The notes below the pieces were generated by a model. The model was not told the origin of the DNA and did not search any database. It worked only from the letters and a program-made list of their open reading frames with translations. Both the position numbers and the translations under genes were made by a program. Below, in pieces: positions 1 to 64,000 of a stretch of DNA of 64,000 bases. Where the stretch lies: the NCBI GenBank assembly GCA_019218365.1, contig JAHUUJ010000005.1:62001-126000 (forward strand). Reading direction: 5' to 3'. Position 1 is the first letter of the stretch; every line of letters begins with the position of its first letter. This DNA comes from Actinomycetaceae bacterium TAE3-ERU4 (GTDB lineage: Bacteria > Actinomycetota > Actinomycetes > Actinomycetales > Actinomycetaceae).

Positions 1-513
1 CGCTGACGCCTGTCGATCGTACCAAGAATTGTAAACCTGTAAAAATACCCACTGGGTCCACTTCACATAGTCCGTATCCGTAGTGGAAAAAGTTCGTCTT
101 CTATCGTGCCCCAGCCCAATCCGACGTAACTGACGTTCCATATTGGCTATGTTCTGCTCAGTTGTAATTCGAGGATGTTGTCCTGTCTGCACAGCGTATT
201 GCTCAGCAGGTAGACCAAAAGCATCATAAGACATTGCATGTAGCACGTTTTTACCCTGCATACGCTGAAAACGACCTACAACATCAGTGGCTATATATCC
301 GAGAGGATGGCCCACATGCAGCCCCTTCCCCGAAGGATAGGGGAACATATCAAGCAGGAAAAAACGAGGAAGGTCAGCCTTAGGGCCAGCTAAATCACCG
401 GTTGGATTATCAGCATTAAAACTGCCCAGTTCTTCCCAGCGTTTTTGCCATTTTTCTTCAATCTGCCCCGCGAGCGCAGCATCATAACGTTCTTGGATAT
501 TGCGGTCGACCAT
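1..513 (-). CDS. leuS: Leucine-tRNA ligase, N-terminal part (runs off the window start)
   Basis: Class I aminoacyl-tRNA synthetase that charges tRNA-Leu in the cytoplasm. The reading frame is open from an ATG at 513 to base 1, giving the first 171 residues; the rest lies outside the window. The class I signature is present as [14 protein letters not shown] at about residues 57-70 (HVGH is the HIGH-type motif), followed by a segment typical of bacterial LeuRS ([15 protein letters not shown]). An AGGTG ribosome binding site lies a few bases upstream of the ATG. The gene is divergent from the HIT gene at 618, and the 104-base gap must hold both promoters. Identity is secure; only the 3' end is missing. 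Confidence 0.96.
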
Positions 514-617
514 TACGCACCTCTCATCTATTTTCTTTAACTAGCGGTAGTTTACCCCACATGTCTTTATCCGCCCATCTAGACACAAGCCCCTAAATTG
601 AGGGAAGATTAAGAGCC

Positions 618-1022
618 ATGAGCACAATTTTTGAAAAAATTATTAATCGAGAGATACCTGCCGAAATTGTTTACGAAGACGACACCTGCATTGTTTTCCT
701 AGATATCGCTCCCACTACTCGTGGACATGTACTTGTCATTCCCCGCACACCGGTAGATCAACTTGATGAATTAGACGAATCCACAACCAGCCATATTTTC
801 CTTGTGGCCGCTCGATTTTCTAGGCTCTTGCGTACAACTTATGATACTGCTCGCTCTTGCATACTAGTAGCAGGCTACGGAGTCCCCCATGCTCATATCC
901 ATGTCTTTCCTACCAATCAGACTGAAGATATAAATCCGAACAAAACTCTCAAACTAGACAGTAGCGAGTTATCTGCAGATGCCGCAAAAATTCGTGCAGC
1001 ACTCGCTCAAGATGTGAACTAG
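618..1022 (+). CDS. HIT family nucleotide-binding hydrolase
   Basis: Small histidine-triad protein of 134 residues. The family hydrolyses or transfers nucleoside phosphates (Hint-type AMP-lysine or phosphoramidase activity); the substrate here is unknown. The N-terminus (IFEKIINREIPAEIVYED) is the classical Hint start, and the triad HAHIHVF with histidines at 91, 93 and 95 is intact and preceded by a GxP loop. Length matches Hint proteins. It is divergent from leuS, and its last four bases overlap the stop end of the convergent VKOR gene, with no terminator between the two. A clear Shine-Dalgarno is not visible, but the ATG fits the family start. Confidence 0.9.
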   Translation: MSTIFEKIINREIPAEIVYEDDTCIVFLDIAPTTRGHVLVIPRTPVDQLDELDESTTSHIFLVAARFSRLLRTTYDTARSCILVAGYGVPHAHIHVFPTNQTEDINPNKTLKLDSSELSADAAKIRAALAQDVN

Positions 1023-1804
1023 CTGAAGAAAGCGGTTCCTAGGCCAGCTAATAATACAATCGCAATCAGGGTGTACATGATTACTAGGAAAGCCCACCAT
1101 TCCCGAACCATTGGGCGCCCTAGCCATCCCATTCCGGGCAACTGATTCTTGAGTGCTCGACCGGAAAGAACCACAAATAGAGCGATAGTGACAATCCAAA
1201 CCAGCAAACACCAAGGGCAAATTGTCTTGAACGAAAAAGCTGACTCATAGGCAAACCAATAAACGAAGAGCACTGCTCCCATGCTGGCTAGGAATAAGCC
1301 TAACCAAACCCAGCGAGGTAGTTGCACTCGCGACAGCAAAAGGACTCCAATTGCCGTCAGGGCACTAAAAGCAATCACCCCGAGAAGAGCATTTGGAACA
1401 CCGAAAAGAGCTGACTTCCACGAACTAAGCGAAGCTCCACAAGAAATCCAGGAGTTAATATCACACGACTGCTTCTTATCTGGAGCTTGTGCATGCCCAA
1501 TTGTTGCCAATACCAACGCAGCGGATGCCAATAGACCAAGCAAAGATAAAATTGTCACGGTCAGCGAAGGCCAAAAATCAAGACCTCCCGCCAATTCATG
1601 TTCGGAAGAGCGGTTTCTCTCCGCCAATTCTGCGTAAAGTTCCTTTTCAGATATCCCGGCCAAAGAATCTTCTTTTTCTACAGTTTCATCTTTATAAGCT
1701 ACCGATTCTTCAACTCGATTCTCTGAATCATCTACTTCAGTTACCGGAAAATCATCAGCTTGTCCCAACGTATCAGCGCGATTTTCCTCTGCAAAATTAC
1801 TCAT
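1019..1804 (-). CDS. Vitamin K epoxide reductase (VKOR) family membrane protein
   Basis: Multi-spanning membrane thiol oxidoreductase of 261 residues. In actinobacteria this family reoxidises secreted DsbA-like proteins (MdbA in Actinomyces) and passes electrons to menaquinone. All four functional cysteines are visible: a loop pair at C114 and C122, and the membrane-embedded CPWC active site at 196-199. Four to five hydrophobic helices follow an acidic, probably cytoplasmic tail of about 70 residues that is longer than in minimal VKOR homologues. No DsbA partner gene lies in the window. The 3' end overlaps the HIT gene by four bases in convergent orientation. Confidence 0.9.
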   Translation of the reverse strand: MSNFAEENRADTLGQADDFPVTEVDDSENRVEESVAYKDETVEKEDSLAGISEKELYAELAERNRSSEHELAGGLDFWPSLTVTILSLLGLLASAALVLATIGHAQAPDKKQSCDINSWISCGASLSSWKSALFGVPNALLGVIAFSALTAIGVLLLSRVQLPRWVWLGLFLASMGAVLFVYWFAYESAFSFKTICPWCLLVWIVTIALFVVLSGRALKNQLPGMGWLGRPMVREWWAFLVIMYTLIAIVLLAGLGTAFFS

Positions 1805-1999
1805 TTTTCCTCCATAATTGGCTCTTCTTGATTATCGCCCAGAGTAAGGACAAGGGCTACTTATCAGTCTCTAAAAGAAAAATAGAACAAAAAATGTGTT
1901 CTTAAAAACAAGGTGCCAAATCAATTTGAGTTCCTCCCGATGATCGTGTAAAGTTTTCACGTTGCTTAAATAATTCGTTTTATTTCAGTAATCACCCAA

Positions 2000-2072
<73 letters not shown>

Positions 2073-2109
2073 CTGTCGAACAAGACTTCACAGTCTCACG
2101 ACTACCCAA

Positions 2110-2182
<73 letters not shown>

Positions 2183-2261
2183 CTTTTTATTGCCAAAATA
2201 GGGTAAAACTAGTCATTTTTCCGAATATATTACTAGCTAAGTGTTCCAAAATGGAGGTATT

Positions 2262-2786
2262 ATGGCGCGCAGGAGATTAACATCTGCAGAACGCGAATTA
2301 CTAGACGCAATTGCCGATAGAATTGCCTCATTCCCACCTTCAGAGATTAATCCCAAAGCGGCTAAAGAGGCCGCCAGGATTACAGTCGCCGCCTTACGCA
2401 CGACCGAAAGTCTGGACGACTTAGTTGGACCTACATGTACTACTTCTGAGATTGCAGCCTGGTGGGGCGTCTCTCGACAGGCAATCCATAAAGCAATTGC
2501 CCAAGGACGTATCGTAGCTGTACAAGACCCACGTCGCACCTGGCACTTTCCCACCTGGCAGCTACGTGAGGATCACGCTTCAATTGAAGGTATCTCCCGC
2601 TGCATAGAGGTCCTCCAGAACGTCCCCCAAGCAGCTGTAGCCTCTTGGTTCATCCGCCCCAATGCTTTCCTCGACGATCTCACCCCTGCAAAATGGCTGA
2701 TTGAATCACGTGAAATCTCGTTAGCTGTAATGGCAGCTCGTAAATATGCAGCTGCCTACGCCCGTTCTCTAAGAGCACGTAGCTAG
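2262..2786 (+). CDS. HTH DNA-binding protein with antitoxin-like C-terminal domain (orphan)
   Basis: Protein of 174 residues if it starts at the ATG at 2262, which is preceded by GGAGGT; an in-frame GTG exists at 2241. The middle holds a MerR/excisionase-type helix-turn-helix (TSEIAAWWGVSRQAIHKAI, with a short wing and a TWHFPTWQL strand). The C-terminal 60 residues match the layout of MbcA/ParS/Xre antitoxins: W, then PN..L, then TPAKWL, then an alanine-rich helix. Such proteins usually repress their own operon and bind a RES-type toxin, but none is adjacent: the neighbours are tRNA-Lys and bcp. Function is therefore inferred from fold only. It could be a standalone regulator. Confidence 0.7.
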   Translation: MARRRLTSAERELLDAIADRIASFPPSEINPKAAKEAARITVAALRTTESLDDLVGPTCTTSEIAAWWGVSRQAIHKAIAQGRIVAVQDPRRTWHFPTWQLREDHASIEGISRCIEVLQNVPQAAVASWFIRPNAFLDDLTPAKWLIESREISLAVMAARKYAAAYARSLRARS

Positions 2787-2795
2787 TACTTAACC

Positions 2796-2842
2796 ATATA
2801 GTTGTGGGGCCTACCTTTTCTGGTTAGGCCCCACAACTATAT
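2796..2842. terminator. Bidirectional hairpin terminator between the HTH gene and bcp
   Basis: A perfect 18-bp inverted repeat (2796-2813 with 2825-2842, core GTTGTGGGGCCTA) with an 11-base loop sits between two convergent genes. The flanks are only moderately T-rich. Confidence 0.85.
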
Positions 2843-3313
2843 TTAAAGACTTTCTAGCTTCCGTATCAAGCGATTGACGTGTCCGGTCGCACGAACGTTA
2901 TACAGACACAGACTTAAACATCCTTCTTTATCAATCACAAAAGTGGAGCGAATCGTACCAACCACGGTCTTCCCATAATTCTGTTTTGGTCCCCACGCTC
3001 CATATTCTTCCATCACCTTATGCTCAGGATCAGAAGCCAGTAAAAATGGCAACTCATGGTTTCCCACAAATTTTTCAATAGCCTTTAAATCATCTGGACT
3101 TACCGCTAGCACCGAGTATCCCAGGGCCTTTAGTCTTCCTAAATTATCCCGAAAGTCACAAGCCTCGGTAGTACAGCCGGGAGTTGACGCACGAGGGTAA
3201 AAGTAAAGAACCAATCCCCGCTTGGATTCCTTCAACATTTCCTCTAAAGTCACAGTCCCCGTAAGCGTCTCTAGTGAAAACCCAGGAGCCTTATCCCCAA
3301 TATCGAGCAACAT
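2843..3313 (-). CDS. bcp: Thioredoxin-dependent thiol peroxidase (Bcp/PrxQ type)
   Basis: Cytoplasmic peroxiredoxin of 156 residues that reduces H2O2 and organic hydroperoxides with electrons from thioredoxin. The active-site stretch RASTPGCTTEACDFRD carries the peroxidatic Cys at 47 and the resolving Cys five residues later at 52, the PrxQ arrangement. Length is normal for the family. It is a monocistronic gene bounded by the hairpin at 2796-2842 and by tRNA-Leu on the other strand. It belongs to the group of redox genes spread through this window. Confidence 0.95.
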   Translation of the reverse strand: MLLDIGDKAPGFSLETLTGTVTLEEMLKESKRGLVLYFYPRASTPGCTTEACDFRDNLGRLKALGYSVLAVSPDDLKAIEKFVGNHELPFLLASDPEHKVMEEYGAWGPKQNYGKTVVGTIRSTFVIDKEGCLSLCLYNVRATGHVNRLIRKLESL

Positions 3314-3358
3314 TTATACCTCCAAATATGTGATGTAGACACATTCTACCCATTGGAG

Positions 3359-3387
3359 TTGGAGTATGAGGATAGATTGTGTATTAT
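3359..3387 (+). promoter_or_regulatory. Promoter of tRNA-Leu
   Basis: TTGGAG at 3359-3364, a 17-base spacer, and TATTAT at 3382-3387 form a good housekeeping-sigma promoter. The expected transcription start is a few bases before the mature tRNA at 3398. Confidence 0.65.
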
Positions 3388-3397
3388 CTTAGGGCAC

Positions 3398-3482
<85 letters not shown>

Positions 3483-3483
3483 C

Positions 3484-3529
3484 ATAGTATTTGCCCCGGT
3501 ATCAAAAATGGTACCGGGGTAAATACTAT
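3484..3529 (+). terminator. Terminator after tRNA-Leu
   Basis: Long inverted repeat: ATAGTATTTGCCCCGGTA pairs with TACCGGGGTAAATACTAT across a short loop (one mismatch). It ends the tRNA-Leu transcript. The 110 bases from here to mnmA (3530-3641) contain nothing I can identify. Confidence 0.8.
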
Positions 3530-3641
3530 ATAAAAACAGATTTATTAACGCAGGTAGGACAAAACAATTCTCCTATCTGGAAGAAAAATATCCCTGGGGC
3601 TAAGCGAGAGAAACTATAGCGAATACTTTGCCCTAAATAGG

Positions 3642-4757
3642 CTAGATACGACTAGCCCCCGTGATAGTTGCCTGTCCCAAAACTTGGTCACCGCGATAGA
3701 AAACTGCAGACTGCCCTGGAGCAATTCCCCGCATACCTACCCGTCCGGGATTCTCCTGACCACTTATGTGCGCAATTACAGAGTCCCCAGACGCCGTTAA
3801 AACACACTCTACAGCTTTTCCATGCGCTCTTACCTGAACCCTTACGGAATCTCCTTCAGGCCTAAAAATAGGGTCACTGTCCCCCACCAACCAAACTGGG
3901 CGGTCAGCTTCTATACAATTGACGGTAAGAAGCTCTGCCGGACCAACCACAACCTCGTTAGATTCCGGACGAGTTTCCAAGACGTAGCGAGGACGTCCAT
4001 CAGGAGCCGGACGGGAAAGCGCCAGCCCTTTACGCTGCCCTACGGTGAATCCAAAATACCCTTCGTGTGTCCCCAGAATCTCTCCTTCCGGGGAAACAAT
4101 ATTTCCCTTTTGCCCACCAAGACTTCTTTTTAGAAAGCCAAAAGTATCCCCATCCGGGATGAAACAGATATCGTACGAATCGGGCTTATTAGAAACGGTT
4201 AAACCTCGTCTGTCAGCTTCTGCACGAACCTCGTCCTTACTCGGAGCATCTCCCAACGGGAAAATTACAGAACCGAGTGCTTCTCGTCCCATTACGGCTA
4301 AAACATAACTCTGGTCTTTAAGACGATCAGTACTACGATGTAGCTCAGGGCCATCTTTACCCTCAACCATAGTCGCATAATGACCTGTACATACCGCATC
4401 AAAACCGAGAGCACGCCCCCGATCTAATAGTTCACGAAACTTAACGAATTCATTACAACGAACACAGGGGTTAGGAGTACGTCCATCACGGTATTCTTCC
4501 AAGAAATCCTGCATCACTGCACCGTGAAAATGGTCTGCGAGATCCCAAACGTAAAAGGGAATCCCAAGTAGTGCTGCCGCTCGTGCCGCATCAGAAGCAT
4601 CTTCCAAAGTACAGCAACCGCGGGACCCACAGCGAGACTGCGTAGCAGAAGACGACAGAGCCATGTGCACTGCAGTCACATCATGCCCGGCATCAACAGC
4701 TCTTGCAGCAGCAACCGCCGAATCCACGCCGCCCGATAAAGCAGCCAATACTCTCAT
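3642..4757 (-). CDS. mnmA: tRNA-specific 2-thiouridylase MnmA
   Basis: Thiolates U34 of tRNA-Lys, -Glu and -Gln using sulfur relayed from a cysteine desulfurase. The 371-residue protein starts with the PP-loop SGGVDS (8-13), which adenylates the tRNA. Catalytic Cys98 lies in NPCVRCN and the persulfide Cys198 in YDICFIPDG. An extra cysteine-rich segment (SRCGSRGCC, about 41-49) is typical of actinobacterial MnmA. It is the last gene of the etfB-etfA-nifS-mnmA operon, three bases behind the desulfurase gene, so sulfur donor and acceptor are co-expressed. Confidence 0.96.
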   Translation of the reverse strand: MRVLAALSGGVDSAVAAARAVDAGHDVTAVHMALSSSATQSRCGSRGCCTLEDASDAARAAALLGIPFYVWDLADHFHGAVMQDFLEEYRDGRTPNPCVRCNEFVKFRELLDRGRALGFDAVCTGHYATMVEGKDGPELHRSTDRLKDQSYVLAVMGREALGSVIFPLGDAPSKDEVRAEADRRGLTVSNKPDSYDICFIPDGDTFGFLKRSLGGQKGNIVSPEGEILGTHEGYFGFTVGQRKGLALSRPAPDGRPRYVLETRPESNEVVVGPAELLTVNCIEADRPVWLVGDSDPIFRPEGDSVRVQVRAHGKAVECVLTASGDSVIAHISGQENPGRVGMRGIAPGQSAVFYRGDQVLGQATITGASRI

Positions 4758-4760
4758 TAA

Positions 4761-5912
4761 TTACCTCTTAGAAAAACGCTCAGCCACATCAAGGGCTGGA
4801 CCAAGCGCTAGATTAAACGCTTCAATATCCTCCACGGTAGTGCCACTTCCCAATGACACCCGAAGACTTCCCATCGCCAACTCTTCAGGATATCCCATAG
4901 CTAGTAGCGAAGTAGAAGGTCGTGCTACTCCGGCGGAACAAGCTGAACCAGCAGAAACCGCAATTCCCGCTTGATCCATCGCCATTAGGAGTACCTCTGG
5001 GGGACATTTTCCCGTGGATAAATGCAGAATATGCGGAGAAGTCTGAGCCTGGGTAGTAGGCTTAACCCTGTTATCGAGCTTAGCCAAAAGAAGATTCCGT
5101 AAAGAAAATAATCTTTTGCTTTCCTCTTCCATCCGAGAAACAGAAATTCTTAAAGCATGCGCTAAAGCACGTGCACCCGCTACATTCTGCGTCCCCGATC
5201 GTACATCACGTTCCTGCCCTCCGCCAGGCCGATCGCTACGAAGTGGGTAAAGCCGCTTTGCAATGAGCGCCCCCACACCCACTGGACCTCCAAATTTATG
5301 GGCACTAATTGAAACAGCATCTAGGCCCAAGGATTTAAAAGAAAAAGGAATCTTTCCAACCGCTTGTGCAGCATCACAATGAATTGTAGTATCCGGGTTA
5401 GAGGCACGTAGGACATTAACTAAATCAGATATTGGTTGTACCGTACCGATTTCGTTATCTACCGCCATGAAAGAAGCAATTCTTACTTTTCCTTCCCGAG
5501 CTATCTCCTGAACCGATGAGACATCAACGCACCCATCAGAGTTAACGGGAGCCCAAACTACCTCCATCCCCCTTTCAGAAGCACGTAACGCATGTTTAGC
5601 TCCCGCAGGATGCTCCAGTTTAGACGAAAGATAAATCCCGCTTCTCTTAATTGCTTCCACGGCACCAGATAGCGCAAGTGCATTAGATTCTGTAGCTCCA
5701 GAAGTAAAAATTACCTCAGCAGCGTCGCATTCAAGCGAAGTAGCTACCTGAGCTCTAGCGTCCTCAAGTAGCTCACGCATCTTTCTGCCACGTAAATGTA
5801 GAGAACTCGGATTCGCGGCCTCGGTTTGAAAGAGACGCAAATCCTCTACGTAGGATTCAAATACCTCTTCCAGCATAGGAGCCGAGGCCGCGTAATCAAG
5901 ATATACAGACAT
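4761..5912 (-). CDS. Cysteine desulfurase (NifS/IscS family)
   Basis: PLP enzyme of 383 residues that converts cysteine to alanine and a protein persulfide. The PLP-binding lysine is K206 in SAHKFGGP, the cofactor-stacking histidine is H101 in EHPAG, and the sulfur-accepting cysteine is C325 in the flexible loop SAGSACSAG. The protein belongs to class I by loop type. Its position directly before mnmA says its main client is tRNA thiolation, though Fe-S cluster supply is also possible. The ATG overlaps the etfA stop by one base (TAATG), indicating translational coupling. The gene symbol is left open between iscS and nifS. Confidence 0.93.
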   Translation of the reverse strand: MSVYLDYAASAPMLEEVFESYVEDLRLFQTEAANPSSLHLRGRKMRELLEDARAQVATSLECDAAEVIFTSGATESNALALSGAVEAIKRSGIYLSSKLEHPAGAKHALRASERGMEVVWAPVNSDGCVDVSSVQEIAREGKVRIASFMAVDNEIGTVQPISDLVNVLRASNPDTTIHCDAAQAVGKIPFSFKSLGLDAVSISAHKFGGPVGVGALIAKRLYPLRSDRPGGGQERDVRSGTQNVAGARALAHALRISVSRMEEESKRLFSLRNLLLAKLDNRVKPTTQAQTSPHILHLSTGKCPPEVLLMAMDQAGIAVSAGSACSAGVARPSTSLLAMGYPEELAMGSLRVSLGSGTTVEDIEAFNLALGPALDVAERFSKR

Positions 5913-6901
5913 TATTCTGTAGGAAGCTCTTGTAGGGCCTGTTCCAAAATATCTTGGAAGTCACCGATTACCGCAAAATCTGACATCTGTACCAGTGGTG
6001 CTTCTGAATCGTCTACAACCGCCACGATTTTCTGGGCAGCTTGGATTCCACAGGTATGGTGAACCGCTCCAGAAACTCCAACTCCGATATATAGTTTCGG
6101 AGCTACGCTTACTCCGGTTTGTCCAATTTGTCGACTACGGTCCAGCCACCCTTCATCGCAGACAACACGTGTTGCTCCAAGTGCCCCATTAAGACGGGAT
6201 GCAAGTTCCTTAGGTAAGTCCAAATCACCATCGGTGCCATATCCAACACAGACTACAACTTCGGCTTCTCCCAAAGAAGGTCCTTCATTAGGTTGTTCAG
6301 TTGAACTGATAAGTTCAACCGCATCCGTTGAAGAAGCAAAATTAACGACAAAAGGAATAATTCCCGGAGTAGGCACTTCGATTACCTCATTTGCGTGCCC
6401 GGCACCGGGACGCATCGCTACAATCGGAAGCCCTGAGGGAATACTAAAAGTTGTATCCCACTGTCCCCCAAGGACATTTTTCTTCGCTAGTAACTCTCCA
6501 GATTCAATACTTACTTCAGTTACGTCTACAGCCGCCCCAGACTTAAAATGTGCTCCCAAGATAGAGGCAACCTCACGGCCGCGATAATTCGACACACACA
6601 TAACCGTAGCAAGGGGTTCTCCCAGCACCCTTGCTGCAGCTTTCACAGCATCTGCAACTACCGCCGATACCCGCGGAGAGCGACCTGCTAAATCAGGAAC
6701 TAAAACTTTAGAAACTCCACAGCGGCCCAAGGCATCCATCTGTGGTGAAGGGGTTAGCGCAAGGGCAAAAACGCTGTCGCTTGTTAAAGTAGCCGCCACT
6801 TTCAAGAGTTTTTCACTAGCCGCTGTAAGGGTGTACCCCTGCTCTTCATTTCCAGTATGGTCGACTACTACCAAAATAGGCTTATCGAATTTTTCGCTCA
6901 T
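5912..6901 (-). CDS. etfA: Electron transfer flavoprotein, alpha subunit
   Basis: FAD-binding subunit of the soluble ETF heterodimer, which carries electrons from flavin dehydrogenases to a quinone reductase. It has 329 residues, normal for the family. The C-terminal FAD domain is recognisable: YIGVGVSGAVHHTCGIQ (about 268-284), then KIVAVVDDSEAPLVQMSDFAV, then the final GD motif. The family consensus GISGAIQH is conserved with minor changes. The start codon overlaps the etfB stop (ATGA). Partner dehydrogenases are not in the window. Confidence 0.93.
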   Translation of the reverse strand: MSEKFDKPILVVVDHTGNEEQGYTLTAASEKLLKVAATLTSDSVFALALTPSPQMDALGRCGVSKVLVPDLAGRSPRVSAVVADAVKAAARVLGEPLATVMCVSNYRGREVASILGAHFKSGAAVDVTEVSIESGELLAKKNVLGGQWDTTFSIPSGLPIVAMRPGAGHANEVIEVPTPGIIPFVVNFASSTDAVELISSTEQPNEGPSLGEAEVVVCVGYGTDGDLDLPKELASRLNGALGATRVVCDEGWLDRSRQIGQTGVSVAPKLYIGVGVSGAVHHTCGIQAAQKIVAVVDDSEAPLVQMSDFAVIGDFQDILEQALQELPTE

Positions 6902-7710
6902 TTGCCTAGTACCTCCGAAATGTAAGCAGCAAGTTTTGTTCCCCCATCACCGGTATCTGTGACAATCTGACCTTCTTCACGCTCAGCTACAGCATCAGCC
7001 GACAAGACGTTTGTCCCCGAGGATTCCTTGCCAAGAGATTTAATTTCGAAGCTAACTCCAGCTTCTTCTAGACGCTCACGCAGTTCCTCTACATCATATT
7101 CGTCAATAGTTTTCTTACGTGCCGCAGCCATTGCCTTAAAGTTCGGATAGCGAGGATCATTCACCTGATCTGTAACGGATACGACCGCGGGGAATGGTGC
7201 GCGCAGACGGTCATCAAACCCATCGGCCACCCGGCGAGCCGTAATCGAGTTGGGCGCAACTTCAATCTCTGAAGCCAAGCCGATAAAAGGACGCCCCAGA
7301 AGAGAAGCCAAAGCCGCTGGAAGCATAGAAGTCATCGCATCTAAAGAAGCCATCCCGGTAAAGACCAAATCAAATTGATCATCTTTTTCTTCGGCTAAGA
7401 TAGCTCCCGCAAGTACCTGAGCAGTGGCGAATACATCCGATCCGGCAAGTAGGTCATCGGAAATCATGACTCCTCGAGTCGCTCCCATCTGCAGGGCACG
7501 AGTTAAGGCTTCGTCAGCCCCTTCAGGGCCCATGGTAAAGGCCACTACTTCACTACCTTCATAAACTTCTGCAGTGGCTACGGCAGCCTCAACAGCATTT
7601 TCGTCGAGTTCGTTTAATACATCATCTTCACCACGCACCATGGTACCGTCTTCGAGCCTACGCTCGGACTGCACATCGGGCACATGTTTTACACATACAG
7701 CAATTCTCAT
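6898..7710 (-). CDS. etfB: Electron transfer flavoprotein, beta subunit
   Basis: AMP-binding partner of EtfA, 270 residues. The N-terminus MRIAVCVKHVPD is the classic EtfB start and is followed by the acidic LNELDENAVEAAV segment and the AFTMGPEGADEALTRALQMGATRGV nucleotide-loop region. The recognition-loop region for partner dehydrogenases (near DRLRAPFPAVVSV) is intact. It is the first gene of the etfBA-nifS-mnmA operon; the operon promoter lies in 7711-7863, shared divergently with glgX, and this stretch contains an imperfect inverted repeat that may be an operator. Confidence 0.93.
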   Translation of the reverse strand: MRIAVCVKHVPDVQSERRLEDGTMVRGEDDVLNELDENAVEAAVATAEVYEGSEVVAFTMGPEGADEALTRALQMGATRGVMISDDLLAGSDVFATAQVLAGAILAEEKDDQFDLVFTGMASLDAMTSMLPAALASLLGRPFIGLASEIEVAPNSITARRVADGFDDRLRAPFPAVVSVTDQVNDPRYPNFKAMAAARKKTIDEYDVEELRERLEEAGVSFEIKSLGKESSGTNVLSADAVAEREEGQIVTDTGDGGTKLAAYISEVLGK

Positions 7711-7758
7711 GCCAATACCATGCCATAGGTTTCCGCATAAAGGAATAACGTGAAGTAC

Positions 7759-7860
7759 GTGCCGCTAAAAGAGAAAGAAGATGTATCGTTGCCCACAGAT
7801 TTTTAGTTATTATCCCGCCTTATCTAAAATTTCTTATTTTTTCCCTTCTAAAAGCGGCAC
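7759..7860. repeat. Imperfect inverted repeat pair in the etfB/glgX divergent region
   Basis: GTGCCGCTAAAAGA (7759-7772) and TCTAAAAGCGGCAC (7847-7860) are inverted copies matching at 11 of 14 positions; the mismatches are an AAA/TTT swap. The right copy ends three bases before the annotated glgX ATG. They could be paired operator sites, or a chance event. Confidence 0.4.
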
Positions 7861-7863
7861 TCT

Positions 7864-10167
7864 ATGCCTACACGTGGCATAATGCCGCCCATGTGCTTTT
7901 CAGATTCCGACAACCAGAACACCGGTTTTCACCGTTGGCATTCATCTTCCCCTCTCGGTGTTCGCCCCTGCAACAGCACCTCCCGCCTCGGCGCCACTGC
8001 AAAGTCGGACGGAGTTGAATTCGTAGTCTTTTCCGCCCATGCAACGGCAGTCGATCTTTGCTTACTAACTCCCGAGGGCGAACGTCGCCTGCAAATGTTT
8101 GGCCCTACTAACGGCCGTTGGTCAATATTTGTTCCCGATCTCAAAGTAGGAGCTCACTACGGATATCGTTTTTATGGACCATGGGATCCGAACTACGGAC
8201 ATTTTTTCAATCCAGCAAAATTAATTTCTGATCCCTATGCTAGGGCTCTTAGTCATATCCCCCTACATACTCCTGAGATTTACGCGCATGAAGTTAACCA
8301 GGACTACGAACCAACTGTATGGCCTCCTTTAGCCTCTGCCGTAGACTCAGCAGGAATAGCACCTTGGTCGGTAGTGATTGAAAATGATTTTGAGATTTCT
8401 CCCCGCCCGCTGACTTCACCGGATAAAACTATTATTTATGAAGCGCACGTTATTGGTCTTACTAAACTGATGCCTTCAGTGCCTGCGGAATTACGCGGCA
8501 CCTATGCGGGATTAGCTTCCGAGGGCTGTATTAGCTATTTGAAAGACTTAGGAATCACGGCGGTAGAATTACTACCTGTACATGCTAAATGGAGCGAACC
8601 TTTCCTAAGCAAACGCGGACTAACCAACTATTGGGGATATTCCACACTTAATTATTTTTACCCCGAACCTACCTATGCGACCAAACAGGCTCAACAAGCT
8701 GGACCCAAGGCCGTTATTGACGAGTTCCGTGGGATGGTTTCAATCTTGCATCAAGAGGGAATTGAAGTAATTCTCGACGTTGTTTACAACCACACCTGTG
8801 AAGGGTCACAAAAGGGCTGCTCACTATCTTGGAGAGGGGCGGATAACGCAACCTACTACATGCAAGACCTCGCTAATCCAGGGCACGTAGTGGACGTTAC
8901 TGGAACTGGAAACTCACTTAATTTCTCTTCCCCCGAAGTCATCGGAATGACTCTTGATTCGCTTCGCTATTGGGTAGAAGAAATGGGAATTGATGGATTC
9001 CGTTTTGACCTGGGAGTTACTTGCGCACGTATGCACGGACATTTCGACCGCCAGCATCCCTTCCTCGTCGCCCTCGCTAATGATCCAATTTTGTCTACTT
9101 GCAAGCTAATAATGGAACCTTGGGATATCGGGTTTGACGGTTGGCATACCGGTGATTTCCCCGTCCCACTTGCGGCTTGGAATGACCGTTTCCGTTCAGA
9201 CGTGCGTGACTTTTGGGTTTCAAACTATGCGGCTTTGCATGATTCTGCAGCTCAAATAGGTGGTCAGTCAGGATTAGCTACTCGACTAGCAGGTAGCGCG
9301 GATACCTTTTACCGCGATCCAAATGGGATTGTCCGTTCCCCGCTTTCATCGGTTAATTTTATTACCGCACACGACGGTTTTACCCTTGCCGATTTGGTCT
9401 CTTTTAATTCCAAACACAATGAAGCAAACGGTGAAGAAAACCGAGATGGCTCCGATGATAACCGTTCTTGGAATCACGGTTTTGAAGGCACTTTTATCTC
9501 ACTTGAGAATTCTCAGCTTTCAGATAAACAAAAGGAACAGATTCGAGCTAATAGACTACGCACGATGAAGAACCTATTTGCAACTTTACTACTTTCAGCG
9601 GGCATCCCAATGTTTGTAGCTGGAGACGAAATTGCCCGTAGCCAGCAGGGAAATAACAATGCCTACTGCCAGGATTCACAAATCTCTTGGATTGATTGGC
9701 GAACTTTACCTTGGCAAGATAATTTGCGGAAAATGATTAAACTTCTCCTGAGACTTAGAGAAGCTAACCCAGTTATGCGTCCCACAAAATTTGCAACTGG
9801 AAGCCCGGCACGCCCCGATTCACTTCACGCAGATTTAGAGTGGTTCGCAAGAGATGGTAGACAAATGGAAGGAGCTTCTTGGGCTAACGTTGAAGGAAGA
9901 GTCTTACAGATGCACCGTTGTTCAACATATCCGGGGCAATCTGACATGTTGTTGGTTATCAATGGGACACCAACTGATGCTACGCTCCTGGCGGCTCTTC
10001 CAGAGGGTAAACGCTATTACCTAGCTTGGGACTCGACATGGGAGACTCCCGCCGATGGAGGCTACGGCCAATCCGATGATTTTCCTACCTCCCCGTCATA
10101 CTGCGTGAAAAAAGAAGAAATCGACATTCCAGCAGATTCGATTCGAGTTTACATTTCCTCAAAATAA
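7864..10167 (+). CDS. glgX: Glycogen debranching enzyme GlgX
   Basis: GH13 isoamylase-type enzyme of 767 residues that hydrolyses alpha-1,6 branches of phosphorylase-trimmed glycogen. All GH13 regions are visible: DVVYNH (about 303-308), the nucleophile in GFRFDLG (about 377-383), the acid/base Glu in MEPWDIG (about 416) and the transition-state pair in TAHDG (about 502). An N-terminal CBM48-like domain (residues 35-150) precedes the barrel. The start is uncertain: ATGs occur at 7864, 7882 and 7891 without a strong Shine-Dalgarno, and the domain begins well after all of them. It is divergent from etfB and 48 bases before trpS. Confidence 0.94.
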   Translation: MPTRGIMPPMCFSDSDNQNTGFHRWHSSSPLGVRPCNSTSRLGATAKSDGVEFVVFSAHATAVDLCLLTPEGERRLQMFGPTNGRWSIFVPDLKVGAHYGYRFYGPWDPNYGHFFNPAKLISDPYARALSHIPLHTPEIYAHEVNQDYEPTVWPPLASAVDSAGIAPWSVVIENDFEISPRPLTSPDKTIIYEAHVIGLTKLMPSVPAELRGTYAGLASEGCISYLKDLGITAVELLPVHAKWSEPFLSKRGLTNYWGYSTLNYFYPEPTYATKQAQQAGPKAVIDEFRGMVSILHQEGIEVILDVVYNHTCEGSQKGCSLSWRGADNATYYMQDLANPGHVVDVTGTGNSLNFSSPEVIGMTLDSLRYWVEEMGIDGFRFDLGVTCARMHGHFDRQHPFLVALANDPILSTCKLIMEPWDIGFDGWHTGDFPVPLAAWNDRFRSDVRDFWVSNYAALHDSAAQIGGQSGLATRLAGSADTFYRDPNGIVRSPLSSVNFITAHDGFTLADLVSFNSKHNEANGEENRDGSDDNRSWNHGFEGTFISLENSQLSDKQKEQIRANRLRTMKNLFATLLLSAGIPMFVAGDEIARSQQGNNNAYCQDSQISWIDWRTLPWQDNLRKMIKLLLRLREANPVMRPTKFATGSPARPDSLHADLEWFARDGRQMEGASWANVEGRVLQMHRCSTYPGQSDMLLVINGTPTDATLLAALPEGKRYYLAWDSTWETPADGGYGQSDDFPTSPSYCVKKEEIDIPADSIRVYISSK

Positions 10168-10215
10168 TAGTGTTTATGCTGCTTACCTACCGCTAAATGT
10201 CGTAGACTATCGTCC

Positions 10216-11313
10216 ATGAGTAACGCGGAAAATGAACTTAATTCGACCGAGGATGCCTCGCTATTGGAGGCCCAGCGTCGTTCAGACCTAATCGAACAAG
10301 AAATTAAGAAGGACCCTTCTAGATTCAGGGTTTTAACCGGAGATAGGCCTACCGGCCACCTACACTTAGGACACTATCTAGGAACTATTAAAAACCGGGT
10401 TCGTTTACAAGATGCCGGAGTTGATACCTGGGTAATTATTGCGGATTATCAGGTAATTACCGACCGTGACGGAGTTGGCCCTCTGCGTGAACGTGTTCTT
10501 TCCTTGGTACGCGACTACATTTCCTGTGGGATTGACCCTGCAAAATCCACTATTTTTAACCATTCAGCAATACCAGCATTGAACCAGCTAATGCTGCCTT
10601 TCCTATCGTTGGTAACCGAATCAGAACTGCACCGTAATCCAACGGTTAAAGCTGAGCTAGAGGCGACCCAAGGACGTGCTATGTCCGGCTTGATGCTGAC
10701 CTATCCGGTACACCAAGCAGCTGACATCTTGTTCTGTGACGCAAATTTGGTTCCAGTAGGTAAAGATCAGCTTCCCCACATCGAACAGACTCGTTTGATT
10801 GCCCAGCGTTTTGAAAAACGTTATGGACACACAGGGATGTCTCACCCGGTATTCCGTCGCCCAGATGCTCTTCTTTCTAATGTCCGCAATTTGCTTGGAA
10901 CTGATGGACAGAAGATGAGTAAATCACGCGGAAACACCATTGAGTTGCGAATGACAGCTGATGAGACAGCAAAGATTATTAAGCGCGCTGTTACCGATTC
11001 TCAGCGCACAATCACTTTCGACCCGGAAAATCGCCCCGAGGTAGCTAATTTACTTCTCATGTGTTCATCGGCTTCGGGTGAATCCCCTGAGTCCATTGCC
11101 GACCGTATCGGTGATGGTGGTGCCGGAATGCTAAAAGCCGAAGTCACCGAAGCAGTAAATGAAATGCTTGCTCCGATTCGTCAGCGTCGTAACGAGCTTG
11201 AAGGACAGGAAGACTATCTCTTGGAAGTTCTCCGTTCCGGTAATGAAAAAGCAACTGCGCAGGCTAATAAAAAGTTGGAGCAGGTTCGCGCTGCAATGCA
11301 TATGGACTACTAA
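10216..11313 (+). CDS. trpS: Tryptophan-tRNA ligase
   Basis: Class I synthetase of 365 residues, cytoplasmic. The ATP-binding motifs are HLHLGHYLG (about 49-57, HIGH type) after TGDRPTG, and KMSKS (about 233-237, in GQKMSKSRGN). An N-terminal tail of about 38 charged residues precedes the catalytic core, longer than in E. coli TrpS. It sits between glgX and glgE without functional link and is closed by the terminator at 11325-11366. Confidence 0.96.
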   Translation: MSNAENELNSTEDASLLEAQRRSDLIEQEIKKDPSRFRVLTGDRPTGHLHLGHYLGTIKNRVRLQDAGVDTWVIIADYQVITDRDGVGPLRERVLSLVRDYISCGIDPAKSTIFNHSAIPALNQLMLPFLSLVTESELHRNPTVKAELEATQGRAMSGLMLTYPVHQAADILFCDANLVPVGKDQLPHIEQTRLIAQRFEKRYGHTGMSHPVFRRPDALLSNVRNLLGTDGQKMSKSRGNTIELRMTADETAKIIKRAVTDSQRTITFDPENRPEVANLLLMCSSASGESPESIADRIGDGGAGMLKAEVTEAVNEMLAPIRQRRNELEGQEDYLLEVLRSGNEKATAQANKKLEQVRAAMHMDY

Positions 11314-11324
11314 GTTCTCTATTA

Positions 11325-11366
11325 TTTGGGGGTGTCTGGCAACTTGGCAGACACCCCCAAACTTTT
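11325..11366 (+). terminator. Rho-independent terminator after trpS
   Basis: Perfect 14-bp inverted repeat, TTTGGGGGTGTCTG with CAGACACCCCCAAA, a 9-base loop, followed by CTTTTC. A strong hairpin with a short T tract. Confidence 0.9.
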
Positions 11367-11476
11367 CTAGGCCTTTATTCACATTTACCTAAAGGAAAGA
11401 AATAAACTCACACCTCTGCGTGACTAGCCCCACTTTTAGGTTAGGATTGTTTGCTTCCAGCAGGTAAACTTAGCGT

Positions 11477-13645
11477 GTGAGTAGAAAAAAGAATCCGCGT
11501 CGTCCAGTTCCTCCTCGACAACTACGCAAACAGTCAGTGTCGAATGTTTGCGATTCCTCGGAGACCTTAGTTACCGCTGTCCCTGCTTCCACTACAACCG
11601 TGAACGCTACGCTAGAAAAGTTAATTCCTTCTGAGCCTATTTTGCGTATTCCAGTAACTGAAGTTTTTCCCTCGATTGAAAATGGGAAATGGGCTGCCAA
11701 AGCTGTTGTGGGAGAATCTTTTCCCGTCCGCGCAACAATTTTCCGTGAAGGACATGATTGTCTAGGGGCCGAAGCTATTTTGTTTAGTCCCGAATTAAAG
11801 ATAGTTGATTCTCGGAAAATGATTGATATCGCTCCGGGTCTAGATAGATATGAAGCTTGGCTCCACGCTGAGGAAACAGGAGCCCATGCTTTTGCGATTA
11901 GGTCTTTTTCTGATCCTTACGCTACCTGGTGCCATGATGCCTCCTTGAAGATAGCCGCAGAGGTAGATGTAGAGCTAACTCTCGAACAAGGCGCACGCCT
12001 AATGGAAAGAGGAGCTCTTGGCCAAGCTTTGGGCACTACTGAAAAATTTAGCGCACCTACGCAAAATGCCCAGGAACATCTCCTAGAAGTAGCGAGGATT
12101 CTGCGCGATACCAATGCCTCAGTGCAGGAACGCCTCTCCGCGGGCTTAAGCTCTCGTACCCGTAAGATTTTCGATATTTTCCCATTACGTGATTTCTGCG
12201 AGACAACGCGTCTTTATCCGCTGCAAGTAGATCGTAAACGAGCCTTGTATGGTTCATGGTACGAAGTATTCCCCCGTTCCTACGGGGCCTACCAAACTGA
12301 TCAGGGAGAGTGGATTTCCGGTACTTTCAAAGGTCTGGAAAAAGATTTGGATCGCATTTCCCAAATGGGATTTGATGTTCTTTATCTAACTCCTATTCAT
12401 CCCATTGGATCTGCATTCCGCAAGGGGAAAAACAATTCTCTTACCGCCGCTCCACAAGACCCCGGAAGTCCCTACGGCATCGGTTCTGTCGAGGGTGGCC
12501 ACGATGCCCTCCATCCAGATCTAGGAACTTGGGAAGATTTCGATCATCTAGTTCAAGAAAGTAAAACTAGAGGATTAGAAGTAGCCCTCGACTTGGCATT
12601 GCAATGTTCCCCTGACCATCCATGGGTAAAAGAAAATCCACAGTGGTTCACTAAACGGGCAGATGGAACAATTGCCTATGCGGAAAACCCGCCTAAAAAA
12701 TACCAAGATATTTATCCCCTGAACTTTGATAATGATTTTGAGGGATTGTATAAAGCCATCTGGGATGTTGTAGAAAAATGGATTGAACATGGAGTAACCA
12801 TTTTCCGTGTCGATAATCCACACACTAAGCCACTAGTATTTTGGCAAAAGTTCCTCTCTCAGATGCGTTTAGAACATCCCGATATCATTTTCTTGGCGGA
12901 GGCTTTCACCCGTCCAGCAATGATGCGCACGCTTGGAGCAGTAGGCTTCCATCAGTCCTATACTTACTTTACTTGGCGTAATACCAAGGAAGAACTAGAT
13001 GCTTATTTTACCGAGGTATCGCATGATACTGACCATCTTATGCGTCCGGCTTTTTGGCCTACTACTCATGATATTTTGACTCCCTATATGACCGAGGGTG
13101 GAAAGAATGCTTTTGCTTCCCGCGCTGTTTTAGCGGCAACTGGATCACCCACCTGGGGAATCTATTCCGGGTACGAATTAGTAGAAAATGAACCTCGTCC
13201 TGGCTTTGAAGAGCAAAACAATAATGAGAAGTACGAGTTCAGGCCACGTAATTGGCAAGCCGCAAAAGAACTTGGAATTTCGCATCTTTTGACTCGTTTG
13301 AACAACGCTCGTTGTGCGCACCCTTGTCTGCAACAGCTAAGGGGGTACTCAACCCTGGAGACCACCAGTGACGACCTATTTGCTTATATGAAATATGTTT
13401 CCGCACAGACTTCTCCCACTGGTAAAGCAGACACGGTGATTGTAGTCGTAAATCTTAATCCGCATCACGGCGCCGAAGGAATGGTCCGGGTTGATTTATC
13501 GAAATTAGAAATAAATCTTCCACACGGACGTTTCCAAGTTCGCGATTTATTAGATGGTCAAACTTATAACTGGGGAGACTACAATTATGTCTCTCTCGAT
13601 CCAAACGTTAGAACCGCACATGTTTTTGCGGTTGAAGAACTCTAA
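11477..13645 (+). CDS. glgE: Alpha-1,4-glucan:maltose-1-phosphate maltosyltransferase GlgE
   Basis: GH13_3 enzyme of 722 residues that transfers maltosyl units from maltose-1-phosphate to the non-reducing ends of alpha-glucans. Characteristic features: an N-terminal beta-sandwich domain (about 50-165), a helical insert domain S (about 165-245), YGSWYEVFPRS at the barrel start, the nucleophile Asp in FRVDNPHTKP (about 445) and the acid in FLAEAFTRP (about 474). The first 50 residues are a basic, Ser/Thr-rich extension. The start is a GTG; no better start is visible. glgB follows 22 bases downstream, so chain extension and branching are coupled. No TreS, Pep2 or GlgM source of maltose-1-phosphate is in the window. 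Confidence 0.94.
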   Translation: MSRKKNPRRPVPPRQLRKQSVSNVCDSSETLVTAVPASTTTVNATLEKLIPSEPILRIPVTEVFPSIENGKWAAKAVVGESFPVRATIFREGHDCLGAEAILFSPELKIVDSRKMIDIAPGLDRYEAWLHAEETGAHAFAIRSFSDPYATWCHDASLKIAAEVDVELTLEQGARLMERGALGQALGTTEKFSAPTQNAQEHLLEVARILRDTNASVQERLSAGLSSRTRKIFDIFPLRDFCETTRLYPLQVDRKRALYGSWYEVFPRSYGAYQTDQGEWISGTFKGLEKDLDRISQMGFDVLYLTPIHPIGSAFRKGKNNSLTAAPQDPGSPYGIGSVEGGHDALHPDLGTWEDFDHLVQESKTRGLEVALDLALQCSPDHPWVKENPQWFTKRADGTIAYAENPPKKYQDIYPLNFDNDFEGLYKAIWDVVEKWIEHGVTIFRVDNPHTKPLVFWQKFLSQMRLEHPDIIFLAEAFTRPAMMRTLGAVGFHQSYTYFTWRNTKEELDAYFTEVSHDTDHLMRPAFWPTTHDILTPYMTEGGKNAFASRAVLAATGSPTWGIYSGYELVENEPRPGFEEQNNNEKYEFRPRNWQAAKELGISHLLTRLNNARCAHPCLQQLRGYSTLETTSDDLFAYMKYVSAQTSPTGKADTVIVVVNLNPHHGAEGMVRVDLSKLEINLPHGRFQVRDLLDGQTYNWGDYNYVSLDPNVRTAHVFAVEEL

Positions 13646-13667
13646 GACACTCAATTAAGGACTCAGT

Positions 13668-15842
13668 ATGAATGAGAAAATTGCTCCGGTTTCCACCGAC
13701 GTGCTTTCAGCGGTAGCTGCCGGCACCTACTATGATCCACACGCAGTGTTAGGGGCTCACCTTTACGCGGGTGGGTTGACAATTAGAACTCTAAAAAAAC
13801 TAGCCCAAAAGGTAGTTATAGTAACTTCTGAGGGAGAGTATGAAGCTGAACATGAGTACGATGGCATCTGGGTAGCTTTGATTCCTTCCTCCGAGGTCGT
13901 TGACTACCGTGTTCGTGTAACTTACGGTAACCAAGAACGTCTGGTAGATGATGCGTATCGTTACCTCCCCACCGTTGGAGAGCTTGATCGTTATCTGTTT
14001 AATGAGGGACGACACGAGGAACTTTGGAAGTCCCTGGGGGCTCATCTACGCGAGTATGAAGGCCCTCTAGGAACAACTGCCGGGGCTTCTTTTGCGGTCT
14101 GGGCACCAAATGCACAAGCGGTTCGGGTTATCGGAGATTTCAACTATTGGGATGGCACTGCTTACGCGATGCGTTCTTTGGGATCTTCCGGGATTTGGGA
14201 AATATTCGTTCCTGGCGTTGAGCTAGGAGCCCGCTACAAATACGAGATTCTTACTTCCCAGGGACGCTGGATTCAAAAAGCTGACCCTATGGCACGAGCG
14301 ACTGAGATTCCTCCCGCGACAGCTTCGGTAGTTACCAAGAACCACCATTCTTGGAATGATGAAGAATGGATGTCGGTAAGGCGGCAAAGCAATCCCCATA
14401 ATGCTCCAATGTCGATTTACGAAGTTCATGTTGGTTCCTGGAACCAAGGATTAGGTTATCGTGGTTTGGCATCTGAGCTAGTTTCATACGTTAAGGAAAT
14501 GGGATATACGCACGTTGAATTCATGCCGGTTGCAGAGCACCCGTTTGGAGGTTCTTGGGGATACCAGGTTTCTTCCTACTACGCCCCCTCGTCAAGGTAT
14601 GGCACCCCTGATGATTTCAAATATCTTGTGGACAGCTTGCATCAGGCTGGAATTGGGGTAATCCTCGACTGGGTTCCCGCGCACTTCCCGAAGGACGAGT
14701 GGGCACTGGCTAAGTTTGATGGAACCTGTCTTTACGAAGATCCAAACCCCTTGCGCGGAGAACAACCAGACTGGGGAACCTTAGTCTTTAATTTTGGACG
14801 CCCGGAAATCCGTAACTTTTTAGTCGCCAACGCCCTGTATTGGCTTGAAGAGTTCCATATTGATGGATTACGTGTCGATGCGGTTGCCTCAATGCTTTAC
14901 CTCGATTATTCGCGTGAAGCAGGAAAGTGGGAACCCAACATTTACGGTGGCCGAGAAAATCTTGAAGCAATTGCTTTCTTGCAAGAAACTAACGCGACTG
15001 CTTACCGACGCAATCCCGGCATCGTGATGATTGCCGAAGAATCGACGGCTTGGCCAGGCGTTACTTCTTCCACGGACCAAGGTGGTTTGGGATTTGGCAT
15101 GAAATGGAACATGGGGTGGATGAATGATACCCTCCGTTACTTTAATGAAGATCCGGTAAATCGAAAGTGGCATCATGGGGAACTAACTTTCTCCCTCGTA
15201 TATGCTTTTTCTGAGAACTTTGTTCTTCCCCTTTCGCATGATGAAGTCGTTCATGGAAAGGGGTCTATATTCGCTAAAATGCCTGGTGACAAATGGCAAA
15301 AACTGGCTGGAATGCGTTTGCTCTACGCATACCAGTGGGCACACCCCGGTAAACAGCTTCTATTTATGGGTCAAGACCTTGGGGCAGTTGGCGAATGGAA
15401 CCAGGATTGGTCAGTTGATTGGAATCTACTCCATGATTCGCAGCACGAAGGCCTACGTAAATGCGTTAAACATCTTAACGAAATCTATGCTTCCGAACCT
15501 GCTCTTTGGGTAGATAGCGCTGATGGATTCGAATGGATTGACGCCACTAATGCGGATGCTAATCTGCTGACTTTCATCCGACGTGGCTACAAAGATGATG
15601 AGCTCTTAGTTTGCATCGTTAATTTCTCTGGTAATCCTCACGAAAACTTCCGTATCGGTCTTCCCCACGGGGGACGTTGGGACGAGATTCTTAATACCGA
15701 TAGCGTCGAATACGGTGGTAGTGGTGTCGGCAATATGGGATTTGTTGAGGCCGAAGACCAACCTTGGAATGGACGTTCGCATTCGGCTATTTTCCGTATT
15801 CCTCCGCTTGGAGCAATTTGGCTTAAACCGCATCGTGGCTGA
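13668..15842 (+). CDS. glgB: 1,4-alpha-glucan branching enzyme
   Basis: GH13_9 enzyme of 724 residues that creates alpha-1,6 branch points in glycogen. It has two N-terminal beta-sandwich modules: N1 (about 10-105) and CBM48 (about 115-220, with [18 protein letters not shown]). The barrel follows, with [10 protein letters not shown], the nucleophile Asp in [14 protein letters not shown] (about 404), the acid Glu in IAEESTAWP (about 457) and [10 protein letters not shown]. The tandem N-terminal modules and the length are typical of actinobacterial GlgB. It is cotranscribed with glgE. Confidence 0.96.
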
Positions 15843-15853
15843 TTACTTATACA

Positions 15854-15898
15854 AATAAAGATGTGGTGAGCGGATTTTCCGGTCACCACATCTTTATT
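15854..15898. terminator. Bidirectional terminator between glgB and the CnoX-like gene
   Basis: AATAAAGATGTGGTGA pairs with TCACCACATCTTTATT, a 16-bp perfect stem with a 13-base loop that is itself partly paired. It sits between convergent genes and ends both transcripts. Confidence 0.85.
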
Positions 15899-15904
15899 AC
15901 TTTT

Positions 15905-16786
15905 TCAGAATAAAAGCGTCGCTAGCTTAGAGCGAGTTTCTTTTACCAAAGCATCATCGTTTCCAAGGATTTTAAAATAATCTAAGAGTCGAACGCGTAG
16001 TTCTGTTGCTTCTTCTCCCTCGGCCTCGGCCAATTGTTTCAGGAGGTAGTCAAAGCATTTTTCTTTCTCACCTGAGACGAATAGCGAATCAGCAGTTTCT
16101 AAAGCCTGACTCTGATTCCCCGCGGTTAAGCGATAGGTTAGTTCGGCTTGAGCTAGTTTTTGCTTAGCTATTTGGTCTGTCGGTCTTTTTAGGATTATTT
16201 TTTTCCAGGCGGAAACGGCTTCTTCCCAAAGTCCATTAGTTTCTGCCTCCAGCGCCGGAGTATATTCCTCCGGAAGTTCTTCTGGTGCTGTGGATTCTTC
16301 GACAGGTGGTGCCTCCAGCTGTCCATTTATCCCGGCTTGCTGGCACATTTGCATAATTTGAGCAATTACACTACTAACTTCTGCCTCGGTGGGGCTTCCT
16401 CCGTAGAGAGGAACCGGACGTTCATTTATGAGGGCAAAAGTTACCGGAGTTTCACTGATTTGGAAGGCCGAAAATACTTGCGGAGCGACCTCTTTATAGA
16501 CTTTACCCAGCAAAAGACGACGTTCCATCTTAGATTCAATTTTTTCCAAGATTTCTAGCGCCTGAGCCGAGGTCGGGCAGTTAGATTCAAGAAAAACAAG
16601 AATTACTGGAACTTGCTTTGAAATTTGTGCAAACCTATTGAAATCTGCATCAGTTACTGGCATTGCGCCCAGGCCTGATTCTGCCTTTGAAGAAGGCGAA
16701 GCTTCTTTCTCGCTCCTGGAGGCCAGTTGGGAAAGATCTATTGCACCGTAGGAGGATGGTAAAACGGGTTGAGTTTGTTCGTTCAT
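15905..16786 (-). CDS. CnoX/YbbN-like thioredoxin-fold plus TPR protein with a CxxS motif
   Basis: Protein of about 293 residues with a thioredoxin-like domain (about 40-155) and an alpha-helical TPR-like C-terminus (about 170-290), the layout of the holdase/co-chaperone CnoX (YbbN). Where thioredoxin has CxxC this protein has CPTS (after ESN, about residues 70-73), a monothiol form that cannot make an intramolecular disulfide. The cis-proline region is present (SETPVTFAL). I choose the ATG at 16786 because AGGTG lies nine bases upstream; an in-frame GTG at 16798 overlaps that site. It is the last gene of a three-gene operon with a lipoprotein and a two-TM protein. Confidence 0.8.
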   Translation of the reverse strand: MNEQTQPVLPSSYGAIDLSQLASRSEKEASPSSKAESGLGAMPVTDADFNRFAQISKQVPVILVFLESNCPTSAQALEILEKIESKMERRLLLGKVYKEVAPQVFSAFQISETPVTFALINERPVPLYGGSPTEAEVSSVIAQIMQMCQQAGINGQLEAPPVEESTAPEELPEEYTPALEAETNGLWEEAVSAWKKIILKRPTDQIAKQKLAQAELTYRLTAGNQSQALETADSLFVSGEKEKCFDYLLKQLAEAEGEEATELRVRLLDYFKILGNDDALVKETRSKLATLLF

Positions 16787-16803
16787 CAGATTAGTCACCT
16801 CTA

Positions 16804-17817
16804 TCAGGGATTATGCGGAAGCTGCGACCATGACTTAGCTTCCGCGGAAATTGGTAAGGTTTCTGCGCCTAAGACAGTAATCTTTTTATTCTTCGCGTCC
16901 TGTTTGGGAACTAGGAGAACAACATTCGCAACATAGTGGGTGGCTAGCATGCCATCGGTTTCTTTATTTTCTCCAAGGAAAACACCGACGACTCCAGGAG
17001 CCTTAATTTTCGTTCCTTCTAGCTTTACCCGATAAGTTATCTGATAGTTCAAGGTAGCAAATACTAAAGCCTCATCGGCGGATGTTTCGATACTGGTTAG
17101 AGGTTCTTTGCCAGCTTCAATCTTTAGCTCGGTTGTAACCGCATCTTTCCCACCGCTAAGTTTTTCTCGTAGTTGACTTACATTCTTAGTTACATAGTCT
17201 GCAAAAGGATCGGAATTAAACAAATCTTTAGATTTGCCCTCTCGATTTGTCAAGAAATCTACATAGGCGTTAACGGCATCGCGAGGAGATCGTAGGTAAC
17301 CGGTAGCGGTATCGGGAATTATTTGGGTTCCCGCCTGCAAAGCCGGAGTAGCTGGAACAGTACTTCCGGGGAAGAGCCTTGCCCATTGATTTAGTTTGTA
17401 GTTTTCTAGAGCACTTGCCTGCCTAAACACGGATACCGTAGGGATTTGCCCATCGGTAGTTTGTGAAACATTCACCAGGGAGCGGGGGAACTTTGCAGAT
17501 AGAGAATCGGTCGCCACCTCGTTGCTGAGATTTATAGGAGGAGGAGTCTTTTTCAGTTCCTTTGCTACCTTCTGCTGAGCAATGCGCATTTCTAGTGCAG
17601 AGCCAGATAAACGCTGTGACAGTAAATTCGTGTCATTCTTTTGCGCCGCTTGAGAAAGCACGTTAGTGGTAGAAGTAAGAATCTTTTCTAGTTGTCCTTG
17701 AGTTACATTTGGATAGTTTGCGTTATCGTCAAAAGTAACTGCCGGTAGAGAACTAGAACAGGCACCCAAAGATAGAACCGTGGCGGCCAAAAACAGAACT
17801 TTATTTTGTTTCCTCAT
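16804..17817 (-). CDS. Predicted lipoprotein of unknown function
   Basis: Protein of 337 residues with a type II signal peptide: basic MRKQNK, hydrophobic stretch, then lipobox LGAC with the lipidated Cys at 20. The mature part has no motif I recognise; it is rich in Ser, Thr and Asn and probably lies on the outer face of the membrane. A mid-region (about 150-200) resembles the RDAVNAYVDFL type helix seen in some export-linked substrate domains, but I do not claim homology. Its ATG overlaps the stop of the upstream membrane-protein gene (ATGA), so the two are translationally coupled and probably act together. Confidence 0.75.
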   Translation of the reverse strand: MRKQNKVLFLAATVLSLGACSSSLPAVTFDDNANYPNVTQGQLEKILTSTTNVLSQAAQKNDTNLLSQRLSGSALEMRIAQQKVAKELKKTPPPINLSNEVATDSLSAKFPRSLVNVSQTTDGQIPTVSVFRQASALENYKLNQWARLFPGSTVPATPALQAGTQIIPDTATGYLRSPRDAVNAYVDFLTNREGKSKDLFNSDPFADYVTKNVSQLREKLSGGKDAVTTELKIEAGKEPLTSIETSADEALVFATLNYQITYRVKLEGTKIKAPGVVGVFLGENKETDGMLATHYVANVVLLVPKQDAKNKKITVLGAETLPISAEAKSWSQLPHNP

Positions 17818-19040
17818 GCGGTTTCCTCTCCCGATTCCGCAGTGTGCTTATCTGCTTGTGTTTCTGTAGATGAGAGAGATTCGTTTTCTTCAGATTCTTC
17901 CTTATCTGCTTCGACCTTCATGGATTTCCAGGCTTCTTGCCCGCGTCTACGGCGAAGTATTACCCGAGTAGTACGCCCCTTGGAATCTACGTTGGAAGCT
18001 GCTTTTGCCTGAGCAATTTGTTCTTCTATTCCCTCATTGAGCTGATCAGCAGGAACTACGATGCTGATTGTTTCTTCACTTTCCGAGGTTGTCTCAGCAT
18101 TTACCACCGGAATAGAACCTGTGGAGTAGCGAACTCCTTCAACTTCTACTTCATCCACTCCTAGTTTTCGCGCGGCACGGAGGGCACGGCGCGTGGGAAC
18201 TTGGATTTCTCCGGTTGAAGCATAGATAGTCTGAACTTCCCCAGTAACTAAGGTTCTATCCTCTACCTGTTTAGCTTTATCCCGCGATGATTCATCAGAG
18301 TCCGCATTTTTTTCTTCGCTTGTCTCACTCTTTTTAGCTCCGCTGTTTATTTCCTCGGAAGTGTTGTCAAGCCAGGTCTTTACCGGAGCGGGAATGCGCG
18401 TGAGGAAGGGAGCCGCAGTTGGTCGCTTCATGATTATCAGTAGCGCCAATAATGCCAAAAGGAGCAACAACGCGCCAAATGCCATCAATCCCCACTGAAG
18501 AGTATTTGAAACCCGGTATGGCCAAGTAATAGTCATCTTGGGGGCACTCGAACAATCAGTACAGTATGCCAGTGCAGATAGGGAATCTACGTTTTCCGAC
18601 AAAGTTATTTTTGCAGTTGAGTCTCCGCTAGATTCTTTACTCCAAAGATCGGAAGTATCGAACTGGGAAAGAGGAACTTCGGGGGTAATATTCTTCTTGT
18701 CTGCAACCTGAGTTTCAAATCGAGTCCAGGATTTTAATCCAGTTATCTCTTGAGATTTCTGAGTTGCTGCCCAAGCCGCCACATCATAGGCTCTTCCCAC
18801 TACCAGGTGTGTCTTTTTCCCGGGTTCTCCCTGCGCAACAATCTCTACAGGCTCAGAAAATAGGGGCAAGACTCCCCCACGAGTAAAAATAACCGAAGTA
18901 TTTTTAACCGGCTCTGTAGAGGCCGAGACACTGGTAGCTGGACGCAATATGGTCAGCCCAACTACTCCCGCTAGGACTAGCACAAGGCCGAGGGCTCCAA
19001 CCACTATCGGCCAAAAATAACGAGCAATGGTCTGCTTCAC
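17814..19040 (-). CDS. Two-TM membrane protein with extracytoplasmic CxxC and a charged cytoplasmic tail
   Basis: Unrecognised protein of 408 residues. TM helices lie at about 10-32 and 184-204; between them is an external domain of about 150 residues ending in YCTDC (Cys 160 and 163) just before the second helix. The C-terminal 200 residues are hydrophilic, rich in Glu, Ser and Lys, and probably disordered in the cytoplasm. I choose the GTG at 19040 because AGGAG (19049-19053) lies eight bases upstream and the first helix follows at once; the open frame continues up to a GTG at 19133. First gene of the operon with the lipoprotein and the CnoX-like protein. Confidence 0.72.
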   Translation of the reverse strand: MKQTIARYFWPIVVGALGLVLVLAGVVGLTILRPATSVSASTEPVKNTSVIFTRGGVLPLFSEPVEIVAQGEPGKKTHLVVGRAYDVAAWAATQKSQEITGLKSWTRFETQVADKKNITPEVPLSQFDTSDLWSKESSGDSTAKITLSENVDSLSALAYCTDCSSAPKMTITWPYRVSNTLQWGLMAFGALLLLLALLALLIIMKRPTAAPFLTRIPAPVKTWLDNTSEEINSGAKKSETSEEKNADSDESSRDKAKQVEDRTLVTGEVQTIYASTGEIQVPTRRALRAARKLGVDEVEVEGVRYSTGSIPVVNAETTSESEETISIVVPADQLNEGIEEQIAQAKAASNVDSKGRTTRVILRRRRGQEAWKSMKVEADKEESEENESLSSTETQADKHTAESGEETA

Positions 19041-19264
19041 TATAGATACTCCTACATACGACTTCTCATCATAACAATAAGTCGCTTTAGTAACTTCCGC
19101 TAGCGGCAGGACGCCTTTGGAGACACCTCGCACACGAAAAGTTACGGAAAATAAAAAAACCTAGCAAAAATGACCCCAAATTACACGTTAGCCGGTTACA
19201 CTTAGTATAGTTTTTTCAGTATATTGAGGCTGGATTTATTTATACCTTTTGTGAGGAGCTAAAA

Positions 19265-20593
19265 GTGACCGAGGAGCAGGCGGGATTCCCCATAGTAATG
19301 CGCGGCTATGACCGAGTAGCGGTAGACGAGGAGCTAACTGAGCTTCGCTCTACCTTAAATGCCGAACGCACGCAGCGCTCCAACGCCGCAGCACGGATAC
19401 AGGATCTAGAAAATCAGGTTGAAAACCTTAACCGTCAGCTTTCTGAAGGGGAACGTAGCTACAACGGAATCGGGAGCCGAATTGAACAGCTCCTCCATTC
19501 AGCTGAAGAACAGTCCTCGGCCGTCTTAAATAAGGCAAACACCGAAGCTGAGTCTTTGATGGAACGCACGCGTGAAACCACTTCGCGGATGAGCCAGCGT
19601 GCTGAGTCGGAAGCCGCTACCCTGCTCTCGGAAGCACGTCGCGAGGCCGATGAACGCACTTCTCGTGCCGCAACGGAAGCAGAGACTCTTCTTACCAATG
19701 CGCAACACCGTGCAGATGAACTCGTAGCCGCAGCAACCCGTGAGGCTTCTAGTCTCCGCACAGAAGTCAATACGCAGGTAAATGATTTGCGTGCTACAGC
19801 GCAGCGAGAAACCGAACTTATGCGCGCACAAGCAGAAAAAGATTTTGTGGAAATGCGGGTAAAGGCCGAAAAGGAAACCTCGCAGATGCGTTCTGAAGCA
19901 GCTGCAGAAGCTCAGCAGCTTCGTGAATCAGCCCTTACCGAAGCAAATGCCACTCGCGAATCAGCTCAGAAAGAAGCTGAATCATTCTTAGCTAACGCCC
20001 GTAAAGAAGCTGAAAGCATTCTTCGTGAAGCGCGGGCCGCAGCAGAAGCTGCCTCCAGTCAGGTACAGAGCATGCGCCAAGAGGCAGAAACTGAGATTGC
20101 CAGCAAACGAGCCGCTGCTCGCGAGGCAGATGCGCAGGCACACGAACAGGCCCGTACAGAAACCGCCACTATGGTAGCCGCAGCTAAAGCACAGGTCGCA
20201 GAAGCCGAAAAGCACCTGGGAGAAACTCTACAACGTGCTGAGCGTCTACTTTCAGACACCGACGCGGTTGTGCGTCGCCGCCAGGAAGAAGCCCGTCGTA
20301 GCGCCGATGCAACTCTCGTTCAGGCCGAAGCTGAAGCTCAACAGATTCGCGAATCTGCACGTACCGAAGCAGCTAATGAACGTCTCTTGGCACAGCGCAC
20401 TGTAGAAAAGCTAGAGCGTCAGCGTCAAGCGGTTACAACCTACCTTGAAGAAATGCGTGGTGTTTTGGGGACTGCTCCGGGGTTTTCTCCCGAGATAGCC
20501 GCGGCCCAGGCCTCAAGCTCGATTGAATCACGTTCCGAATCAGCTTCACTCTCCCCCACAACGCAGCTATTCGAAGAAGAAGAAAACGAATAA
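19265..20593 (+). CDS. DivIVA-domain long coiled-coil protein (Scy/FilP-like)
   Basis: Protein of 442 residues. The first 40 contain a DivIVA-type membrane-curvature motif (FPIVMRGYDRVAVDEEL); residues about 40-400 are one nearly continuous coiled coil rich in Ala, Glu and Arg with many 11-residue-like repeats; the last 40 are Ser-rich and acidic. Such proteins in actinobacteria act as polar scaffolds or intermediate-filament-like elements in tip growth or septation. The start is GTG with a GAGGAG ribosome site six bases upstream. It is divergent from the unknown operon and ends at a strong bidirectional hairpin. Exact role cannot be told from sequence. Confidence 0.85.
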   Translation: MTEEQAGFPIVMRGYDRVAVDEELTELRSTLNAERTQRSNAAARIQDLENQVENLNRQLSEGERSYNGIGSRIEQLLHSAEEQSSAVLNKANTEAESLMERTRETTSRMSQRAESEAATLLSEARREADERTSRAATEAETLLTNAQHRADELVAAATREASSLRTEVNTQVNDLRATAQRETELMRAQAEKDFVEMRVKAEKETSQMRSEAAAEAQQLRESALTEANATRESAQKEAESFLANARKEAESILREARAAAEAASSQVQSMRQEAETEIASKRAAAREADAQAHEQARTETATMVAAAKAQVAEAEKHLGETLQRAERLLSDTDAVVRRRQEEARRSADATLVQAEAEAQQIRESARTEAANERLLAQRTVEKLERQRQAVTTYLEEMRGVLGTAPGFSPEIAAAQASSSIESRSESASLSPTTQLFEEEENE

Positions 20594-20596
20594 TAC

Positions 20597-20640
20597 AAAA
20601 ATTAGTGGCCAGATACTGTCTGTATCTGGCCACTAATTTT
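20597..20640. terminator. Bidirectional terminator between the DivIVA-like and hydrolase genes
   Basis: AAAATTAGTGGCCAGATA pairs perfectly with TATCTGGCCACTAATTTT (18 bp, 8-base loop). The A/T-rich ends supply a T tract in both directions. Confidence 0.92.
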
Positions 20641-20646
20641 ATATCT

Positions 20647-21411
20647 CTAGTTAGCTAACGAATAAAGGCGTCGTAAATATTTGGCTACGTAATCGGGTAT
20701 TTCCGTGGGAAGCAAGTGTCCCCTACCCGGCCAGAAAATTGGTTCAACACCCAGCGCCTGAGCCAATTCTTTTGCATCATCAAGGCAAGAGGCCTGATCT
20801 TCCTCGCCATGCATTACCAAAGCTGGCACAGAAGAAGCTAAAGACAATTTTTCGATAGTCCTTCCCCGATGGGCCATAGCTCTTTGACACCAGGCTAGCG
20901 AATCATTAGTCAATCCTTCTGTCTGTCGATACACAGTATCTGCCAAATCAACGGAGGCAGAACCAAGTAAACCCGACGCAGATTGCCTTACACCTTCCAA
21001 AGATAAAAGATTCAAGGACGCTTCCAAGGCCTTTTCAAGACGTTGTGATCTAGCCTGATCGCTATCTTCGCGCCCATTGGTTCCTAAGAGCGCAATACCC
21101 GCTACCCGCTGAGGATAACGCAAGTAAATATTCTGAGCGACATACCCGCCGAGAGAATTACCAACTACAATAATTCGACCAATCTCAAGCTCATCACACA
21201 CAGAAAGAGCCGCATCGGCATAAGCATCAATAGAAGGTGTATTTTCTACCGAATACTCAAATCCCGGATGGCTCAAACGCACTGCGGGAATATCCCCTAA
21301 TCCCTGACACACATTGTCCCACTGGTGCAGATTTAACGGAAAAGCGGGAAGAAGTAAAAATGCAAGGTTCCCTGGCAATAGCTGCCCTCTTACCGAATAC
21401 TGAAGTTTCAT
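20647..21411 (-). CDS. Alpha/beta hydrolase
   Basis: Cytoplasmic hydrolase-fold protein of 254 residues with a full catalytic triad: Ser86 in the nucleophile elbow GNSLGG, Asp205 in HGEEDQA and His232 in GRGHLLP. There is no signal peptide. A cap region of mostly helices lies at about 115-180. The substrate cannot be inferred. It is the last gene of a run nagA - small CxxC protein - hydrolase, 10 bases after the small gene. Confidence 0.85.
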   Translation of the reverse strand: MKLQYSVRGQLLPGNLAFLLLPAFPLNLHQWDNVCQGLGDIPAVRLSHPGFEYSVENTPSIDAYADAALSVCDELEIGRIIVVGNSLGGYVAQNIYLRYPQRVAGIALLGTNGREDSDQARSQRLEKALEASLNLLSLEGVRQSASGLLGSASVDLADTVYRQTEGLTNDSLAWCQRAMAHRGRTIEKLSLASSVPALVMHGEEDQASCLDDAKELAQALGVEPIFWPGRGHLLPTEIPDYVAKYLRRLYSLAN

Positions 21412-21421
21412 CTCAAACCTT

Positions 21422-21724
21422 TCAGTTCAGTGGGCGCAAACCGCGCTGCCAGCAAGCCGTATGCCAGTGACGGCGAGATTCCAAATCAGCCCGGGCTCCC
21501 ATGATTGACCCTTCTCGCCAAGCAACCACATGCTGCTGCCCGAGAGAAATACTTTGTCCGCATCCCGGGCAGATGTAAATCTTCCGGGCAATTAAACCAG
21601 TCCGTACAGTATATTGTCCATCGTATCGACTTACAGTACGACTAACGGAAGCGAGGCGGGTCATGTCCAATGGCACATGCCCCGCCCCGTAATCACGTTT
21701 TTTGGAGCGCTTGTTACGACCCAT
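21422..21724 (-). CDS. Small basic CxxC protein conserved in actinobacteria
   Basis: Protein of 100 residues with a basic N-terminus (GRNKRSKKRDY) and one CPGCGQ knuckle around residue 55, followed by an H..H.AC segment (HWHTACW) that could complete a zinc site. Similar small proteins are often labelled ATP/GTP-binding in actinobacterial genomes, without a visible P-loop; I see none here. Its ATG directly abuts the nagA stop (TAGATG), so it is translationally coupled to nagA. Function unknown. Confidence 0.75.
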   Translation of the reverse strand: MGRNKRSKKRDYGAGHVPLDMTRLASVSRTVSRYDGQYTVRTGLIARKIYICPGCGQSISLGQQHVVAWREGSIMGARADLESRRHWHTACWQRGLRPLN

Positions 21725-22921
21725 CTAGTCTACTAGCTCACCGTTACGGTAAACAGCAAGCGGCTCAAAATCGTTAGAAACACAAACCAAGTTTGCGCGC
21801 TTTCCAACGGCTAATGCCCCGATGGAAGCATCACCGAGAATACGGGCTCCCTGCTCGGAGGCACAGTAAACAACATCGACCAAAGGAAGACCGTAATTAG
21901 TCAGTAGTTTCACTTGATCAAGCAAGTGAGAAGTACCTCCGGCGATAGAGTCTCCCTCAGCTAAACGAGCAACTCCATCTTTCACAGTAACGGCCTGAGG
22001 ACCGAGTACGTAGCTACCATCAGCCATACCAGCTGCCGCCATAGCGTCAGTCACGAATACGATATTTTCACGACCTACAGTCTCATAAACATCGCGAATA
22101 ATAGAAGGATGTAGATGAATCCCGTCGGCAATCATTTCTAGGACTACCCCACCTCTAGCCGCATCTGACAGGCACTCAGCGATGGGTCCTGGATCACGGT
22201 GGTGAAGCGGACGCATACCGTTAAATAGATGTGTTACCGTCGCGCGTCCGCTGAGGGGATTTTCTGCCTTAGCCAATAGACGTCGTGCGTCGGATAGAGC
22301 CTCACGGACTGAATCTGGGTCAGAATCCGTGTGCCCGTAGGAAGGCAATGCCCCGTTGTTAATCAAAGCCGCGCTTACTCCATCATCCCCCTTGATATTG
22401 GGCTTTTCGGGAGCAATTGTCATTGTCTTAACATGCCCTCTTCCCGCAGCAACTAGTTCCTTGGTCAACTCAGGATCGGGATCGATAATAAAACGAGGGT
22501 CTTGGGCTCCACAACGAGCCTGAGAAACGAACGGACCCTCATAGTGAATTCCCGCTAATTCACCTTCGTCACAGGCCTGCGCCATTAGTTCAGCTCGCTG
22601 TTTGAGGACCTCCGGAGCAGCGGTCACACAAGATCCCACCAAACTGGTAGTACCGTGCCGTCGGTGTTCCATAATTGCAGTCTGCAGTTCTTCGCGAGTA
22701 GTAGCATCCGGGAAGGAAGCTCCACCTCCACCGTGACAGTGGACATCTACGAAACCAGGAAGTACATATCCGTCTACTTTTTCAGCTCCAGATAAATCTT
22801 CCTGACAGTCGTTTGCCAAACCTACGTAGTCAACTTTTCCTGCAGAGAAAACAACTACCCCGTCCTCTAATACGTTGTCAGCAGTGACAACCTTACCGCG
22901 TAAAATTTTCTTAGTACCCAT
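21725..22921 (-). CDS. nagA: N-acetylglucosamine-6-phosphate deacetylase
   Basis: Amidohydrolase-superfamily enzyme of 398 residues that deacetylates GlcNAc-6-P, feeding amino sugars from cell-wall recycling or host glycans into glycolysis. Motifs in order: HCHGGGGASFPD after LPGFVDV, the metal-ligand Glu in YEGPF, GHTDSDPD, the His of THLFNGMRPLHHRDPG and the catalytic Asp in FVTDAMAA. Length is normal. No nagB or transport gene lies beside it. The upstream gap to nucS is 44 bases. Confidence 0.95.
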   Translation of the reverse strand: MGTKKILRGKVVTADNVLEDGVVVFSAGKVDYVGLANDCQEDLSGAEKVDGYVLPGFVDVHCHGGGGASFPDATTREELQTAIMEHRRHGTTSLVGSCVTAAPEVLKQRAELMAQACDEGELAGIHYEGPFVSQARCGAQDPRFIIDPDPELTKELVAAGRGHVKTMTIAPEKPNIKGDDGVSAALINNGALPSYGHTDSDPDSVREALSDARRLLAKAENPLSGRATVTHLFNGMRPLHHRDPGPIAECLSDAARGGVVLEMIADGIHLHPSIIRDVYETVGRENIVFVTDAMAAAGMADGSYVLGPQAVTVKDGVARLAEGDSIAGGTSHLLDQVKLLTNYGLPLVDVVYCASEQGARILGDASIGALAVGKRANLVCVSNDFEPLAVYRNGELVD

Positions 22922-22965
22922 ATGCTTATTATTGCACTTTTGAGCTAGTTTTGAAACTAAAAACG

Positions 22966-23658
22966 CTAAAATAAGGTCCCCTGCGGATCTTCGATACCAC
23001 GCATTTGATCATAGTCTAGAACCACGCAGGTAAATCCCCTGTCCTCAGCCAACACTCGTGCCTGCGGCTTAATAATTTGCGCGGCAAATATACCCCGTAG
23101 CCCAGAAAGAAGTGGATCACGAGAAAGCATTTCGAAATAGCGGCTAAGTTGCTCTACCCCATCTATTCCCCCGACTCGCTTTACCTCGACAACAACAGGC
23201 AAACCGCGCTCATCGCGAAGCATCAAATCTACCGGCCCAATCGGTGTTGGATATTCACGTCGCAAAAGCCGCAAACCCTGTCCTAAAACTTCTGGGTCAC
23301 GAGCCAAAAGCTCTTGTAAATGCGCTTCAACCCCATCCTTAGTCAGACCTGGATCAACACCTAAATCGGTTTCTATCTCCGAAAAAATTTCAAAAATACT
23401 AATCTTTAGTAAGTCATCAGCTTTCTGAGCCTTAACTTCCCAAATCTGCTTAGCACCTTCCAAATCCAATTCATTAGCTTCACGCTCCACCGTACGAGCC
23501 GGTGGCGACATCCAGTTCAAAGGTTTGTATGACCCTCCATCAGAATGAACAAGTACAGAACCATCAGCCTTACGGATGATGACGCGTTTGGCTCTCGCTA
23601 AATGGGCATCCAAACGCCCAGAGTAGTCAACAGCGCAATCCGCAATTACTATTCGCAT
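22966..23658 (-). CDS. nucS: Mismatch-specific endonuclease NucS
   Basis: Actinobacterial and archaeal nuclease that cuts both strands at G-T, G-G and T-T mismatches and replaces MutS/MutL repair in most actinobacteria. The 230-residue protein has the N-terminal dimerisation/DNA-binding domain and a RecB-like catalytic core: Asp144 in GPVDLML, Glu158 and Lys160 in VVEVKR, then Gln170 and Tyr174. The C-terminus ends QGTLF, fitting the sliding-clamp binding consensus QxxLF. An AGAGGA site precedes the ATG. It lies in the conserved block after atpC and the DUF2550 gene. Confidence 0.95.
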   Translation of the reverse strand: MRIVIADCAVDYSGRLDAHLARAKRVIIRKADGSVLVHSDGGSYKPLNWMSPPARTVEREANELDLEGAKQIWEVKAQKADDLLKISIFEIFSEIETDLGVDPGLTKDGVEAHLQELLARDPEVLGQGLRLLRREYPTPIGPVDLMLRDERGLPVVVEVKRVGGIDGVEQLSRYFEMLSRDPLLSGLRGIFAAQIIKPQARVLAEDRGFTCVVLDYDQMRGIEDPQGTLF

Positions 23659-23703
23659 CTAAAAATCCTCTATAGAAAACCCGTGCCAGAAACGGCGTAA
23701 GCG

Positions 23704-24120
23704 TTAAAAGATATCAGTTTCCAACGGCAATGCCGAATCGGACCAAGCAATCAAAGCGTTAAAAGAAGACTTACGGAGGGCAATTTCCAGACTTGTTACC
23801 CCGTCAGTCACCCGCACTTCAACGATGTCTCCACCATCACGAAAAACAGGAGTCGAAAAGACTAATGCACCACGCTTTAGTTTTAACTTTGGTCGAAGAG
23901 AAAGGGAAACTGTACGGTGCCATTCCAAAGCTTCGCAAGCATAAATCCCAATACCGCTCGTCCAGGATTCTTCCGTAGAATTACGAATAGCCAACTCAAA
24001 TGAACCAACTCGGTGCGCAATTAAACGTACCCGATAGATGTAGACAACCAGAGTCAAAAAAGCCAGGGCAATAACTACTGCCATCAAGAACCCCAGCAAG
24101 AACCACATGGCCGGTTGCAT
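23704..24120 (-). CDS. DUF2550-family membrane-anchored protein
   Basis: Protein of 138 residues with one N-terminal TM helix (about 5-29) followed by a compact beta-rich domain. The sequence after the helix (RLIAHRVGSFELAIR and a later SLSLRPKLKLKRG) and its position between atpC and nucS match the DUF2550 family found at this locus across actinobacteria. Its biochemical role is not established. It starts three bases after the atpC stop, so it is probably part of the ATP synthase transcript. Confidence 0.85.
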   Translation of the reverse strand: MQPAMWFLLGFLMAVVIALAFLTLVVYIYRVRLIAHRVGSFELAIRNSTEESWTSGIGIYACEALEWHRTVSLSLRPKLKLKRGALVFSTPVFRDGGDIVEVRVTDGVTSLEIALRKSSFNALIAWSDSALPLETDIF

Positions 24121-24123
24121 CTG

Positions 24124-24381
24124 CTATGCCTCTGGTTCTTTGCCGTCGAAGCAGGCCACTGTCACGATATCTTCATCAACTGAAAAGAATCCTTTTGAAA
24201 CCTCGATATTAGTGACTTTACCGGCATAATCAGTTACCCGTACCAGTCCCTCACCAAGCACACCCAAAATTGGTGCGTGCCCGGTTAAAATACCAATCTG
24301 ACCAGTTTCCGAAGGCAAAGTAACCTTTTCGGCCTCGCCTTGAAAAAGCGCTTTTGTACGCGAAACTACCGATATCTGCAT
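24124..24381 (-). CDS. atpC: ATP synthase epsilon subunit (short form)
   Basis: Central-stalk subunit of F1, only 85 residues. It contains the N-terminal beta-sandwich (QISVVSRTKALFQGEAEKVTLPSETGQIGI and GHAPILGVL) but ends right after it; the C-terminal two-helix domain that inhibits ATP hydrolysis in E. coli is absent. Short epsilons are known in several actinobacteria, so this is probably natural. It is the last atp gene, four bases after atpD. Confidence 0.94.
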   Translation of the reverse strand: MQISVVSRTKALFQGEAEKVTLPSETGQIGILTGHAPILGVLGEGLVRVTDYAGKVTNIEVSKGFFSVDEDIVTVACFDGKEPEA

Positions 24382-24385
24382 GAGT

Positions 24386-25846
<1,461 letters not shown>

Positions 25847-25854
25847 CTATCCCC

Positions 25855-26811
25855 TTATTTTTTGGAATTGCTCAAAGCGTCGGCACCCGAAACGATTTCG
25901 CTAATTTCTTGAGTAATTTCAGCCTGGCGAGCAGAGTTAGCCAAGCGCGTGTAGTTGGTTATCAAATCCTGCGCATTATCGGTTGCCGTATGCATCGAGC
26001 GCTGGCGCGAAGCCAATTCTGATGCCGCAGATTGCAATAGCGCATTATCTAGTCGTGTAAACACATAAAGTGGTAGGAGCTGTTCCAATACTGCCTCCGG
26101 AGAGGGATCGAAAGAATACAGCGGGCGCGGCTTACCGTCTGGTGTAGTAGTTTGCGAAGTAATCTTTTTCGCTTCTTCACCAACTTTATGATCAGAAGAA
26201 GCCGACGGTGCATCTACCACAGTTAGAGGGAGCATCTGTCGTTCTTCAACCGTTTGCTTAACCATATTTTGGAAACTGGTGAAAACCAGGTGCACTTCCC
26301 CAACCCCACTCGCAGGATCTTTATCTAGGAAACGATTAAGCAGTTCATCAGCAATTTGGGAAGTCATTTCTTTAGAGGGAGAATCCGACTCTCCCGTCCA
26401 AGAACGTTCAATATGAACTCCCCGGAATCTAAAGAAAGATTCACCACGACGACCGGCAATATAAAGAACGGGGTCCTTTCCTTCGGCACGCAGGCGTTCC
26501 AGTAGTGCTTCAGTCTCGCGGAGGATTACCGCCGAGTAGGCACCTGCCATTCCTCTATCCGAAGTCACACACAAAACCGCGACACGGTTGGTGTCATTAC
26601 GAGGACGAGTCAACGGATGCTCAAAATTACTGTGAAGCGAAACCGCTGCTACGGCTTCCGTTACGGCAGTAGAAAAGGGCGTTGATTCCGAGGCCCTCTT
26701 ACGTGCCTTACCGATTCGGGAAGCAGCAATCAGCTCCATCGCCCGAAACACTTTTTTCAGTGTCTCAGTCGAATGTATTCGCTGCTTGTATATCCTTTGC
26801 TTTCCACCCAT
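25855..26811 (-). CDS. atpG: ATP synthase gamma subunit
   Basis: Rotor shaft of F1, 318 residues. The N-terminal helix (RIHSTETLKKVFRAMELIAASRI) and C-terminal helix (LASRQRSMHTATDNA) form the antiparallel coiled coil inside alpha3beta3; between them is the Rossmann-like domain. Like other actinobacterial gammas it carries extra residues in the middle (a charged loop near 205-235). It lies four bases after atpA and 14 bases before atpD. Confidence 0.96.
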   Translation of the reverse strand: MGGKQRIYKQRIHSTETLKKVFRAMELIAASRIGKARKRASESTPFSTAVTEAVAAVSLHSNFEHPLTRPRNDTNRVAVLCVTSDRGMAGAYSAVILRETEALLERLRAEGKDPVLYIAGRRGESFFRFRGVHIERSWTGESDSPSKEMTSQIADELLNRFLDKDPASGVGEVHLVFTSFQNMVKQTVEERQMLPLTVVDAPSASSDHKVGEEAKKITSQTTTPDGKPRPLYSFDPSPEAVLEQLLPLYVFTRLDNALLQSAASELASRQRSMHTATDNAQDLITNYTRLANSARQAEITQEISEIVSGADALSNSKK

Positions 26812-26814
26812 GGG

Positions 26815-28443
26815 CTACTTAGCTCCACCGCGTACGATTTCTTCCTTGGTTCTTTCTACCTTGGGCTCATCGCCTTGGGACAATTCATCCGAAGCTGAGC
26901 TAGAGCGGAATACCTTACTAAACTCATCCAAAGCAGAACGTAGCTCCTGTTCAGTTTCTTCTTCGAGTTTCCCGGTTTCCACGATTGTCTTCATTACCGC
27001 TGTATTAGAGGCAATAAAATCAAGCATTTCCTTTTCAAAACGACGCACTTCTTCGACTGGAATCTCGTCCAGATATCCGTTTGTACCGGCCCAAATCGAA
27101 ACTACCTGCTGTTCTACCGAGTAGGGGGAGAACTGAGGTTGTTTCAGCAATTCCATCAAACGCTTTCCTCGGGCCAGCTGACGACGAGTTGTCGCATCCA
27201 GGTCAGAAGCAAACATCGCAAAAGCAGCCATCGAACGGTACTGTGCCAGAGTTAGCTTCAATGTACCCGAAACCTGCTTCATTGCCTTGACCTGTGCAGC
27301 ACCACCAACACGAGAAACCGAAACACCTACGTCAACAGCCGGACGCTGGTCAGAGTTGAACAAATCGGACTGGAGGAAAATCTGTCCGTCGGTAATCGAA
27401 ATTACGTTCGTTGGAATATAAGCCGAAACGTCATTAGCCTTAGTCTCAATAATCGGTAGTCCGGTCATTGAACCACCACCGAGTTCATCGCTTAGCTTCG
27501 CACAGCGTTCGAGCAGACGAGAGTGGAGGTAGAAGACGTCACCGGGGTAAGCTTCACGCCCCGGTGGACGGCGGAGCAGAAGGGAAACTGCGCGATAGGC
27601 CTCAGCTTGCTTAGACAGGTCGTCGAACACAATCAGGACGTGCTTGGAGTTGTACATCCAGTGCTGTCCAATTGCCGATCCGGTATATGGAGCTAGGTAT
27701 TTAAAACCTGCTGGGTCAGAAGCGGGCGAAGCAACAATTGTCGTGTACTTCATCGCACCGGCTTCCTCTAGGGAGCGACGTACCCCGGCAATTGTGGACC
27801 CCTTCTGTCCAATCGCTACGTAAATACAGCGAACCTGTTTTTCCGGGTCACCCGATTCCCAGTTTTCACGCTGGTTAAGAATCGTGTCAATCGCAATAGC
27901 GGTTTTTCCAGTCTGACGGTCACCAATAATTAGCTGACGCTGTCCTCGACCTACTGGAATCATCGTGTCGATTGCCTTCAAACCTGTTTGCAGAGGCTCA
28001 AAAACAGATTTACGTGACATTACACCGGGGGCCTGTAGCTCAAGCGCGCGACGACCTTCCATATCGGTAAGCTCGCCCATCCCATCAATCGGACGTCCCA
28101 GCGGGTCAACTACACGGCCAAGATAACCGTCACCTACCGGTACGGAAAGAACCTCACCAGTACGATAAACGCGCTGTCCTTCTTCAATTCCGGTGAAGTC
28201 ACCCAGTACAACTACACCGATGGAACTTACTTCGAGGTTCATCGCAAGTCCCAAGGTGTCATCTTCAAACCGCAACAGTTCATTTGCCATGGTGCCGGGG
28301 AGCCCCTCCACCTGAGCAATTCCATCGGCGGCTAAGGTCACGTAGCCGACTTCTTCGCCGACTGCCTTGGGCGGTTCGTAGCTATCTACGAAACTATCCA
28401 ATGCCGAACGAATTTCATCCGGGCTGATGTGCAAATCTGTCAT
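26815..28443 (-). CDS. atpA: ATP synthase alpha subunit
   Basis: Regulatory F1 subunit, 542 residues. P-loop GDRQTGKT (about 172-179) and the signature [14 protein letters not shown] (around 370) are intact. The C-terminus carries a charged extension beyond the usual end ([15 protein letters not shown]), as seen in other actinobacteria. I place the start at the ATG at 28443, which has an AAGGA site upstream; a GTG lies one codon earlier. Confidence 0.97.
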
Positions 28444-28467
28444 CACATGATTCCTTAATTTATTAGG

Positions 28468-29283
28468 TCATCCCACCAGACGCCTACGCGCCTGGGAAAG
28501 TTCTGTTTTGAGAGTACCGTCTATTGATTCATTAGCTACCCGTACTCGCAGGCCGCCAACTACGCTCGGGTCTATCGCCAGATTCATAGTAATAGGGCCG
28601 TACTTCTTTTCGAGTATCGATTGAAGCCTTTGCTTCTGCGCGTCGGTCAAAGCGTGGGCGGAAGTCACCCGCGCTAGCTTTCGTTTCTCAGCTTCACTAG
28701 CGTCTACCGCCAGCATGTCCAAATCCATGAGTAAGGAGGCCCCACGAGGCTTGGCCACTAACCGGTGGAACAAATCAAGGGTCGGTTTACTCAACTTTTG
28801 GGCAAAGAGGCTATCTATTAGCTCGTGTCTTTGGAAATCGTCCAGTTCTGAAGCGTGAGAAAGCAAAATACGTAATTGTCGCTCTTGCTTGATTACATTG
28901 CGTAACTGCCCCAGCTCAGCAATTAGCACGGTTAGTTGATTGTTCTGACGAGCAGACTCAATAATCGCTCGGCTTCCCAACAGATCCAGGCATTTTACGA
29001 TATCCCTAGTATTGGAAAGACGCTGCCCCGATAAAGCTGTAACCGCAGCTAGTGTTGCCTCTGAAACACGGTTCCCTAAAATCTTGCGAATCAAAATTGA
29101 CTTATCGTCTACTAATCTAGACGAATCATTAAGGGCGCGACGCAGGGAACTTTCCGATTCCAAAAGCGTGCCTACCGTAAATAGCTCTTGCCCTACCTCT
29201 AAAGGATTATCTTCGCTTTCAGACAGGGCAAGCAAGAGAGAGGACGTCGCCACCTCTAATGCTTTTTCACTAGCGTTACGCAT
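28468..29283 (-). CDS. atpH: ATP synthase delta subunit
   Basis: Peripheral-stalk subunit linking F1 to the b dimer, 271 residues. The C-terminal half carries the family signature (KYGPITMNLAIDPSVVGGLRVRV) and the ending that binds subunit b. The N-terminal half is longer than in E. coli delta (177 residues), which is usual for actinobacteria. It lies between atpF (13-base gap) and atpA. Confidence 0.94.
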   Translation of the reverse strand: MRNASEKALEVATSSLLLALSESEDNPLEVGQELFTVGTLLESESSLRRALNDSSRLVDDKSILIRKILGNRVSEATLAAVTALSGQRLSNTRDIVKCLDLLGSRAIIESARQNNQLTVLIAELGQLRNVIKQERQLRILLSHASELDDFQRHELIDSLFAQKLSKPTLDLFHRLVAKPRGASLLMDLDMLAVDASEAEKRKLARVTSAHALTDAQKQRLQSILEKKYGPITMNLAIDPSVVGGLRVRVANESIDGTLKTELSQARRRLVG

Positions 29284-29296
29284 CTATATTTTCACC

Positions 29297-29839
29297 TCAA
29301 GAAGCGAGTTCCGAAGACATGTCATCCAAGAAACGGTCAACAACTCTCGCGGTAAGTTCTTCATCACGTAGATGTTCACCCACAATTTTCTCAGCAAGGT
29401 CAGTAGCCAAGGCCCCGACTTCACTTCGCAGCTGTTCCTTGGCGCTTAGCTTTTCGGCCTCAATTTGCAAACGAGCGGACTCTGTAACCCGATTGGCCTC
29501 AACCAACGCGTCCTGCTTTGCCGCAGCCACAATATGACGTGCCTGCTCGTTAGCTTCATCGCGAATTTCAGCCGCTTTCCGATATGCCTCGTCTACGATT
29601 GCCTGGGCATCAGTCTGCGCGAAAGCAAGTTTTTGCTCTGCTTCCTTAGCATCTTCTAAGCCCTTTTTAATCTTTGCGCTACGTTCGTCAAGCACACTAT
29701 TAAAGCGCGGCAAGATGTAGTAGATGAAGCAACCCGCAATAATTGCGAACGAAATCGTTCCCCAAACTAAATCATAAGTATGAGGTAGAAAGAGGCTGTG
29801 CTCTGCACCGTCCGCCGCGGTGCGAACTAAGAATCCCAT
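29297..29839 (-). CDS. atpF: ATP synthase subunit b
   Basis: Peripheral stalk, about 180 residues. One TM helix near residues 20-42 is followed by a long charged coiled coil (SVLDERSAKIKKGLEDAKEAEQ). I place the start at the ATG at 29839; an adjacent GTG at 29842 overlaps the atpE stop. Tight spacing to atpE suggests coupled translation. Confidence 0.95.
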   Translation of the reverse strand: MGFLVRTAADGAEHSLFLPHTYDLVWGTISFAIIAGCFIYYILPRFNSVLDERSAKIKKGLEDAKEAEQKLAFAQTDAQAIVDEAYRKAAEIRDEANEQARHIVAAAKQDALVEANRVTESARLQIEAEKLSAKEQLRSEVGALATDLAEKIVGEHLRDEELTARVVDRFLDDMSSELAS

Positions 29840-29841
29840 CA

Positions 29842-30060
<219 letters not shown>

Positions 30061-30090
30061 TTATTGTGGGCTAGTGCCCGTATCTGTCGG

Positions 30091-30906
30091 TCAGTGTTCA
30101 CTAACCGAAAGCTGAATATACACGGCTGTTAAAGCCGAGAAAACAAAGGCCTGTAACACAGCCACCATTATTTCCAAAAGAATCGCTGCAAGGGATCCTA
30201 AGAAAGTAAAGACCCCGAAAATCTTTAGATAATTAGCAGCGTAGAAGAATAGAAAATGAGTAGCAAAGAAAGTTAAGGCTAAAAGTATGTGTCCAGCAAC
30301 CATGTTTGCTAGCAAACGAATTACCAAAGTTGCCGGGCGAATGATGAAAGTAGAAAAGAATTCAATCGGGGTAATCATTAGATATACCACCTTGGGCAAT
30401 CCCGGTGGGAAAAGCTGATTCTTTAAGAAGTGCCCGACACCTTGTTCCTTAATTCCCGCAATAATGAATAAGAAATATGAATAAATAGCAAATACCAGTG
30501 GAACCCCGATAACTGAAGATCCGGCGATATGAAGCAAAGGTACGACACCGGTAATGTTCATAGCGAATACGCCGAGGAAAATTACCGTCAACGCGGGAGT
30601 GTACATCTTAGCGAGTCGCGGGGAATCGATAATTGAGCCCACTACCTGATCGCGAATAAATTCCAAGCACATCTCCAAGAATCCCTGCAAACGGCCGGGA
30701 ACTAACTTCATACGAGAAGCCCCTAAGGAGAAAATAAGCACCAGAGCAAATACAGCTACCAATCTAGTTAGCGTAATCCGGTTAACCGCAAAAGGAGTAC
30801 CCACGAACAAGAAGGGCTCCGGGAAAAAATCCGCAAGTCCCGGCAACGCAGGGACATCTCCCTTTGAAGTTGCAGTCAACAAGTTGGCTAGGACACCAAG
30901 TGTCAC
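30091..30906 (-). CDS. atpB: ATP synthase subunit a
   Basis: Stator channel subunit, 271 residues, with about six hydrophobic helices. The essential arginine lies in LVIRLLANMVAGH (about residue 198), opposite the c-ring Glu. The start is GTG, with AGGAGG seven bases upstream. First of the structural atp genes; the 88-base gap before it, after the atpI-like gene, may hold an extra promoter, but none is clear. Confidence 0.97.
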   Translation of the reverse strand: MTLGVLANLLTATSKGDVPALPGLADFFPEPFLFVGTPFAVNRITLTRLVAVFALVLIFSLGASRMKLVPGRLQGFLEMCLEFIRDQVVGSIIDSPRLAKMYTPALTVIFLGVFAMNITGVVPLLHIAGSSVIGVPLVFAIYSYFLFIIAGIKEQGVGHFLKNQLFPPGLPKVVYLMITPIEFFSTFIIRPATLVIRLLANMVAGHILLALTFFATHFLFFYAANYLKIFGVFTFLGSLAAILLEIMVAVLQAFVFSALTAVYIQLSVSEH

Positions 30907-30994
30907 TTTGTTGCCTCCTTATTCGTTCGAATTAAGTCACTGTTCATCATCATACACCGCATGTTTTTTTCAGCATGCTCTAAGGTTCGAAGTA

Positions 30995-31441
30995 TCACTT
31001 TTTTCCCGAGGGCGAAGTCGTATCATGAATTCTCGGATTAAGGTAGTCATTTTTCATCACCTGATATCCTTCAACGAAAAGAATAAGAAACGCCCCCAAA
31101 AGCAATATAAACATCGTTTCTTTCCCTAAAAAGGTGGGAAATTTCTTAACTAAAATTCCCGCGATAAAAATTACCACTACCTTAGAAAAAAAAGAGAAAA
31201 GAGAAAGCACAAGTGCCATATCAAAACTGCGTGCAAGTAGCTCCACTATTTTAACCGTACTGATTCCCATCAAAACAGTTCCCAGAGCAGCTAAAAAATA
31301 CGAAGGTAAAGATGCGGTTCCCCAAAATAGCAATACGCTAATCCCAGCAAGCAGAATATACGCAGCAAGTACCCAAGAAAGTGTTTTTCGAACTGCACTC
31401 GCGAATTGTAAATTAGCTGCTTGAGAATTGTTATCCGTCAT
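30995..31441 (-). CDS. AtpI-like membrane protein
   Basis: Protein of 148 residues with four predicted TM helices (about 19-40, 44-66, 75-97 and 105-127). Position directly before atpB and the topology match AtpI (ATP synthase protein I), which helps assemble the c ring or supply magnesium in other bacteria. Sequence similarity within this family is low, so the call rests on context and topology. It starts five bases after the wecA stop. Confidence 0.7.
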   Translation of the reverse strand: MTDNNSQAANLQFASAVRKTLSWVLAAYILLAGISVLLFWGTASLPSYFLAALGTVLMGISTVKIVELLARSFDMALVLSLFSFFSKVVVIFIAGILVKKFPTFLGKETMFILLLGAFLILFVEGYQVMKNDYLNPRIHDTTSPSGKK

Positions 31442-31446
31442 ATTTT

Positions 31447-32574
31447 CTATTTTCTTTTTCTTTCTAAATAAGTTTTAGACAAAGCACGTTTTCGTAATGA
31501 AGGAGCCAATCCCAGGGTAACAAAACTAGCCACAATTAGTGAGGGAATTGCTATACCTAACATCTGCCCCCAGTCCAAAACAACCAATGATGCCATTGAA
31601 AAAGCTACCACTGCAGACCAAAGATACATGATGAAAACTGCACGCCGATGAGAATGCCCTAATCTTAAGAGACGGTGATGTAAATGCATTTTGTCCGGGT
31701 GAAAAGGCGATTTTCCTTTTGATACTCTTCTAAATACCGCCAGTGTCATGTCGAGCAGAGGAATAAAGATTACTGCGAATGGCAGTAACAACGGCAACAA
31801 CGCAGAAACTTGTCGCGTAGTGGCTAAACCCTGCGGATCTATTTGCCCAGAGACGATAATTGCTGCACTGCCCACTAATAGCCCCAGCAGCATTGCCCCG
31901 CTGTCCCCCATAAAAATAGTTGCCGGGTTGAAATTATGAAGCAAAAATCCGGCACAAATTCCAACTATCGCAATACAGGTAAGGGAAGAAAGAGAAGCAT
32001 AAGAACTTGCTCCCATAACTCGAGTGAGAAAATAGGAATACCCAAAAAACGCAACGGAACCAATCATCAACATTCCCGCGGCAAGCCCGTCTAGTCCATC
32101 CACAAAATTAACTGCATTAATAGCAGCCACAACAAGCAATACAGTGGCAAAAGATGAAAGTTGCGGAGAACCAATTGTTACTCCAAAAACAGGGAATGAG
32201 ACCATCTGTATTCCCTGCCAAGCCATCGCCCCGGCTATCAGGACCTGACCGGCAAGTTTGGTGTACCAATCCAGATTCCAAATATCATCAATAATTCCCA
32301 AAAGACAAATAGCCACCGAAGCCGTAACTAAAGGCCATGCTTGAGGGGATTCAAATATCCCTTTCAAATATGGTATCTGGGAGGCAAAAATCATTGCCGA
32401 AACAAACCCTAGCATCATCGCTAAGCCCCCTAAGCGGGGAATAGGATGAGTGTGGACGTCACGCTCACGAACGGGAGTCAACACATGAGTCGCTAGGGTA
32501 ACTTCACGGATTACCGGAGTCACTAAAGCTGTCACAGCAACAGCAATTAGCAAAATTAAAAGATAAACTTTCAT
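31447..32574 (-). CDS. wecA: Undecaprenyl-phosphate GlcNAc-1-phosphate transferase (MraY/WecA family)
   Basis: Polytopic membrane enzyme of 375 residues that starts lipid-linked glycan synthesis by loading a sugar phosphate on undecaprenyl phosphate. Motifs: RLGGLAMMLGF near the start, the catalytic VNFVDGLDGLAAG (about 155-167), MGDSGAMLLG (about 222-231) and HLHHRLLRLGHSHR (about 299-312), which is typical of WecA/TagO rather than MraY. About 11 helices are visible. The ATG overlaps the sua5 stop by four bases. In related actinobacteria it serves wall teichoic acid, linker or arabinogalactan synthesis; the exact polymer here is unknown. Confidence 0.92.
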   Translation of the reverse strand: MKVYLLILLIAVAVTALVTPVIREVTLATHVLTPVRERDVHTHPIPRLGGLAMMLGFVSAMIFASQIPYLKGIFESPQAWPLVTASVAICLLGIIDDIWNLDWYTKLAGQVLIAGAMAWQGIQMVSFPVFGVTIGSPQLSSFATVLLVVAAINAVNFVDGLDGLAAGMLMIGSVAFFGYSYFLTRVMGASSYASLSSLTCIAIVGICAGFLLHNFNPATIFMGDSGAMLLGLLVGSAAIIVSGQIDPQGLATTRQVSALLPLLLPFAVIFIPLLDMTLAVFRRVSKGKSPFHPDKMHLHHRLLRLGHSHRRAVFIMYLWSAVVAFSMASLVVLDWGQMLGIAIPSLIVASFVTLGLAPSLRKRALSKTYLERKRK

Positions 32575-33203
32575 TCATTTACCTCCCGGCCCAAACATTT
32601 AGCTAGTTCTTTAGCTCCGATGCTTCCAGCGCGAAGAATCCGTGGTTTTTCAGAAGAAAGATCCAAAATTGTAGATGCTTTACCCAGTGGAGCGGGCCCA
32701 CCATCTACGTAACATCCTACCGAGTCACCAAAGTATTCTCTCGCTTGTTCACAAGTTAGAGCAGGAGGAGCTCCCGTTATATTGGCCGAGGTCAATGCCA
32801 AAGGCCCTGTGGTACGTAAAATCTCCAGCATCTGCTCGCTATTGGGAACTCGCAGGGCAACACTTCCGGTTATTTCCCCTAAATTCCATGGAAAATCCTG
32901 CGGGGTAGGCAAAATTAAAGTAAGCGGTCCAGGCCAGAACTGTCGACAAAGCTCTTCCAGGGGATAATCACATTTACCTACATATTCTCGTAAGGTTTCA
33001 TAATCTGCTCCCACCACCGGAGGTGGCATTTGTCTTCCCCGTCCTTTTGCAGCCAATAGACGCTCAATTGCCGTAGACGAATCGGGTTTAACCCCAATTC
33101 CGTAAACCGTGTCGGTAGGCAGAACTAAAAGCTCATACTTCTCGTAAGAACAACGCAATAGCTCAAGCTGTCGCAGAGAAATTGGCGCATTAAAAATTTT
33201 CAT
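32571..33203 (-). CDS. L-threonylcarbamoyladenylate synthase (Sua5/YrdC family)
   Basis: Makes threonylcarbamoyl-AMP from threonine, bicarbonate and ATP for the t6A37 modification of ANN-reading tRNAs. About 210 residues. The YrdC core is clear: VLPTDTVYGIGVKPDS, the basic AAKGRGRQMPPPV (equivalent of KxRp), then LALTSANITGAPP. It lacks the separate C-terminal Sua5 domain, so it is the TsaC-like short form. I prefer the ATG at 33203 (AAGGGG upstream) to the TTG at 33209. It lies 14 bases after prmC and overlaps wecA. Confidence 0.93.
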   Translation of the reverse strand: MKIFNAPISLRQLELLRCSYEKYELLVLPTDTVYGIGVKPDSSTAIERLLAAKGRGRQMPPPVVGADYETLREYVGKCDYPLEELCRQFWPGPLTLILPTPQDFPWNLGEITGSVALRVPNSEQMLEILRTTGPLALTSANITGAPPALTCEQAREYFGDSVGCYVDGGPAPLGKASTILDLSSEKPRILRAGSIGAKELAKCLGREVNE

Positions 33204-33217
33204 TCCCAATCCCCTTT

Positions 33218-34120
33218 TTACCTCATTCCTGAAGTAACACTAACCGTCATATTCGTCTTTTTACAGGCCAGTAAATAACGGTCTCGACCATTTAAATCTA
33301 CCCCGGTAGCAGCCTCGACAAATCCCTGTCGCAAACTGTAATTAACTAAATCTTTTCCCTGAGTATCATCGTGTTCCATAACTAGAATACCGCCTGGAGT
33401 TAACAGCTCATAGGCTCTATTAACTAAAGAAAGAGGAATAGCTAATCCGTCTTCGCTTCCACCATAAAGCGCAAGTTCAGGATCATAATTAGCGACATTC
33501 TCAGGTAAAAGACGAGAATTAGGAATGTAGGGAGGGTTAGAAATTACCAAATCAAAAGATTCATCTTTCAACTGCGTAAAAGGTTCCCTCGCATCCCCTT
33601 CCAGCAGCTGTACGTTGGGAGCCAAAGCAGCAAAATTTTCCTTCGCTAAGCCAATAGCTGCCCTATCTATTTCCACCGCATAAACTTCTGCCTTATACCC
33701 CAAGTTTTTCAACTCAGAAGCAAGGCAAGCGGCGATAGCCCCCGAACCTGTACATAAATCAACTATCCGATATACCTGAGAGAAAGGTTCTTTTGCTAAT
33801 AGAGCTTCCATAGCAGCACCTATTACAACTTCTGTCTCGGGACGAACTATGAACACCCCGGGAGAACTTTTAAAAGTTAAATGACGCAAATGCATCCTGC
33901 CGGTTACCAGTTGCAGAGGAAGTCCCTGGATAACCTCCTTAACCATCTGATTAAAACGGGAAAGCTGAGAGGCACTAAATTCACGCGGCCCTAATGCCAA
34001 TTCTTCAATCCCTGTCACTACTCGTGCAATTTCTCGTGCGCACGCTCGCGCGCCGGGCACCCCAGCGGTTTCGATATCCGCTGCCGCCCGGGCGATACAA
34101 GCACTAATTAAGAAACGCAA
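33218..34120 (-). CDS. prmC: Peptide chain release factor N5-glutamine methyltransferase
   Basis: Methylates the GGQ glutamine of RF1 and RF2, raising release efficiency. In the 300-residue protein, SAM-binding motif I is DLCTGSGAIA (121-130) and the catalytic NPPY is at 195-198, with an N-terminal helical domain that binds the release factor. The only start available is TTG. It lies directly after its substrate gene prfA, the conserved arrangement. Confidence 0.95.
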   Translation of the reverse strand: MRFLISACIARAAADIETAGVPGARACAREIARVVTGIEELALGPREFSASQLSRFNQMVKEVIQGLPLQLVTGRMHLRHLTFKSSPGVFIVRPETEVVIGAAMEALLAKEPFSQVYRIVDLCTGSGAIAACLASELKNLGYKAEVYAVEIDRAAIGLAKENFAALAPNVQLLEGDAREPFTQLKDESFDLVISNPPYIPNSRLLPENVANYDPELALYGGSEDGLAIPLSLVNRAYELLTPGGILVMEHDDTQGKDLVNYSLRQGFVEAATGVDLNGRDRYLLACKKTNMTVSVTSGMR

Positions 34121-34137
34121 AGTAGCCCTGACAGACT

Positions 34138-35226
34138 TTACTTATTGGCTGCATTCGCTAAGCGCTGAGCCTCATCCATTTCAATTGCCGAGCGAATAAC
34201 AGGTTCTAATGCGCCATCAAGAACCTGATCAAGGTTGTAGGACTTATAGCCAGTACGGTGATCTGAAATTCGGTTTTCGGGGAAATTGTATGTCCTAATC
34301 CGCTCAGAACGGTCTACAGTACGGACCTGGGAATGACGCATATCAGCTTCTTCGGCAGCGCGCTTAGCCTGCGCCTCAGCCAGTAAACGAGCACGCAGGA
34401 CTCGCATTGCGGCTTCCTTATTTTGCAGCTGTGATTTTTCATCCTGCATCGAAACCACAATTCCAGATGGAAGGTGAGTAATACGCACAGCGGAATCTGT
34501 AGTGTTAACGGACTGTCCACCGGGCCCCGAAGACCGGAAAACATCAATTTTCAAATCGTTCGGGTCAATCTCTACCTCATCGTCACTTTCTACTTCCGGC
34601 ATCACCAAGACACCCGCAGCAGAGGTGTGGATACGTCCCTGCGATTCCGTTACTGGAACACGCTGAACACGATGTACCCCACCCTCAAACTTAAGATGCG
34701 CCCAGACGCCTTCTTCCGGTGCCGGAGTGCCTTTAGCTTTAAAGGCAATCTGTGCATCCTTAATCCCTCCCAAGTCTGATTCGGTAGAAGATAGCACCTG
34801 CACAGACCAGTTCTTGGATTCTGCATACCGGGTGTACATACGCAAAAGATCACCGGCGAACAAAGCCGATTCATCGCCGCCTTCACCGGCTTTAATTTCC
34901 ATGATTACATCACGTATGTCATCGGGATCCGAAGGCGCTAATACTTTCAAAAGAGCAGCCAAAGCATCAGCTTTCTCCTGCTCTAACTGAGGCACTTCTT
35001 CAGCAAAAGAAGCGTCTACTTCTCCCAGTTCCTTTGCCGCTGTAAGATCATCTTCCGCCTCTCGGTAACGCTTTGCGGCGGCAACGACTCGTCCGAGTTC
35101 GGCATACCGACGTCCTAGCTTTCGCGCACGTCCCTGGTCTTCATGAACCGCCGGGTCAGCAAGTTCTTTTTCAACTTGGGCATGCTCGTCTAAGAGCGGC
35201 TGCAGGGCTTCTAACTGATCACTCAA
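34138..35226 (-). CDS. prfA: Peptide chain release factor 1
   Basis: Recognises UAA and UAG and triggers peptide release. The GGQ motif is in [17 protein letters not shown], and the anticodon-like loop region ([12 protein letters not shown]) is present. I choose the TTG at 35226: GGAG lies eight bases upstream, it gives the usual RF1 length of 362 residues, and the family N-terminus ([14 protein letters not shown]) begins there. The open frame continues 23 codons further to a GTG at 35295, which would give a nonconserved tail. Confidence 0.95.
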
Positions 35227-35356
35227 CGTGTGAACTCCGTCCAAAATCGGGGATTTAGTATTTTTCGAACTGTCTAAGATTATATTCCTACACACGAAAG
35301 AAGAGATACTTCCAACATCATATAGAAAGATATTACTTTTTAAGTTTTAGATAAGA

Positions 35357-35393
35357 CAAAGCGCCGAACGAAGTTAAACTTCGTCGGCGCTTT
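35357..35393 (-). terminator. Terminator after rpmE
   Basis: CAAAGCGCCGA and TCGGCGCTTTG flank an inner ACGAAGTT/AACTTCGT pairing, giving a long stem ten bases after the rpmE stop on its strand. The T tract that follows is weak (TCTTAT). Confidence 0.7.
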
Positions 35394-35403
35394 GGAAAGA
35401 ATG

Positions 35404-35616
35404 CTACTTCTTGCGCTTACCGTAACGAGCTTCGAAGCGGGCCACACGACCACCGGTGTCCATAATCTTCTGCTTACCAGTGTAGAAGGGGTGGCAAGCG
35501 GAGCAAACGTCCACACGCATCTGACCAGAAGTCAGGGTGGAGCGAGTTTCAAATTCGTTACCGCAGGTGCAGGTTACGCGCGTAGGCACGTAATCGGGGT
35601 GCACGTTCTTTTTCAA
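35404..35616 (-). CDS. rpmE: 50S ribosomal protein L31 (zinc-binding form)
   Basis: Ribosomal protein bL31 of 70 residues. It has the four-cysteine zinc-binding form: CTCG (16, 18) and [13 protein letters not shown] (37, 40). Starts MKKNVHPDY, the family N-terminus. Preceded by AAGGAG. Single gene with its own terminator; an 18-bp palindrome lies upstream at 35700-35717. Confidence 0.97.
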
Positions 35617-35699
35617 GATATTCTCCTTAAGGGATTCGAGGATACCGGGTCCGTAACATTTTCTGCACGGTGAACCGGGAACAAGCTGTTATTATCCCT

Positions 35700-35717
35700 G
35701 ATAAAAAGATTTTTATC
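35700..35717. promoter_or_regulatory. Perfect 18-bp palindrome between rpmE and the DUF6541-like gene
   Basis: GATAAAAA-GA-TTTTTATC is a perfect dyad in a divergent intergenic region. It could be a repressor site for one or both genes. It is A/T-rich and lies next to a GATAAT that could be the rpmE -10 box on the minus strand. No regulator is assigned. Confidence 0.35.
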
Positions 35718-35805
35718 TACTTCTAAATCAAGATTTTTAATCTATCACTCTGAGGTTTCGATAACACCAAGAAAAGTTAGTCGATAGATTGGTTGGCATT
35801 TTGTT

Positions 35806-37773
35806 GTGAGTGTACTGCTACAATCTGAATCGATGTCCCTACCTTTGTTTTACACCGTTCTTGCCTGGCTCATTTTGCCCGGTTTTTTATTAGGCGTTTC
35901 CCTACGTTTACGCGGTTTGATTCTGGTTAGCGCAACCCCGCTTTTTTCGGTGGCGCAAATCGGCCTTGTCGCCCTTGCTAGCGCTTACCTTCCCCTGCCA
36001 GATTTACGACTCTCGGTAGCTATCTTCGCTCTTTTATTCAGCTTTTTAGTCTACCTATTAACCCGTCGCGTACTTTACTTACCGCCCCTTTGTCTCCCCT
36101 CCCACACCCTCCCTTATAAACTCATTCTTTTTTTTAGTTCACTAGCCACTTCAGCCGTTACCGGGATTACCTTCGCCCAGGCTCTAGGAGACCTAAATAT
36201 CTCTCCTTCTCTTTGGGACTTACAATTCCACAATAATGTAGCTCGTTGGATTAGCGATACAAATAACGCTTCTCCCCTAGTGGTCAGTTCTTTTGCCGGA
36301 GGACGCCCTCCCCAACCGGGCGCTTTCTACCCTAATGCTCTACATCTCCTAGCTGCTCTTTCTCAACTAGGAAACATCATGGCAGCGGTAAACACCGTAC
36401 AGATTGTAATGGTTTCCCTCTTTGGCGCCGGTGTAGTCTGTGCCGCCGCGACCCTGTTTCCTCGACATATTTGGGTTCCCCCCTTAACCGCCCTGCTCGC
36501 AGTAGATTTTATTGCTTTTAATTCCAAACTCCACGCGACGGGTGGACGCTGGGCATTTGGATTCGGTTTCGCACTTACTGGCTGGTTCATCGCTCTTTTA
36601 GCTGCACTATGGCGAAGAAGCCAAGACACGCACACGCGAGGGCAGAGTTTTTTCCAAATAATTATCCCTGTAATAGCGGCCTATGGGGCAGTTGGACTCG
36701 GCCATGCCGGAGCGCTTTACCTTATGGGATTCATCGTTATTCCCGCCGCATTTTCAGCTTTACTACACCCAGTTTCTCCCAATCCGCCAAAGATTTTAAA
36801 CCTTATCGGATTATCTTTGGCGATATTGATATTTGCTGGCATCTTAGCCTATGGAGGACTAACGGTTAATGCTATTGCTTATCCGCAGATTTCCGGACCG
36901 ATAACCGCACTCATCGAAGCCGTTTCCGGCGGAGAAATGTCTGTCTGGTATCCCCTAAATAATCCGCTGGCTTCCCCCTCACTGGCGATACTCAGTATTT
37001 TGGGAATATTAGGGTGTGCTTTACGTCCGCGAATGCGTTGGCTCCTAATTAGCTACCTGCTAGCGGTTTGTCTCTATGTAGCCGCTGTGTACACTCATCT
37101 TCCCTGGTATTTTCTTCTTCACCCGCTTTACAATGACCGCACCCGTACAGCTTCATTACTGTCTCTAGTTGCCCCCTTATTGATTGTTGCTGGAATTGAG
37201 ACACTTTTCCAAAGGTCACAATCATTCTTAGGTGAAGGGTGGAAACGCCACCTAGCCCTATCTATACCGCTGGTAGCAATTGTTCTTGCATTCTTCCACC
37301 CCGGAGGGATTCTACGTTCCCAAGAACGTTACGAAATAGTTAATTCCGCCGCCCGAGTTTCTAAACATGACCTCCTTGATAACCAGGAAGTTACATTTAT
37401 GAAAAGTTTCGCTCATTCCCACCCCAGCCTAGGGATTATCGGGCATCCGGCAAGTGGCGCTCCACTCTACTACGCCGTTACCGGCATAAAGGCACTCCCG
37501 CGATATACTTCGCTGAATCTTAACCAATCCGAAACTCAGCTGCTGGAAAAAATAGACCGTGTCTTCGAAGATCCAAGTGTCTGCCAGATGCTTAAAGACA
37601 ACAAAATTGGATACTTTTACTACGATGCAGAACTTTATAGGTCGGGGGATGTCGGCTCGACTAATTTCTATAAGCCACTTCGGAACCTAGAAAATGAACG
37701 CAAAAATCTAAAACTTGTCGCTGCTGACGGAAAAAATAGTATCTATCAATTCCCCTGCGGGTGGATTAAATAG
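35806..37773 (+). CDS. Large polytopic membrane protein, DUF6541-like
   Basis: Protein of 655 residues with about 12-14 hydrophobic helices in the first 510 residues and a soluble C-terminal domain of about 145 residues. The layout (N-terminal helices, a conserved LWDLQFHNNVARWI segment, an NALH motif and an external C-terminal part) resembles DUF6541 proteins, which are thought to be GT-C-like envelope enzymes. No catalytic Asp motif can be assigned with certainty. The start may be GTG 35806 or ATG 35833; neither has a clear Shine-Dalgarno. Convergent with the methyltransferase gene, 11 bases away. It lies in the otherwise conserved interval between rpmE and rho. Confidence 0.7.
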   Translation: MSVLLQSESMSLPLFYTVLAWLILPGFLLGVSLRLRGLILVSATPLFSVAQIGLVALASAYLPLPDLRLSVAIFALLFSFLVYLLTRRVLYLPPLCLPSHTLPYKLILFFSSLATSAVTGITFAQALGDLNISPSLWDLQFHNNVARWISDTNNASPLVVSSFAGGRPPQPGAFYPNALHLLAALSQLGNIMAAVNTVQIVMVSLFGAGVVCAAATLFPRHIWVPPLTALLAVDFIAFNSKLHATGGRWAFGFGFALTGWFIALLAALWRRSQDTHTRGQSFFQIIIPVIAAYGAVGLGHAGALYLMGFIVIPAAFSALLHPVSPNPPKILNLIGLSLAILIFAGILAYGGLTVNAIAYPQISGPITALIEAVSGGEMSVWYPLNNPLASPSLAILSILGILGCALRPRMRWLLISYLLAVCLYVAAVYTHLPWYFLLHPLYNDRTRTASLLSLVAPLLIVAGIETLFQRSQSFLGEGWKRHLALSIPLVAIVLAFFHPGGILRSQERYEIVNSAARVSKHDLLDNQEVTFMKSFAHSHPSLGIIGHPASGAPLYYAVTGIKALPRYTSLNLNQSETQLLEKIDRVFEDPSVCQMLKDNKIGYFYYDAELYRSGDVGSTNFYKPLRNLENERKNLKLVAADGKNSIYQFPCGWIK

Positions 37774-37784
37774 TTTTCCCATAC

Positions 37785-38531
37785 TTAAGATATTTTTTGT
37801 GCCTGCCAAACCATGGTTATGTAAGGAAGGTTAAGCATATTATCTGGAGGAATACAAAGATGCTTTTCCAAATACCAGTTGAGGTTAGTTTGCATCCGTT
37901 TACGCCCCGCACTAGACGCCCGTAAATATGACGAACGGGTCCGTCCCAAACGCATAATTTCTTCAGGTTTACTAGGACAATCCCAATGCTGAATAGTCAA
38001 ACTGGGAACAGTAAATCCATCCCCCAATAAGGGGGGTGAAGCCAAATGGTGGACATCTCCAGAACGCATAATCCTACTGAGCCTTTTTACCCAGGGGATT
38101 CTTACATCTAGCTGATTAAAAATTATCCATACCGTAGCCCCAGGAAGTAAGACACGCTCTAGCTCAAGGCTTACTTTAAGTTCATCCATCCAATGCCAAG
38201 ATTGAGCAAAAACCGCAGCTTGCAAAAAAGTGGAATAAAGCCCCGTTGATTCTGCCTGATTAGGCAAAATTTCCAGATTCGGAGCAGAAATCTTCCCCAG
38301 TTCCTGACGCATAGAACATGCTGGTTCCACTGCCCAAACCGTGAGGGGATTGCGGCAATCTGCCAGCAACTGGCGAGAAAGTTTTCCCGTTCCCGCTCCG
38401 ATATCGGCTATTTGTAATTCTTTCATCGGAGTGAGAGAAGTTGCCTGGCGCAAAATATCAGCAATTACTTCAGGCGGGTACTCCGGGCGGCTCCTGTCAT
38501 AATCAGGAGCCTCAAATTCATATGGATTCAT
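37785..38531 (-). CDS. Class I SAM-dependent methyltransferase
   Basis: Protein of about 248 residues. SAM-binding motif I is IADIGAGTGKLSRQLL, followed by AVEPACSMRQEL (motif II acidic residue) and a WHWMD motif typical of the Methyltransf_11 / trans-aconitate-like group. The N-terminus FEAPDYDRSRPEYPPEV is the usual start of this group. I choose the ATG at 38531 because the alternative TTG at 38561 lies inside the rho terminator hairpin. Substrate unknown. It follows rho on the same strand but beyond that terminator. Confidence 0.8.
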   Translation of the reverse strand: MNPYEFEAPDYDRSRPEYPPEVIADILRQATSLTPMKELQIADIGAGTGKLSRQLLADCRNPLTVWAVEPACSMRQELGKISAPNLEILPNQAESTGLYSTFLQAAVFAQSWHWMDELKVSLELERVLLPGATVWIIFNQLDVRIPWVKRLSRIMRSGDVHHLASPPLLGDGFTVPSLTIQHWDCPSKPEEIMRLGRTRSSYLRASSAGRKRMQTNLNWYLEKHLCIPPDNMLNLPYITMVWQAQKIS

Positions 38532-38541
38532 AAGCAGGTTT

Positions 38542-38576
38542 AAAAAGGGGCGGCCAAGCAATTGCTGACCGCCCCT
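38542..38576 (-). terminator. Rho-independent terminator after the rho gene
   Basis: On the minus strand AGGGGCGGTCAGC pairs with GCTTGGCCGCCCCT (one bulged or mismatched pair) over loop AATT, followed by TTTTT. This is a textbook intrinsic terminator, 12 bases after the rho stop codon. Confidence 0.9.
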
Positions 38577-38587
38577 CCTATATAGGA

Positions 38588-40438
38588 TTATTCGCTAGGG
38601 CTACCCTTAGCAATACGCATCAAGAATTCGGCATTCGAAGCCGATTCCTTCAGACGTGAAAGCACCAATTCGGCAGCTTCCTGAGTTTCCAAGGAACCGA
38701 GTACACGACGCAGTTTCCAAAGAATCTGCAATTCCTGCTGACTAAAGAGCGTCTCCTCACGACGCGTACCTGAAGCGTTGATATCAACAGCAGGGAAGAT
38801 ACGACGATCAGCCAACTGGCGGGAGAGGCGAAGCTCCATGTTACCCGTCCCCTTGAACTCTTCGAAGATGACCTCGTCCATCTTAGATCCAGTCTCAATC
38901 AAAGCGGTTGCCAAAATAGTCAGCGATCCACCGCCTTCGATATTACGGGCAGCTCCGAAGAACTTCTTGGGTGGGTAGAGAGCCGAGGCGTCTACACCAC
39001 CGGAAAGGATACGACCCGAAGCGGGGGCAGCCAGGTTGTAAGCACGTCCCAAACGAGTAATTGAGTCAAGCAGAACCACAACATCTTGACCCAGCTCTAC
39101 CAAACGCTTGGCACGTTCAATTGCCAGCTCTGCAACTACGGTGTGATCCGAAGCAGGACGGTCGAAGGTAGAAGCAATTACCTCGCCGCGCACGGTACGT
39201 TGCATATCGGTAACTTCTTCTGGACGCTCATCAACCAGAACCACCATCAGATGAACCTCTGGGTTATTAACCGCAATAGCATTGGCAATCTGCTGCATGA
39301 TAATTGTCTTACCGGCCTTTGGCGGCGAAACAATCAAACCACGCTGTCCCTTACCAATTGGGGCAACCAAGTCAATTACACGCGGAGTCAATGCCTTCGC
39401 AGTAGTTTCCAAGCGCAACTGTTCATTGGGGTAAAGAGGAACTAATTTATTGAATTCAACTCGCTGCGCGGCTTGCTCTATGGTCATTCCGTTAATCGCA
39501 TCAAGACGAACTAGTGCGTTATATTTCTGTCGAGAACGTTCCCCCTCTACCGGAGGACGAACCATTCCCTGCACTGCGTCACCAGCCCGCAGACCGTATC
39601 GGCGCACCTGTCCCAAAGTCACGTAAACGTCATTCGGACCCGGTAGATAGCCTGAAGTACGAACAAACGCATGGTTATCCTGAACATCCAGGATACCGGC
39701 AATTGGTAATAGGTCTTCGCGTTCTTCCTCACGTGAGTTATTCGAGGAATTAGAATCCTCGTCTCGCGAGTTCCGTCCCTGACGTCGATTATTCTTCTGC
39801 CCGCGTCCGCGGCGACGACGTCCTCCACGTTCATCATCATCGTCACGAGAACGACTCTGACCGCCCTCGGGCAAGGCAATGTTATCTAGGCCCTCGGGAA
39901 CCTTACGTTCGGTTTCAGTCTCCGACTTAGCTTTATCTTGAGGTGCCTGTCCCAGCTCATCAAGCAAAGCTGCCTTCACGTCCAAAGGCTCACCGGCAGG
40001 AGCCGTGGCCCTACGGCGCCCACGTCCGCGCCCGCGACCTCGCTCAGGTCGTTCAGAATTATCAGAGGAGTCTTCTGTTTGAGATTCCTGACGCTCATTT
40101 TCGTTTCCGTCCCGCGCCGGGCGAGGCCGCCGAGCTGAAGAATCACGACGGTCACGACCACGGCGAGAGGACTTAGAACCAGACTCTTCAGAGACTTCTT
40201 CATTTCCCCGAGAATCAGAAGAAGCCGAAGGCTTAGATTCATCCTCGACAACAGCCACGCCATCAGATGAGCTACGGTGCTCCTGCGTTCCTCGCGCCTG
40301 CCGAATTAAATTGATTAAGTCGGGACGACGTGTCTTATCTGGCACGTCCAGGCCCATTTCTTCAGCTAGTGCACGCAAATCGGCTACGCGCAGAGTTGAT
40401 AAAGGGCCACTCTTAGTTTTTTTGTCTGAGTCGCTCAC
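38588..40438 (-). CDS. rho: Transcription termination factor Rho
   Basis: Hexameric RNA helicase that ends transcription. The 616-residue protein has an N-terminal Rho_N (SAP-like) domain (about 15-50), a long disordered Arg/Asp/Ser-rich insert (about 50-240) typical of actinobacterial Rho, a cold-shock-like RNA-binding domain (about 245-325), then the RecA-like ATPase with P-loop SPPKAGKT and the R-loop/Q-loop region. The start is GTG with AAGGAAG just upstream. Its own mRNA ends at a strong intrinsic terminator. Confidence 0.97.
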
Positions 40439-40585
40439 AAGCTTCCTTACATTTGAAATCCCTAAAAGGGCTGGAATTCTTTTGCCACATTCACTGGGCG
40501 GAGAGAGTCTGAAATTAGACTAAATCCTGCACAACATGACAGGAAAATCGGCCATCAAGACCGCTTCTTAAAATGTATCAGCTTT

Positions 40586-41515
40586 CTAGGAAACTGTCAC
40601 TATTTGTGCGCCTGTTAAGGAAATCTCAAAGACTTCCACCGCCCATCCAGCTTCTCGGGCGTCAGCCAAAACAGTTTCCTCCAGCTTACCCATTACAGCC
40701 ACGGTGGCCCCAAAACCAGGCATAAAAGCGCCGTACCCAAGTTGCGATAACCAATCAATCATTGCCACACTGGCACCGCAATGCTCCCGCAATATATCCC
40801 GCACGTACAAGTCCTCGGCCAAGATAGACGAAGATAGCGCTCCATTGTCATTGCCCAAGGAAAAACCCAGATAGGTTGCCTTAGAAATTAGCTGAGATAC
40901 TTCAAGTGCTGAAAAATCTGCGTGCACTAAAGCATTTTTAACCCCCGCCAAAGAGACTTCAAACCTTGGCACAAAACAGGTAAAACACATGTTTTCAGCC
41001 TTAGATTCAGGCGAAGAATAAGAAACATACTCCCCATTTTGATATCCGATAATTCCCCCGTCTAAGGCAGTTTTTACCGGACCAAAAGTATCAATTAAAT
41101 CCGCGGTACAGCGGGCGCAAAAAGAGTCATCTAGTAACTCTGCAGGAGTAATTAAAGCCCGCAAAATAGTAATTGCACAAGCAATCTCGACAGCTTGATC
41201 ACCAAAACCACGCGAGAGTGCAAACCCGTGGTTAAGTTCAATACGGAATCCCGGCTGAGGAGCCTCCAGAGCTTCTAAAAGCTGACGAATAGCACGTAGC
41301 ACCACATGCTCTTCACCAAAACGTGTAGTTCGCTTCCCATCAGTTACAATTACTTCGCTTTCCCCTACGATTGCACGGGCCCGCACCCGAGTACGAGCTT
41401 CGAGCGCAATTCCTAGCCCAAATCCTGATTCAGGTAATCCCCCCAGGGAACCGAGGCCAGCAAAAACCGCCGGCACACTCGCCGACACGTAGGAAGATTC
41501 AAAGCGTAAACTCAT
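40586..41515 (-). CDS. Homoserine kinase-like GHMP protein with eroded active-site motifs
   Basis: Protein of 309 residues in the place where actinobacteria carry thrB (argS-lysA-hom-thrC-thrB-rho). The overall GHMP fold is recognisable: SVPAVFAGLGSLGG near the start (canonical form VPATSANLGPGFD), an ATP-loop region LSRGFGDQAVE (about 100-110; canonical RGLGSSAAA), and a C-terminal glycine motif PGFGATVAV (canonical SGAGPT). All three motifs lack key residues: the Ser-Ser of the phosphate loop is Asp-Gln, its proline is Ala, and the third motif lost its Ser and Pro. ATG overlaps the lysA stop (ATGA). Catalytic activity as homoserine kinase looks unlikely; the frame is intact, so another role is possible. 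Confidence 0.6.
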   Translation of the reverse strand: MSLRFESSYVSASVPAVFAGLGSLGGLPESGFGLGIALEARTRVRARAIVGESEVIVTDGKRTTRFGEEHVVLRAIRQLLEALEAPQPGFRIELNHGFALSRGFGDQAVEIACAITILRALITPAELLDDSFCARCTADLIDTFGPVKTALDGGIIGYQNGEYVSYSSPESKAENMCFTCFVPRFEVSLAGVKNALVHADFSALEVSQLISKATYLGFSLGNDNGALSSSILAEDLYVRDILREHCGASVAMIDWLSQLGYGAFMPGFGATVAVMGKLEETVLADAREAGWAVEVFEISLTGAQIVTVS

Positions 41516-42915
41516 TTTTCGCTAACCAGCAAATCGCGTGCCCACAAATCTTCTTCACTCTCACGGCGAATATGTAGCCGTACTTGTCCAGCACCCACAC
41601 CTACTACAGCAGGACGGGGAACCAGATTGTAATTCGAAGCCATAGAGCTGCCATAAGCTCCGGTAACCGGAACTGCGAGAATATCACCACGTTGCAAATC
41701 TGCAGGTAAAGCCACATCACGCACCACTATATCGCCGCTTTCACAGTGCTTACCAACCACCCGTGAAAGACGTAAAGGTTCCCGCGAAACCCGATTAGCT
41801 AAAAGTGCCGTATAACTGGCTCCGTAAAGTGCCGGGCGAAGATTGTCAGACATTCCCCCATCAACCGACACATACGTGCGAGTAGTACCATCTTCCAGTG
41901 GAACTTCCTTAATCGAGCCGACTTGGTAAAGTGTCACACCAGCCGGACCAACGATAGAACGCCCCGGTTCGATAAGCACATGCGGCACCGACTCTTGTCG
42001 AGAAAGACAATATTCACGGATAGTCTGCGCCAGACGTGGGGCAAACTCAGCAGGCGATAAAGGAAGGGGATCAGATGGCAAATACCGTACACCGTACCCA
42101 CCTCCAAAATTGAGTTCAGGAACTTCCACTCCCGATTCCAAAAGCACCGATCGTAGCTTCAGCAGACGAAGTGCAGATTCTAAGAAAGCAGAAGGTGAAA
42201 GAATCTGTGAACCGATATGGCAATGCAAACCAAGAAAATTCAGGTGTTCATTAGCTGCGGCAGAACGCGCCGCCTGCTCAGCCTGGCCGGATGCCAAAGA
42301 AAGACCAAATTTTTGATCCTCGTGTGCTGTAGCAATAAAATCATGCCCCCCAGCGTGAACTCCTGTAGTCACACGTACCATAACGTTTGCACGTTTCCCT
42401 AAGCGAGCAGACACGTGTGAAAGACGTTCAACCTCTTCCAGGGAATCAACATAAATATGTGCCACATCATGAGAAATAGCCAGTTCCAGCTCAGCATCAG
42501 ATTTATTGTTCCCGTGAAGCCCTAACTGAGCCCCAACAGCTCCTGCTCGTAGCGCTAAACCAAGTTCCCCCGCAGTTGCGGTATCTAAACTTAATCCAGC
42601 ATCCAACGCAAGTTTGATTGCATATCCCGAAGCAAAAGCCTTAGTAGCATAGGAAACGGTCGCCCCCGACATCCCATAGCCTTCCCAGAAAGACTCCGCC
42701 ATAGCACTTACCCAAACGGTAGCACGACCGAAAAAATCGTCCTCGTCCAGGACATACAGGGGAGAACCAAACTGAGAAAGCAAATCCGAAGCGCTGAAAT
42801 TCCCAAAGCGAAGCTCTCCTTCTTCCCCGCGAGTTACCGACCAGGGCCAAAAAGCACTTACTTCACCAGGCTCACAACAAGCTAGCTTTGAAAGTTGTGA
42901 AAGCGACCGATCCAT
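41512..42915 (-). CDS. lysA: Diaminopimelate decarboxylase
   Basis: PLP enzyme of 467 residues that makes lysine from meso-diaminopimelate, the last lysine step. The PLP lysine is in YATKAFAS, followed by HCHIGSQI, the phosphate-binding NFGGGYGVRY, and the dimer-partner Cys in the CESGD motif (KHCESGDIVV). Length and order are normal. It lies four bases after argS and overlaps the thrB-like gene. Confidence 0.96.
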   Translation of the reverse strand: MDRSLSQLSKLACCEPGEVSAFWPWSVTRGEEGELRFGNFSASDLLSQFGSPLYVLDEDDFFGRATVWVSAMAESFWEGYGMSGATVSYATKAFASGYAIKLALDAGLSLDTATAGELGLALRAGAVGAQLGLHGNNKSDAELELAISHDVAHIYVDSLEEVERLSHVSARLGKRANVMVRVTTGVHAGGHDFIATAHEDQKFGLSLASGQAEQAARSAAANEHLNFLGLHCHIGSQILSPSAFLESALRLLKLRSVLLESGVEVPELNFGGGYGVRYLPSDPLPLSPAEFAPRLAQTIREYCLSRQESVPHVLIEPGRSIVGPAGVTLYQVGSIKEVPLEDGTTRTYVSVDGGMSDNLRPALYGASYTALLANRVSREPLRLSRVVGKHCESGDIVVRDVALPADLQRGDILAVPVTGAYGSSMASNYNLVPRPAVVGVGAGQVRLHIRRESEEDLWARDLLVSEK

Positions 42916-42919
42916 CTAG

Positions 42920-44599
42920 TTACATCCTCTCTGGGGCACTGACACCTAATAGATCCAAACCTGTTGCCAGAACCTGAGTAACTGCATCGTTAAGCCACAG
43001 TCGAGCCACGTGCTGCGAGGTAACTTCCTCACCCGCGCGAGGAGCAACACGGCATTTGCCGTACCAAGCGTGATAGGCAGCCGCCAAAGTCTCCAGATAA
43101 CGAGCAACTCGATGCTGTTCGCGCAGGGATGCAGACTGAGCAACAATCTCGGGGAAACGCGCCAATTCACCCAAAAGCGCAGAATCAGCCTCGGAGTCCA
43201 ACTGCGAAGGATCAAAACCGTCTTCCCGTTTTACTCCAGCTTCACGCGCATTTCGAGCTACGTTGCAGGTACGTGCGTGTGCATATTGCACGTAATAGAC
43301 AGGATTCTCATTCGAGGCAGAAGCCAACAAATCTAAATCTATGTCCAAAGCCGAGTCCATCGAAGAACGGGCCAATGCATAACGCGCTGCGTCCTTTCCA
43401 ACTGCCTCAACTAAATCATCTAGAGTAACGATTGTGCCCGCACGCTTAGACATCCGCACCGGTGTACCGTTCTTCATCAAATTCACCATCTGTCCGATGA
43501 TAATTTGTAGATTCTTCCCCGGTTCATCACCAAAAGCGGCGCACATCGCATACATTCGTCCGATATATCCATGGTGATCAGCACCCAGCAGATAAATAGC
43601 GGAATCCGCGCCACGTTCACGCTTATTCAGGTAATAGGCAATATCGCCACTGAAATAGGCTGCTTGACCATCAGACTTGATAATTACGCGGTCTTTATCA
43701 TCGCCGAAGTCAGTGGTTCGCAACCATGTTGCGCCATCGACACGCATGATTACTCCGCGCTCATCAAGATGCTCAATTGCCTTATCTACCGCACCGGAAT
43801 CATGCAGGGTCTGTTCGTGGAAGAAAACATCAAAATCAACACCGAAATCATGCAGATTTTGCTTAATGTCAGCAAACATTAGCTCCACGCCCATAGCTCG
43901 GAATACTTCGAGAGCTGCCGAATCTTCCAGACCGCGTGGGTCTGCCTCCCCATTACGCTCACATTCATCAACGATTTTTTGGGCAATTTCATGGATGTAC
44001 TGACCACCATACCCGTCCTCAGGAACTTCCTGTCCACGAGCTACCGCCAACAGCGACGCAGCAAAACGATCAATCTGCGAACCATGGTCATTAAAGTAAT
44101 ACTCTCGCGTGACCTCGGCCCCGCTCGCCTTGAAAATACGCGCCAAAGAATCACCGACTGCAGCCCATCGTGCACCTCCTAAGTGGACAGGACCGGTGGG
44201 ATTAGCCGAAACATATTCCAAATTGATGTGCTCACCAGAGAGCGTCTCATTAGAACCGTAAGAACCGGCGGCATCAATAATCGTACGTGCCAGTTCACCG
44301 GCAGAAGCGGCAGATAGGCGGATATTGATAAAACCAGGGCCGGCAACTTCGGCAGAATCTATTCCCTCCTGCTCGGATAGCTTTCCAACCAGCAAAGTAG
44401 CAAAATCACGTGGCGGCATCCCCGCCTTCTTTGCAAGCTGCATAGCTACGTTAGTTGCCCAATCACCGTGTTCGCGCACACGTGGACGTTCAACCCGAAC
44501 GGTGTCAGGAAGATCCTCAGAAGCCAGCTCAATTTGAGAGGAGCTAACTAAATCATGCAAAATTTTTAAAATTAACTGTGAAAGTTCCGAAGGTGTCAT
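42920..44599 (-). CDS. argS: Arginine-tRNA ligase
   Basis: Class I synthetase of 559 residues. The N-terminal Add-1 domain (1-110) precedes the HIGH-type motif in [16 protein letters not shown], and the KMSKS-type loop is RMSKRAGT, followed by the DALR anticodon-binding domain. First gene of the argS-lysA-thrB-like operon. Divergent from the tRNA-Arg gene at 44716. Confidence 0.97.
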
Positions 44600-44677
44600 A
44601 AGGAAAGATTAACAACCAACGGAGAAAAAAACGAAATAACGCACCGAACGTGAACTAGGACAAAGTTAAGAATTGAA

Positions 44678-44706
44678 TCAACACAAGCGTCTCGATCTGC
44701 TATAAT
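44678..44706 (+). promoter_or_regulatory. Promoter of tRNA-Arg
   Basis: TCAACA (44678-44683), a 17-base spacer and a consensus TATAAT (44701-44706). Nine bases separate the -10 box from the mature tRNA 5' end. Strong housekeeping promoter. Confidence 0.75.
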
Positions 44707-44715
44707 CATCAAGTT

Positions 44716-44788
44716 GCCCCGATAGCTCAGTGGATAGAGCGTTCGCCTCCGGAGCGAAAGGTCGCAGGTTCGAATCCTGTTCGGGGTG
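44716..44788 (+). tRNA. tRNA-Arg (anticodon CCG)
   Basis: 73-nt cloverleaf: acceptor GCCCCGA with TCGGGGT (a G-U pair at position 1), anticodon stem TTCGC/GCGAA around CTCCGGA, giving CCG, which reads CGG; T arm GCAGG/CCTGT. Discriminator G; CCA not encoded. Divergent neighbour of argS. Confidence 0.97.
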
Positions 44789-44807
44789 CTTTTCTTACCC
44801 TTTTCGC

Positions 44808-45650
44808 CTAGGGACGTAAGGATAAAGCTATGTCCGGAGCATCAGTAATTACTGCATCAACTCGTTTAGCGCGTGAAGAATCTGCATTCAGCAACGAATC
44901 TAACTCAGCAGCTTCATTAATTGTCCAAGCCTGTACCTGAAAATCTGCCGCATGCACAAAAGAATTAAAGCGATCTCCCACGACCGGAATCCTATCTTTG
45001 AAACGCAATGGAACTTGAGCAGCTACCACAGATTCATCTTCGCGCCCTAAAATAAGGCGACGCAAACGAGAACGCTCAGCTTTGTCAACGACCAAGGCAT
45101 CTTCTTCATCACGTATTTTACCGAGAAAATATGTCCCGCTTAAAGCGCGTAAAATCTCAAACGGAGAAAGTGAGGTAGCTACCTTCCCGGCGAACAAAGA
45201 ACGTATACGAAGCATCCGCCGATGAGAAAAAGAAGCGATACAAACTCGGTCCTGAGCACCACCGGAAATTATCGCCTTTACCAGGGAATCTACTACTGCA
45301 TTCTCCTTGGCATCAATATTGAATACCATCTCTGGGAAAGCCTGGAGCATATCATCTAAACGAACTAAACGAGAGCCGTCCTTTAGCTCAATCTTAGAAG
45401 CCTCCTCCCAGGTCAAAGAAGAAAGCAAATCGAGCCGACCACAAACCGCATATAGATTTGGGTCATGCAGTAAGACGGCTACCCCATCTTTAGTAGCGCG
45501 CACGTCAGTCTCAATTACGTCCACCCCCATCTGGGAGGCGTTTTGCATAGTCAGTAAAGAATTTTGTAGCCCAAGCTCGGCTCCCCCTCGATGAGCAACC
45601 ACTAAGGGACGAGGAGAAAGTTTCCACTCACGCGGCGCAAGGCGAGACAT
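44808..45650 (-). CDS. Glycerophosphodiester phosphodiesterase family protein
   Basis: TIM-barrel enzyme of 280 residues; the family hydrolyses glycerophosphodiesters to glycerol-3-phosphate and an alcohol. Catalytic residues are visible: His20-Arg21 in AHRGG, Glu25, Glu47 and Asp49 in VIETDVR, and His62 in LLHDPN. There is no signal peptide, so it probably acts in the cytoplasm. I choose the ATG at 45650 because AGGAG lies five bases upstream; the open frame starts six codons earlier. It begins eight bases after the M23 peptidase stop, whose stop codon overlaps this ribosome site. Confidence 0.9.
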   Translation of the reverse strand: MSRLAPREWKLSPRPLVVAHRGGAELGLQNSLLTMQNASQMGVDVIETDVRATKDGVAVLLHDPNLYAVCGRLDLLSSLTWEEASKIELKDGSRLVRLDDMLQAFPEMVFNIDAKENAVVDSLVKAIISGGAQDRVCIASFSHRRMLRIRSLFAGKVATSLSPFEILRALSGTYFLGKIRDEEDALVVDKAERSRLRRLILGREDESVVAAQVPLRFKDRIPVVGDRFNSFVHAADFQVQAWTINEAAELDSLLNADSSRAKRVDAVITDAPDIALSLRP

Positions 45651-45658
45651 ATTATCTC

Positions 45659-46561
45659 CTAAGAACAACCGTGAGCTGAATTGTAATCAGCGATATACTG
45701 GGCGCCTTTAGAACGCATCCAGTTTAAAGGCTCAACCGCCGAAGTAGGATTGCTGTCACGCCCTCCCGGATGAACTTCAAAGTGAAGATGCGGACCGGTC
45801 GAATTACCGGTTGAACCTAACCGACCAATCATCTGTCCGGCATTTACTTTATCTCCCGCTCGCAGTGGCGAAGAACCTGAAATCATGTGCCCGTAAACAG
45901 TGGTGGCATTTAGGTTTTCATGATAAATCTCAACGGAATACCCGAGGCCGCTATCCCAGCCTACACGCAATACCTCACCCGCGGCCGCAGAATGGATGGG
46001 AGTTCCCGAAGCCCCGGACATATCCACTCCAGCGTGCAACATGTATATCCCCAAAACGGGGTTTACACGCATTCCAAATTTAGAAGCCAAGGTGTACTGC
46101 CCTTTATCAAGAGGCCAGAGTAAAGTCTTATCAGATTTTTCGAACTCTTCTGGAGACGTTAACGCCGTACGCACCCCATTAGCTGAAGCAGTAAATTTCA
46201 AACAAGCGTCATCGGTCTTAATCTGCTGCCTAATAGCAGCACGAGTGACCGCTGCTGGACGTTCTCGAAGAGCCTGCGCTTCTGGAGCCTGAACTTGAGT
46301 TGGAAGATCTTCCAGCAAAGAAGAAGATCGTGTCCATCCATCAGCAGCTTGCGCATTATGGGGAGAAAGAAAACCAGAGACAGGAACCGCAACCGTAGTC
46401 AAGGCAAGTGCCGTTACAGCCAAGCCACGAACTCCGGTACGCCAAGATTTAGAAGCAGCGCGCTGTGCTTTTAGGCTCCTAGCTGAGATAGAAGACTCAA
46501 CTACGCGCTGAGCGCGACGTGAAGGCAGGGTAAGACGCCCCTCGTCTTTTAACTCAGTCAC
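45659..46561 (-). CDS. M23-family peptidoglycan endopeptidase (LytM type)
   Basis: Secreted or membrane-anchored metallopeptidase of 300 residues that cuts peptide cross-links in the wall. A basic N-terminal segment precedes one hydrophobic helix (about 45-63) followed by an AQA-type signal cleavage site. The LytM domain (about 165-275) has all zinc and catalytic residues: His176 and Asp180 (HAGVD), His225 (YGHM), and His258-x-His260 (HLHFEV). The start is GTG. It is followed closely by the phosphodiesterase gene. An alternative role as a degenerate amidase activator is unlikely because the zinc ligands are complete. Confidence 0.9.
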   Translation of the reverse strand: MTELKDEGRLTLPSRRAQRVVESSISARSLKAQRAASKSWRTGVRGLAVTALALTTVAVPVSGFLSPHNAQAADGWTRSSSLLEDLPTQVQAPEAQALRERPAAVTRAAIRQQIKTDDACLKFTASANGVRTALTSPEEFEKSDKTLLWPLDKGQYTLASKFGMRVNPVLGIYMLHAGVDMSGASGTPIHSAAAGEVLRVGWDSGLGYSVEIYHENLNATTVYGHMISGSSPLRAGDKVNAGQMIGRLGSTGNSTGPHLHFEVHPGGRDSNPTSAVEPLNWMRSKGAQYIADYNSAHGCS

Positions 46562-46655
46562 TAACGACTCTCCTAATCACTAACTCCAAAACATTTACCC
46601 CTATACTACTCCCCTACAGCGAGTCACTTCAAACAATAAGCTCAGAATCACTCAA

Positions 46656-47714
46656 TCAACGAGCCTCTTCTTTTTGCATCGTGTCACGGACTTCACCAAC
46701 CAGTTCCTCGATAATATCTTCAAGGAAGAGTACCCCCACGGGAGTTTTTCCCTCGGTAACCACCGCAATATGCGTTGCGGTAGCTTGCATTACTCGCAGC
46801 GCATCATCGACCTCAGCCTGCGCATCAACACGAGCTAAAGAACGAATTCGCCAAGACTCAACAGGTAAATTACGTTTAGCTTCCCCCGCCGGCAAGGAAG
46901 CATACAAAATATCCTTCACGTGCAAATAACCAACTAGATCCCCGTCATCCTCATCACGAACGAGGAAACGAGAAAAACCAGTACGACCTACTTCCTTTTC
47001 AATCTCCAAAGGTGTAGCAGTTTCTTCTACCGTCACAATTTTATCCAGAGGCACCATCGCTGAGCGTGCCGTTTCCGTAGAAAATTCAATGGTTGAAGAA
47101 ATTAATCCAACCTCGTCTTTTAGAACGCCTTCAGCTCGCGAAATCTCCACAATTGAAGCGACTTCTTCCAAGGTGAAAGTTGCCCCTACCTCAGACTTCG
47201 GCTCTACTCCCATCAAGCGCAGCAAACCATTAGCAAAACGATCTAAGAAACGGACAATCGGTCCAAACAAACGCTCTACTGCAACCAGCGCGGGAGCCAA
47301 AATCAAAATTGCCTGCTCCGGCATAGAAACAGAAATGTTCTTAGGAACCATCTCCCCAAAAACCACGTGTAAATAAACAACCAGCATCAAAGCGGCAGCG
47401 AATCCAAAAATATGCGAAGAAGCCGCGGGCATACCCAAGGCAACAAGCGGGCCTTCAACTAAATGCGCCAAAGCCGGTTCCGCCACAGCTCCAAGTCCCG
47501 TAGAGCAAAGAGTTACCCCTAGCTGCGCGGTAGCCAGCATGACCGAAACATGTTCGAGTGCCCACAGTGACAATTGTGCCCCGCGACGTCCCTGCTCAAC
47601 CATCGGCTCAATCTGCGCTCTTCTTGCCGACATTACAGCAAACTCAGCAGCCACGAAAAACGCGTTAGCAGCCAAAAGAAGAACTGTAATTACGATTCCT
47701 CCAAAAATGCTCAT
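46656..47714 (-). CDS. CNNM/CBS-domain membrane protein (hemolysin/CorC family), downstream copy
   Basis: Protein of 352 residues: DUF21/CNNM transmembrane domain (four helices, about 5-160, with VVFGEMVPKNISVSMPE) followed by a CBS pair (about 215-340, ending IIEELVGEVRD). The C-terminal CorC_HlyC domain is missing. These proteins are linked to magnesium or cobalt efflux; direct transport is shown for some homologues. The ATG overlaps the stop of the upstream paralogue by four bases, so both may form a heteromer. Confidence 0.88.
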   Translation of the reverse strand: MSIFGGIVITVLLLAANAFFVAAEFAVMSARRAQIEPMVEQGRRGAQLSLWALEHVSVMLATAQLGVTLCSTGLGAVAEPALAHLVEGPLVALGMPAASSHIFGFAAALMLVVYLHVVFGEMVPKNISVSMPEQAILILAPALVAVERLFGPIVRFLDRFANGLLRLMGVEPKSEVGATFTLEEVASIVEISRAEGVLKDEVGLISSTIEFSTETARSAMVPLDKIVTVEETATPLEIEKEVGRTGFSRFLVRDEDDGDLVGYLHVKDILYASLPAGEAKRNLPVESWRIRSLARVDAQAEVDDALRVMQATATHIAVVTEGKTPVGVLFLEDIIEELVGEVRDTMQKEEAR

Positions 47715-49048
47715 GAAGCCACCTGCTCATCAGAATCAGACTCGGCTAAATCAGGAGAAACCCTAATAGAATCGACCCGCCTTCCCTGCATCTTACGGAC
47801 CGTTAAGACTACCTTACTAACCCTTATTGAATCACCCGACTGCGGGATACGGCCCAAGCGAGTCATAATCAGACCCCCCAAGGTTTCATAAGGACCATCA
47901 TCAGGCAACATCACAGAAGTTAAATCACCAAATTCATCAGGGCGCATCAGTCCCGGAACAATCCAGTCATTACCTAGCTGACGCACACCCGTAACCGCAC
48001 GGCCATCATGCTCATCGGCAACCTCGCCAACAATTTCTTCCACGATGTCTTCCAAAGTGAGCAAACCGGAAGTTCCCCCGTATTCATCTTGCACGATGGC
48101 AATTTGGAAATTGCCTTCGCGCAATTCAACCAGCAAGGGAGCGAGGGAAGCAGTTTCTGGAACCCGATGAGCAGGATTCATCAAAGATCCACTCGTGACC
48201 ACTACGGAACTACGCTTTTCATAAGGTACTGCAACCGCTCTGCGCAGTATCGCAATCCCTAAAATATCGTCGGTGTCATCGCCGACTACCGGGAAACGAG
48301 AATGTCCCGTGCGAGCAGCTAAATCAATTAAATCAGCAGCTGTCTGGTTTTCACGTAACACGTGCATAGAAGAACGATGGGTCATCACATCAACCGCCGT
48401 TAATGTTCCCAAACCAACAGATTTAGTAAACAAAGTTGCGGTCTTAGGATCAAGCACACCTTCTTCCGCGGAGTGACGAACCATCGAAGCAAGTTCTGTA
48501 GCTGAGCGAGCAGATGAAAGTTCTTCGGTAGGTTCAATCCCAAAACGACGCAAAATCAAGTTTGCACTACCGTCTAATACAAAGATTAATGGCTTAAAAA
48601 CAGTGGTAAAGAGCATCTGCGCCCGAGCCACTACTCGCGCAGTTTTCAACGGGTCAGAAAGAGCGAAATTTTTTGGCAACAATTCCCCGAAAAGCATCGA
48701 GAACATATTGACTAAAATAGCCGAAATAACAATCCCCGCAGTAGTAGATAATGTCAGCGCTAATCCGAGAGAAACTCCCAAGTCAGTAAAGATTAAAGCC
48801 AACGCAGACTGGGTTGTGTAACCAAGCAAAATAGTTGTAATCGTAATCCCCACTTGGGAACCAGAAAGCTGGGTCGAAAGCTGACGCAGAGCGCGCAAAA
48901 CAGGCTTTACCGATTTATCGCCTTCGTTCATACGTCTTTCTACAGTAGCTGGATCCAGAGCTACTAAAGAAAATTCAGCCGCCACGAACAATGCGGTCCC
49001 AGCGGTCAAAACAACACCAAATAAAATTAGCAGTATGTCAGCCCACAT
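47711..49048 (-). CDS. CNNM/CBS-domain membrane protein with CorC_HlyC domain, upstream copy
   Basis: Protein of 445 residues: DUF21/CNNM helices (about 1-185, with MLFGELLPKNFALSDP), two CBS domains (about 205-330, with QDEYGGTSGLLTLEDIVEEIVGE) and a C-terminal CorC_HlyC domain (about 345-430). It is a longer paralogue of the downstream gene, about 30% similar by eye in the CNNM part. Tandem pairs like this are common in actinobacteria. It is the first gene of the pair; a possible -10 box TATAAT lies on the minus strand at 49131-49136. Confidence 0.88.
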   Translation of the reverse strand: MWADILLILFGVVLTAGTALFVAAEFSLVALDPATVERRMNEGDKSVKPVLRALRQLSTQLSGSQVGITITTILLGYTTQSALALIFTDLGVSLGLALTLSTTAGIVISAILVNMFSMLFGELLPKNFALSDPLKTARVVARAQMLFTTVFKPLIFVLDGSANLILRRFGIEPTEELSSARSATELASMVRHSAEEGVLDPKTATLFTKSVGLGTLTAVDVMTHRSSMHVLRENQTAADLIDLAARTGHSRFPVVGDDTDDILGIAILRRAVAVPYEKRSSVVVTSGSLMNPAHRVPETASLAPLLVELREGNFQIAIVQDEYGGTSGLLTLEDIVEEIVGEVADEHDGRAVTGVRQLGNDWIVPGLMRPDEFGDLTSVMLPDDGPYETLGGLIMTRLGRIPQSGDSIRVSKVVLTVRKMQGRRVDSIRVSPDLAESDSDEQVAS

Positions 49049-49130
49049 CAGATGTTACTCCACCGACAACTGTCTAAATCGCCATCCAAACTGGAACACT
49101 CCAAACAATAACTAGATTTACGATTTTCCC

Positions 49131-49136
49131 ATTATA
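49131..49136 (-). promoter_or_regulatory. Possible -10 box for the CNNM/CBS operon
   Basis: Consensus TATAAT on the minus strand, 82 bases before the ATG of the upstream CNNM gene. No matching -35 box at normal spacing was found, so this is weak. The rest of the 298-base gap 49049-49346 shows nothing else that I can name. Confidence 0.3.
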
Positions 49137-49346
49137 CAGATTCCTAAGCTACAACCAGCCCCTCAAGACATCTCACACTCACACTTACCTCAAGACAAGA
49201 TAGATAAGTTGAGCTTAATCACACAATAACTTAATTGCCTCGCCTTTTTCCCCTTAAGAATATTTCTCCTCGGCGTTTCAATTGAGCATCTGGCTCGTAG
49301 AGCATAACCTTGTCCTAAATGCTGATTCCTACAGTGAGGTCACCCC

Positions 49347-52300
49347 GTGAGCCCAGCGTCTGATAACCGGTCAAATCAAAATCCTTTCATCCCGCAGCAG
49401 CAGGTATTTCACGCACCCCCCGCTCCTCCGAGCCAAGCAACCAGCCTGACGCCCAATTCCTCAACAGCGTCCGCTTCAAGGCATACGGATGCCTCACGTT
49501 CCGACCTCCCTCCGCTTCCCCCAGTCAGGGTTAATCCGCCGACTTCCCCCTACGCTCTCGCACATAATGGGCAAGTTTCTTCAACCTGTCTAAACCGTGA
49601 AGATAAAACTGAACGTCTCCGTGGCGTAAGCGCTGCAATTGCCAAGAACATGGAAGCTTCATTAGAGGTTCCCACAGCGACCTCGGCAAGAACTGTCCCA
49701 GTTCGCGTTTTGATAGAAAACCGCAAACTCATCAATGATTACCTGGCGCATACCACAGGTGGAAAGGTCTCCTTCACGCACCTAATTGGCTTTGCCCTAA
49801 CCGAAGCTTTAGCACAAAGCCCAGAAATGAACGTACGCTACGAAAATCAAGAAGGAAAAGCCTACGTTCATCACCTTCCCAGCGTCTGCCTCGGCCTGGC
49901 AGTAGATGTCCCCACGAAAAATGGGCGCGCGCTTCTCGTCCCGGTAATTAAAGACGCAGACAAAATGACCTTCAAGCAATTTTGGAAGGCCAATCAAGAA
50001 ATAATCGCCAAGGCTCGCAATGGAAAATTAGAACCGAGTGATTTTACCGGCGCCACCGCGACACTAACGAACCCAGGTACTGTCGGAACCGTCCATTCAG
50101 TCCCTCGCCTGATGCCTGGGCAATCACTTATTTTTGGTGTCGGCAGCATGGATTTTCCTGCTGAATGGGCCGGTGCTTCAATAAAACAACGGGCACATGC
50201 CGGGGTCGGCAAAGTAATGACAATTACTTCAACCTATGACCATCGCGTTATACAGGGTGCTGCATCAGGTCTACTCCTCGCCGCAGTCCAGAAAAAACTA
50301 ACCGGCGAGGACGGATTTTACGACCGTGTATTTGACGCTCTTCGTATCCCCATCGAACCTATGGAATGGGCACAAAATCAAGATTGGGACCGCGATGACG
50401 AGGTGGGAAAGAGCGCGCGTATTACCGAGCTTATCCACGCTTACCGCAGCCGTGGACATCTCGCTGCCGATACTGACCCACTACACTATCGAGTTCGCCG
50501 CCACCCAGATCTAAAGCTCTCTCAGTACGGACTTTCCATCTGGGATCTAGACCACCCCTTCCCAACCGGAGGTTTCCGCGGAACCACGCACCTTCCATTA
50601 CGCGAGATTTTAGATCAGCTACGTGACACCTACTCACGCTCGGTAGGGATTGAGTATATGCATATCCAAGATCCGGTACAAAGACGATGGATGCAAGAAT
50701 GGATTGAACGCCCCTACACCAAGCTCCCCCCGGAAACTCAACGTCGTATCCTTAAAACTTTGGGACAGGCCGAAGCTTTTGAGACTTTCCTCCAAACAAA
50801 GTACATGGGACAAAAACGTTTTTCCCTCGAAGGTGGCGAATCGCTTATTCCGCTTCTGGAAACCGTCTTGTACCACTGTGCCCAAGACAATCTTGATGAA
50901 GCAGCCATTGGAATGGCACACCGCGGGCGGCTAAATGTTCTTGCCAATATTTGCGGGAAAAGCTATTCACAAATATTTTCTGAGTTCGAGGGAAATTCCT
51001 CTCAGGTTCTCTACGAAGGTTCTGGAGATGTCAAATATCACCTGGGAACAGTTGGTACATACACTTGTCCAGACGGTAAAACCACTCGGGTTTATCTTGG
51101 AGCAAACCCCTCCCATCTAGAAGCTGCCGACGGTGTTCTCGAAGGTATTGTTCGCGCCAAACTAGACCGCCTCGGCACCGAAAACACAGTTTTGCCGATT
51201 CTAATTCATGGTGATGCAGCTTTCATCGGGCAGGGCGTGGTTTACGAAACTCTAAATATGAGCCAGTTGAGCGCATACCGGACAGGTGGAACTTTGCACA
51301 TTATTGTGAACAACCAAATTGGATTCACAACCGGACCAACTTCCGCACGCTCTACCCACTACTGCACGGACCTGGCTAAAGGGCTACAGGTTCCGATTTT
51401 CCATGTCAATGCTGATGACCCAGAATCTGTTGTTCGGGTTGCTCATCTGGCTTACCGTTTCCGTCAGGAATTCAAAAAAGATGTAATTATCGACCTGGTT
51501 TGTTACCGTCGGCGCGGCCACAATGAAGGTGACGATCCTTCGATGACCCAACCCATCATGTATTCCCATATCGATGCTATTCCCTCAACTCGTGAGGTCT
51601 ATGCTAACAACCTAATTGGTCGCGGTGACATAACGGCAGAAGAAGCCCAACTCGCTATCGACAATTACCGTCAAGAGTTAAACAAGATTCTTAACGAAAC
51701 CCGTGCTAATGGGGCAACACCAGCGCTTGCTTCACACCCGCAACCGGATTCTAAGTATCTCCACGGCCTAGCTCTACCGCGCTCTCAACGAGAAGACGCG
51801 GATTTAGTCTTGGGATGGGACACTCGGGTTAACCCGCACGTAATTGAACGTATTGGCGCGGCACACACTAATGTTCCAGAAGGATTTAATGTTCATCCCA
51901 AGATGCGTCAGCTCCTAGATAAACGTGCACGTATGGCAACTTCAGGACCTGTCGATTGGGGATTTGCAGAACTGCTTGCTTTCGGTTCTCTACTATTGGA
52001 AGGCACTCCGGTTAGGATGAGCGGTGAGGACAGTCGACGAGGCACTTTCGTTCAACGTCACGCGGTTCTTCACGATTTCCAGACTGGACATGAATGGACA
52101 CCACTAGCCAATCTGTCTGAAGACCAGGCCTCGTTCCAGATTTACGATTCCTCGCTTTCTGAATATGCTCCGCTTGCTTTCGAATATGGTTACTCAGTTG
52201 AAAGGCCTGATGCCCTCGTATTGTGGGAAGCTCAGTTTGGGGACTTCGCTAATGGAGCACAAACGGTGTTAGATGAATTTATTTCCTCGGCAGAACAAAA

Positions 52301-52988
52301 ATGGCATCAGTCTTCTTCGGTGGTATTACTACTTCCCCACGGTTTTGAGGGACAGGGTCCCGATCATTCCTCGGCCCGTATCGAGCGTTATCTACAGCTA
52401 TGCGCACAGGATAATATGATTGTTGCCCATCCCTCGACACCGGCAAACTATTTCCATCTACTACGCCAACAAGCCTACTTACGACCACGCAAACCGTTGA
52501 TTGTATTTACTCCCAAACAACTTTTGCGACTGCCTGCTGCAACTTCACAAATTGAAGAATTCAGCGCAGGAAAATACCAAACAGTAATCCCTGATAATGA
52601 ACCGCGGATAAAGGAACGCCCAGAAAACGTTACTCAAGTTTTGCTGTGTTCTGGACGAATTACCTATGATCTTTTGAAGCAGCGAGAAGAACGAAAAGAT
52701 TGGGCGAGCGCAATTATTCGCCTCGAGCAGCTCTACCCGCTAGATGAAGAAGCCATCAGCGCCGAGGTAGCCAAGTACCCCAATGCAGAAATTATTTGGG
52801 TACAAGATGAGCCGGAAAACCAGGGAGCTTGGTATCACCTAGCTATGCGCTTAAGTCCACAAGCCCTACAAAATCGCAAGCTTAACTTGCGGTCGCGTCC
52901 TGCGGCTGCCTCAACTAGCGCTGGAACTATGCGCTTACACCAAAAACAAGCTAAGGAACTCTTTGATTCGGTCTTCACCCGCCGCTAG
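49347..52988 (+). CDS. kgd: Multifunctional 2-oxoglutarate metabolism enzyme (Kgd/OdhA type)
   Basis: Fusion of an E2-like succinyltransferase domain (about 85-335) and a thiamine-diphosphate E1 (about 360-1213) that decarboxylates 2-oxoglutarate. The E2 part has TATLTNPGTVGTVHSVPRL and YDHRVIQGA in the catalytic loop; E1 has MAHRGRLNVL, the ThDP motif HGDAAFIGQG (about 623-632) and NNQIGFTT. The first 85 residues are Pro/Ser-rich; the NEWLVEEMY-type N-terminal module of mycobacterial KGD is absent. The start is GTG. The E2 domain has no lipoyl domain, as usual in actinobacteria. The enzyme may serve a TCA cycle, carboligation, or glutamate balance. Confidence 0.93.
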   Translation: MSPASDNRSNQNPFIPQQQVFHAPPAPPSQATSLTPNSSTASASRHTDASRSDLPPLPPVRVNPPTSPYALAHNGQVSSTCLNREDKTERLRGVSAAIAKNMEASLEVPTATSARTVPVRVLIENRKLINDYLAHTTGGKVSFTHLIGFALTEALAQSPEMNVRYENQEGKAYVHHLPSVCLGLAVDVPTKNGRALLVPVIKDADKMTFKQFWKANQEIIAKARNGKLEPSDFTGATATLTNPGTVGTVHSVPRLMPGQSLIFGVGSMDFPAEWAGASIKQRAHAGVGKVMTITSTYDHRVIQGAASGLLLAAVQKKLTGEDGFYDRVFDALRIPIEPMEWAQNQDWDRDDEVGKSARITELIHAYRSRGHLAADTDPLHYRVRRHPDLKLSQYGLSIWDLDHPFPTGGFRGTTHLPLREILDQLRDTYSRSVGIEYMHIQDPVQRRWMQEWIERPYTKLPPETQRRILKTLGQAEAFETFLQTKYMGQKRFSLEGGESLIPLLETVLYHCAQDNLDEAAIGMAHRGRLNVLANICGKSYSQIFSEFEGNSSQVLYEGSGDVKYHLGTVGTYTCPDGKTTRVYLGANPSHLEAADGVLEGIVRAKLDRLGTENTVLPILIHGDAAFIGQGVVYETLNMSQLSAYRTGGTLHIIVNNQIGFTTGPTSARSTHYCTDLAKGLQVPIFHVNADDPESVVRVAHLAYRFRQEFKKDVIIDLVCYRRRGHNEGDDPSMTQPIMYSHIDAIPSTREVYANNLIGRGDITAEEAQLAIDNYRQELNKILNETRANGATPALASHPQPDSKYLHGLALPRSQREDADLVLGWDTRVNPHVIERIGAAHTNVPEGFNVHPKMRQLLDKRARMATSGPVDWGFAELLAFGSLLLEGTPVRMSGEDSRRGTFVQRHAVLHDFQTGHEWTPLANLSEDQASFQIYDSSLSEYAPLAFEYGYSVERPDALVLWEAQFGDFANGAQTVLDEFISSAEQKWHQSSSVVLLLPHGFEGQGPDHSSARIERYLQLCAQDNMIVAHPSTPANYFHLLRQQAYLRPRKPLIVFTPKQLLRLPAATSQIEEFSAGKYQTVIPDNEPRIKERPENVTQVLLCSGRITYDLLKQREERKDWASAIIRLEQLYPLDEEAISAEVAKYPNAEIIWVQDEPENQGAWYHLAMRLSPQALQNRKLNLRSRPAAASTSAGTMRLHQKQAKELFDSVFTRR

Positions 52989-53052
52989 TGAAGACCCTAC
53001 AAGAACAAAACAACAGCTAGAATGAATAACATAGCTAGCAAGAAGGGAAGCC

Positions 53053-53628
53053 ATGACCAGATTAATTATTCTCGGTGATGAACTGGTCGCTGGAAGCGGC
53101 GACGAGCGAGGACTCGGATGGGTTGGCCGGGCGGTGGCCCGTACAGAATTCACCAGTGACACACATGTTATTACTCTCCCAGTTCCCGGAGAAAACACCT
53201 CCCAGCTGGCTGAGCGTTGGAACCGCGAAGTTCAGCTCCGACTCCCCGATGATGATGAACCGGTATTCGCTGCCATTGGTCTTGGAGTCGCCGACATTAC
53301 CGCGGGCATTTCGACCGCACGGACTCGTCTTAATCTCGCAAATGTACTAGACGGACTATACAATCTGGGCATTTCAACAATGTTAGTTGGTCCCCCACCT
53401 CTGCCTACCGTGGATACTAATTCTTTACGTTCTTTGAACAAAGTAGCTAAAGAAGTTGCGCAGCGTCGTAACATTCCTTGGATTAATACCTATGACCCAT
53501 TGGTTAATCATGAACAGTGGAGCCAAGAATTTTCTTCCCGTGATTCTCATCTTCCTTCTCAAACCTGCTACGGTCTACTGGCCTGGCTAGTTTTGCATGA
53601 GGGTTGGTATGAATGGCTCGCTAGTTAG
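53053..53628 (+). CDS. SGNH/GDSL-fold protein with GDEL in place of GDSL
   Basis: Protein of 191 residues with a flavodoxin-like SGNH layout: block I is ILGDELVAGSGDERGLGWVGR, block III IGLGVADI, and a C-terminal SRDSHLPSQ. The catalytic Ser of GDSL is replaced by Glu. The GDELVAG form also occurs in related actinobacterial proteins, so it is probably a real subfamily with a different or lost activity. The C-terminal D..H pair is present (DSHLP). AAGGGA precedes the ATG. It follows kgd by 64 bases and ends at a very strong hairpin. Confidence 0.75.
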   Translation: MTRLIILGDELVAGSGDERGLGWVGRAVARTEFTSDTHVITLPVPGENTSQLAERWNREVQLRLPDDDEPVFAAIGLGVADITAGISTARTRLNLANVLDGLYNLGISTMLVGPPPLPTVDTNSLRSLNKVAKEVAQRRNIPWINTYDPLVNHEQWSQEFSSRDSHLPSQTCYGLLAWLVLHEGWYEWLAS

Positions 53629-53635
53629 CCAAGAC

Positions 53636-53679
53636 ATAAAATATGGCCCCGCACTAAAAAGTGCGAGGCCATATTTTAT
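53636..53679. terminator. Bidirectional terminator between the SGNH-like gene and bL37
   Basis: A 20-bp stem (ATAAAATATGGCC... with ...GGCCATATTTTAT) with one mismatch and a four-base A loop. Separates convergent genes; its right arm ends at the last base of the bL37 stop codon. Confidence 0.93.
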
Positions 53680-53753
53680 CAGGCGTTAGGACGACGACCG
53701 TGGTTGGCCGAGTTCTTCTTCCGTGCGCGACGCTTACGACCTCGCTTCGACAT
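53679..53753 (-). CDS. 50S ribosomal protein bL37
   Basis: A 24-residue basic protein starting MSKRGRKRRARKK and ending in ANHGRRPNA, which matches the actinobacteria-specific large-subunit protein bL37 seen in mycobacterial ribosomes. It is easy to miss because of its length. An AAGGAGG site lies five to six bases before the ATG, about the best ribosome site in the window, as expected for a ribosomal protein. Single gene, closed by the bidirectional hairpin. The upstream gap (53754-53915) contains no other gene. Confidence 0.9.
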   Translation of the reverse strand: MSKRGRKRRARKKNSANHGRRPNA

Positions 53754-53915
53754 GGGTTCCTCCTTGTTTGCGCCGTGGCGATAAGCCACTGCTAAAGACA
53801 CAACCCAAAAAGTATCTCATAACAGTTACGCGAAGGCGAGATATATCCAAATCTCACACTACGGTACTAACTACATAATCTATCTGACAAAAAGTATTTT
53901 AATTAAATAAGAATT

Positions 53916-54224
53916 TTATTCTTCCACTATTACCGTTTGGGAATGATGATAAGTAGCGCTCACATCTGCCCCTGTGGAAGAAAGCTCCAATATAGTCTGC
54001 TCAATCCTCGTTCGCAGTGTGCGAGGAGCTTGAGTAATGCAAGCAGAGCGCAATAGCTCTCGAAGATGGCGTTCCATATCGGCCACTGAAAGACAGTGGC
54101 TACATCGTTCAAGATGACGTTGCAGGCGTCCACTTGTATCAGTATCTAACTCCCCATCTAGGAAAGCGTAAACATACTCCAAAAACTCATTACAGTCTGA
54201 GAACTGCTCGTCACAATCACTCAT
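53916..54224 (-). CDS. rsrA: Redox-sensing anti-sigma factor RsrA
   Basis: Zinc-binding anti-sigma factor that holds SigR inactive until a disulfide forms under thiol stress. With the ATG at 54224 the 102-residue protein has Cys4, Cys11, His37, Cys41 and Cys44; positions 11, 37, 41 and 44 are exactly those of the zinc site and redox switch in Streptomyces RsrA. This supports that start over the ATG at 54233. The ATG overlaps the sigR stop (ATGAGTGA), so the pair is translationally coupled, ensuring balanced amounts. Confidence 0.93.
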
Positions 54225-54816
54225 TACCATCACCTATGCCGTATTCCTGCGCCAAAGAGTGCAGCTGTTCACGTAACTGCGCCCGTCCGCGATTCAAGCG
54301 AGACATCACCGTTCCCATAGGGATTTCCAATGTCTGCGCGATTTCCTTGTAGCTAAGACCCTCAACGTCAGCGAGATAGACAATAATCCGTCGCTCCTCG
54401 CTCAGCGAACCTAGGGCCTGAACTAATTCCTGCGAAGGAATCCGATCTAATGCTTTTGATTCGGCAGCCAAAGCCAGCATATGAGGGTCACGAGTAGCCG
54501 CATGGTAAAGCTGCCAGTCTTCTACCTCGTCCCCAGCCAACTGAGGCATACGCTTAGACTTCCGATAATTATTGATAAAAGTATTCTTCAGTATCCGAAA
54601 AATCCAGGCCCGAAAGTTAGTACCTTGGTTATATTGGGAAAATGAAGAAAAGGCTTTCGCAAAGGTTTCTTGAACAAGATCTTCGGCATCTTGCGAGTTG
54701 TTAGTTAATCGCAAGGCAGAGCTATAGAGCGAATCTAAGAGAGGCAAAGCCAGCTCTTCAAAAGATCCGCTCATTTCGACTTGTTCTAAGTCGTTTTCGT
54801 TCTGTACTGTTCCCAT
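54217..54816 (-). CDS. sigR: ECF sigma factor SigR (SigH family)
   Basis: Group IV sigma factor (about 199 residues from the ATG at 54816) that activates thiol-stress genes such as thioredoxin and mycothiol recycling. Region 2 is [14 protein letters not shown] ... [19 protein letters not shown]; region 4 is [33 protein letters not shown]. The open frame extends to a GTG at 54861, so a longer form similar to the SigR' isoform of Streptomyces is possible. A GGAAG-N19-GTT match upstream (54843-54869) suggests autoregulation. rsrA overlaps its 3' end. Confidence 0.92.
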
Positions 54817-54842
54817 CCCTTCGAGAGTAGCGGCAATCTTCC

Positions 54843-54869
54843 AACTTGGCACCCTATACACATTCTTCC
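54843..54869 (-). promoter_or_regulatory. Putative SigR-type autoregulatory promoter
   Basis: On the minus strand, GGAAG (54865-54869), 19 bases, then GTT (54843-54845), close to the SigR/SigH consensus GGAAT-N18/19-GTT. It would start transcription just before the ATG at 54816. One mismatch in the -35 element. Confidence 0.45.
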
Positions 54870-54938
54870 ACGAATTTCCTCACTATCGTCTAAACTAGAA
54901 AAAGCGGTTTCCCGATTTCGACACGAGGTGAAAAAACC

Positions 54939-55451
54939 ATGAATATCCTACGCGCGCTGATTCGCCCCCTGGTGGCAACTCCTTTTATCCTAGACAGCTT
55001 TGACGCTTTACGTCACCCGCGCAAGCACAGTGCAAAAATTGAAAAGATTGCCCCTACACTGCGTCGTTCGGGACTATCCTTCATTGCTGACCAGCCGATT
55101 CTTGCTGCTCGAATTTCGGGGGCATTAACGCTGGCCGCTGCGGCCATGCTGGCAACCGGGCGAGCACCGCGAACCAGCGCCACCGCACTCACCCTTCTTT
55201 CCCTCCCTATTGCCTATACCCAGACCGTCACCGAACCAACACTTCAAAAAAAGATCAACACTGCAGTAAACCGCGGCGCCCTAACCGGTGCTCTTGTCCT
55301 AGCCGCACTGGACCGTAAGGGCTCCCCTTCGCTCTTGTGGAAAGCCTCAGCCCTAGCCGAGCAAGCTGGTAGCAAAGCTGCAAACCTACGTCATGCAGCT
55401 ACTCGACAGTTTCACACCAGCACCGAAAAAATCACCGACACCCTGAGCTGA
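54939..55451 (+). CDS. DoxX family membrane protein
   Basis: Protein of 170 residues with four short hydrophobic helices in the first 130 residues. The N-terminus (RPLVATPFILDSFDALRHP) is that of the DoxX group found in actinobacteria, where DoxX works with SodA and thiol transferases under oxidative stress in mycobacteria. GAGGTG precedes the ATG. It is divergent from sigR across 122 bases, so both may answer to the same stress signal. The stop codon overlaps the predicted upstream extension of aroA. Confidence 0.82.
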   Translation: MNILRALIRPLVATPFILDSFDALRHPRKHSAKIEKIAPTLRRSGLSFIADQPILAARISGALTLAAAAMLATGRAPRTSATALTLLSLPIAYTQTVTEPTLQKKINTAVNRGALTGALVLAALDRKGSPSLLWKASALAEQAGSKAANLRHAATRQFHTSTEKITDTLS

Positions 55452-56806
55452 TTACTATTTCTCAAAGCATCTGGTCTGCACCGTTTTCGGATTTACCGCT
55501 AGCGGCATCGATTAGTTTGCCGGGATCTAAATCTCTTACTGCCCGCTATTTAATTCTTGCCGCCCAAGCCACAGCGCCCTCGACTCTTTCGGGGGCGCTG
55601 TTAGCGCGCGATACGGAGTTGATGCTAGAAGCGCTTAAAAGACTTGGAGTGCGCTTTGCGATTACTCCTGAAGATTCCCCGAAGATAACAGTATTTCCCA
55701 CTGATTTTTCCTTCCCACCTTCTCTCTCAAATATATCTTTCGAATGCGGTCTAGCAGGCACAGTAATGCGTTTTCTACCACCGCTTTGCCTCCTGCGGGC
55801 AAAAACATCTACTTTTCGTGGCGATTACGGCGCTTTAAAACGCCCAATATTTCCCCTTCTTAATTTTTTAGAATCACTCGGTGCCGAATATAAACTTTTT
55901 TCACAATCGCAAGAAAAAAAGGAAAATAAGGAATCCTACGATTTATTTTCGCTCACTGCTCCAGCAATGATTAATTCCGTTTCCCCGCACAGCTTAGAGG
56001 CAAAAGATTCTTCACAGTTCATCTCCTCACTACTGCTATCAGCATCTTCGTTTCCAAATGGGCTTACATTCCGCGTGAACAAAGATTTTCCGTCAGCCAC
56101 TCATGTTTTTATGACTTTGGAATGCGCTAGAGACTTTGGAGCTGAAATAGATATTACCTACCATGATAGATATACGGAGTTTTCGGTTTCTCCACTTCCC
56201 TTAAAGGGACGGGATATTCAAATTGAACCTGATTTATCCAATGCCGGTCCATTCATTTGCGCGCCGCTTATTGCAGGTGGAAAAGTTGAAATTAATCATT
56301 GGCCCACCACCACAACCCAGGCAGGAGATTATTGGAGGGATATTCTCAATACTCTCGGTGCGCAATGTGAATTAATTGGGAGCAAGCTTAAAATTCATTC
56401 TTCCAAAACTATCCAAAAGGATACTAGAGAGTTAGTTTTCGACCTTAGCGCGCACGGAGAACTTACACCTACTTTAGCGGCACTCGCAGCATTAAGACCG
56501 GGTGTTACTACCATTGAAGGAATCGGGCATTTACGCCACCATGAGACAAATCGTCTCACCGCAATCGCTACTGAAATAACTAAACTAGGAGGAAAGGTCG
56601 AACAGCTCGAAAATGGCCTTCGCTTCCTCGCCCCAATTAAAAAACCCGGAATCGTCGATACCTATGAAGATCATAGAATGGCCACTTTTGGAGCTCTCCT
56701 TGGACTGGGCATTAAAGGAATTAAAGTTCGTAATATAGAAACCACCCAAAAAACGTTACCGGGATTCAAATCCCTCTGGAATAGACTACTGGAGAGAAAA
56801 TACTAA
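55448..56806 (+). CDS. aroA: 3-phosphoshikimate 1-carboxyvinyltransferase (EPSP synthase); start codon unusual
   Basis: Shikimate-pathway enzyme joining PEP and shikimate-3-phosphate. Motifs: LPGSKSLTARYLIL (substrate Lys), GLAGTVMRFLPP, and the C-terminal DTYEDHRMATF. The first ATG/GTG/TTG is a TTG at 55517, which would start inside the first beta strand. The frame is open further up and encodes the conserved segment WSAPFSDLPLAASIS, so the real start lies upstream: CTG 55448 (CTGA overlap with the DoxX stop) or a nearby ATT/ATC. I give CTG 55448 as the outer limit. The 429 residues from the TTG would be near normal length. rsgA overlaps its stop (TAATG). Confidence 0.9.
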   Translation: MITISQSIWSAPFSDLPLAASISLPGSKSLTARYLILAAQATAPSTLSGALLARDTELMLEALKRLGVRFAITPEDSPKITVFPTDFSFPPSLSNISFECGLAGTVMRFLPPLCLLRAKTSTFRGDYGALKRPIFPLLNFLESLGAEYKLFSQSQEKKENKESYDLFSLTAPAMINSVSPHSLEAKDSSQFISSLLLSASSFPNGLTFRVNKDFPSATHVFMTLECARDFGAEIDITYHDRYTEFSVSPLPLKGRDIQIEPDLSNAGPFICAPLIAGGKVEINHWPTTTTQAGDYWRDILNTLGAQCELIGSKLKIHSSKTIQKDTRELVFDLSAHGELTPTLAALAALRPGVTTIEGIGHLRHHETNRLTAIATEITKLGGKVEQLENGLRFLAPIKKPGIVDTYEDHRMATFGALLGLGIKGIKVRNIETTQKTLPGFKSLWNRLLERKY

Positions 56807-57843
56807 TGGCCCGTAGAGATATCGGAACTGATGACCCCCGAGTAAAAGTTCGCCCGGGGAAAGGCTCCCGCCCAAGAACCAAACGGCGTCCTGATTTCTC
56901 TTCCCTTCCTTTAGGGACCATTACCACTGTTGATCGTGGGCGTTACCGGGTACGTATGGACAAGGGAACGCAAATAACCACGGTGAAAGCTAAAGAACTG
57001 GGTAGAGGTTCACTCGTTGTCGGCGATAGAGTCCGAGTGGATGGAGACATTTCAGGACGTCCCAACACCCTGGGAAGGATTGTCTGTCATCTGGATAGAA
57101 CAACAGTTTTACGTAGAAGCGCAGAAGATGGAGAATCTAAAGGGCGTGAAAAAACTATTGTCGCAAACGCACAGGTACTCTTAGTTGCTCTAGCTTTAGC
57201 TGATCCGCCCCCACGTATTGGGATGGTAGATCGTTTATTAGTTGCCGCTTATGAAGCGCAAATGCAACCGGCTATCTGTCTAACCAAGGCAGATTTGGCC
57301 GACCCACAAGATTTTATTGCCCTCTATAGCGCCCTGGGAGTAAAGACTTTTGTTACCTCAATAACGGCGGAAAAGATTCTAGGGATTGAGGAACTACAGA
57401 ATTTCCTTAAAGGTAAAACTACGGTTCTGGTCGGACACTCCGGAGTTGGCAAATCAACTCTTTTTAACGCTCTTATTCCCGGCGCTAAGCGAGAGGTTGG
57501 AATTGTAAACGAGGTTACTGGCCGGGGACGCCATACTTCTTCTTCTTCTGTTGCATTTGAAATTCCACAGGGAGGATTCTTAATTGATACTCCCGGAGTA
57601 CGTTCATTTGGTCTTGCTCATATAGAACCAGAAAAGCTACTTGCAGCTTTCCTTGATTTAGAGGAAGCAAGCGAATACTGTCCTAAGGGATGTGAACATT
57701 TAGAACAAAGTGTGGGGTGTGCTCTAGACAAATGGGGAGCTGGAGGGCTGGAAATAGAATCATCACTATCTGTCCAACAGCGTAAGCTACGTATTTCTTC
57801 ATTCCGGCGTCTCTTGGGAACTAGCGAAAATAATGTGCAGTAA
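56806..57843 (+). CDS. rsgA: Ribosome small-subunit-dependent GTPase RsgA
   Basis: Circularly permuted GTPase (345 residues) that helps late 30S maturation. N-terminal OB fold (about 40-115), then G4 (TKAD), then G1 GHSGVGKST (about 209-217) and G3 DTPG, then the zinc motif with CPKGC, His and a later Cys. The N-terminus is basic. ATG overlaps the aroA stop by one base, so the two are translationally coupled, an order seen in other actinobacteria. Confidence 0.95.
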   Translation: MARRDIGTDDPRVKVRPGKGSRPRTKRRPDFSSLPLGTITTVDRGRYRVRMDKGTQITTVKAKELGRGSLVVGDRVRVDGDISGRPNTLGRIVCHLDRTTVLRRSAEDGESKGREKTIVANAQVLLVALALADPPPRIGMVDRLLVAAYEAQMQPAICLTKADLADPQDFIALYSALGVKTFVTSITAEKILGIEELQNFLKGKTTVLVGHSGVGKSTLFNALIPGAKREVGIVNEVTGRGRHTSSSSVAFEIPQGGFLIDTPGVRSFGLAHIEPEKLLAAFLDLEEASEYCPKGCEHLEQSVGCALDKWGAGGLEIESSLSVQQRKLRISSFRRLLGTSENNVQ

Positions 57844-57900
57844 GACACTTAAAGTCTCATTTTTCATTTTCCTGTCGCTGCTCTGCCCTATGGTCTACTT

Positions 57901-59133
57901 ATGAGGATTTTCCATACTTCAGACTGGCATATTGGACGTAATTTGCACGGGGCAGATTTAAGTCATCTTCATCGCCATTTTTTTGATTTCTTACTTGACC
58001 AAGTAAAGAAACGTACCCCTGATGCGCTTGTTATCAGTGGCGATATTTTTGACCGTTCAGTCCCTTCAGCTTCTTCGCTTGAATTAGCACAAAACGCATT
58101 GGAAAATCTCTGCCAAGAAACTACAGTTATCCTTTCTCCCGGTAACCATGATTCCGCCCAGCGACTAGGTTTTTGTTCCCATCTACTAGGTAACAAACTA
58201 AAAATTTGGGCTCACGAAGATCAAATTGGGAAGCCCGTCGAACTAGCTCTTCCTGAAGGCTCTCTGCTAATTTATCCACTCCCTTATCTAGAACCTGATA
58301 ATTGGCGTTTATCACTCTACGATGGGCAGGGAACAGAAAGTTATGACTTTCTGGGGAACAAATGTTTAGAACGCTCACATCATGAAGTTCTGGGAGCTGC
58401 ACTTCGCCGTATACGTGAAGATTTGCTCGCAAGACGCAAGGCCATAAAGCAGGAGATTCCCGCTGTTATTATGGCTCACGCTTTTGTGACCGGTTCCAAT
58501 CCTACAGATTCTGAGCGTGATATCTCCGTTGGCGGCGTAGATGATGTTTCCGCTCAGGTGTTAACTACCTTGGGTCTTCCAAATGAAGAGGAGGTCCCCG
58601 GTATCTACTACGCTCTAGGCCACTTACATAGGCCTCAGATAGTGGCAAAAAATCCATTAATCCGGTATTCGGGTTCTCCCCTAGCTTTTTCTTTCTCTGA
58701 GGCCGGATATCAAAAGCAGATATTTGAAATTGAGATTTCGTCTCCTCCCTCAGAATTCCGGGTGACTCCAATTGATATTCCCGTTCTTCAGCCACTCCTT
58801 AGACTTAAGGGCACTCTTGCACAGGTCATCCAACAAGCTAAAGCTCTTCCCGACCCAACCTCTGTTTTTGCAGAAGTAACTATTCAAGATATAAAGCGTC
58901 CCCCGCATCTACTTGAACAGGTACGTGAAGTACTGCCCAATGCGCTTGTGATTGTTCACGATTCTCCCGCAGCTAATCTTCCTATAAATCCGCTATCTGC
59001 CCAAACCCAGCAGGCCCCTACTGAAATATTGAGTGATTTCATAACTCAGATGAGTGGTGTAGAACCTACTCCATCCGAACTTAAGCTATTACAAAAAGTC
59101 TATGAGCAAGCCCGTGATAGAGGAAATAAATAA
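57901..59133 (+). CDS. sbcD: Exonuclease SbcCD, subunit D
   Basis: Mre11-type metallophosphoesterase nuclease (410 residues) that with SbcC removes hairpins and protein-blocked DNA ends. Metal-binding motifs: SDWHIGRNL (about 7-15), SGDIFDRSVP (about 46-55), GNHDSAQR (about 80-87) and the later GHLHRPQ (about 240). Length is normal. It overlaps sbcC by one base. Confidence 0.96.
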   Translation: MRIFHTSDWHIGRNLHGADLSHLHRHFFDFLLDQVKKRTPDALVISGDIFDRSVPSASSLELAQNALENLCQETTVILSPGNHDSAQRLGFCSHLLGNKLKIWAHEDQIGKPVELALPEGSLLIYPLPYLEPDNWRLSLYDGQGTESYDFLGNKCLERSHHEVLGAALRRIREDLLARRKAIKQEIPAVIMAHAFVTGSNPTDSERDISVGGVDDVSAQVLTTLGLPNEEEVPGIYYALGHLHRPQIVAKNPLIRYSGSPLAFSFSEAGYQKQIFEIEISSPPSEFRVTPIDIPVLQPLLRLKGTLAQVIQQAKALPDPTSVFAEVTIQDIKRPPHLLEQVREVLPNALVIVHDSPAANLPINPLSAQTQQAPTEILSDFITQMSGVEPTPSELKLLQKVYEQARDRGNK

Positions 59134-62100
59134 TGCGCATAATGAAGCTTACTTTTTCCGGAATTGGCCCCTTCCCGGGAACGCATACAATTGACTTAGA
59201 AAACTTTTGCGAAAGTGGACTTTTTCTTCTTGAAGGACCTACCGGTTCAGGAAAATCAACCATTCTTGATGCTATAACTTTTGCCCTCTACGGAGATGTT
59301 GCAGGGCAATCAGATTCTTCAAAACAACGTTTACGCTCCGCTTTTTCAAAACCTCATGATAGAAGCTTTGTGGAATTACTTTTTGAAATTGGGCAACAAA
59401 CCTACCTGGTCGAAAGAGAACCAAAATATACCCGTCCTGGCAGATCAACACCAGTATCTGCCAAAGCTAATCTAAAAAAAGTTCTTCCAGATGGAAAAAT
59501 ACAACTACTCGCAACCGGAGCACGTCAAACTGGTGAAGAGCTAAGCACGATACTTCCTCTAAACCTAGGGCAGTTCCTCCAAACAGTAGTTCTTCCACAG
59601 GGCAAATTCGAGTCTTTCTTAAAGGCTAAGCCAACAGAAAGACAAGAATTACTCCAAAGAATTTTTGGAACTGAAATCTACCGCATCATAGCCGATATAT
59701 TCCAGGAAATGGCTTCTGAGAGTACCCAAAAATCAAACTCTGCTCGGAAAATACTAGAACTTAGTGGAAATTTCCTGAAATCTTTTTACGCTCGGCCCGA
59801 TATACTCTCTACCGACAGTCCCGAGGCGCTTCCAAAAATCATCGAATTGACTTCCCTAGATCTTCCCTTAGGTACGCATCAGCTTCGTTTTAAAACACTT
59901 GAGGAGCTCGTTGCGCAGCTTATTGCTCATGAAACTAATCTACTTCAAAAAATTGAATCTACTTGGGAAAAAAATAACCAAAATCTTTTAGCTGCCCGCA
60001 AGGAATTAGAAATAGCGACACGGCAAAACTCGCTAATAGACAAACGTAACCAGGCTAGAGTAGCTCTTTCGGAGCTTAATTCGGATACTCCTAAGATTGA
60101 AAAAATCAATAAAAAGTTAGAAGAAGATACCCGAGCTCAGAGGGTTAGCTTAGCTCATGCTACATGGAAAGCTGCCAATGATAATGCAGAACAGTTAAAG
60201 ATAGAAAAAGAAAATGCTGAAGAAAAATGGGACACTTTTGTCTTAAGTAGTACTTCTTTATACCCATCTTTTATAAATCTTAATCAGACTGTAGAAACTA
60301 GTAATTTCTTGGACTTTAATGAAGATTTTCCTTCCCTTCTACCCTCCCAAGCTAAGCTGATAATAGAAGAAAAGCACGAACACCTCATAAAGCTTCGTCA
60401 GCTTTGCCAGCTTACCGAAGAACGAAAAACACAAAAGGCAGAACTCGAAGAAAAACTTGAACAGACCACAACTTCTTATAAAGAATTAGAAGAATCCTAC
60501 CGCATACTTCCCAAAGAAATAGAAGATTTAAATAAAAAATTTTCCGAAAAACAAAAGCTCTCTCTAGAAATTCCCGGCAATAAAGAAAAATACGTTGTGG
60601 CAAAGAATGAAGTAGATATTCACCTATCCCTCATAGAAATAGAGAAAAAACATAAACTTCTAACTCAAGAGCTTGAAGCCTTCCGTTCTAATGCTGAAAA
60701 TGCAGCACAAAAATATAGAGAAACACTAAATATATGGATTAACTCCAGTGCTTCCAGGCTTGCGCAAGAACTAAAACCGGGGCAGGCCTGCAGTGTCTGC
60801 GGTTCTTTATCTCACCCAAATCCGGCCTCTCCGGTACTTAGTGAAGAAATTACACTTTCTTATATCGAATCTCTCGAAGCTGAGCGTAATAACGCAGATA
60901 AAAAACATCAAAGAGCTGCTCATGCTCTAATCCAGCTTTCGGAACGCCAAGAAAACCAACACGCTTTACTAAATACCGCTTCTTTAGAAGAGGCAAAAGA
61001 AAAATGTAAAGAAGTCAAAAATCTTCTAGAAGCAGCTCTTCAAGCTGAAAAAGACCTCTCTGCCCTAGAAGCAACACTCAGACTTAAAAAAGAGGAAGCA
61101 GAAGAACTAAAGCTATCTCTTCCCGCCGCTAAGGCAACTATCGTAGCCCTTAGCGATAGCGTAAAAAAACTACACGACGAGATTGTTTGTAACGAAAATA
61201 ACCTAAAAATTAATTTGGGGAGATATTCTTCTTTAGAAGAAGCCCAAAATATAGTTTCCCAGCTCCAAGCGCTGAATACTCCACGTATAAATGTAGAATA
61301 TGCACTTGAAAATGCACAAAGAACAGCACAAAAAACACTTGAAAATTTCCTGAATGAAGTAGAAAAAAATAATTTTTCTTCTCCTGATGAATACCAGATT
61401 TCTCTTCTCGACAGCACTGAACGTAAGGAACTTCAAGAAACGGTCCAAAACCACAATACGCAGCTTCAAGTGGTACAGTCTCTGCTTAACGAGCCAGATA
61501 TTAAGGATCTTCCCCAAGATGCCAGCATAATTGATTGCCAAAAGTTACAAGAGAAAGTTACAGCGCTGCAGACAGTAGAAGAAGAATCTAGAGAGCTCAA
61601 GGGGATTCAAAAACTTCGCCTCAAAGACGTAAAGAATAAGCTCCAAGAAGTGAAAAAACAGTATCTTGAAGTAATAAATATAGATAGCAAAAACCTTGAA
61701 TTACTGCGCTTAACGAATATAATAACTGGAAAAAAATCAGATAATCTAAAGCAGACTCCCCTCATAAACTATGTTCTTTTGGCACGTCTTGACCAGATTC
61801 TGCAAGTTGCCAATCCCCTCTTGCTTGCAATGAGTGCGGGCAGATATGAAATCGAACGTACCGCACGAGAGGAAAATCAGGGTACTCGTACTGAAGGTCT
61901 GGGAATTGCGATTATAGACCACACCTGTGAATCTCGAAGAGAGGCTAAAACACTGTCAGGCGGAGAAAGTTTTTGCGCGTCACTTTCCCTAGCTTTAGCG
62001 CTAGCAAATGTAGTCTGCAGCGAAAACGGTGGAATAAGTATTGAGACAATGTTTATCGACGAAGGATTTGGCACTCTCAGTCCCGAATACCTAGAAGCAG

Positions 62101-62246
62101 TAACTCACCAGCTAATTCAGCTTTCCAATACAGGAAGACAAATCGGTATTATCTCGCATGTTCCCGAATTAAAAGAACGCATCAGAGAACAAATCCGTAT
62201 CCGGCCTCTCCCCGACGGGTCATCAACGATTAATGTAATTAGCTAA
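59133..62246 (+). CDS. sbcC: Exonuclease SbcCD, subunit C
   Basis: Rad50-type SMC ATPase of 1037 residues. Walker A is GPTGSGKST (about 35-43); a long coiled coil carries the zinc hook CSVCG at about 553-557 in the centre; the ABC signature LSGGESFCASLSLALALA and Walker B TMFIDEGFG sit near the C-terminus. The middle is Lys/Glu-rich and more A/T-rich than the rest of the window, as coiled-coil regions often are. The 3' end overlaps the convergent gene at 62223 by 24 bases. Confidence 0.97.
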   Translation: MRIMKLTFSGIGPFPGTHTIDLENFCESGLFLLEGPTGSGKSTILDAITFALYGDVAGQSDSSKQRLRSAFSKPHDRSFVELLFEIGQQTYLVEREPKYTRPGRSTPVSAKANLKKVLPDGKIQLLATGARQTGEELSTILPLNLGQFLQTVVLPQGKFESFLKAKPTERQELLQRIFGTEIYRIIADIFQEMASESTQKSNSARKILELSGNFLKSFYARPDILSTDSPEALPKIIELTSLDLPLGTHQLRFKTLEELVAQLIAHETNLLQKIESTWEKNNQNLLAARKELEIATRQNSLIDKRNQARVALSELNSDTPKIEKINKKLEEDTRAQRVSLAHATWKAANDNAEQLKIEKENAEEKWDTFVLSSTSLYPSFINLNQTVETSNFLDFNEDFPSLLPSQAKLIIEEKHEHLIKLRQLCQLTEERKTQKAELEEKLEQTTTSYKELEESYRILPKEIEDLNKKFSEKQKLSLEIPGNKEKYVVAKNEVDIHLSLIEIEKKHKLLTQELEAFRSNAENAAQKYRETLNIWINSSASRLAQELKPGQACSVCGSLSHPNPASPVLSEEITLSYIESLEAERNNADKKHQRAAHALIQLSERQENQHALLNTASLEEAKEKCKEVKNLLEAALQAEKDLSALEATLRLKKEEAEELKLSLPAAKATIVALSDSVKKLHDEIVCNENNLKINLGRYSSLEEAQNIVSQLQALNTPRINVEYALENAQRTAQKTLENFLNEVEKNNFSSPDEYQISLLDSTERKELQETVQNHNTQLQVVQSLLNEPDIKDLPQDASIIDCQKLQEKVTALQTVEEESRELKGIQKLRLKDVKNKLQEVKKQYLEVINIDSKNLELLRLTNIITGKKSDNLKQTPLINYVLLARLDQILQVANPLLLAMSAGRYEIERTAREENQGTRTEGLGIAIIDHTCESRREAKTLSGGESFCASLSLALALANVVCSENGGISIETMFIDEGFGTLSPEYLEAVTHQLIQLSNTGRQIGIISHVPELKERIREQIRIRPLPDGSSTINVIS

Positions 62247-62693
62247 TGTATGCCTCTCGCTGACATCAAACCATTCGAGATACAGCTGGCTCACACATTC
62301 CCAACTTTCCTCATCCCGAGCAGCAGCAGCAACTAGTTCTTCGTTACCAGGTCCATCAACATGAAAAGAAACAATCTGACTCCAAGACACGTTACCCCCG
62401 GTAAAACAAGCAGTTCCAATTCCTTGAGTATCATAGTCTCTTAGATTTTCAGGAGAAACTGTAGCGGCCGCCACAATTCGTCTTCCTACTTTTTGATTTA
62501 TTTCGAATTCACAAGACATCATTGCCGCGTAGTCCATTGCTAAGCTTTCGCAATCTTCTAAATCATACCCATATTCTTCCCCCAGGAGGGAAATTTGGGG
62601 TGAAACTGCAAAAACAATTTCTGGCTCTAGAACATCCTGGCTTAGCATCTGAAAATCAAGTGGTATAAAAATGCGCACAGTAGATTTTTTCAC
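62223..62693 (-). CDS. Conserved small protein (DUF6912-like)
   Basis: Acidic protein of 156 residues without signal peptide or TM helix. It starts with a beta strand (VRIFIPLDFQML) and is alanine- and glutamate-rich. The layout resembles the DUF6912 family of actinobacterial proteins; function unknown. The start lies in the coding end of the upstream ATPase gene (four-base overlap), so they are translationally coupled. Its 3' end overlaps sbcC by 24 bases in convergent orientation. Confidence 0.7.
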   Translation of the reverse strand: MKKSTVRIFIPLDFQMLSQDVLEPEIVFAVSPQISLLGEEYGYDLEDCESLAMDYAAMMSCEFEINQKVGRRIVAAATVSPENLRDYDTQGIGTACFTGGNVSWSQIVSFHVDGPGNEELVAAAARDEESWECVSQLYLEWFDVSERHTLANYINR

Positions 62694-64000
62694 ACCCGCC
62701 TCCTTCTCGCGAATAATAGGAATTTATTCTTTCTAACAGGTGGAGAAAATCCTAATAGTTTTCGTGTAAAGTCCTCAAATTGCAGAGTCAGTTTGTCTTT
62801 AAAAGAGCAATCCCGAAAAGATATTCCGCGCATTAAAGCTTCTGCGGCAACAGTAGATTCAGGAAGTAAAAATAGGTTTTCTTCATTAACATTTTCACTT
62901 AGTAACGCTGCAAAATCCTCATTCTTCACACTCCCTGATCCTACTTCACTTACCCTGTTGAGGACTACGATTTCTTTCTTTTCTGATGCTTCTCGTAAAA
63001 GCTGGACTAAGCGAACTATTCCTACTGGATTGGCGATGCCAACAGTGACGCAATAATCGCATATTCCAAAAGCTGCCAGCTGAATATCACTTTTGCTTTG
63101 TTCTTCAATAAATTGATTCTCTAGTTCAATTTCCCAAGCAGCAACATCAACCACAACCCATTTGTAACGCTTACGTGCGGTAGCTAGAACAGCTTCGAAC
63201 TCACTAGGACGAATTTCTCTCCATCTATCGGCGGCAGTTAATCCGGATAATAAATAAGTTCCGTTGCCAAGATCATGCACTAAGTCGTCAAAAGTATTTA
63301 TATCAAGACGTTTACGTGAGGCAAGTGTGCAAGCTACCGATAGTCCCGCCCACTGAGTCATAGCTCCAGTCATAAAAGAAAGAGAGGGTGCAGATAAATC
63401 CGCATCAACTACCAAACATTCCCCTGCTAAACGGGTAATCTCCGCCGCTAGATTTAACGCCACGCTGGAGCGCCCAGGCGCTCCAGCTGTCCCTCTTACG
63501 AGGATTATTCCTCCTCTGGAATTAATGCCTTTCTCATCTTCTTTAAATTTAGTGGACTGAGGAAAATCATTTATTGTTTCTACTTGTTTACAACGCCGAG
63601 AAGGAATATTACGATATTCTTGCTCTTTTTCTAAAATTGTTTCTTTCTCAGGTTCATCCAAACTTAGAGAAAAAGAATTTATGGAATCTTTAGTTAGTGC
63701 AGAGCCATACTCAAGTAGATTATTGCCATTATCTCTATTTAATTCCGAAAGCCCCGCAAGCGCCTGTACTATAGCTTCCACCGACTTATTTTCCAAAGCT
63801 AATAAAGCACCGATTTCACAATAATCTTCAACATTTTCTGGTCTACAAAGAACTATCAGATTTCCCTCAAGTACACGCAAAGAAGCGAGCAATTCACGTG
63901 TTATTAGCTCTTGTTCTTCCGTCAATATAAGATTACCGATTCCGGCTTTTAATGCAGCCACCGCCTCCGTCAAATCGCCGCATCTTCGTTGCACAGAAAT
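62690..64000 (-). CDS. CpaE/ParA-like P-loop ATPase (5' end outside the window)
   Basis: At least 436 residues; the frame is still open at base 64000, so the true start lies beyond. A variable N-terminal part (receiver-like, about 1-100) precedes the ATPase core. The P-loop is GTAGAPGRSSVAL (about 173-185), with Arg replacing the invariant Lys, followed by LVVDADLSAPSL (Walker A') and WVVVDVAAW. This is the CpaE-like form seen in tad-pilus and septum-site proteins of actinobacteria. There is no pilus gene in view. Translationally coupled to the small gene downstream. Confidence 0.75.
   Translation of the reverse strand: MSVQRRCGDLTEAVAALKAGIGNLILTEEQELITRELLASLRVLEGNLIVLCRPENVEDYCEIGALLALENKSVEAIVQALAGLSELNRDNGNNLLEYGSALTKDSINSFSLSLDEPEKETILEKEQEYRNIPSRRCKQVETINDFPQSTKFKEDEKGINSRGGIILVRGTAGAPGRSSVALNLAAEITRLAGECLVVDADLSAPSLSFMTGAMTQWAGLSVACTLASRKRLDINTFDDLVHDLGNGTYLLSGLTAADRWREIRPSEFEAVLATARKRYKWVVVDVAAWEIELENQFIEEQSKSDIQLAAFGICDYCVTVGIANPVGIVRLVQLLREASEKKEIVVLNRVSEVGSGSVKNEDFAALLSENVNEENLFLLPESTVAAEALMRGISFRDCSFKDKLTLQFEDFTRKLLGFSPPVRKNKFLLFARRRRV

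Follow-up and report, generated by a model that had tools for sequence, protein, structure and literature searches.

A membrane protein, lipoprotein and CnoX/YbbN-like protein encoded by a conserved three-gene unit in Actinomycetales

In Actinobacteria, a conserved three-gene operon encodes the GlnH-GlnX-PknG system, in which a cytoplasmic TPR protein is accompanied by one membrane protein and one lipoprotein (PMC6069109). Chaperedoxins of the CnoX/YbbN type (PDB 3qou, 9wcw) carry an N-terminal thioredoxin domain and a C-terminal TPR region, together with a redox-active cysteine in CxxC or in SxxC plus a second cysteine, and they combine holdase activity with transfer to GroEL or DnaK. A further report describes Mycobacterium tuberculosis Rv1324 as a thioredoxin-like protein with SxxC instead of CxxC that localized to the cell envelope of M. 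smegmatis expressing it (PMC9927160).

Here, we analyzed a stretch of 64,000 nucleotides from Actinomycetaceae bacterium TAE3-ERU4 (contig JAHUUJ010000005.1, positions 62,001 to 126,000; hereafter the window), which contains three adjacent genes termed A, B and C. Their composition is similar to that of GlnH-GlnX-PknG, and the gene-order counts given below support an operon here as well. Different from that system, no kinase, solute-binding-protein or 4HB_MCP family was identified in A, B or C up to E 1 in Pfam, and the TPR protein C is CnoX-like. C corresponds to CnoX/YbbN over the full thioredoxin-TPR length but shares its operon with the genes for membrane protein A and lipoprotein B; because the redox-active cysteine is missing in most family members, we call it CnoX-like and not a chaperedoxin. 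By description C also resembles Rv1324, both being thioredoxin-like with a changed CxxC. Rv1324 is a neighbor of glgB, which also lies near C, and of nucS, and it is not known to have an A or B gene beside it.

More distant similarities were found for A and B. B aligns with NF053531 (SCO2278 lipoprotein) along its length, but the score of 31 bits falls far short of the 210 bits set as curated cut-off; 15 of 22 B members match this family at E up to 0.01. B-like genes are also present in genomes of one family (f37, presumably Streptomyces-like) that gave no A match. The A profile matches a domain located beside DUF4389 (PF14333) in three scanned proteins of other genomes, although A itself contains no DUF4389. 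No paper naming the trio was found in the open-access literature searched.

Locus layout and predicted proteins

Three ORFs were confirmed in the order A-B-C, all on the minus strand (Table 1). The initial annotation had described a three-gene operon with an ATGA overlap of the first two genes; the ORFs and the overlap are as it reported, and the order is kept across relatives. Gene A starts with GTG at 19040, and a longer frame extends to 19133. For gene C, an ATG at 16786 and a GTG at 16798 are alternatives; the Met at residue 4 of the aligned frame is nearly invariant, which makes ATG 16786 the likely start. No promoter-like site was detected by the promoter scan in the 224-bp gap upstream of A, and the scan found 3 sites in the stretch covered against a shuffled mean of 3.7, which is not an excess. 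The long hairpin 3′ of C is strong by folding (z −9.25) and was missed by the terminator scan, which returned 7 sites against 4.4 expected.

Table 1. Features of the A-B-C locus in the window
Feature	Positions	Strand	Basis
Gene A, membrane protein, 408 aa; two predicted helices flanking an outside domain, then a long charged tail in the cytoplasm	17814..19040	-	ORF calling, model
A first transmembrane helix, residues ~9-33	18942..19016	-	Model helix 2-30; hydropathy of homologues
A CTDC, residues 160-163, not conserved	18552..18563	-	Sequence, homologue comparison
A second transmembrane helix, residues ~181-205	18426..18500	-	Model helix 180-205
A tail motif PTRRALRAARK...TGSIPVV, residues 282-313	18102..18197	-	Similar stretches in part of other A tails
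Gene B, lipoprotein of 337 aa; overlaps A by ATGA	16804..17817	-	ORF, alignment, weak lipo_SCO2278 match
B lipobox LGAC, Cys20	17758..17769	-	Sequence; Cys invariant in 22 aligned B proteins
B C-terminal half, NTF2-like in predicted model	16807..17328	-	Low-confidence model
Gene C, thioredoxin-TPR protein, CnoX/YbbN-like	15905..16786	-	ORF, Pfam, profile match
C CPTS at thioredoxin active-site position, in no other protein of family sample	16568..16579	-	Sequence, 40 family C proteins
C TPR_20 domain	15908..16162	-	Pfam
Hairpin, probably terminator, between convergent C and glgB	15854..15898	.	Folding
Divergent gene for a DivIVA-family coiled coil; 34 of 40 family loci have it within 800 bp of A	19265..20593	+	Profile, locus survey

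The two helices and the charged tail of about 200 residues noted in the initial annotation were confirmed in the A sequence, which probably runs from helix to outside domain to helix to cytoplasmic tail. Neither A nor B belongs to a Pfam or NCBIfam family above the family cut-off, and the sequence search accepted no PDB relative for either (best matches 0.0015 over 52 residues for A and 0.36 for B). Fold models built from three sequences each are weak (mean pLDDT 69.4 for A and 58.7 for B), and neither gave a Foldseek match at E 0.001 or better. Fold matches of both models are middling, with Z up to 8.9 for A and 7.2 for B. In the A model, the outside domain matches C-terminal domains of collagenase and subtilase at Z 7.3-8.9; we take these domains to be PPC-like, and the A domain may be a small beta-sandwich of PPC-like or jelly-roll type. 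Three tail motifs occur in 16, 18 and 15 of 38 A tails against shuffled means of 0.2, 2.15 and 0.02, counts to be read knowing that the motifs were picked after the tails had been inspected, that each is present in fewer than half of the tails and that the shuffles ignore common descent.

B contains a lipobox with an invariant cysteine, in agreement with its initial description as a lipoprotein. Its C-terminal half is possibly NTF2-like, as the low-confidence model matches TraM, DotI, a VirB8 homologue, ketosteroid isomerase and NTF2 at Z 5.5-7.2.

The window C protein matches Pfam TPR_20 at 4.4e-13 and a thioredoxin family below its curated cut-off, and the C profile matches ybbN 3qou at 7.7e-32 over positions 40-303. 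The chaperone-like character initially given to C fits its full-length likeness to CnoX/YbbN, and C is not a protein of unknown kind. The thioredoxin cis-proline is retained in all 129 C proteins, and the active-site cysteines vary: nine of the 40 family C proteins have CxxC, 30 have none and that of the window, with CPTS, has one. C has mostly lost its redox cysteines in Actinomycetales.

Conservation of the A-B-C arrangement

Matches were obtained in 192 (A), 188 (B) and 195 (C) of the 200 genomes of the family sample. By profile, A adjoins B in 39 of the 40 family loci examined and B adjoins C in 39 of the 40, as well as in all 20 loci fetched from other families, which were chosen partly for a shared frame of A and B. 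Gene order across Actinomycetaceae, which the initial annotation had raised as a question, is thus kept, and the separation in close relatives that it held would speak against the unit was not found. The order sample comprised 149 Actinomycetales genomes, 11 of them from the window's own family. All three genes were found in 133 of these, with the A-B-C order in 128 and the genes on different contigs in the remaining five. A and B occur together in 133 genomes, A only in three, B only in two and neither in 11 (Fisher 2e-12, uncorrected for relatedness). The A-B-C arrangement is far beyond chance. C was matched in all 149 genomes, two of them weakly (G227, G236), and its presence in genomes missing A and B indicates that it has a role apart from them.

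A and B form a single ORF in four other families, a form seen in eight of the 20 other-family loci (picked partly for this shared frame), in Microbacterium (L248) and, beyond the order, in two further loci. Adjacency, co-occurrence and fusion together indicate that A and B are probably one unit, and that they belong together functionally is well supported. In the fused forms the long A tail is missing and its place is taken by no more than a loop, some tens of residues in length, so docking through the tail cannot be general. Other arrangements include a second A-B pair 3′ of C (one ORF in L191, two ORFs in L192) and linkage as C-A-B outside the order (L329, L330, L331). One family has the A-B fusion apart from C: no C is present in the fetched stretches L327 and L333, and in G434 C lies about 107 kb from the fusion. 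No tblastn match to B was obtained in a plasmid collection, and PADLOC recognized none of A, B and C from the window; plasmid spread of B and a defence system were accordingly rejected as readings.

Proposed relay and competing explanations

We tentatively propose, with a likelihood a little short of even, that A and B form an envelope complex with C as its cytoplasmic partner, working like the GlnH-GlnX-PknG relay without belonging to it. A would anchor a small outside domain, putatively a beta-sandwich, between two helices, and the tail that it sends into the cytoplasm would be variable and carry motifs. Lipid-anchored B, with its putative NTF2-like C-terminal half, would sit beside the outside domain of A. 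The TPR and pseudo-thioredoxin domains of C would serve to bind a protein or peptide, in place of thiol chemistry. The module might report an outside state, most likely that of the envelope or of proteins undergoing export, to a chaperone-like adaptor inside. The coupling of A-B to C is drawn from gene order only, and physical contact of C with A, as well as the signal, is presumed. The membrane-spanning module suggested by the initial annotation is retained in part: the A-B unit and the composition with a chaperone-like cytoplasmic protein fit, and thiol sensing does not.

Somewhat less probable is that A-B is one envelope complex and that C is linked to it by transcription only. C would then be an ancestral housekeeping gene from the vicinity of glgB, and A-B would have been inserted ahead of it. 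This would agree with the presence of C, but not of A-B, in all genomes of the order sample, with the family in which A-B lies away from C and with a single locus (L257) where C is 1.3 kb from glgB and no A or B was found. However, the B-C linkage is closer than either the C-glgB or the DivIVA-A linkage tested, and A-B is again linked to C in the other order, C-A-B, in two other families.

A bolder extension of the proposed relay, which we consider unlikely as a whole, is a membrane-coupled, cysteine-free CnoX system serving as a core three-part relay of Actinomycetales, where A-B would control a pseudo-thioredoxin/TPR chaperone at the inner membrane face. The A-B fusions would then be polyproteins with an internal lipobox, which lipoprotein signal peptidase may cut into A and lipoprotein B.

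Two further readings involve neighboring genes. It is improbable that the trio and the divergent DivIVA-family gene act together in growth or division, the A tail recruiting a DivIVA-like coiled coil to the envelope complex. The recurring tail motifs and the close DivIVA-A spacing in family loci (34 of the 35 where both were found) would fit, as would the plastid-division proteins ARC6 and PARC6 among the first-ranked, non-significant Foldseek matches of B. But the gene was found, by single sequence and profile, in only seven of the 20 other-family stretches, within 800 bp of A in five, and the ARC6 match is poor (E 2.9e-3, TM 0.25/0.50) and comes from a weak model. Less probable still is service to the alpha-glucan genes glgE and glgB, such as sensing or surface assembly of glucan: C and glgB lie convergent within 1.5 kb in 27 of the 40 family loci (27 of 32 where both were found) and in eight of the 20 other-family loci (eight of 11), but in the window the strong hairpin stands between them, and L257 keeps this neighborhood without A-B. 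An AI-2E transporter gene appeared frequent near A by loose clustering and was dropped as a candidate when direct search found it in four of 20 loci.

A thiol relay, in which the outside CTDC of A and the inside CPTS of C, both present in the window proteins as initially noted, would pass electrons or sense oxidation, is very improbable despite the resemblance of C to a family with redox members (PMC6282202), since CTDC recurs in only one of 38 other A loci, is absent from two of three same-genus loci, a lack of conservation that the initial annotation itself had counted against its proposal, and the C cysteines are mostly missing, CPTS being confined to the window.

A and B thus have no family above cut-off, yet the trio is kept in order in most sampled genomes of a bacterial order. 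This conservation points to a core envelope function and places a chaperedoxin-like protein in a setting where the redox residues are dispensable. Among the named loci, the unit is carried by L248 of Microbacterium and by L251 of a Bifidobacteriaceae assembly.

Gene organization and conservation

The genes for a two-helix membrane protein (A), a lipoprotein (B) and a thioredoxin/TPR protein (C) all read in the same direction in the window. In protein A, two helices flank an outside stretch of about 150 residues, and a charged tail of about 200 follows the second helix. The lipobox of B ends on Cys20. C carries a TPR_20 domain (4.4e-13), and its thioredoxin match stays under the curated cut-off. 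The neighbour of A on its upstream side is a divergent gene for a DivIVA-family coiled-coil protein, beyond which come genes for an alpha/beta hydrolase and an unassigned small protein, then nagA, nucS and a DUF2550 gene; glgB and glgE lie downstream of the trio (the names nagA, glgB and glgE are those we presume from the sequences). The hairpin beyond C is very stable, yet is absent from the list of the consensus terminator scan.

Coordinates of the features discussed (window positions unless a locus is named)
Feature	Position	Strand	Remark
Gene A, membrane protein	17814-19040	minus	
Gene B, lipoprotein	16804-17817	minus	ATGA overlap with A
Gene C, thioredoxin/TPR protein	15905-16786, or to 16798 from GTG	minus	
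Hairpin	15854-15898		20 pairs; between C and convergent glgB; fold z -9.25
ORF with CPWC motif	1019-1804	minus	
Split A and truncated C	L120:6365-7599 and 8639-9073		single genome
Second A-B pair, family f6	L191:8846-10519; L192 from about 9599		

In 200 genomes of Actinomycetaceae as delimited by GTDB, single-protein searches at E 0.001 gave A matches in 192, B matches in 188 and C matches in 195. Forty loci were fetched from these genomes, covering 35 of 36 genera, and profile searches placed A beside B in 39 of them and B beside C in 39. Exceptions are L120, whose A is fragmented, and L112, whose C is found about 5 kb upstream of A, past the DivIVA gene. In L120, the fragments of A fall in several frames and the C gene is truncated, which may reflect operon decay or sequence errors.

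Profile searches of 149 genomes of the order Actinomycetales, 11 of them from the family of the window, found A in 136, B in 135 and C in all 149, although two weak C matches (G227 and G236) are perhaps plain thioredoxins. All three genes are present in 133 of these genomes, and in 128 of the 133 A-B-C lie in this order on one strand, as computed by script from the coordinates of the listed matches; in G213, G232, G239, G273 and G316 the matches are on different contigs and are thus uninformative on adjacency. B adjoins C in 20 of 20 loci from other families. Because these loci were chosen from the A and B match lists before the search for C, partly for an open frame shared by A and B, their B-C count is independent and their A-B count is not.

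The linkage within the trio is tighter than that of its surroundings, which are themselves fairly stable. From the family to other families, C lies within 1.5 kb of glgB in 27/40 and 8/20 loci, and the DivIVA gene within 800 bp of A in 34/40 and 5/20, where the denominators include stretches without any neighbour match and the fetched stretches are short. With both genes found, the counts are 27/32 and 8/11 for C-glgB and 34/35 and 5/7 for DivIVA-A; a DivIVA profile and a single sequence found the identical seven of the 20 other-family loci. In contrast, A-B and B-C adjacency goes from 39/40 to 20/20.

Association and fusion of A and B

A and B very probably form a unit, and the best single argument that they act together is their fusion. 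In several genomes of four families (f5, f6, f15 and f19), the matches to both fall within a single open frame, and the fusion was verified by sequence in eight loci (L191-L198) and in a Microbacterium locus (L248). The fused protein runs from helix, outside domain and helix through a loop of some tens of residues to a third hydrophobic stretch, the counterpart of the B signal peptide, and then B. The lipobox cysteine is kept in seven of the nine (L191, L192, L193, L196, L197, L198 and L248) and is missing from L194 and L195; such an internal cysteine would mean that the signal peptide of a lipoprotein lies midway through a membrane protein. Fused forms alternate with split ones both from family to family and inside families, which suggests more than one fusion or split. 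Directly behind C, family f6 has a second, divergent A-B pair, which is a single ORF in L191 and two ORFs in L192. L327 and L333, from outside the order, are fused as well, with no C in the fetched stretch.

The distribution of the two genes across the order is similarly coupled: 133 genomes have both, three have only A, two have only B and 11 have neither (Fisher 2e-12, with related genomes taken as independent). Six of the double absences fall in families f5 and f17, four are in genomes with completeness below 90% or contamination above 5% (G208, G227, G236 and G251), and one is in a genome of 580 contigs (G319). The two genomes with B alone are in many pieces, 1060 and 700 contigs. In G216, which has only A, C starts 1.4 kb after A, the space that B would need, so that B may merely be too diverged there for a match.

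AlphaFold models built from three sequences are weak (mean pLDDT 58.7 for B and 69.4 for A). The C-terminal half of the B model resembles NTF2-like domains, among them ketosteroid isomerase and, at Z 6.2-7.2, the periplasmic domains of TraM and DotI together with a VirB8 homologue, while the outside domain of the A model resembles beta-sandwich C-terminal domains of subtilases and a collagenase (Z 7.3-8.9); by the warning of the tool, a Z below 8 may mean a common arrangement only. We take these subtilase and collagenase domains to be of the PPC type. Foldseek returned no match at E 0.001 for either model.

Identity of C and thiol motifs

The C profile matched ybbN (3qou, presumably from E. 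coli; 7.7e-32) and the chaperedoxin 9wcw (1.3e-31) over the full thioredoxin-TPR length. M. tuberculosis Rv1324 probably has glgB and nucS nearby, a position that would mark it as a putative orthologue of C. E. coli CnoX is described as an SxxC holdase that passes substrates to GroEL and DnaK, Caulobacter CnoX as a reductase (PMC6282202), and Rv1324 as an SxxC protein without insulin reduction that was located in the cell envelope on expression in M. smegmatis (PMC9927160).

The initial annotation had proposed a membrane-spanning module linking an external thiol or lipoprotein sensor to a cytoplasmic chaperone-like partner. The operon it observed is borne out and its outline is plausible; its thiol core is wrong, as the cysteine motifs are not conserved. 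Besides the window, the external CTDC of A occurs only in L092 among 38 other loci, and L091 and L093, the two other loci of the same genus, lack it. The active site of C has CxxC in nine of 40 family loci, a single cysteine in one (the CPTS of the window) and none in 30; in the 20 other-family loci, seven have CxxC and 13 none. A class sample of 71 loci gave 51 with CxxC, 19 with none and one with a single cysteine, again the window (L352), fractions that are not a survey: 31 loci were the best-scoring matches and 40 were picked from the remainder of the list, one gene occurs twice (L404 and L413), and five order genomes are included.

All 129 C proteins compared retain the proline matching the thioredoxin cis-proline (66 with CxxC and 63 without; L352 and L413 excluded). 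Frequent lack of the active-site cysteines with this proline kept indicates that the chemistry is dispensable and that this part of the fold is retained, which opposes a simple reductase role. Given that the test of the redox cysteine showed no conservation, we use the label CnoX-like for C and refrain from classing it as a chaperedoxin. CnoX-like proteins with neither active-site cysteine occur in many actinobacterial lineages, including genomes without A-B matches (such as G339 and L376). Elsewhere in the window, an ORF carries cysteine pairs and a CPWC motif between helices, a pattern that we take to resemble a VKOR-type disulfide enzyme.

Possible coupling of A-B to C

The closest working model is GlnH-GlnX-PknG, in which, as proposed, a lipoprotein senses amino acids outside, a membrane protein relays the state and a TPR-bearing kinase answers inside (PMC6069109; PMC8546545). 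The A-B-C trio has this plan in common, but none of the tested domains of that system was found in it. We propose an envelope complex of A and B, which would report on exported proteins or the envelope itself, with C binding a client or peptide at its inner face. This proposal as a whole is tentative; for the coupling of A-B to C by itself, we consider the chances even, and the main rival view takes C for a conserved neighbour that does a job of its own. Function here is inferred from genomic evidence, and two uncharacterised families in a conserved operon merit experiment.

The A tails range from 85 to 701 residues in 38 proteins, including that of the window. Three short motifs recur in them: 16 tails hold [ST]RRx[LAIM]R (shuffled mean 0.2), 18 hold GA[GSET][IV] (2.15) and 15 hold W[RK]x[RLMAEVI]W (0.02), which mostly sits no more than 30 residues from the C-terminus. 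The motifs were picked after viewing these same tails, and the shuffles ignore relatedness. They look like docking peptides, for which C, the TPR protein encoded two genes on, would be a natural partner. Since fused A-B proteins have no long tail, docking of the tail to C is not the whole story.

In a class sample of 158 genomes, some from the order, C was found in 156 at E 1e-40, and at E 0.001 A was found in 44 and B in 27. Outside the order, four loci that hold both A and B (families f26, f33 and f45) again have C as a neighbour, with the order C-A-B in L329, L330 and L331, whereas in L328 C lies about 2 kb beyond A-B. Family f37, probably Streptomyces-like by its SCO2278-type match, has B-like genes, and an A profile search of its genomes in the class sample gave no match. 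Part of the class A matches are other proteins that have only the outside domain in common, and the three scanned carry DUF4389. In these larger membrane proteins of other Actinobacteria (L334, L337 and L338), the outside domain stands beside DUF4389 repeats, and L335, L336 and L340 look alike by eye.
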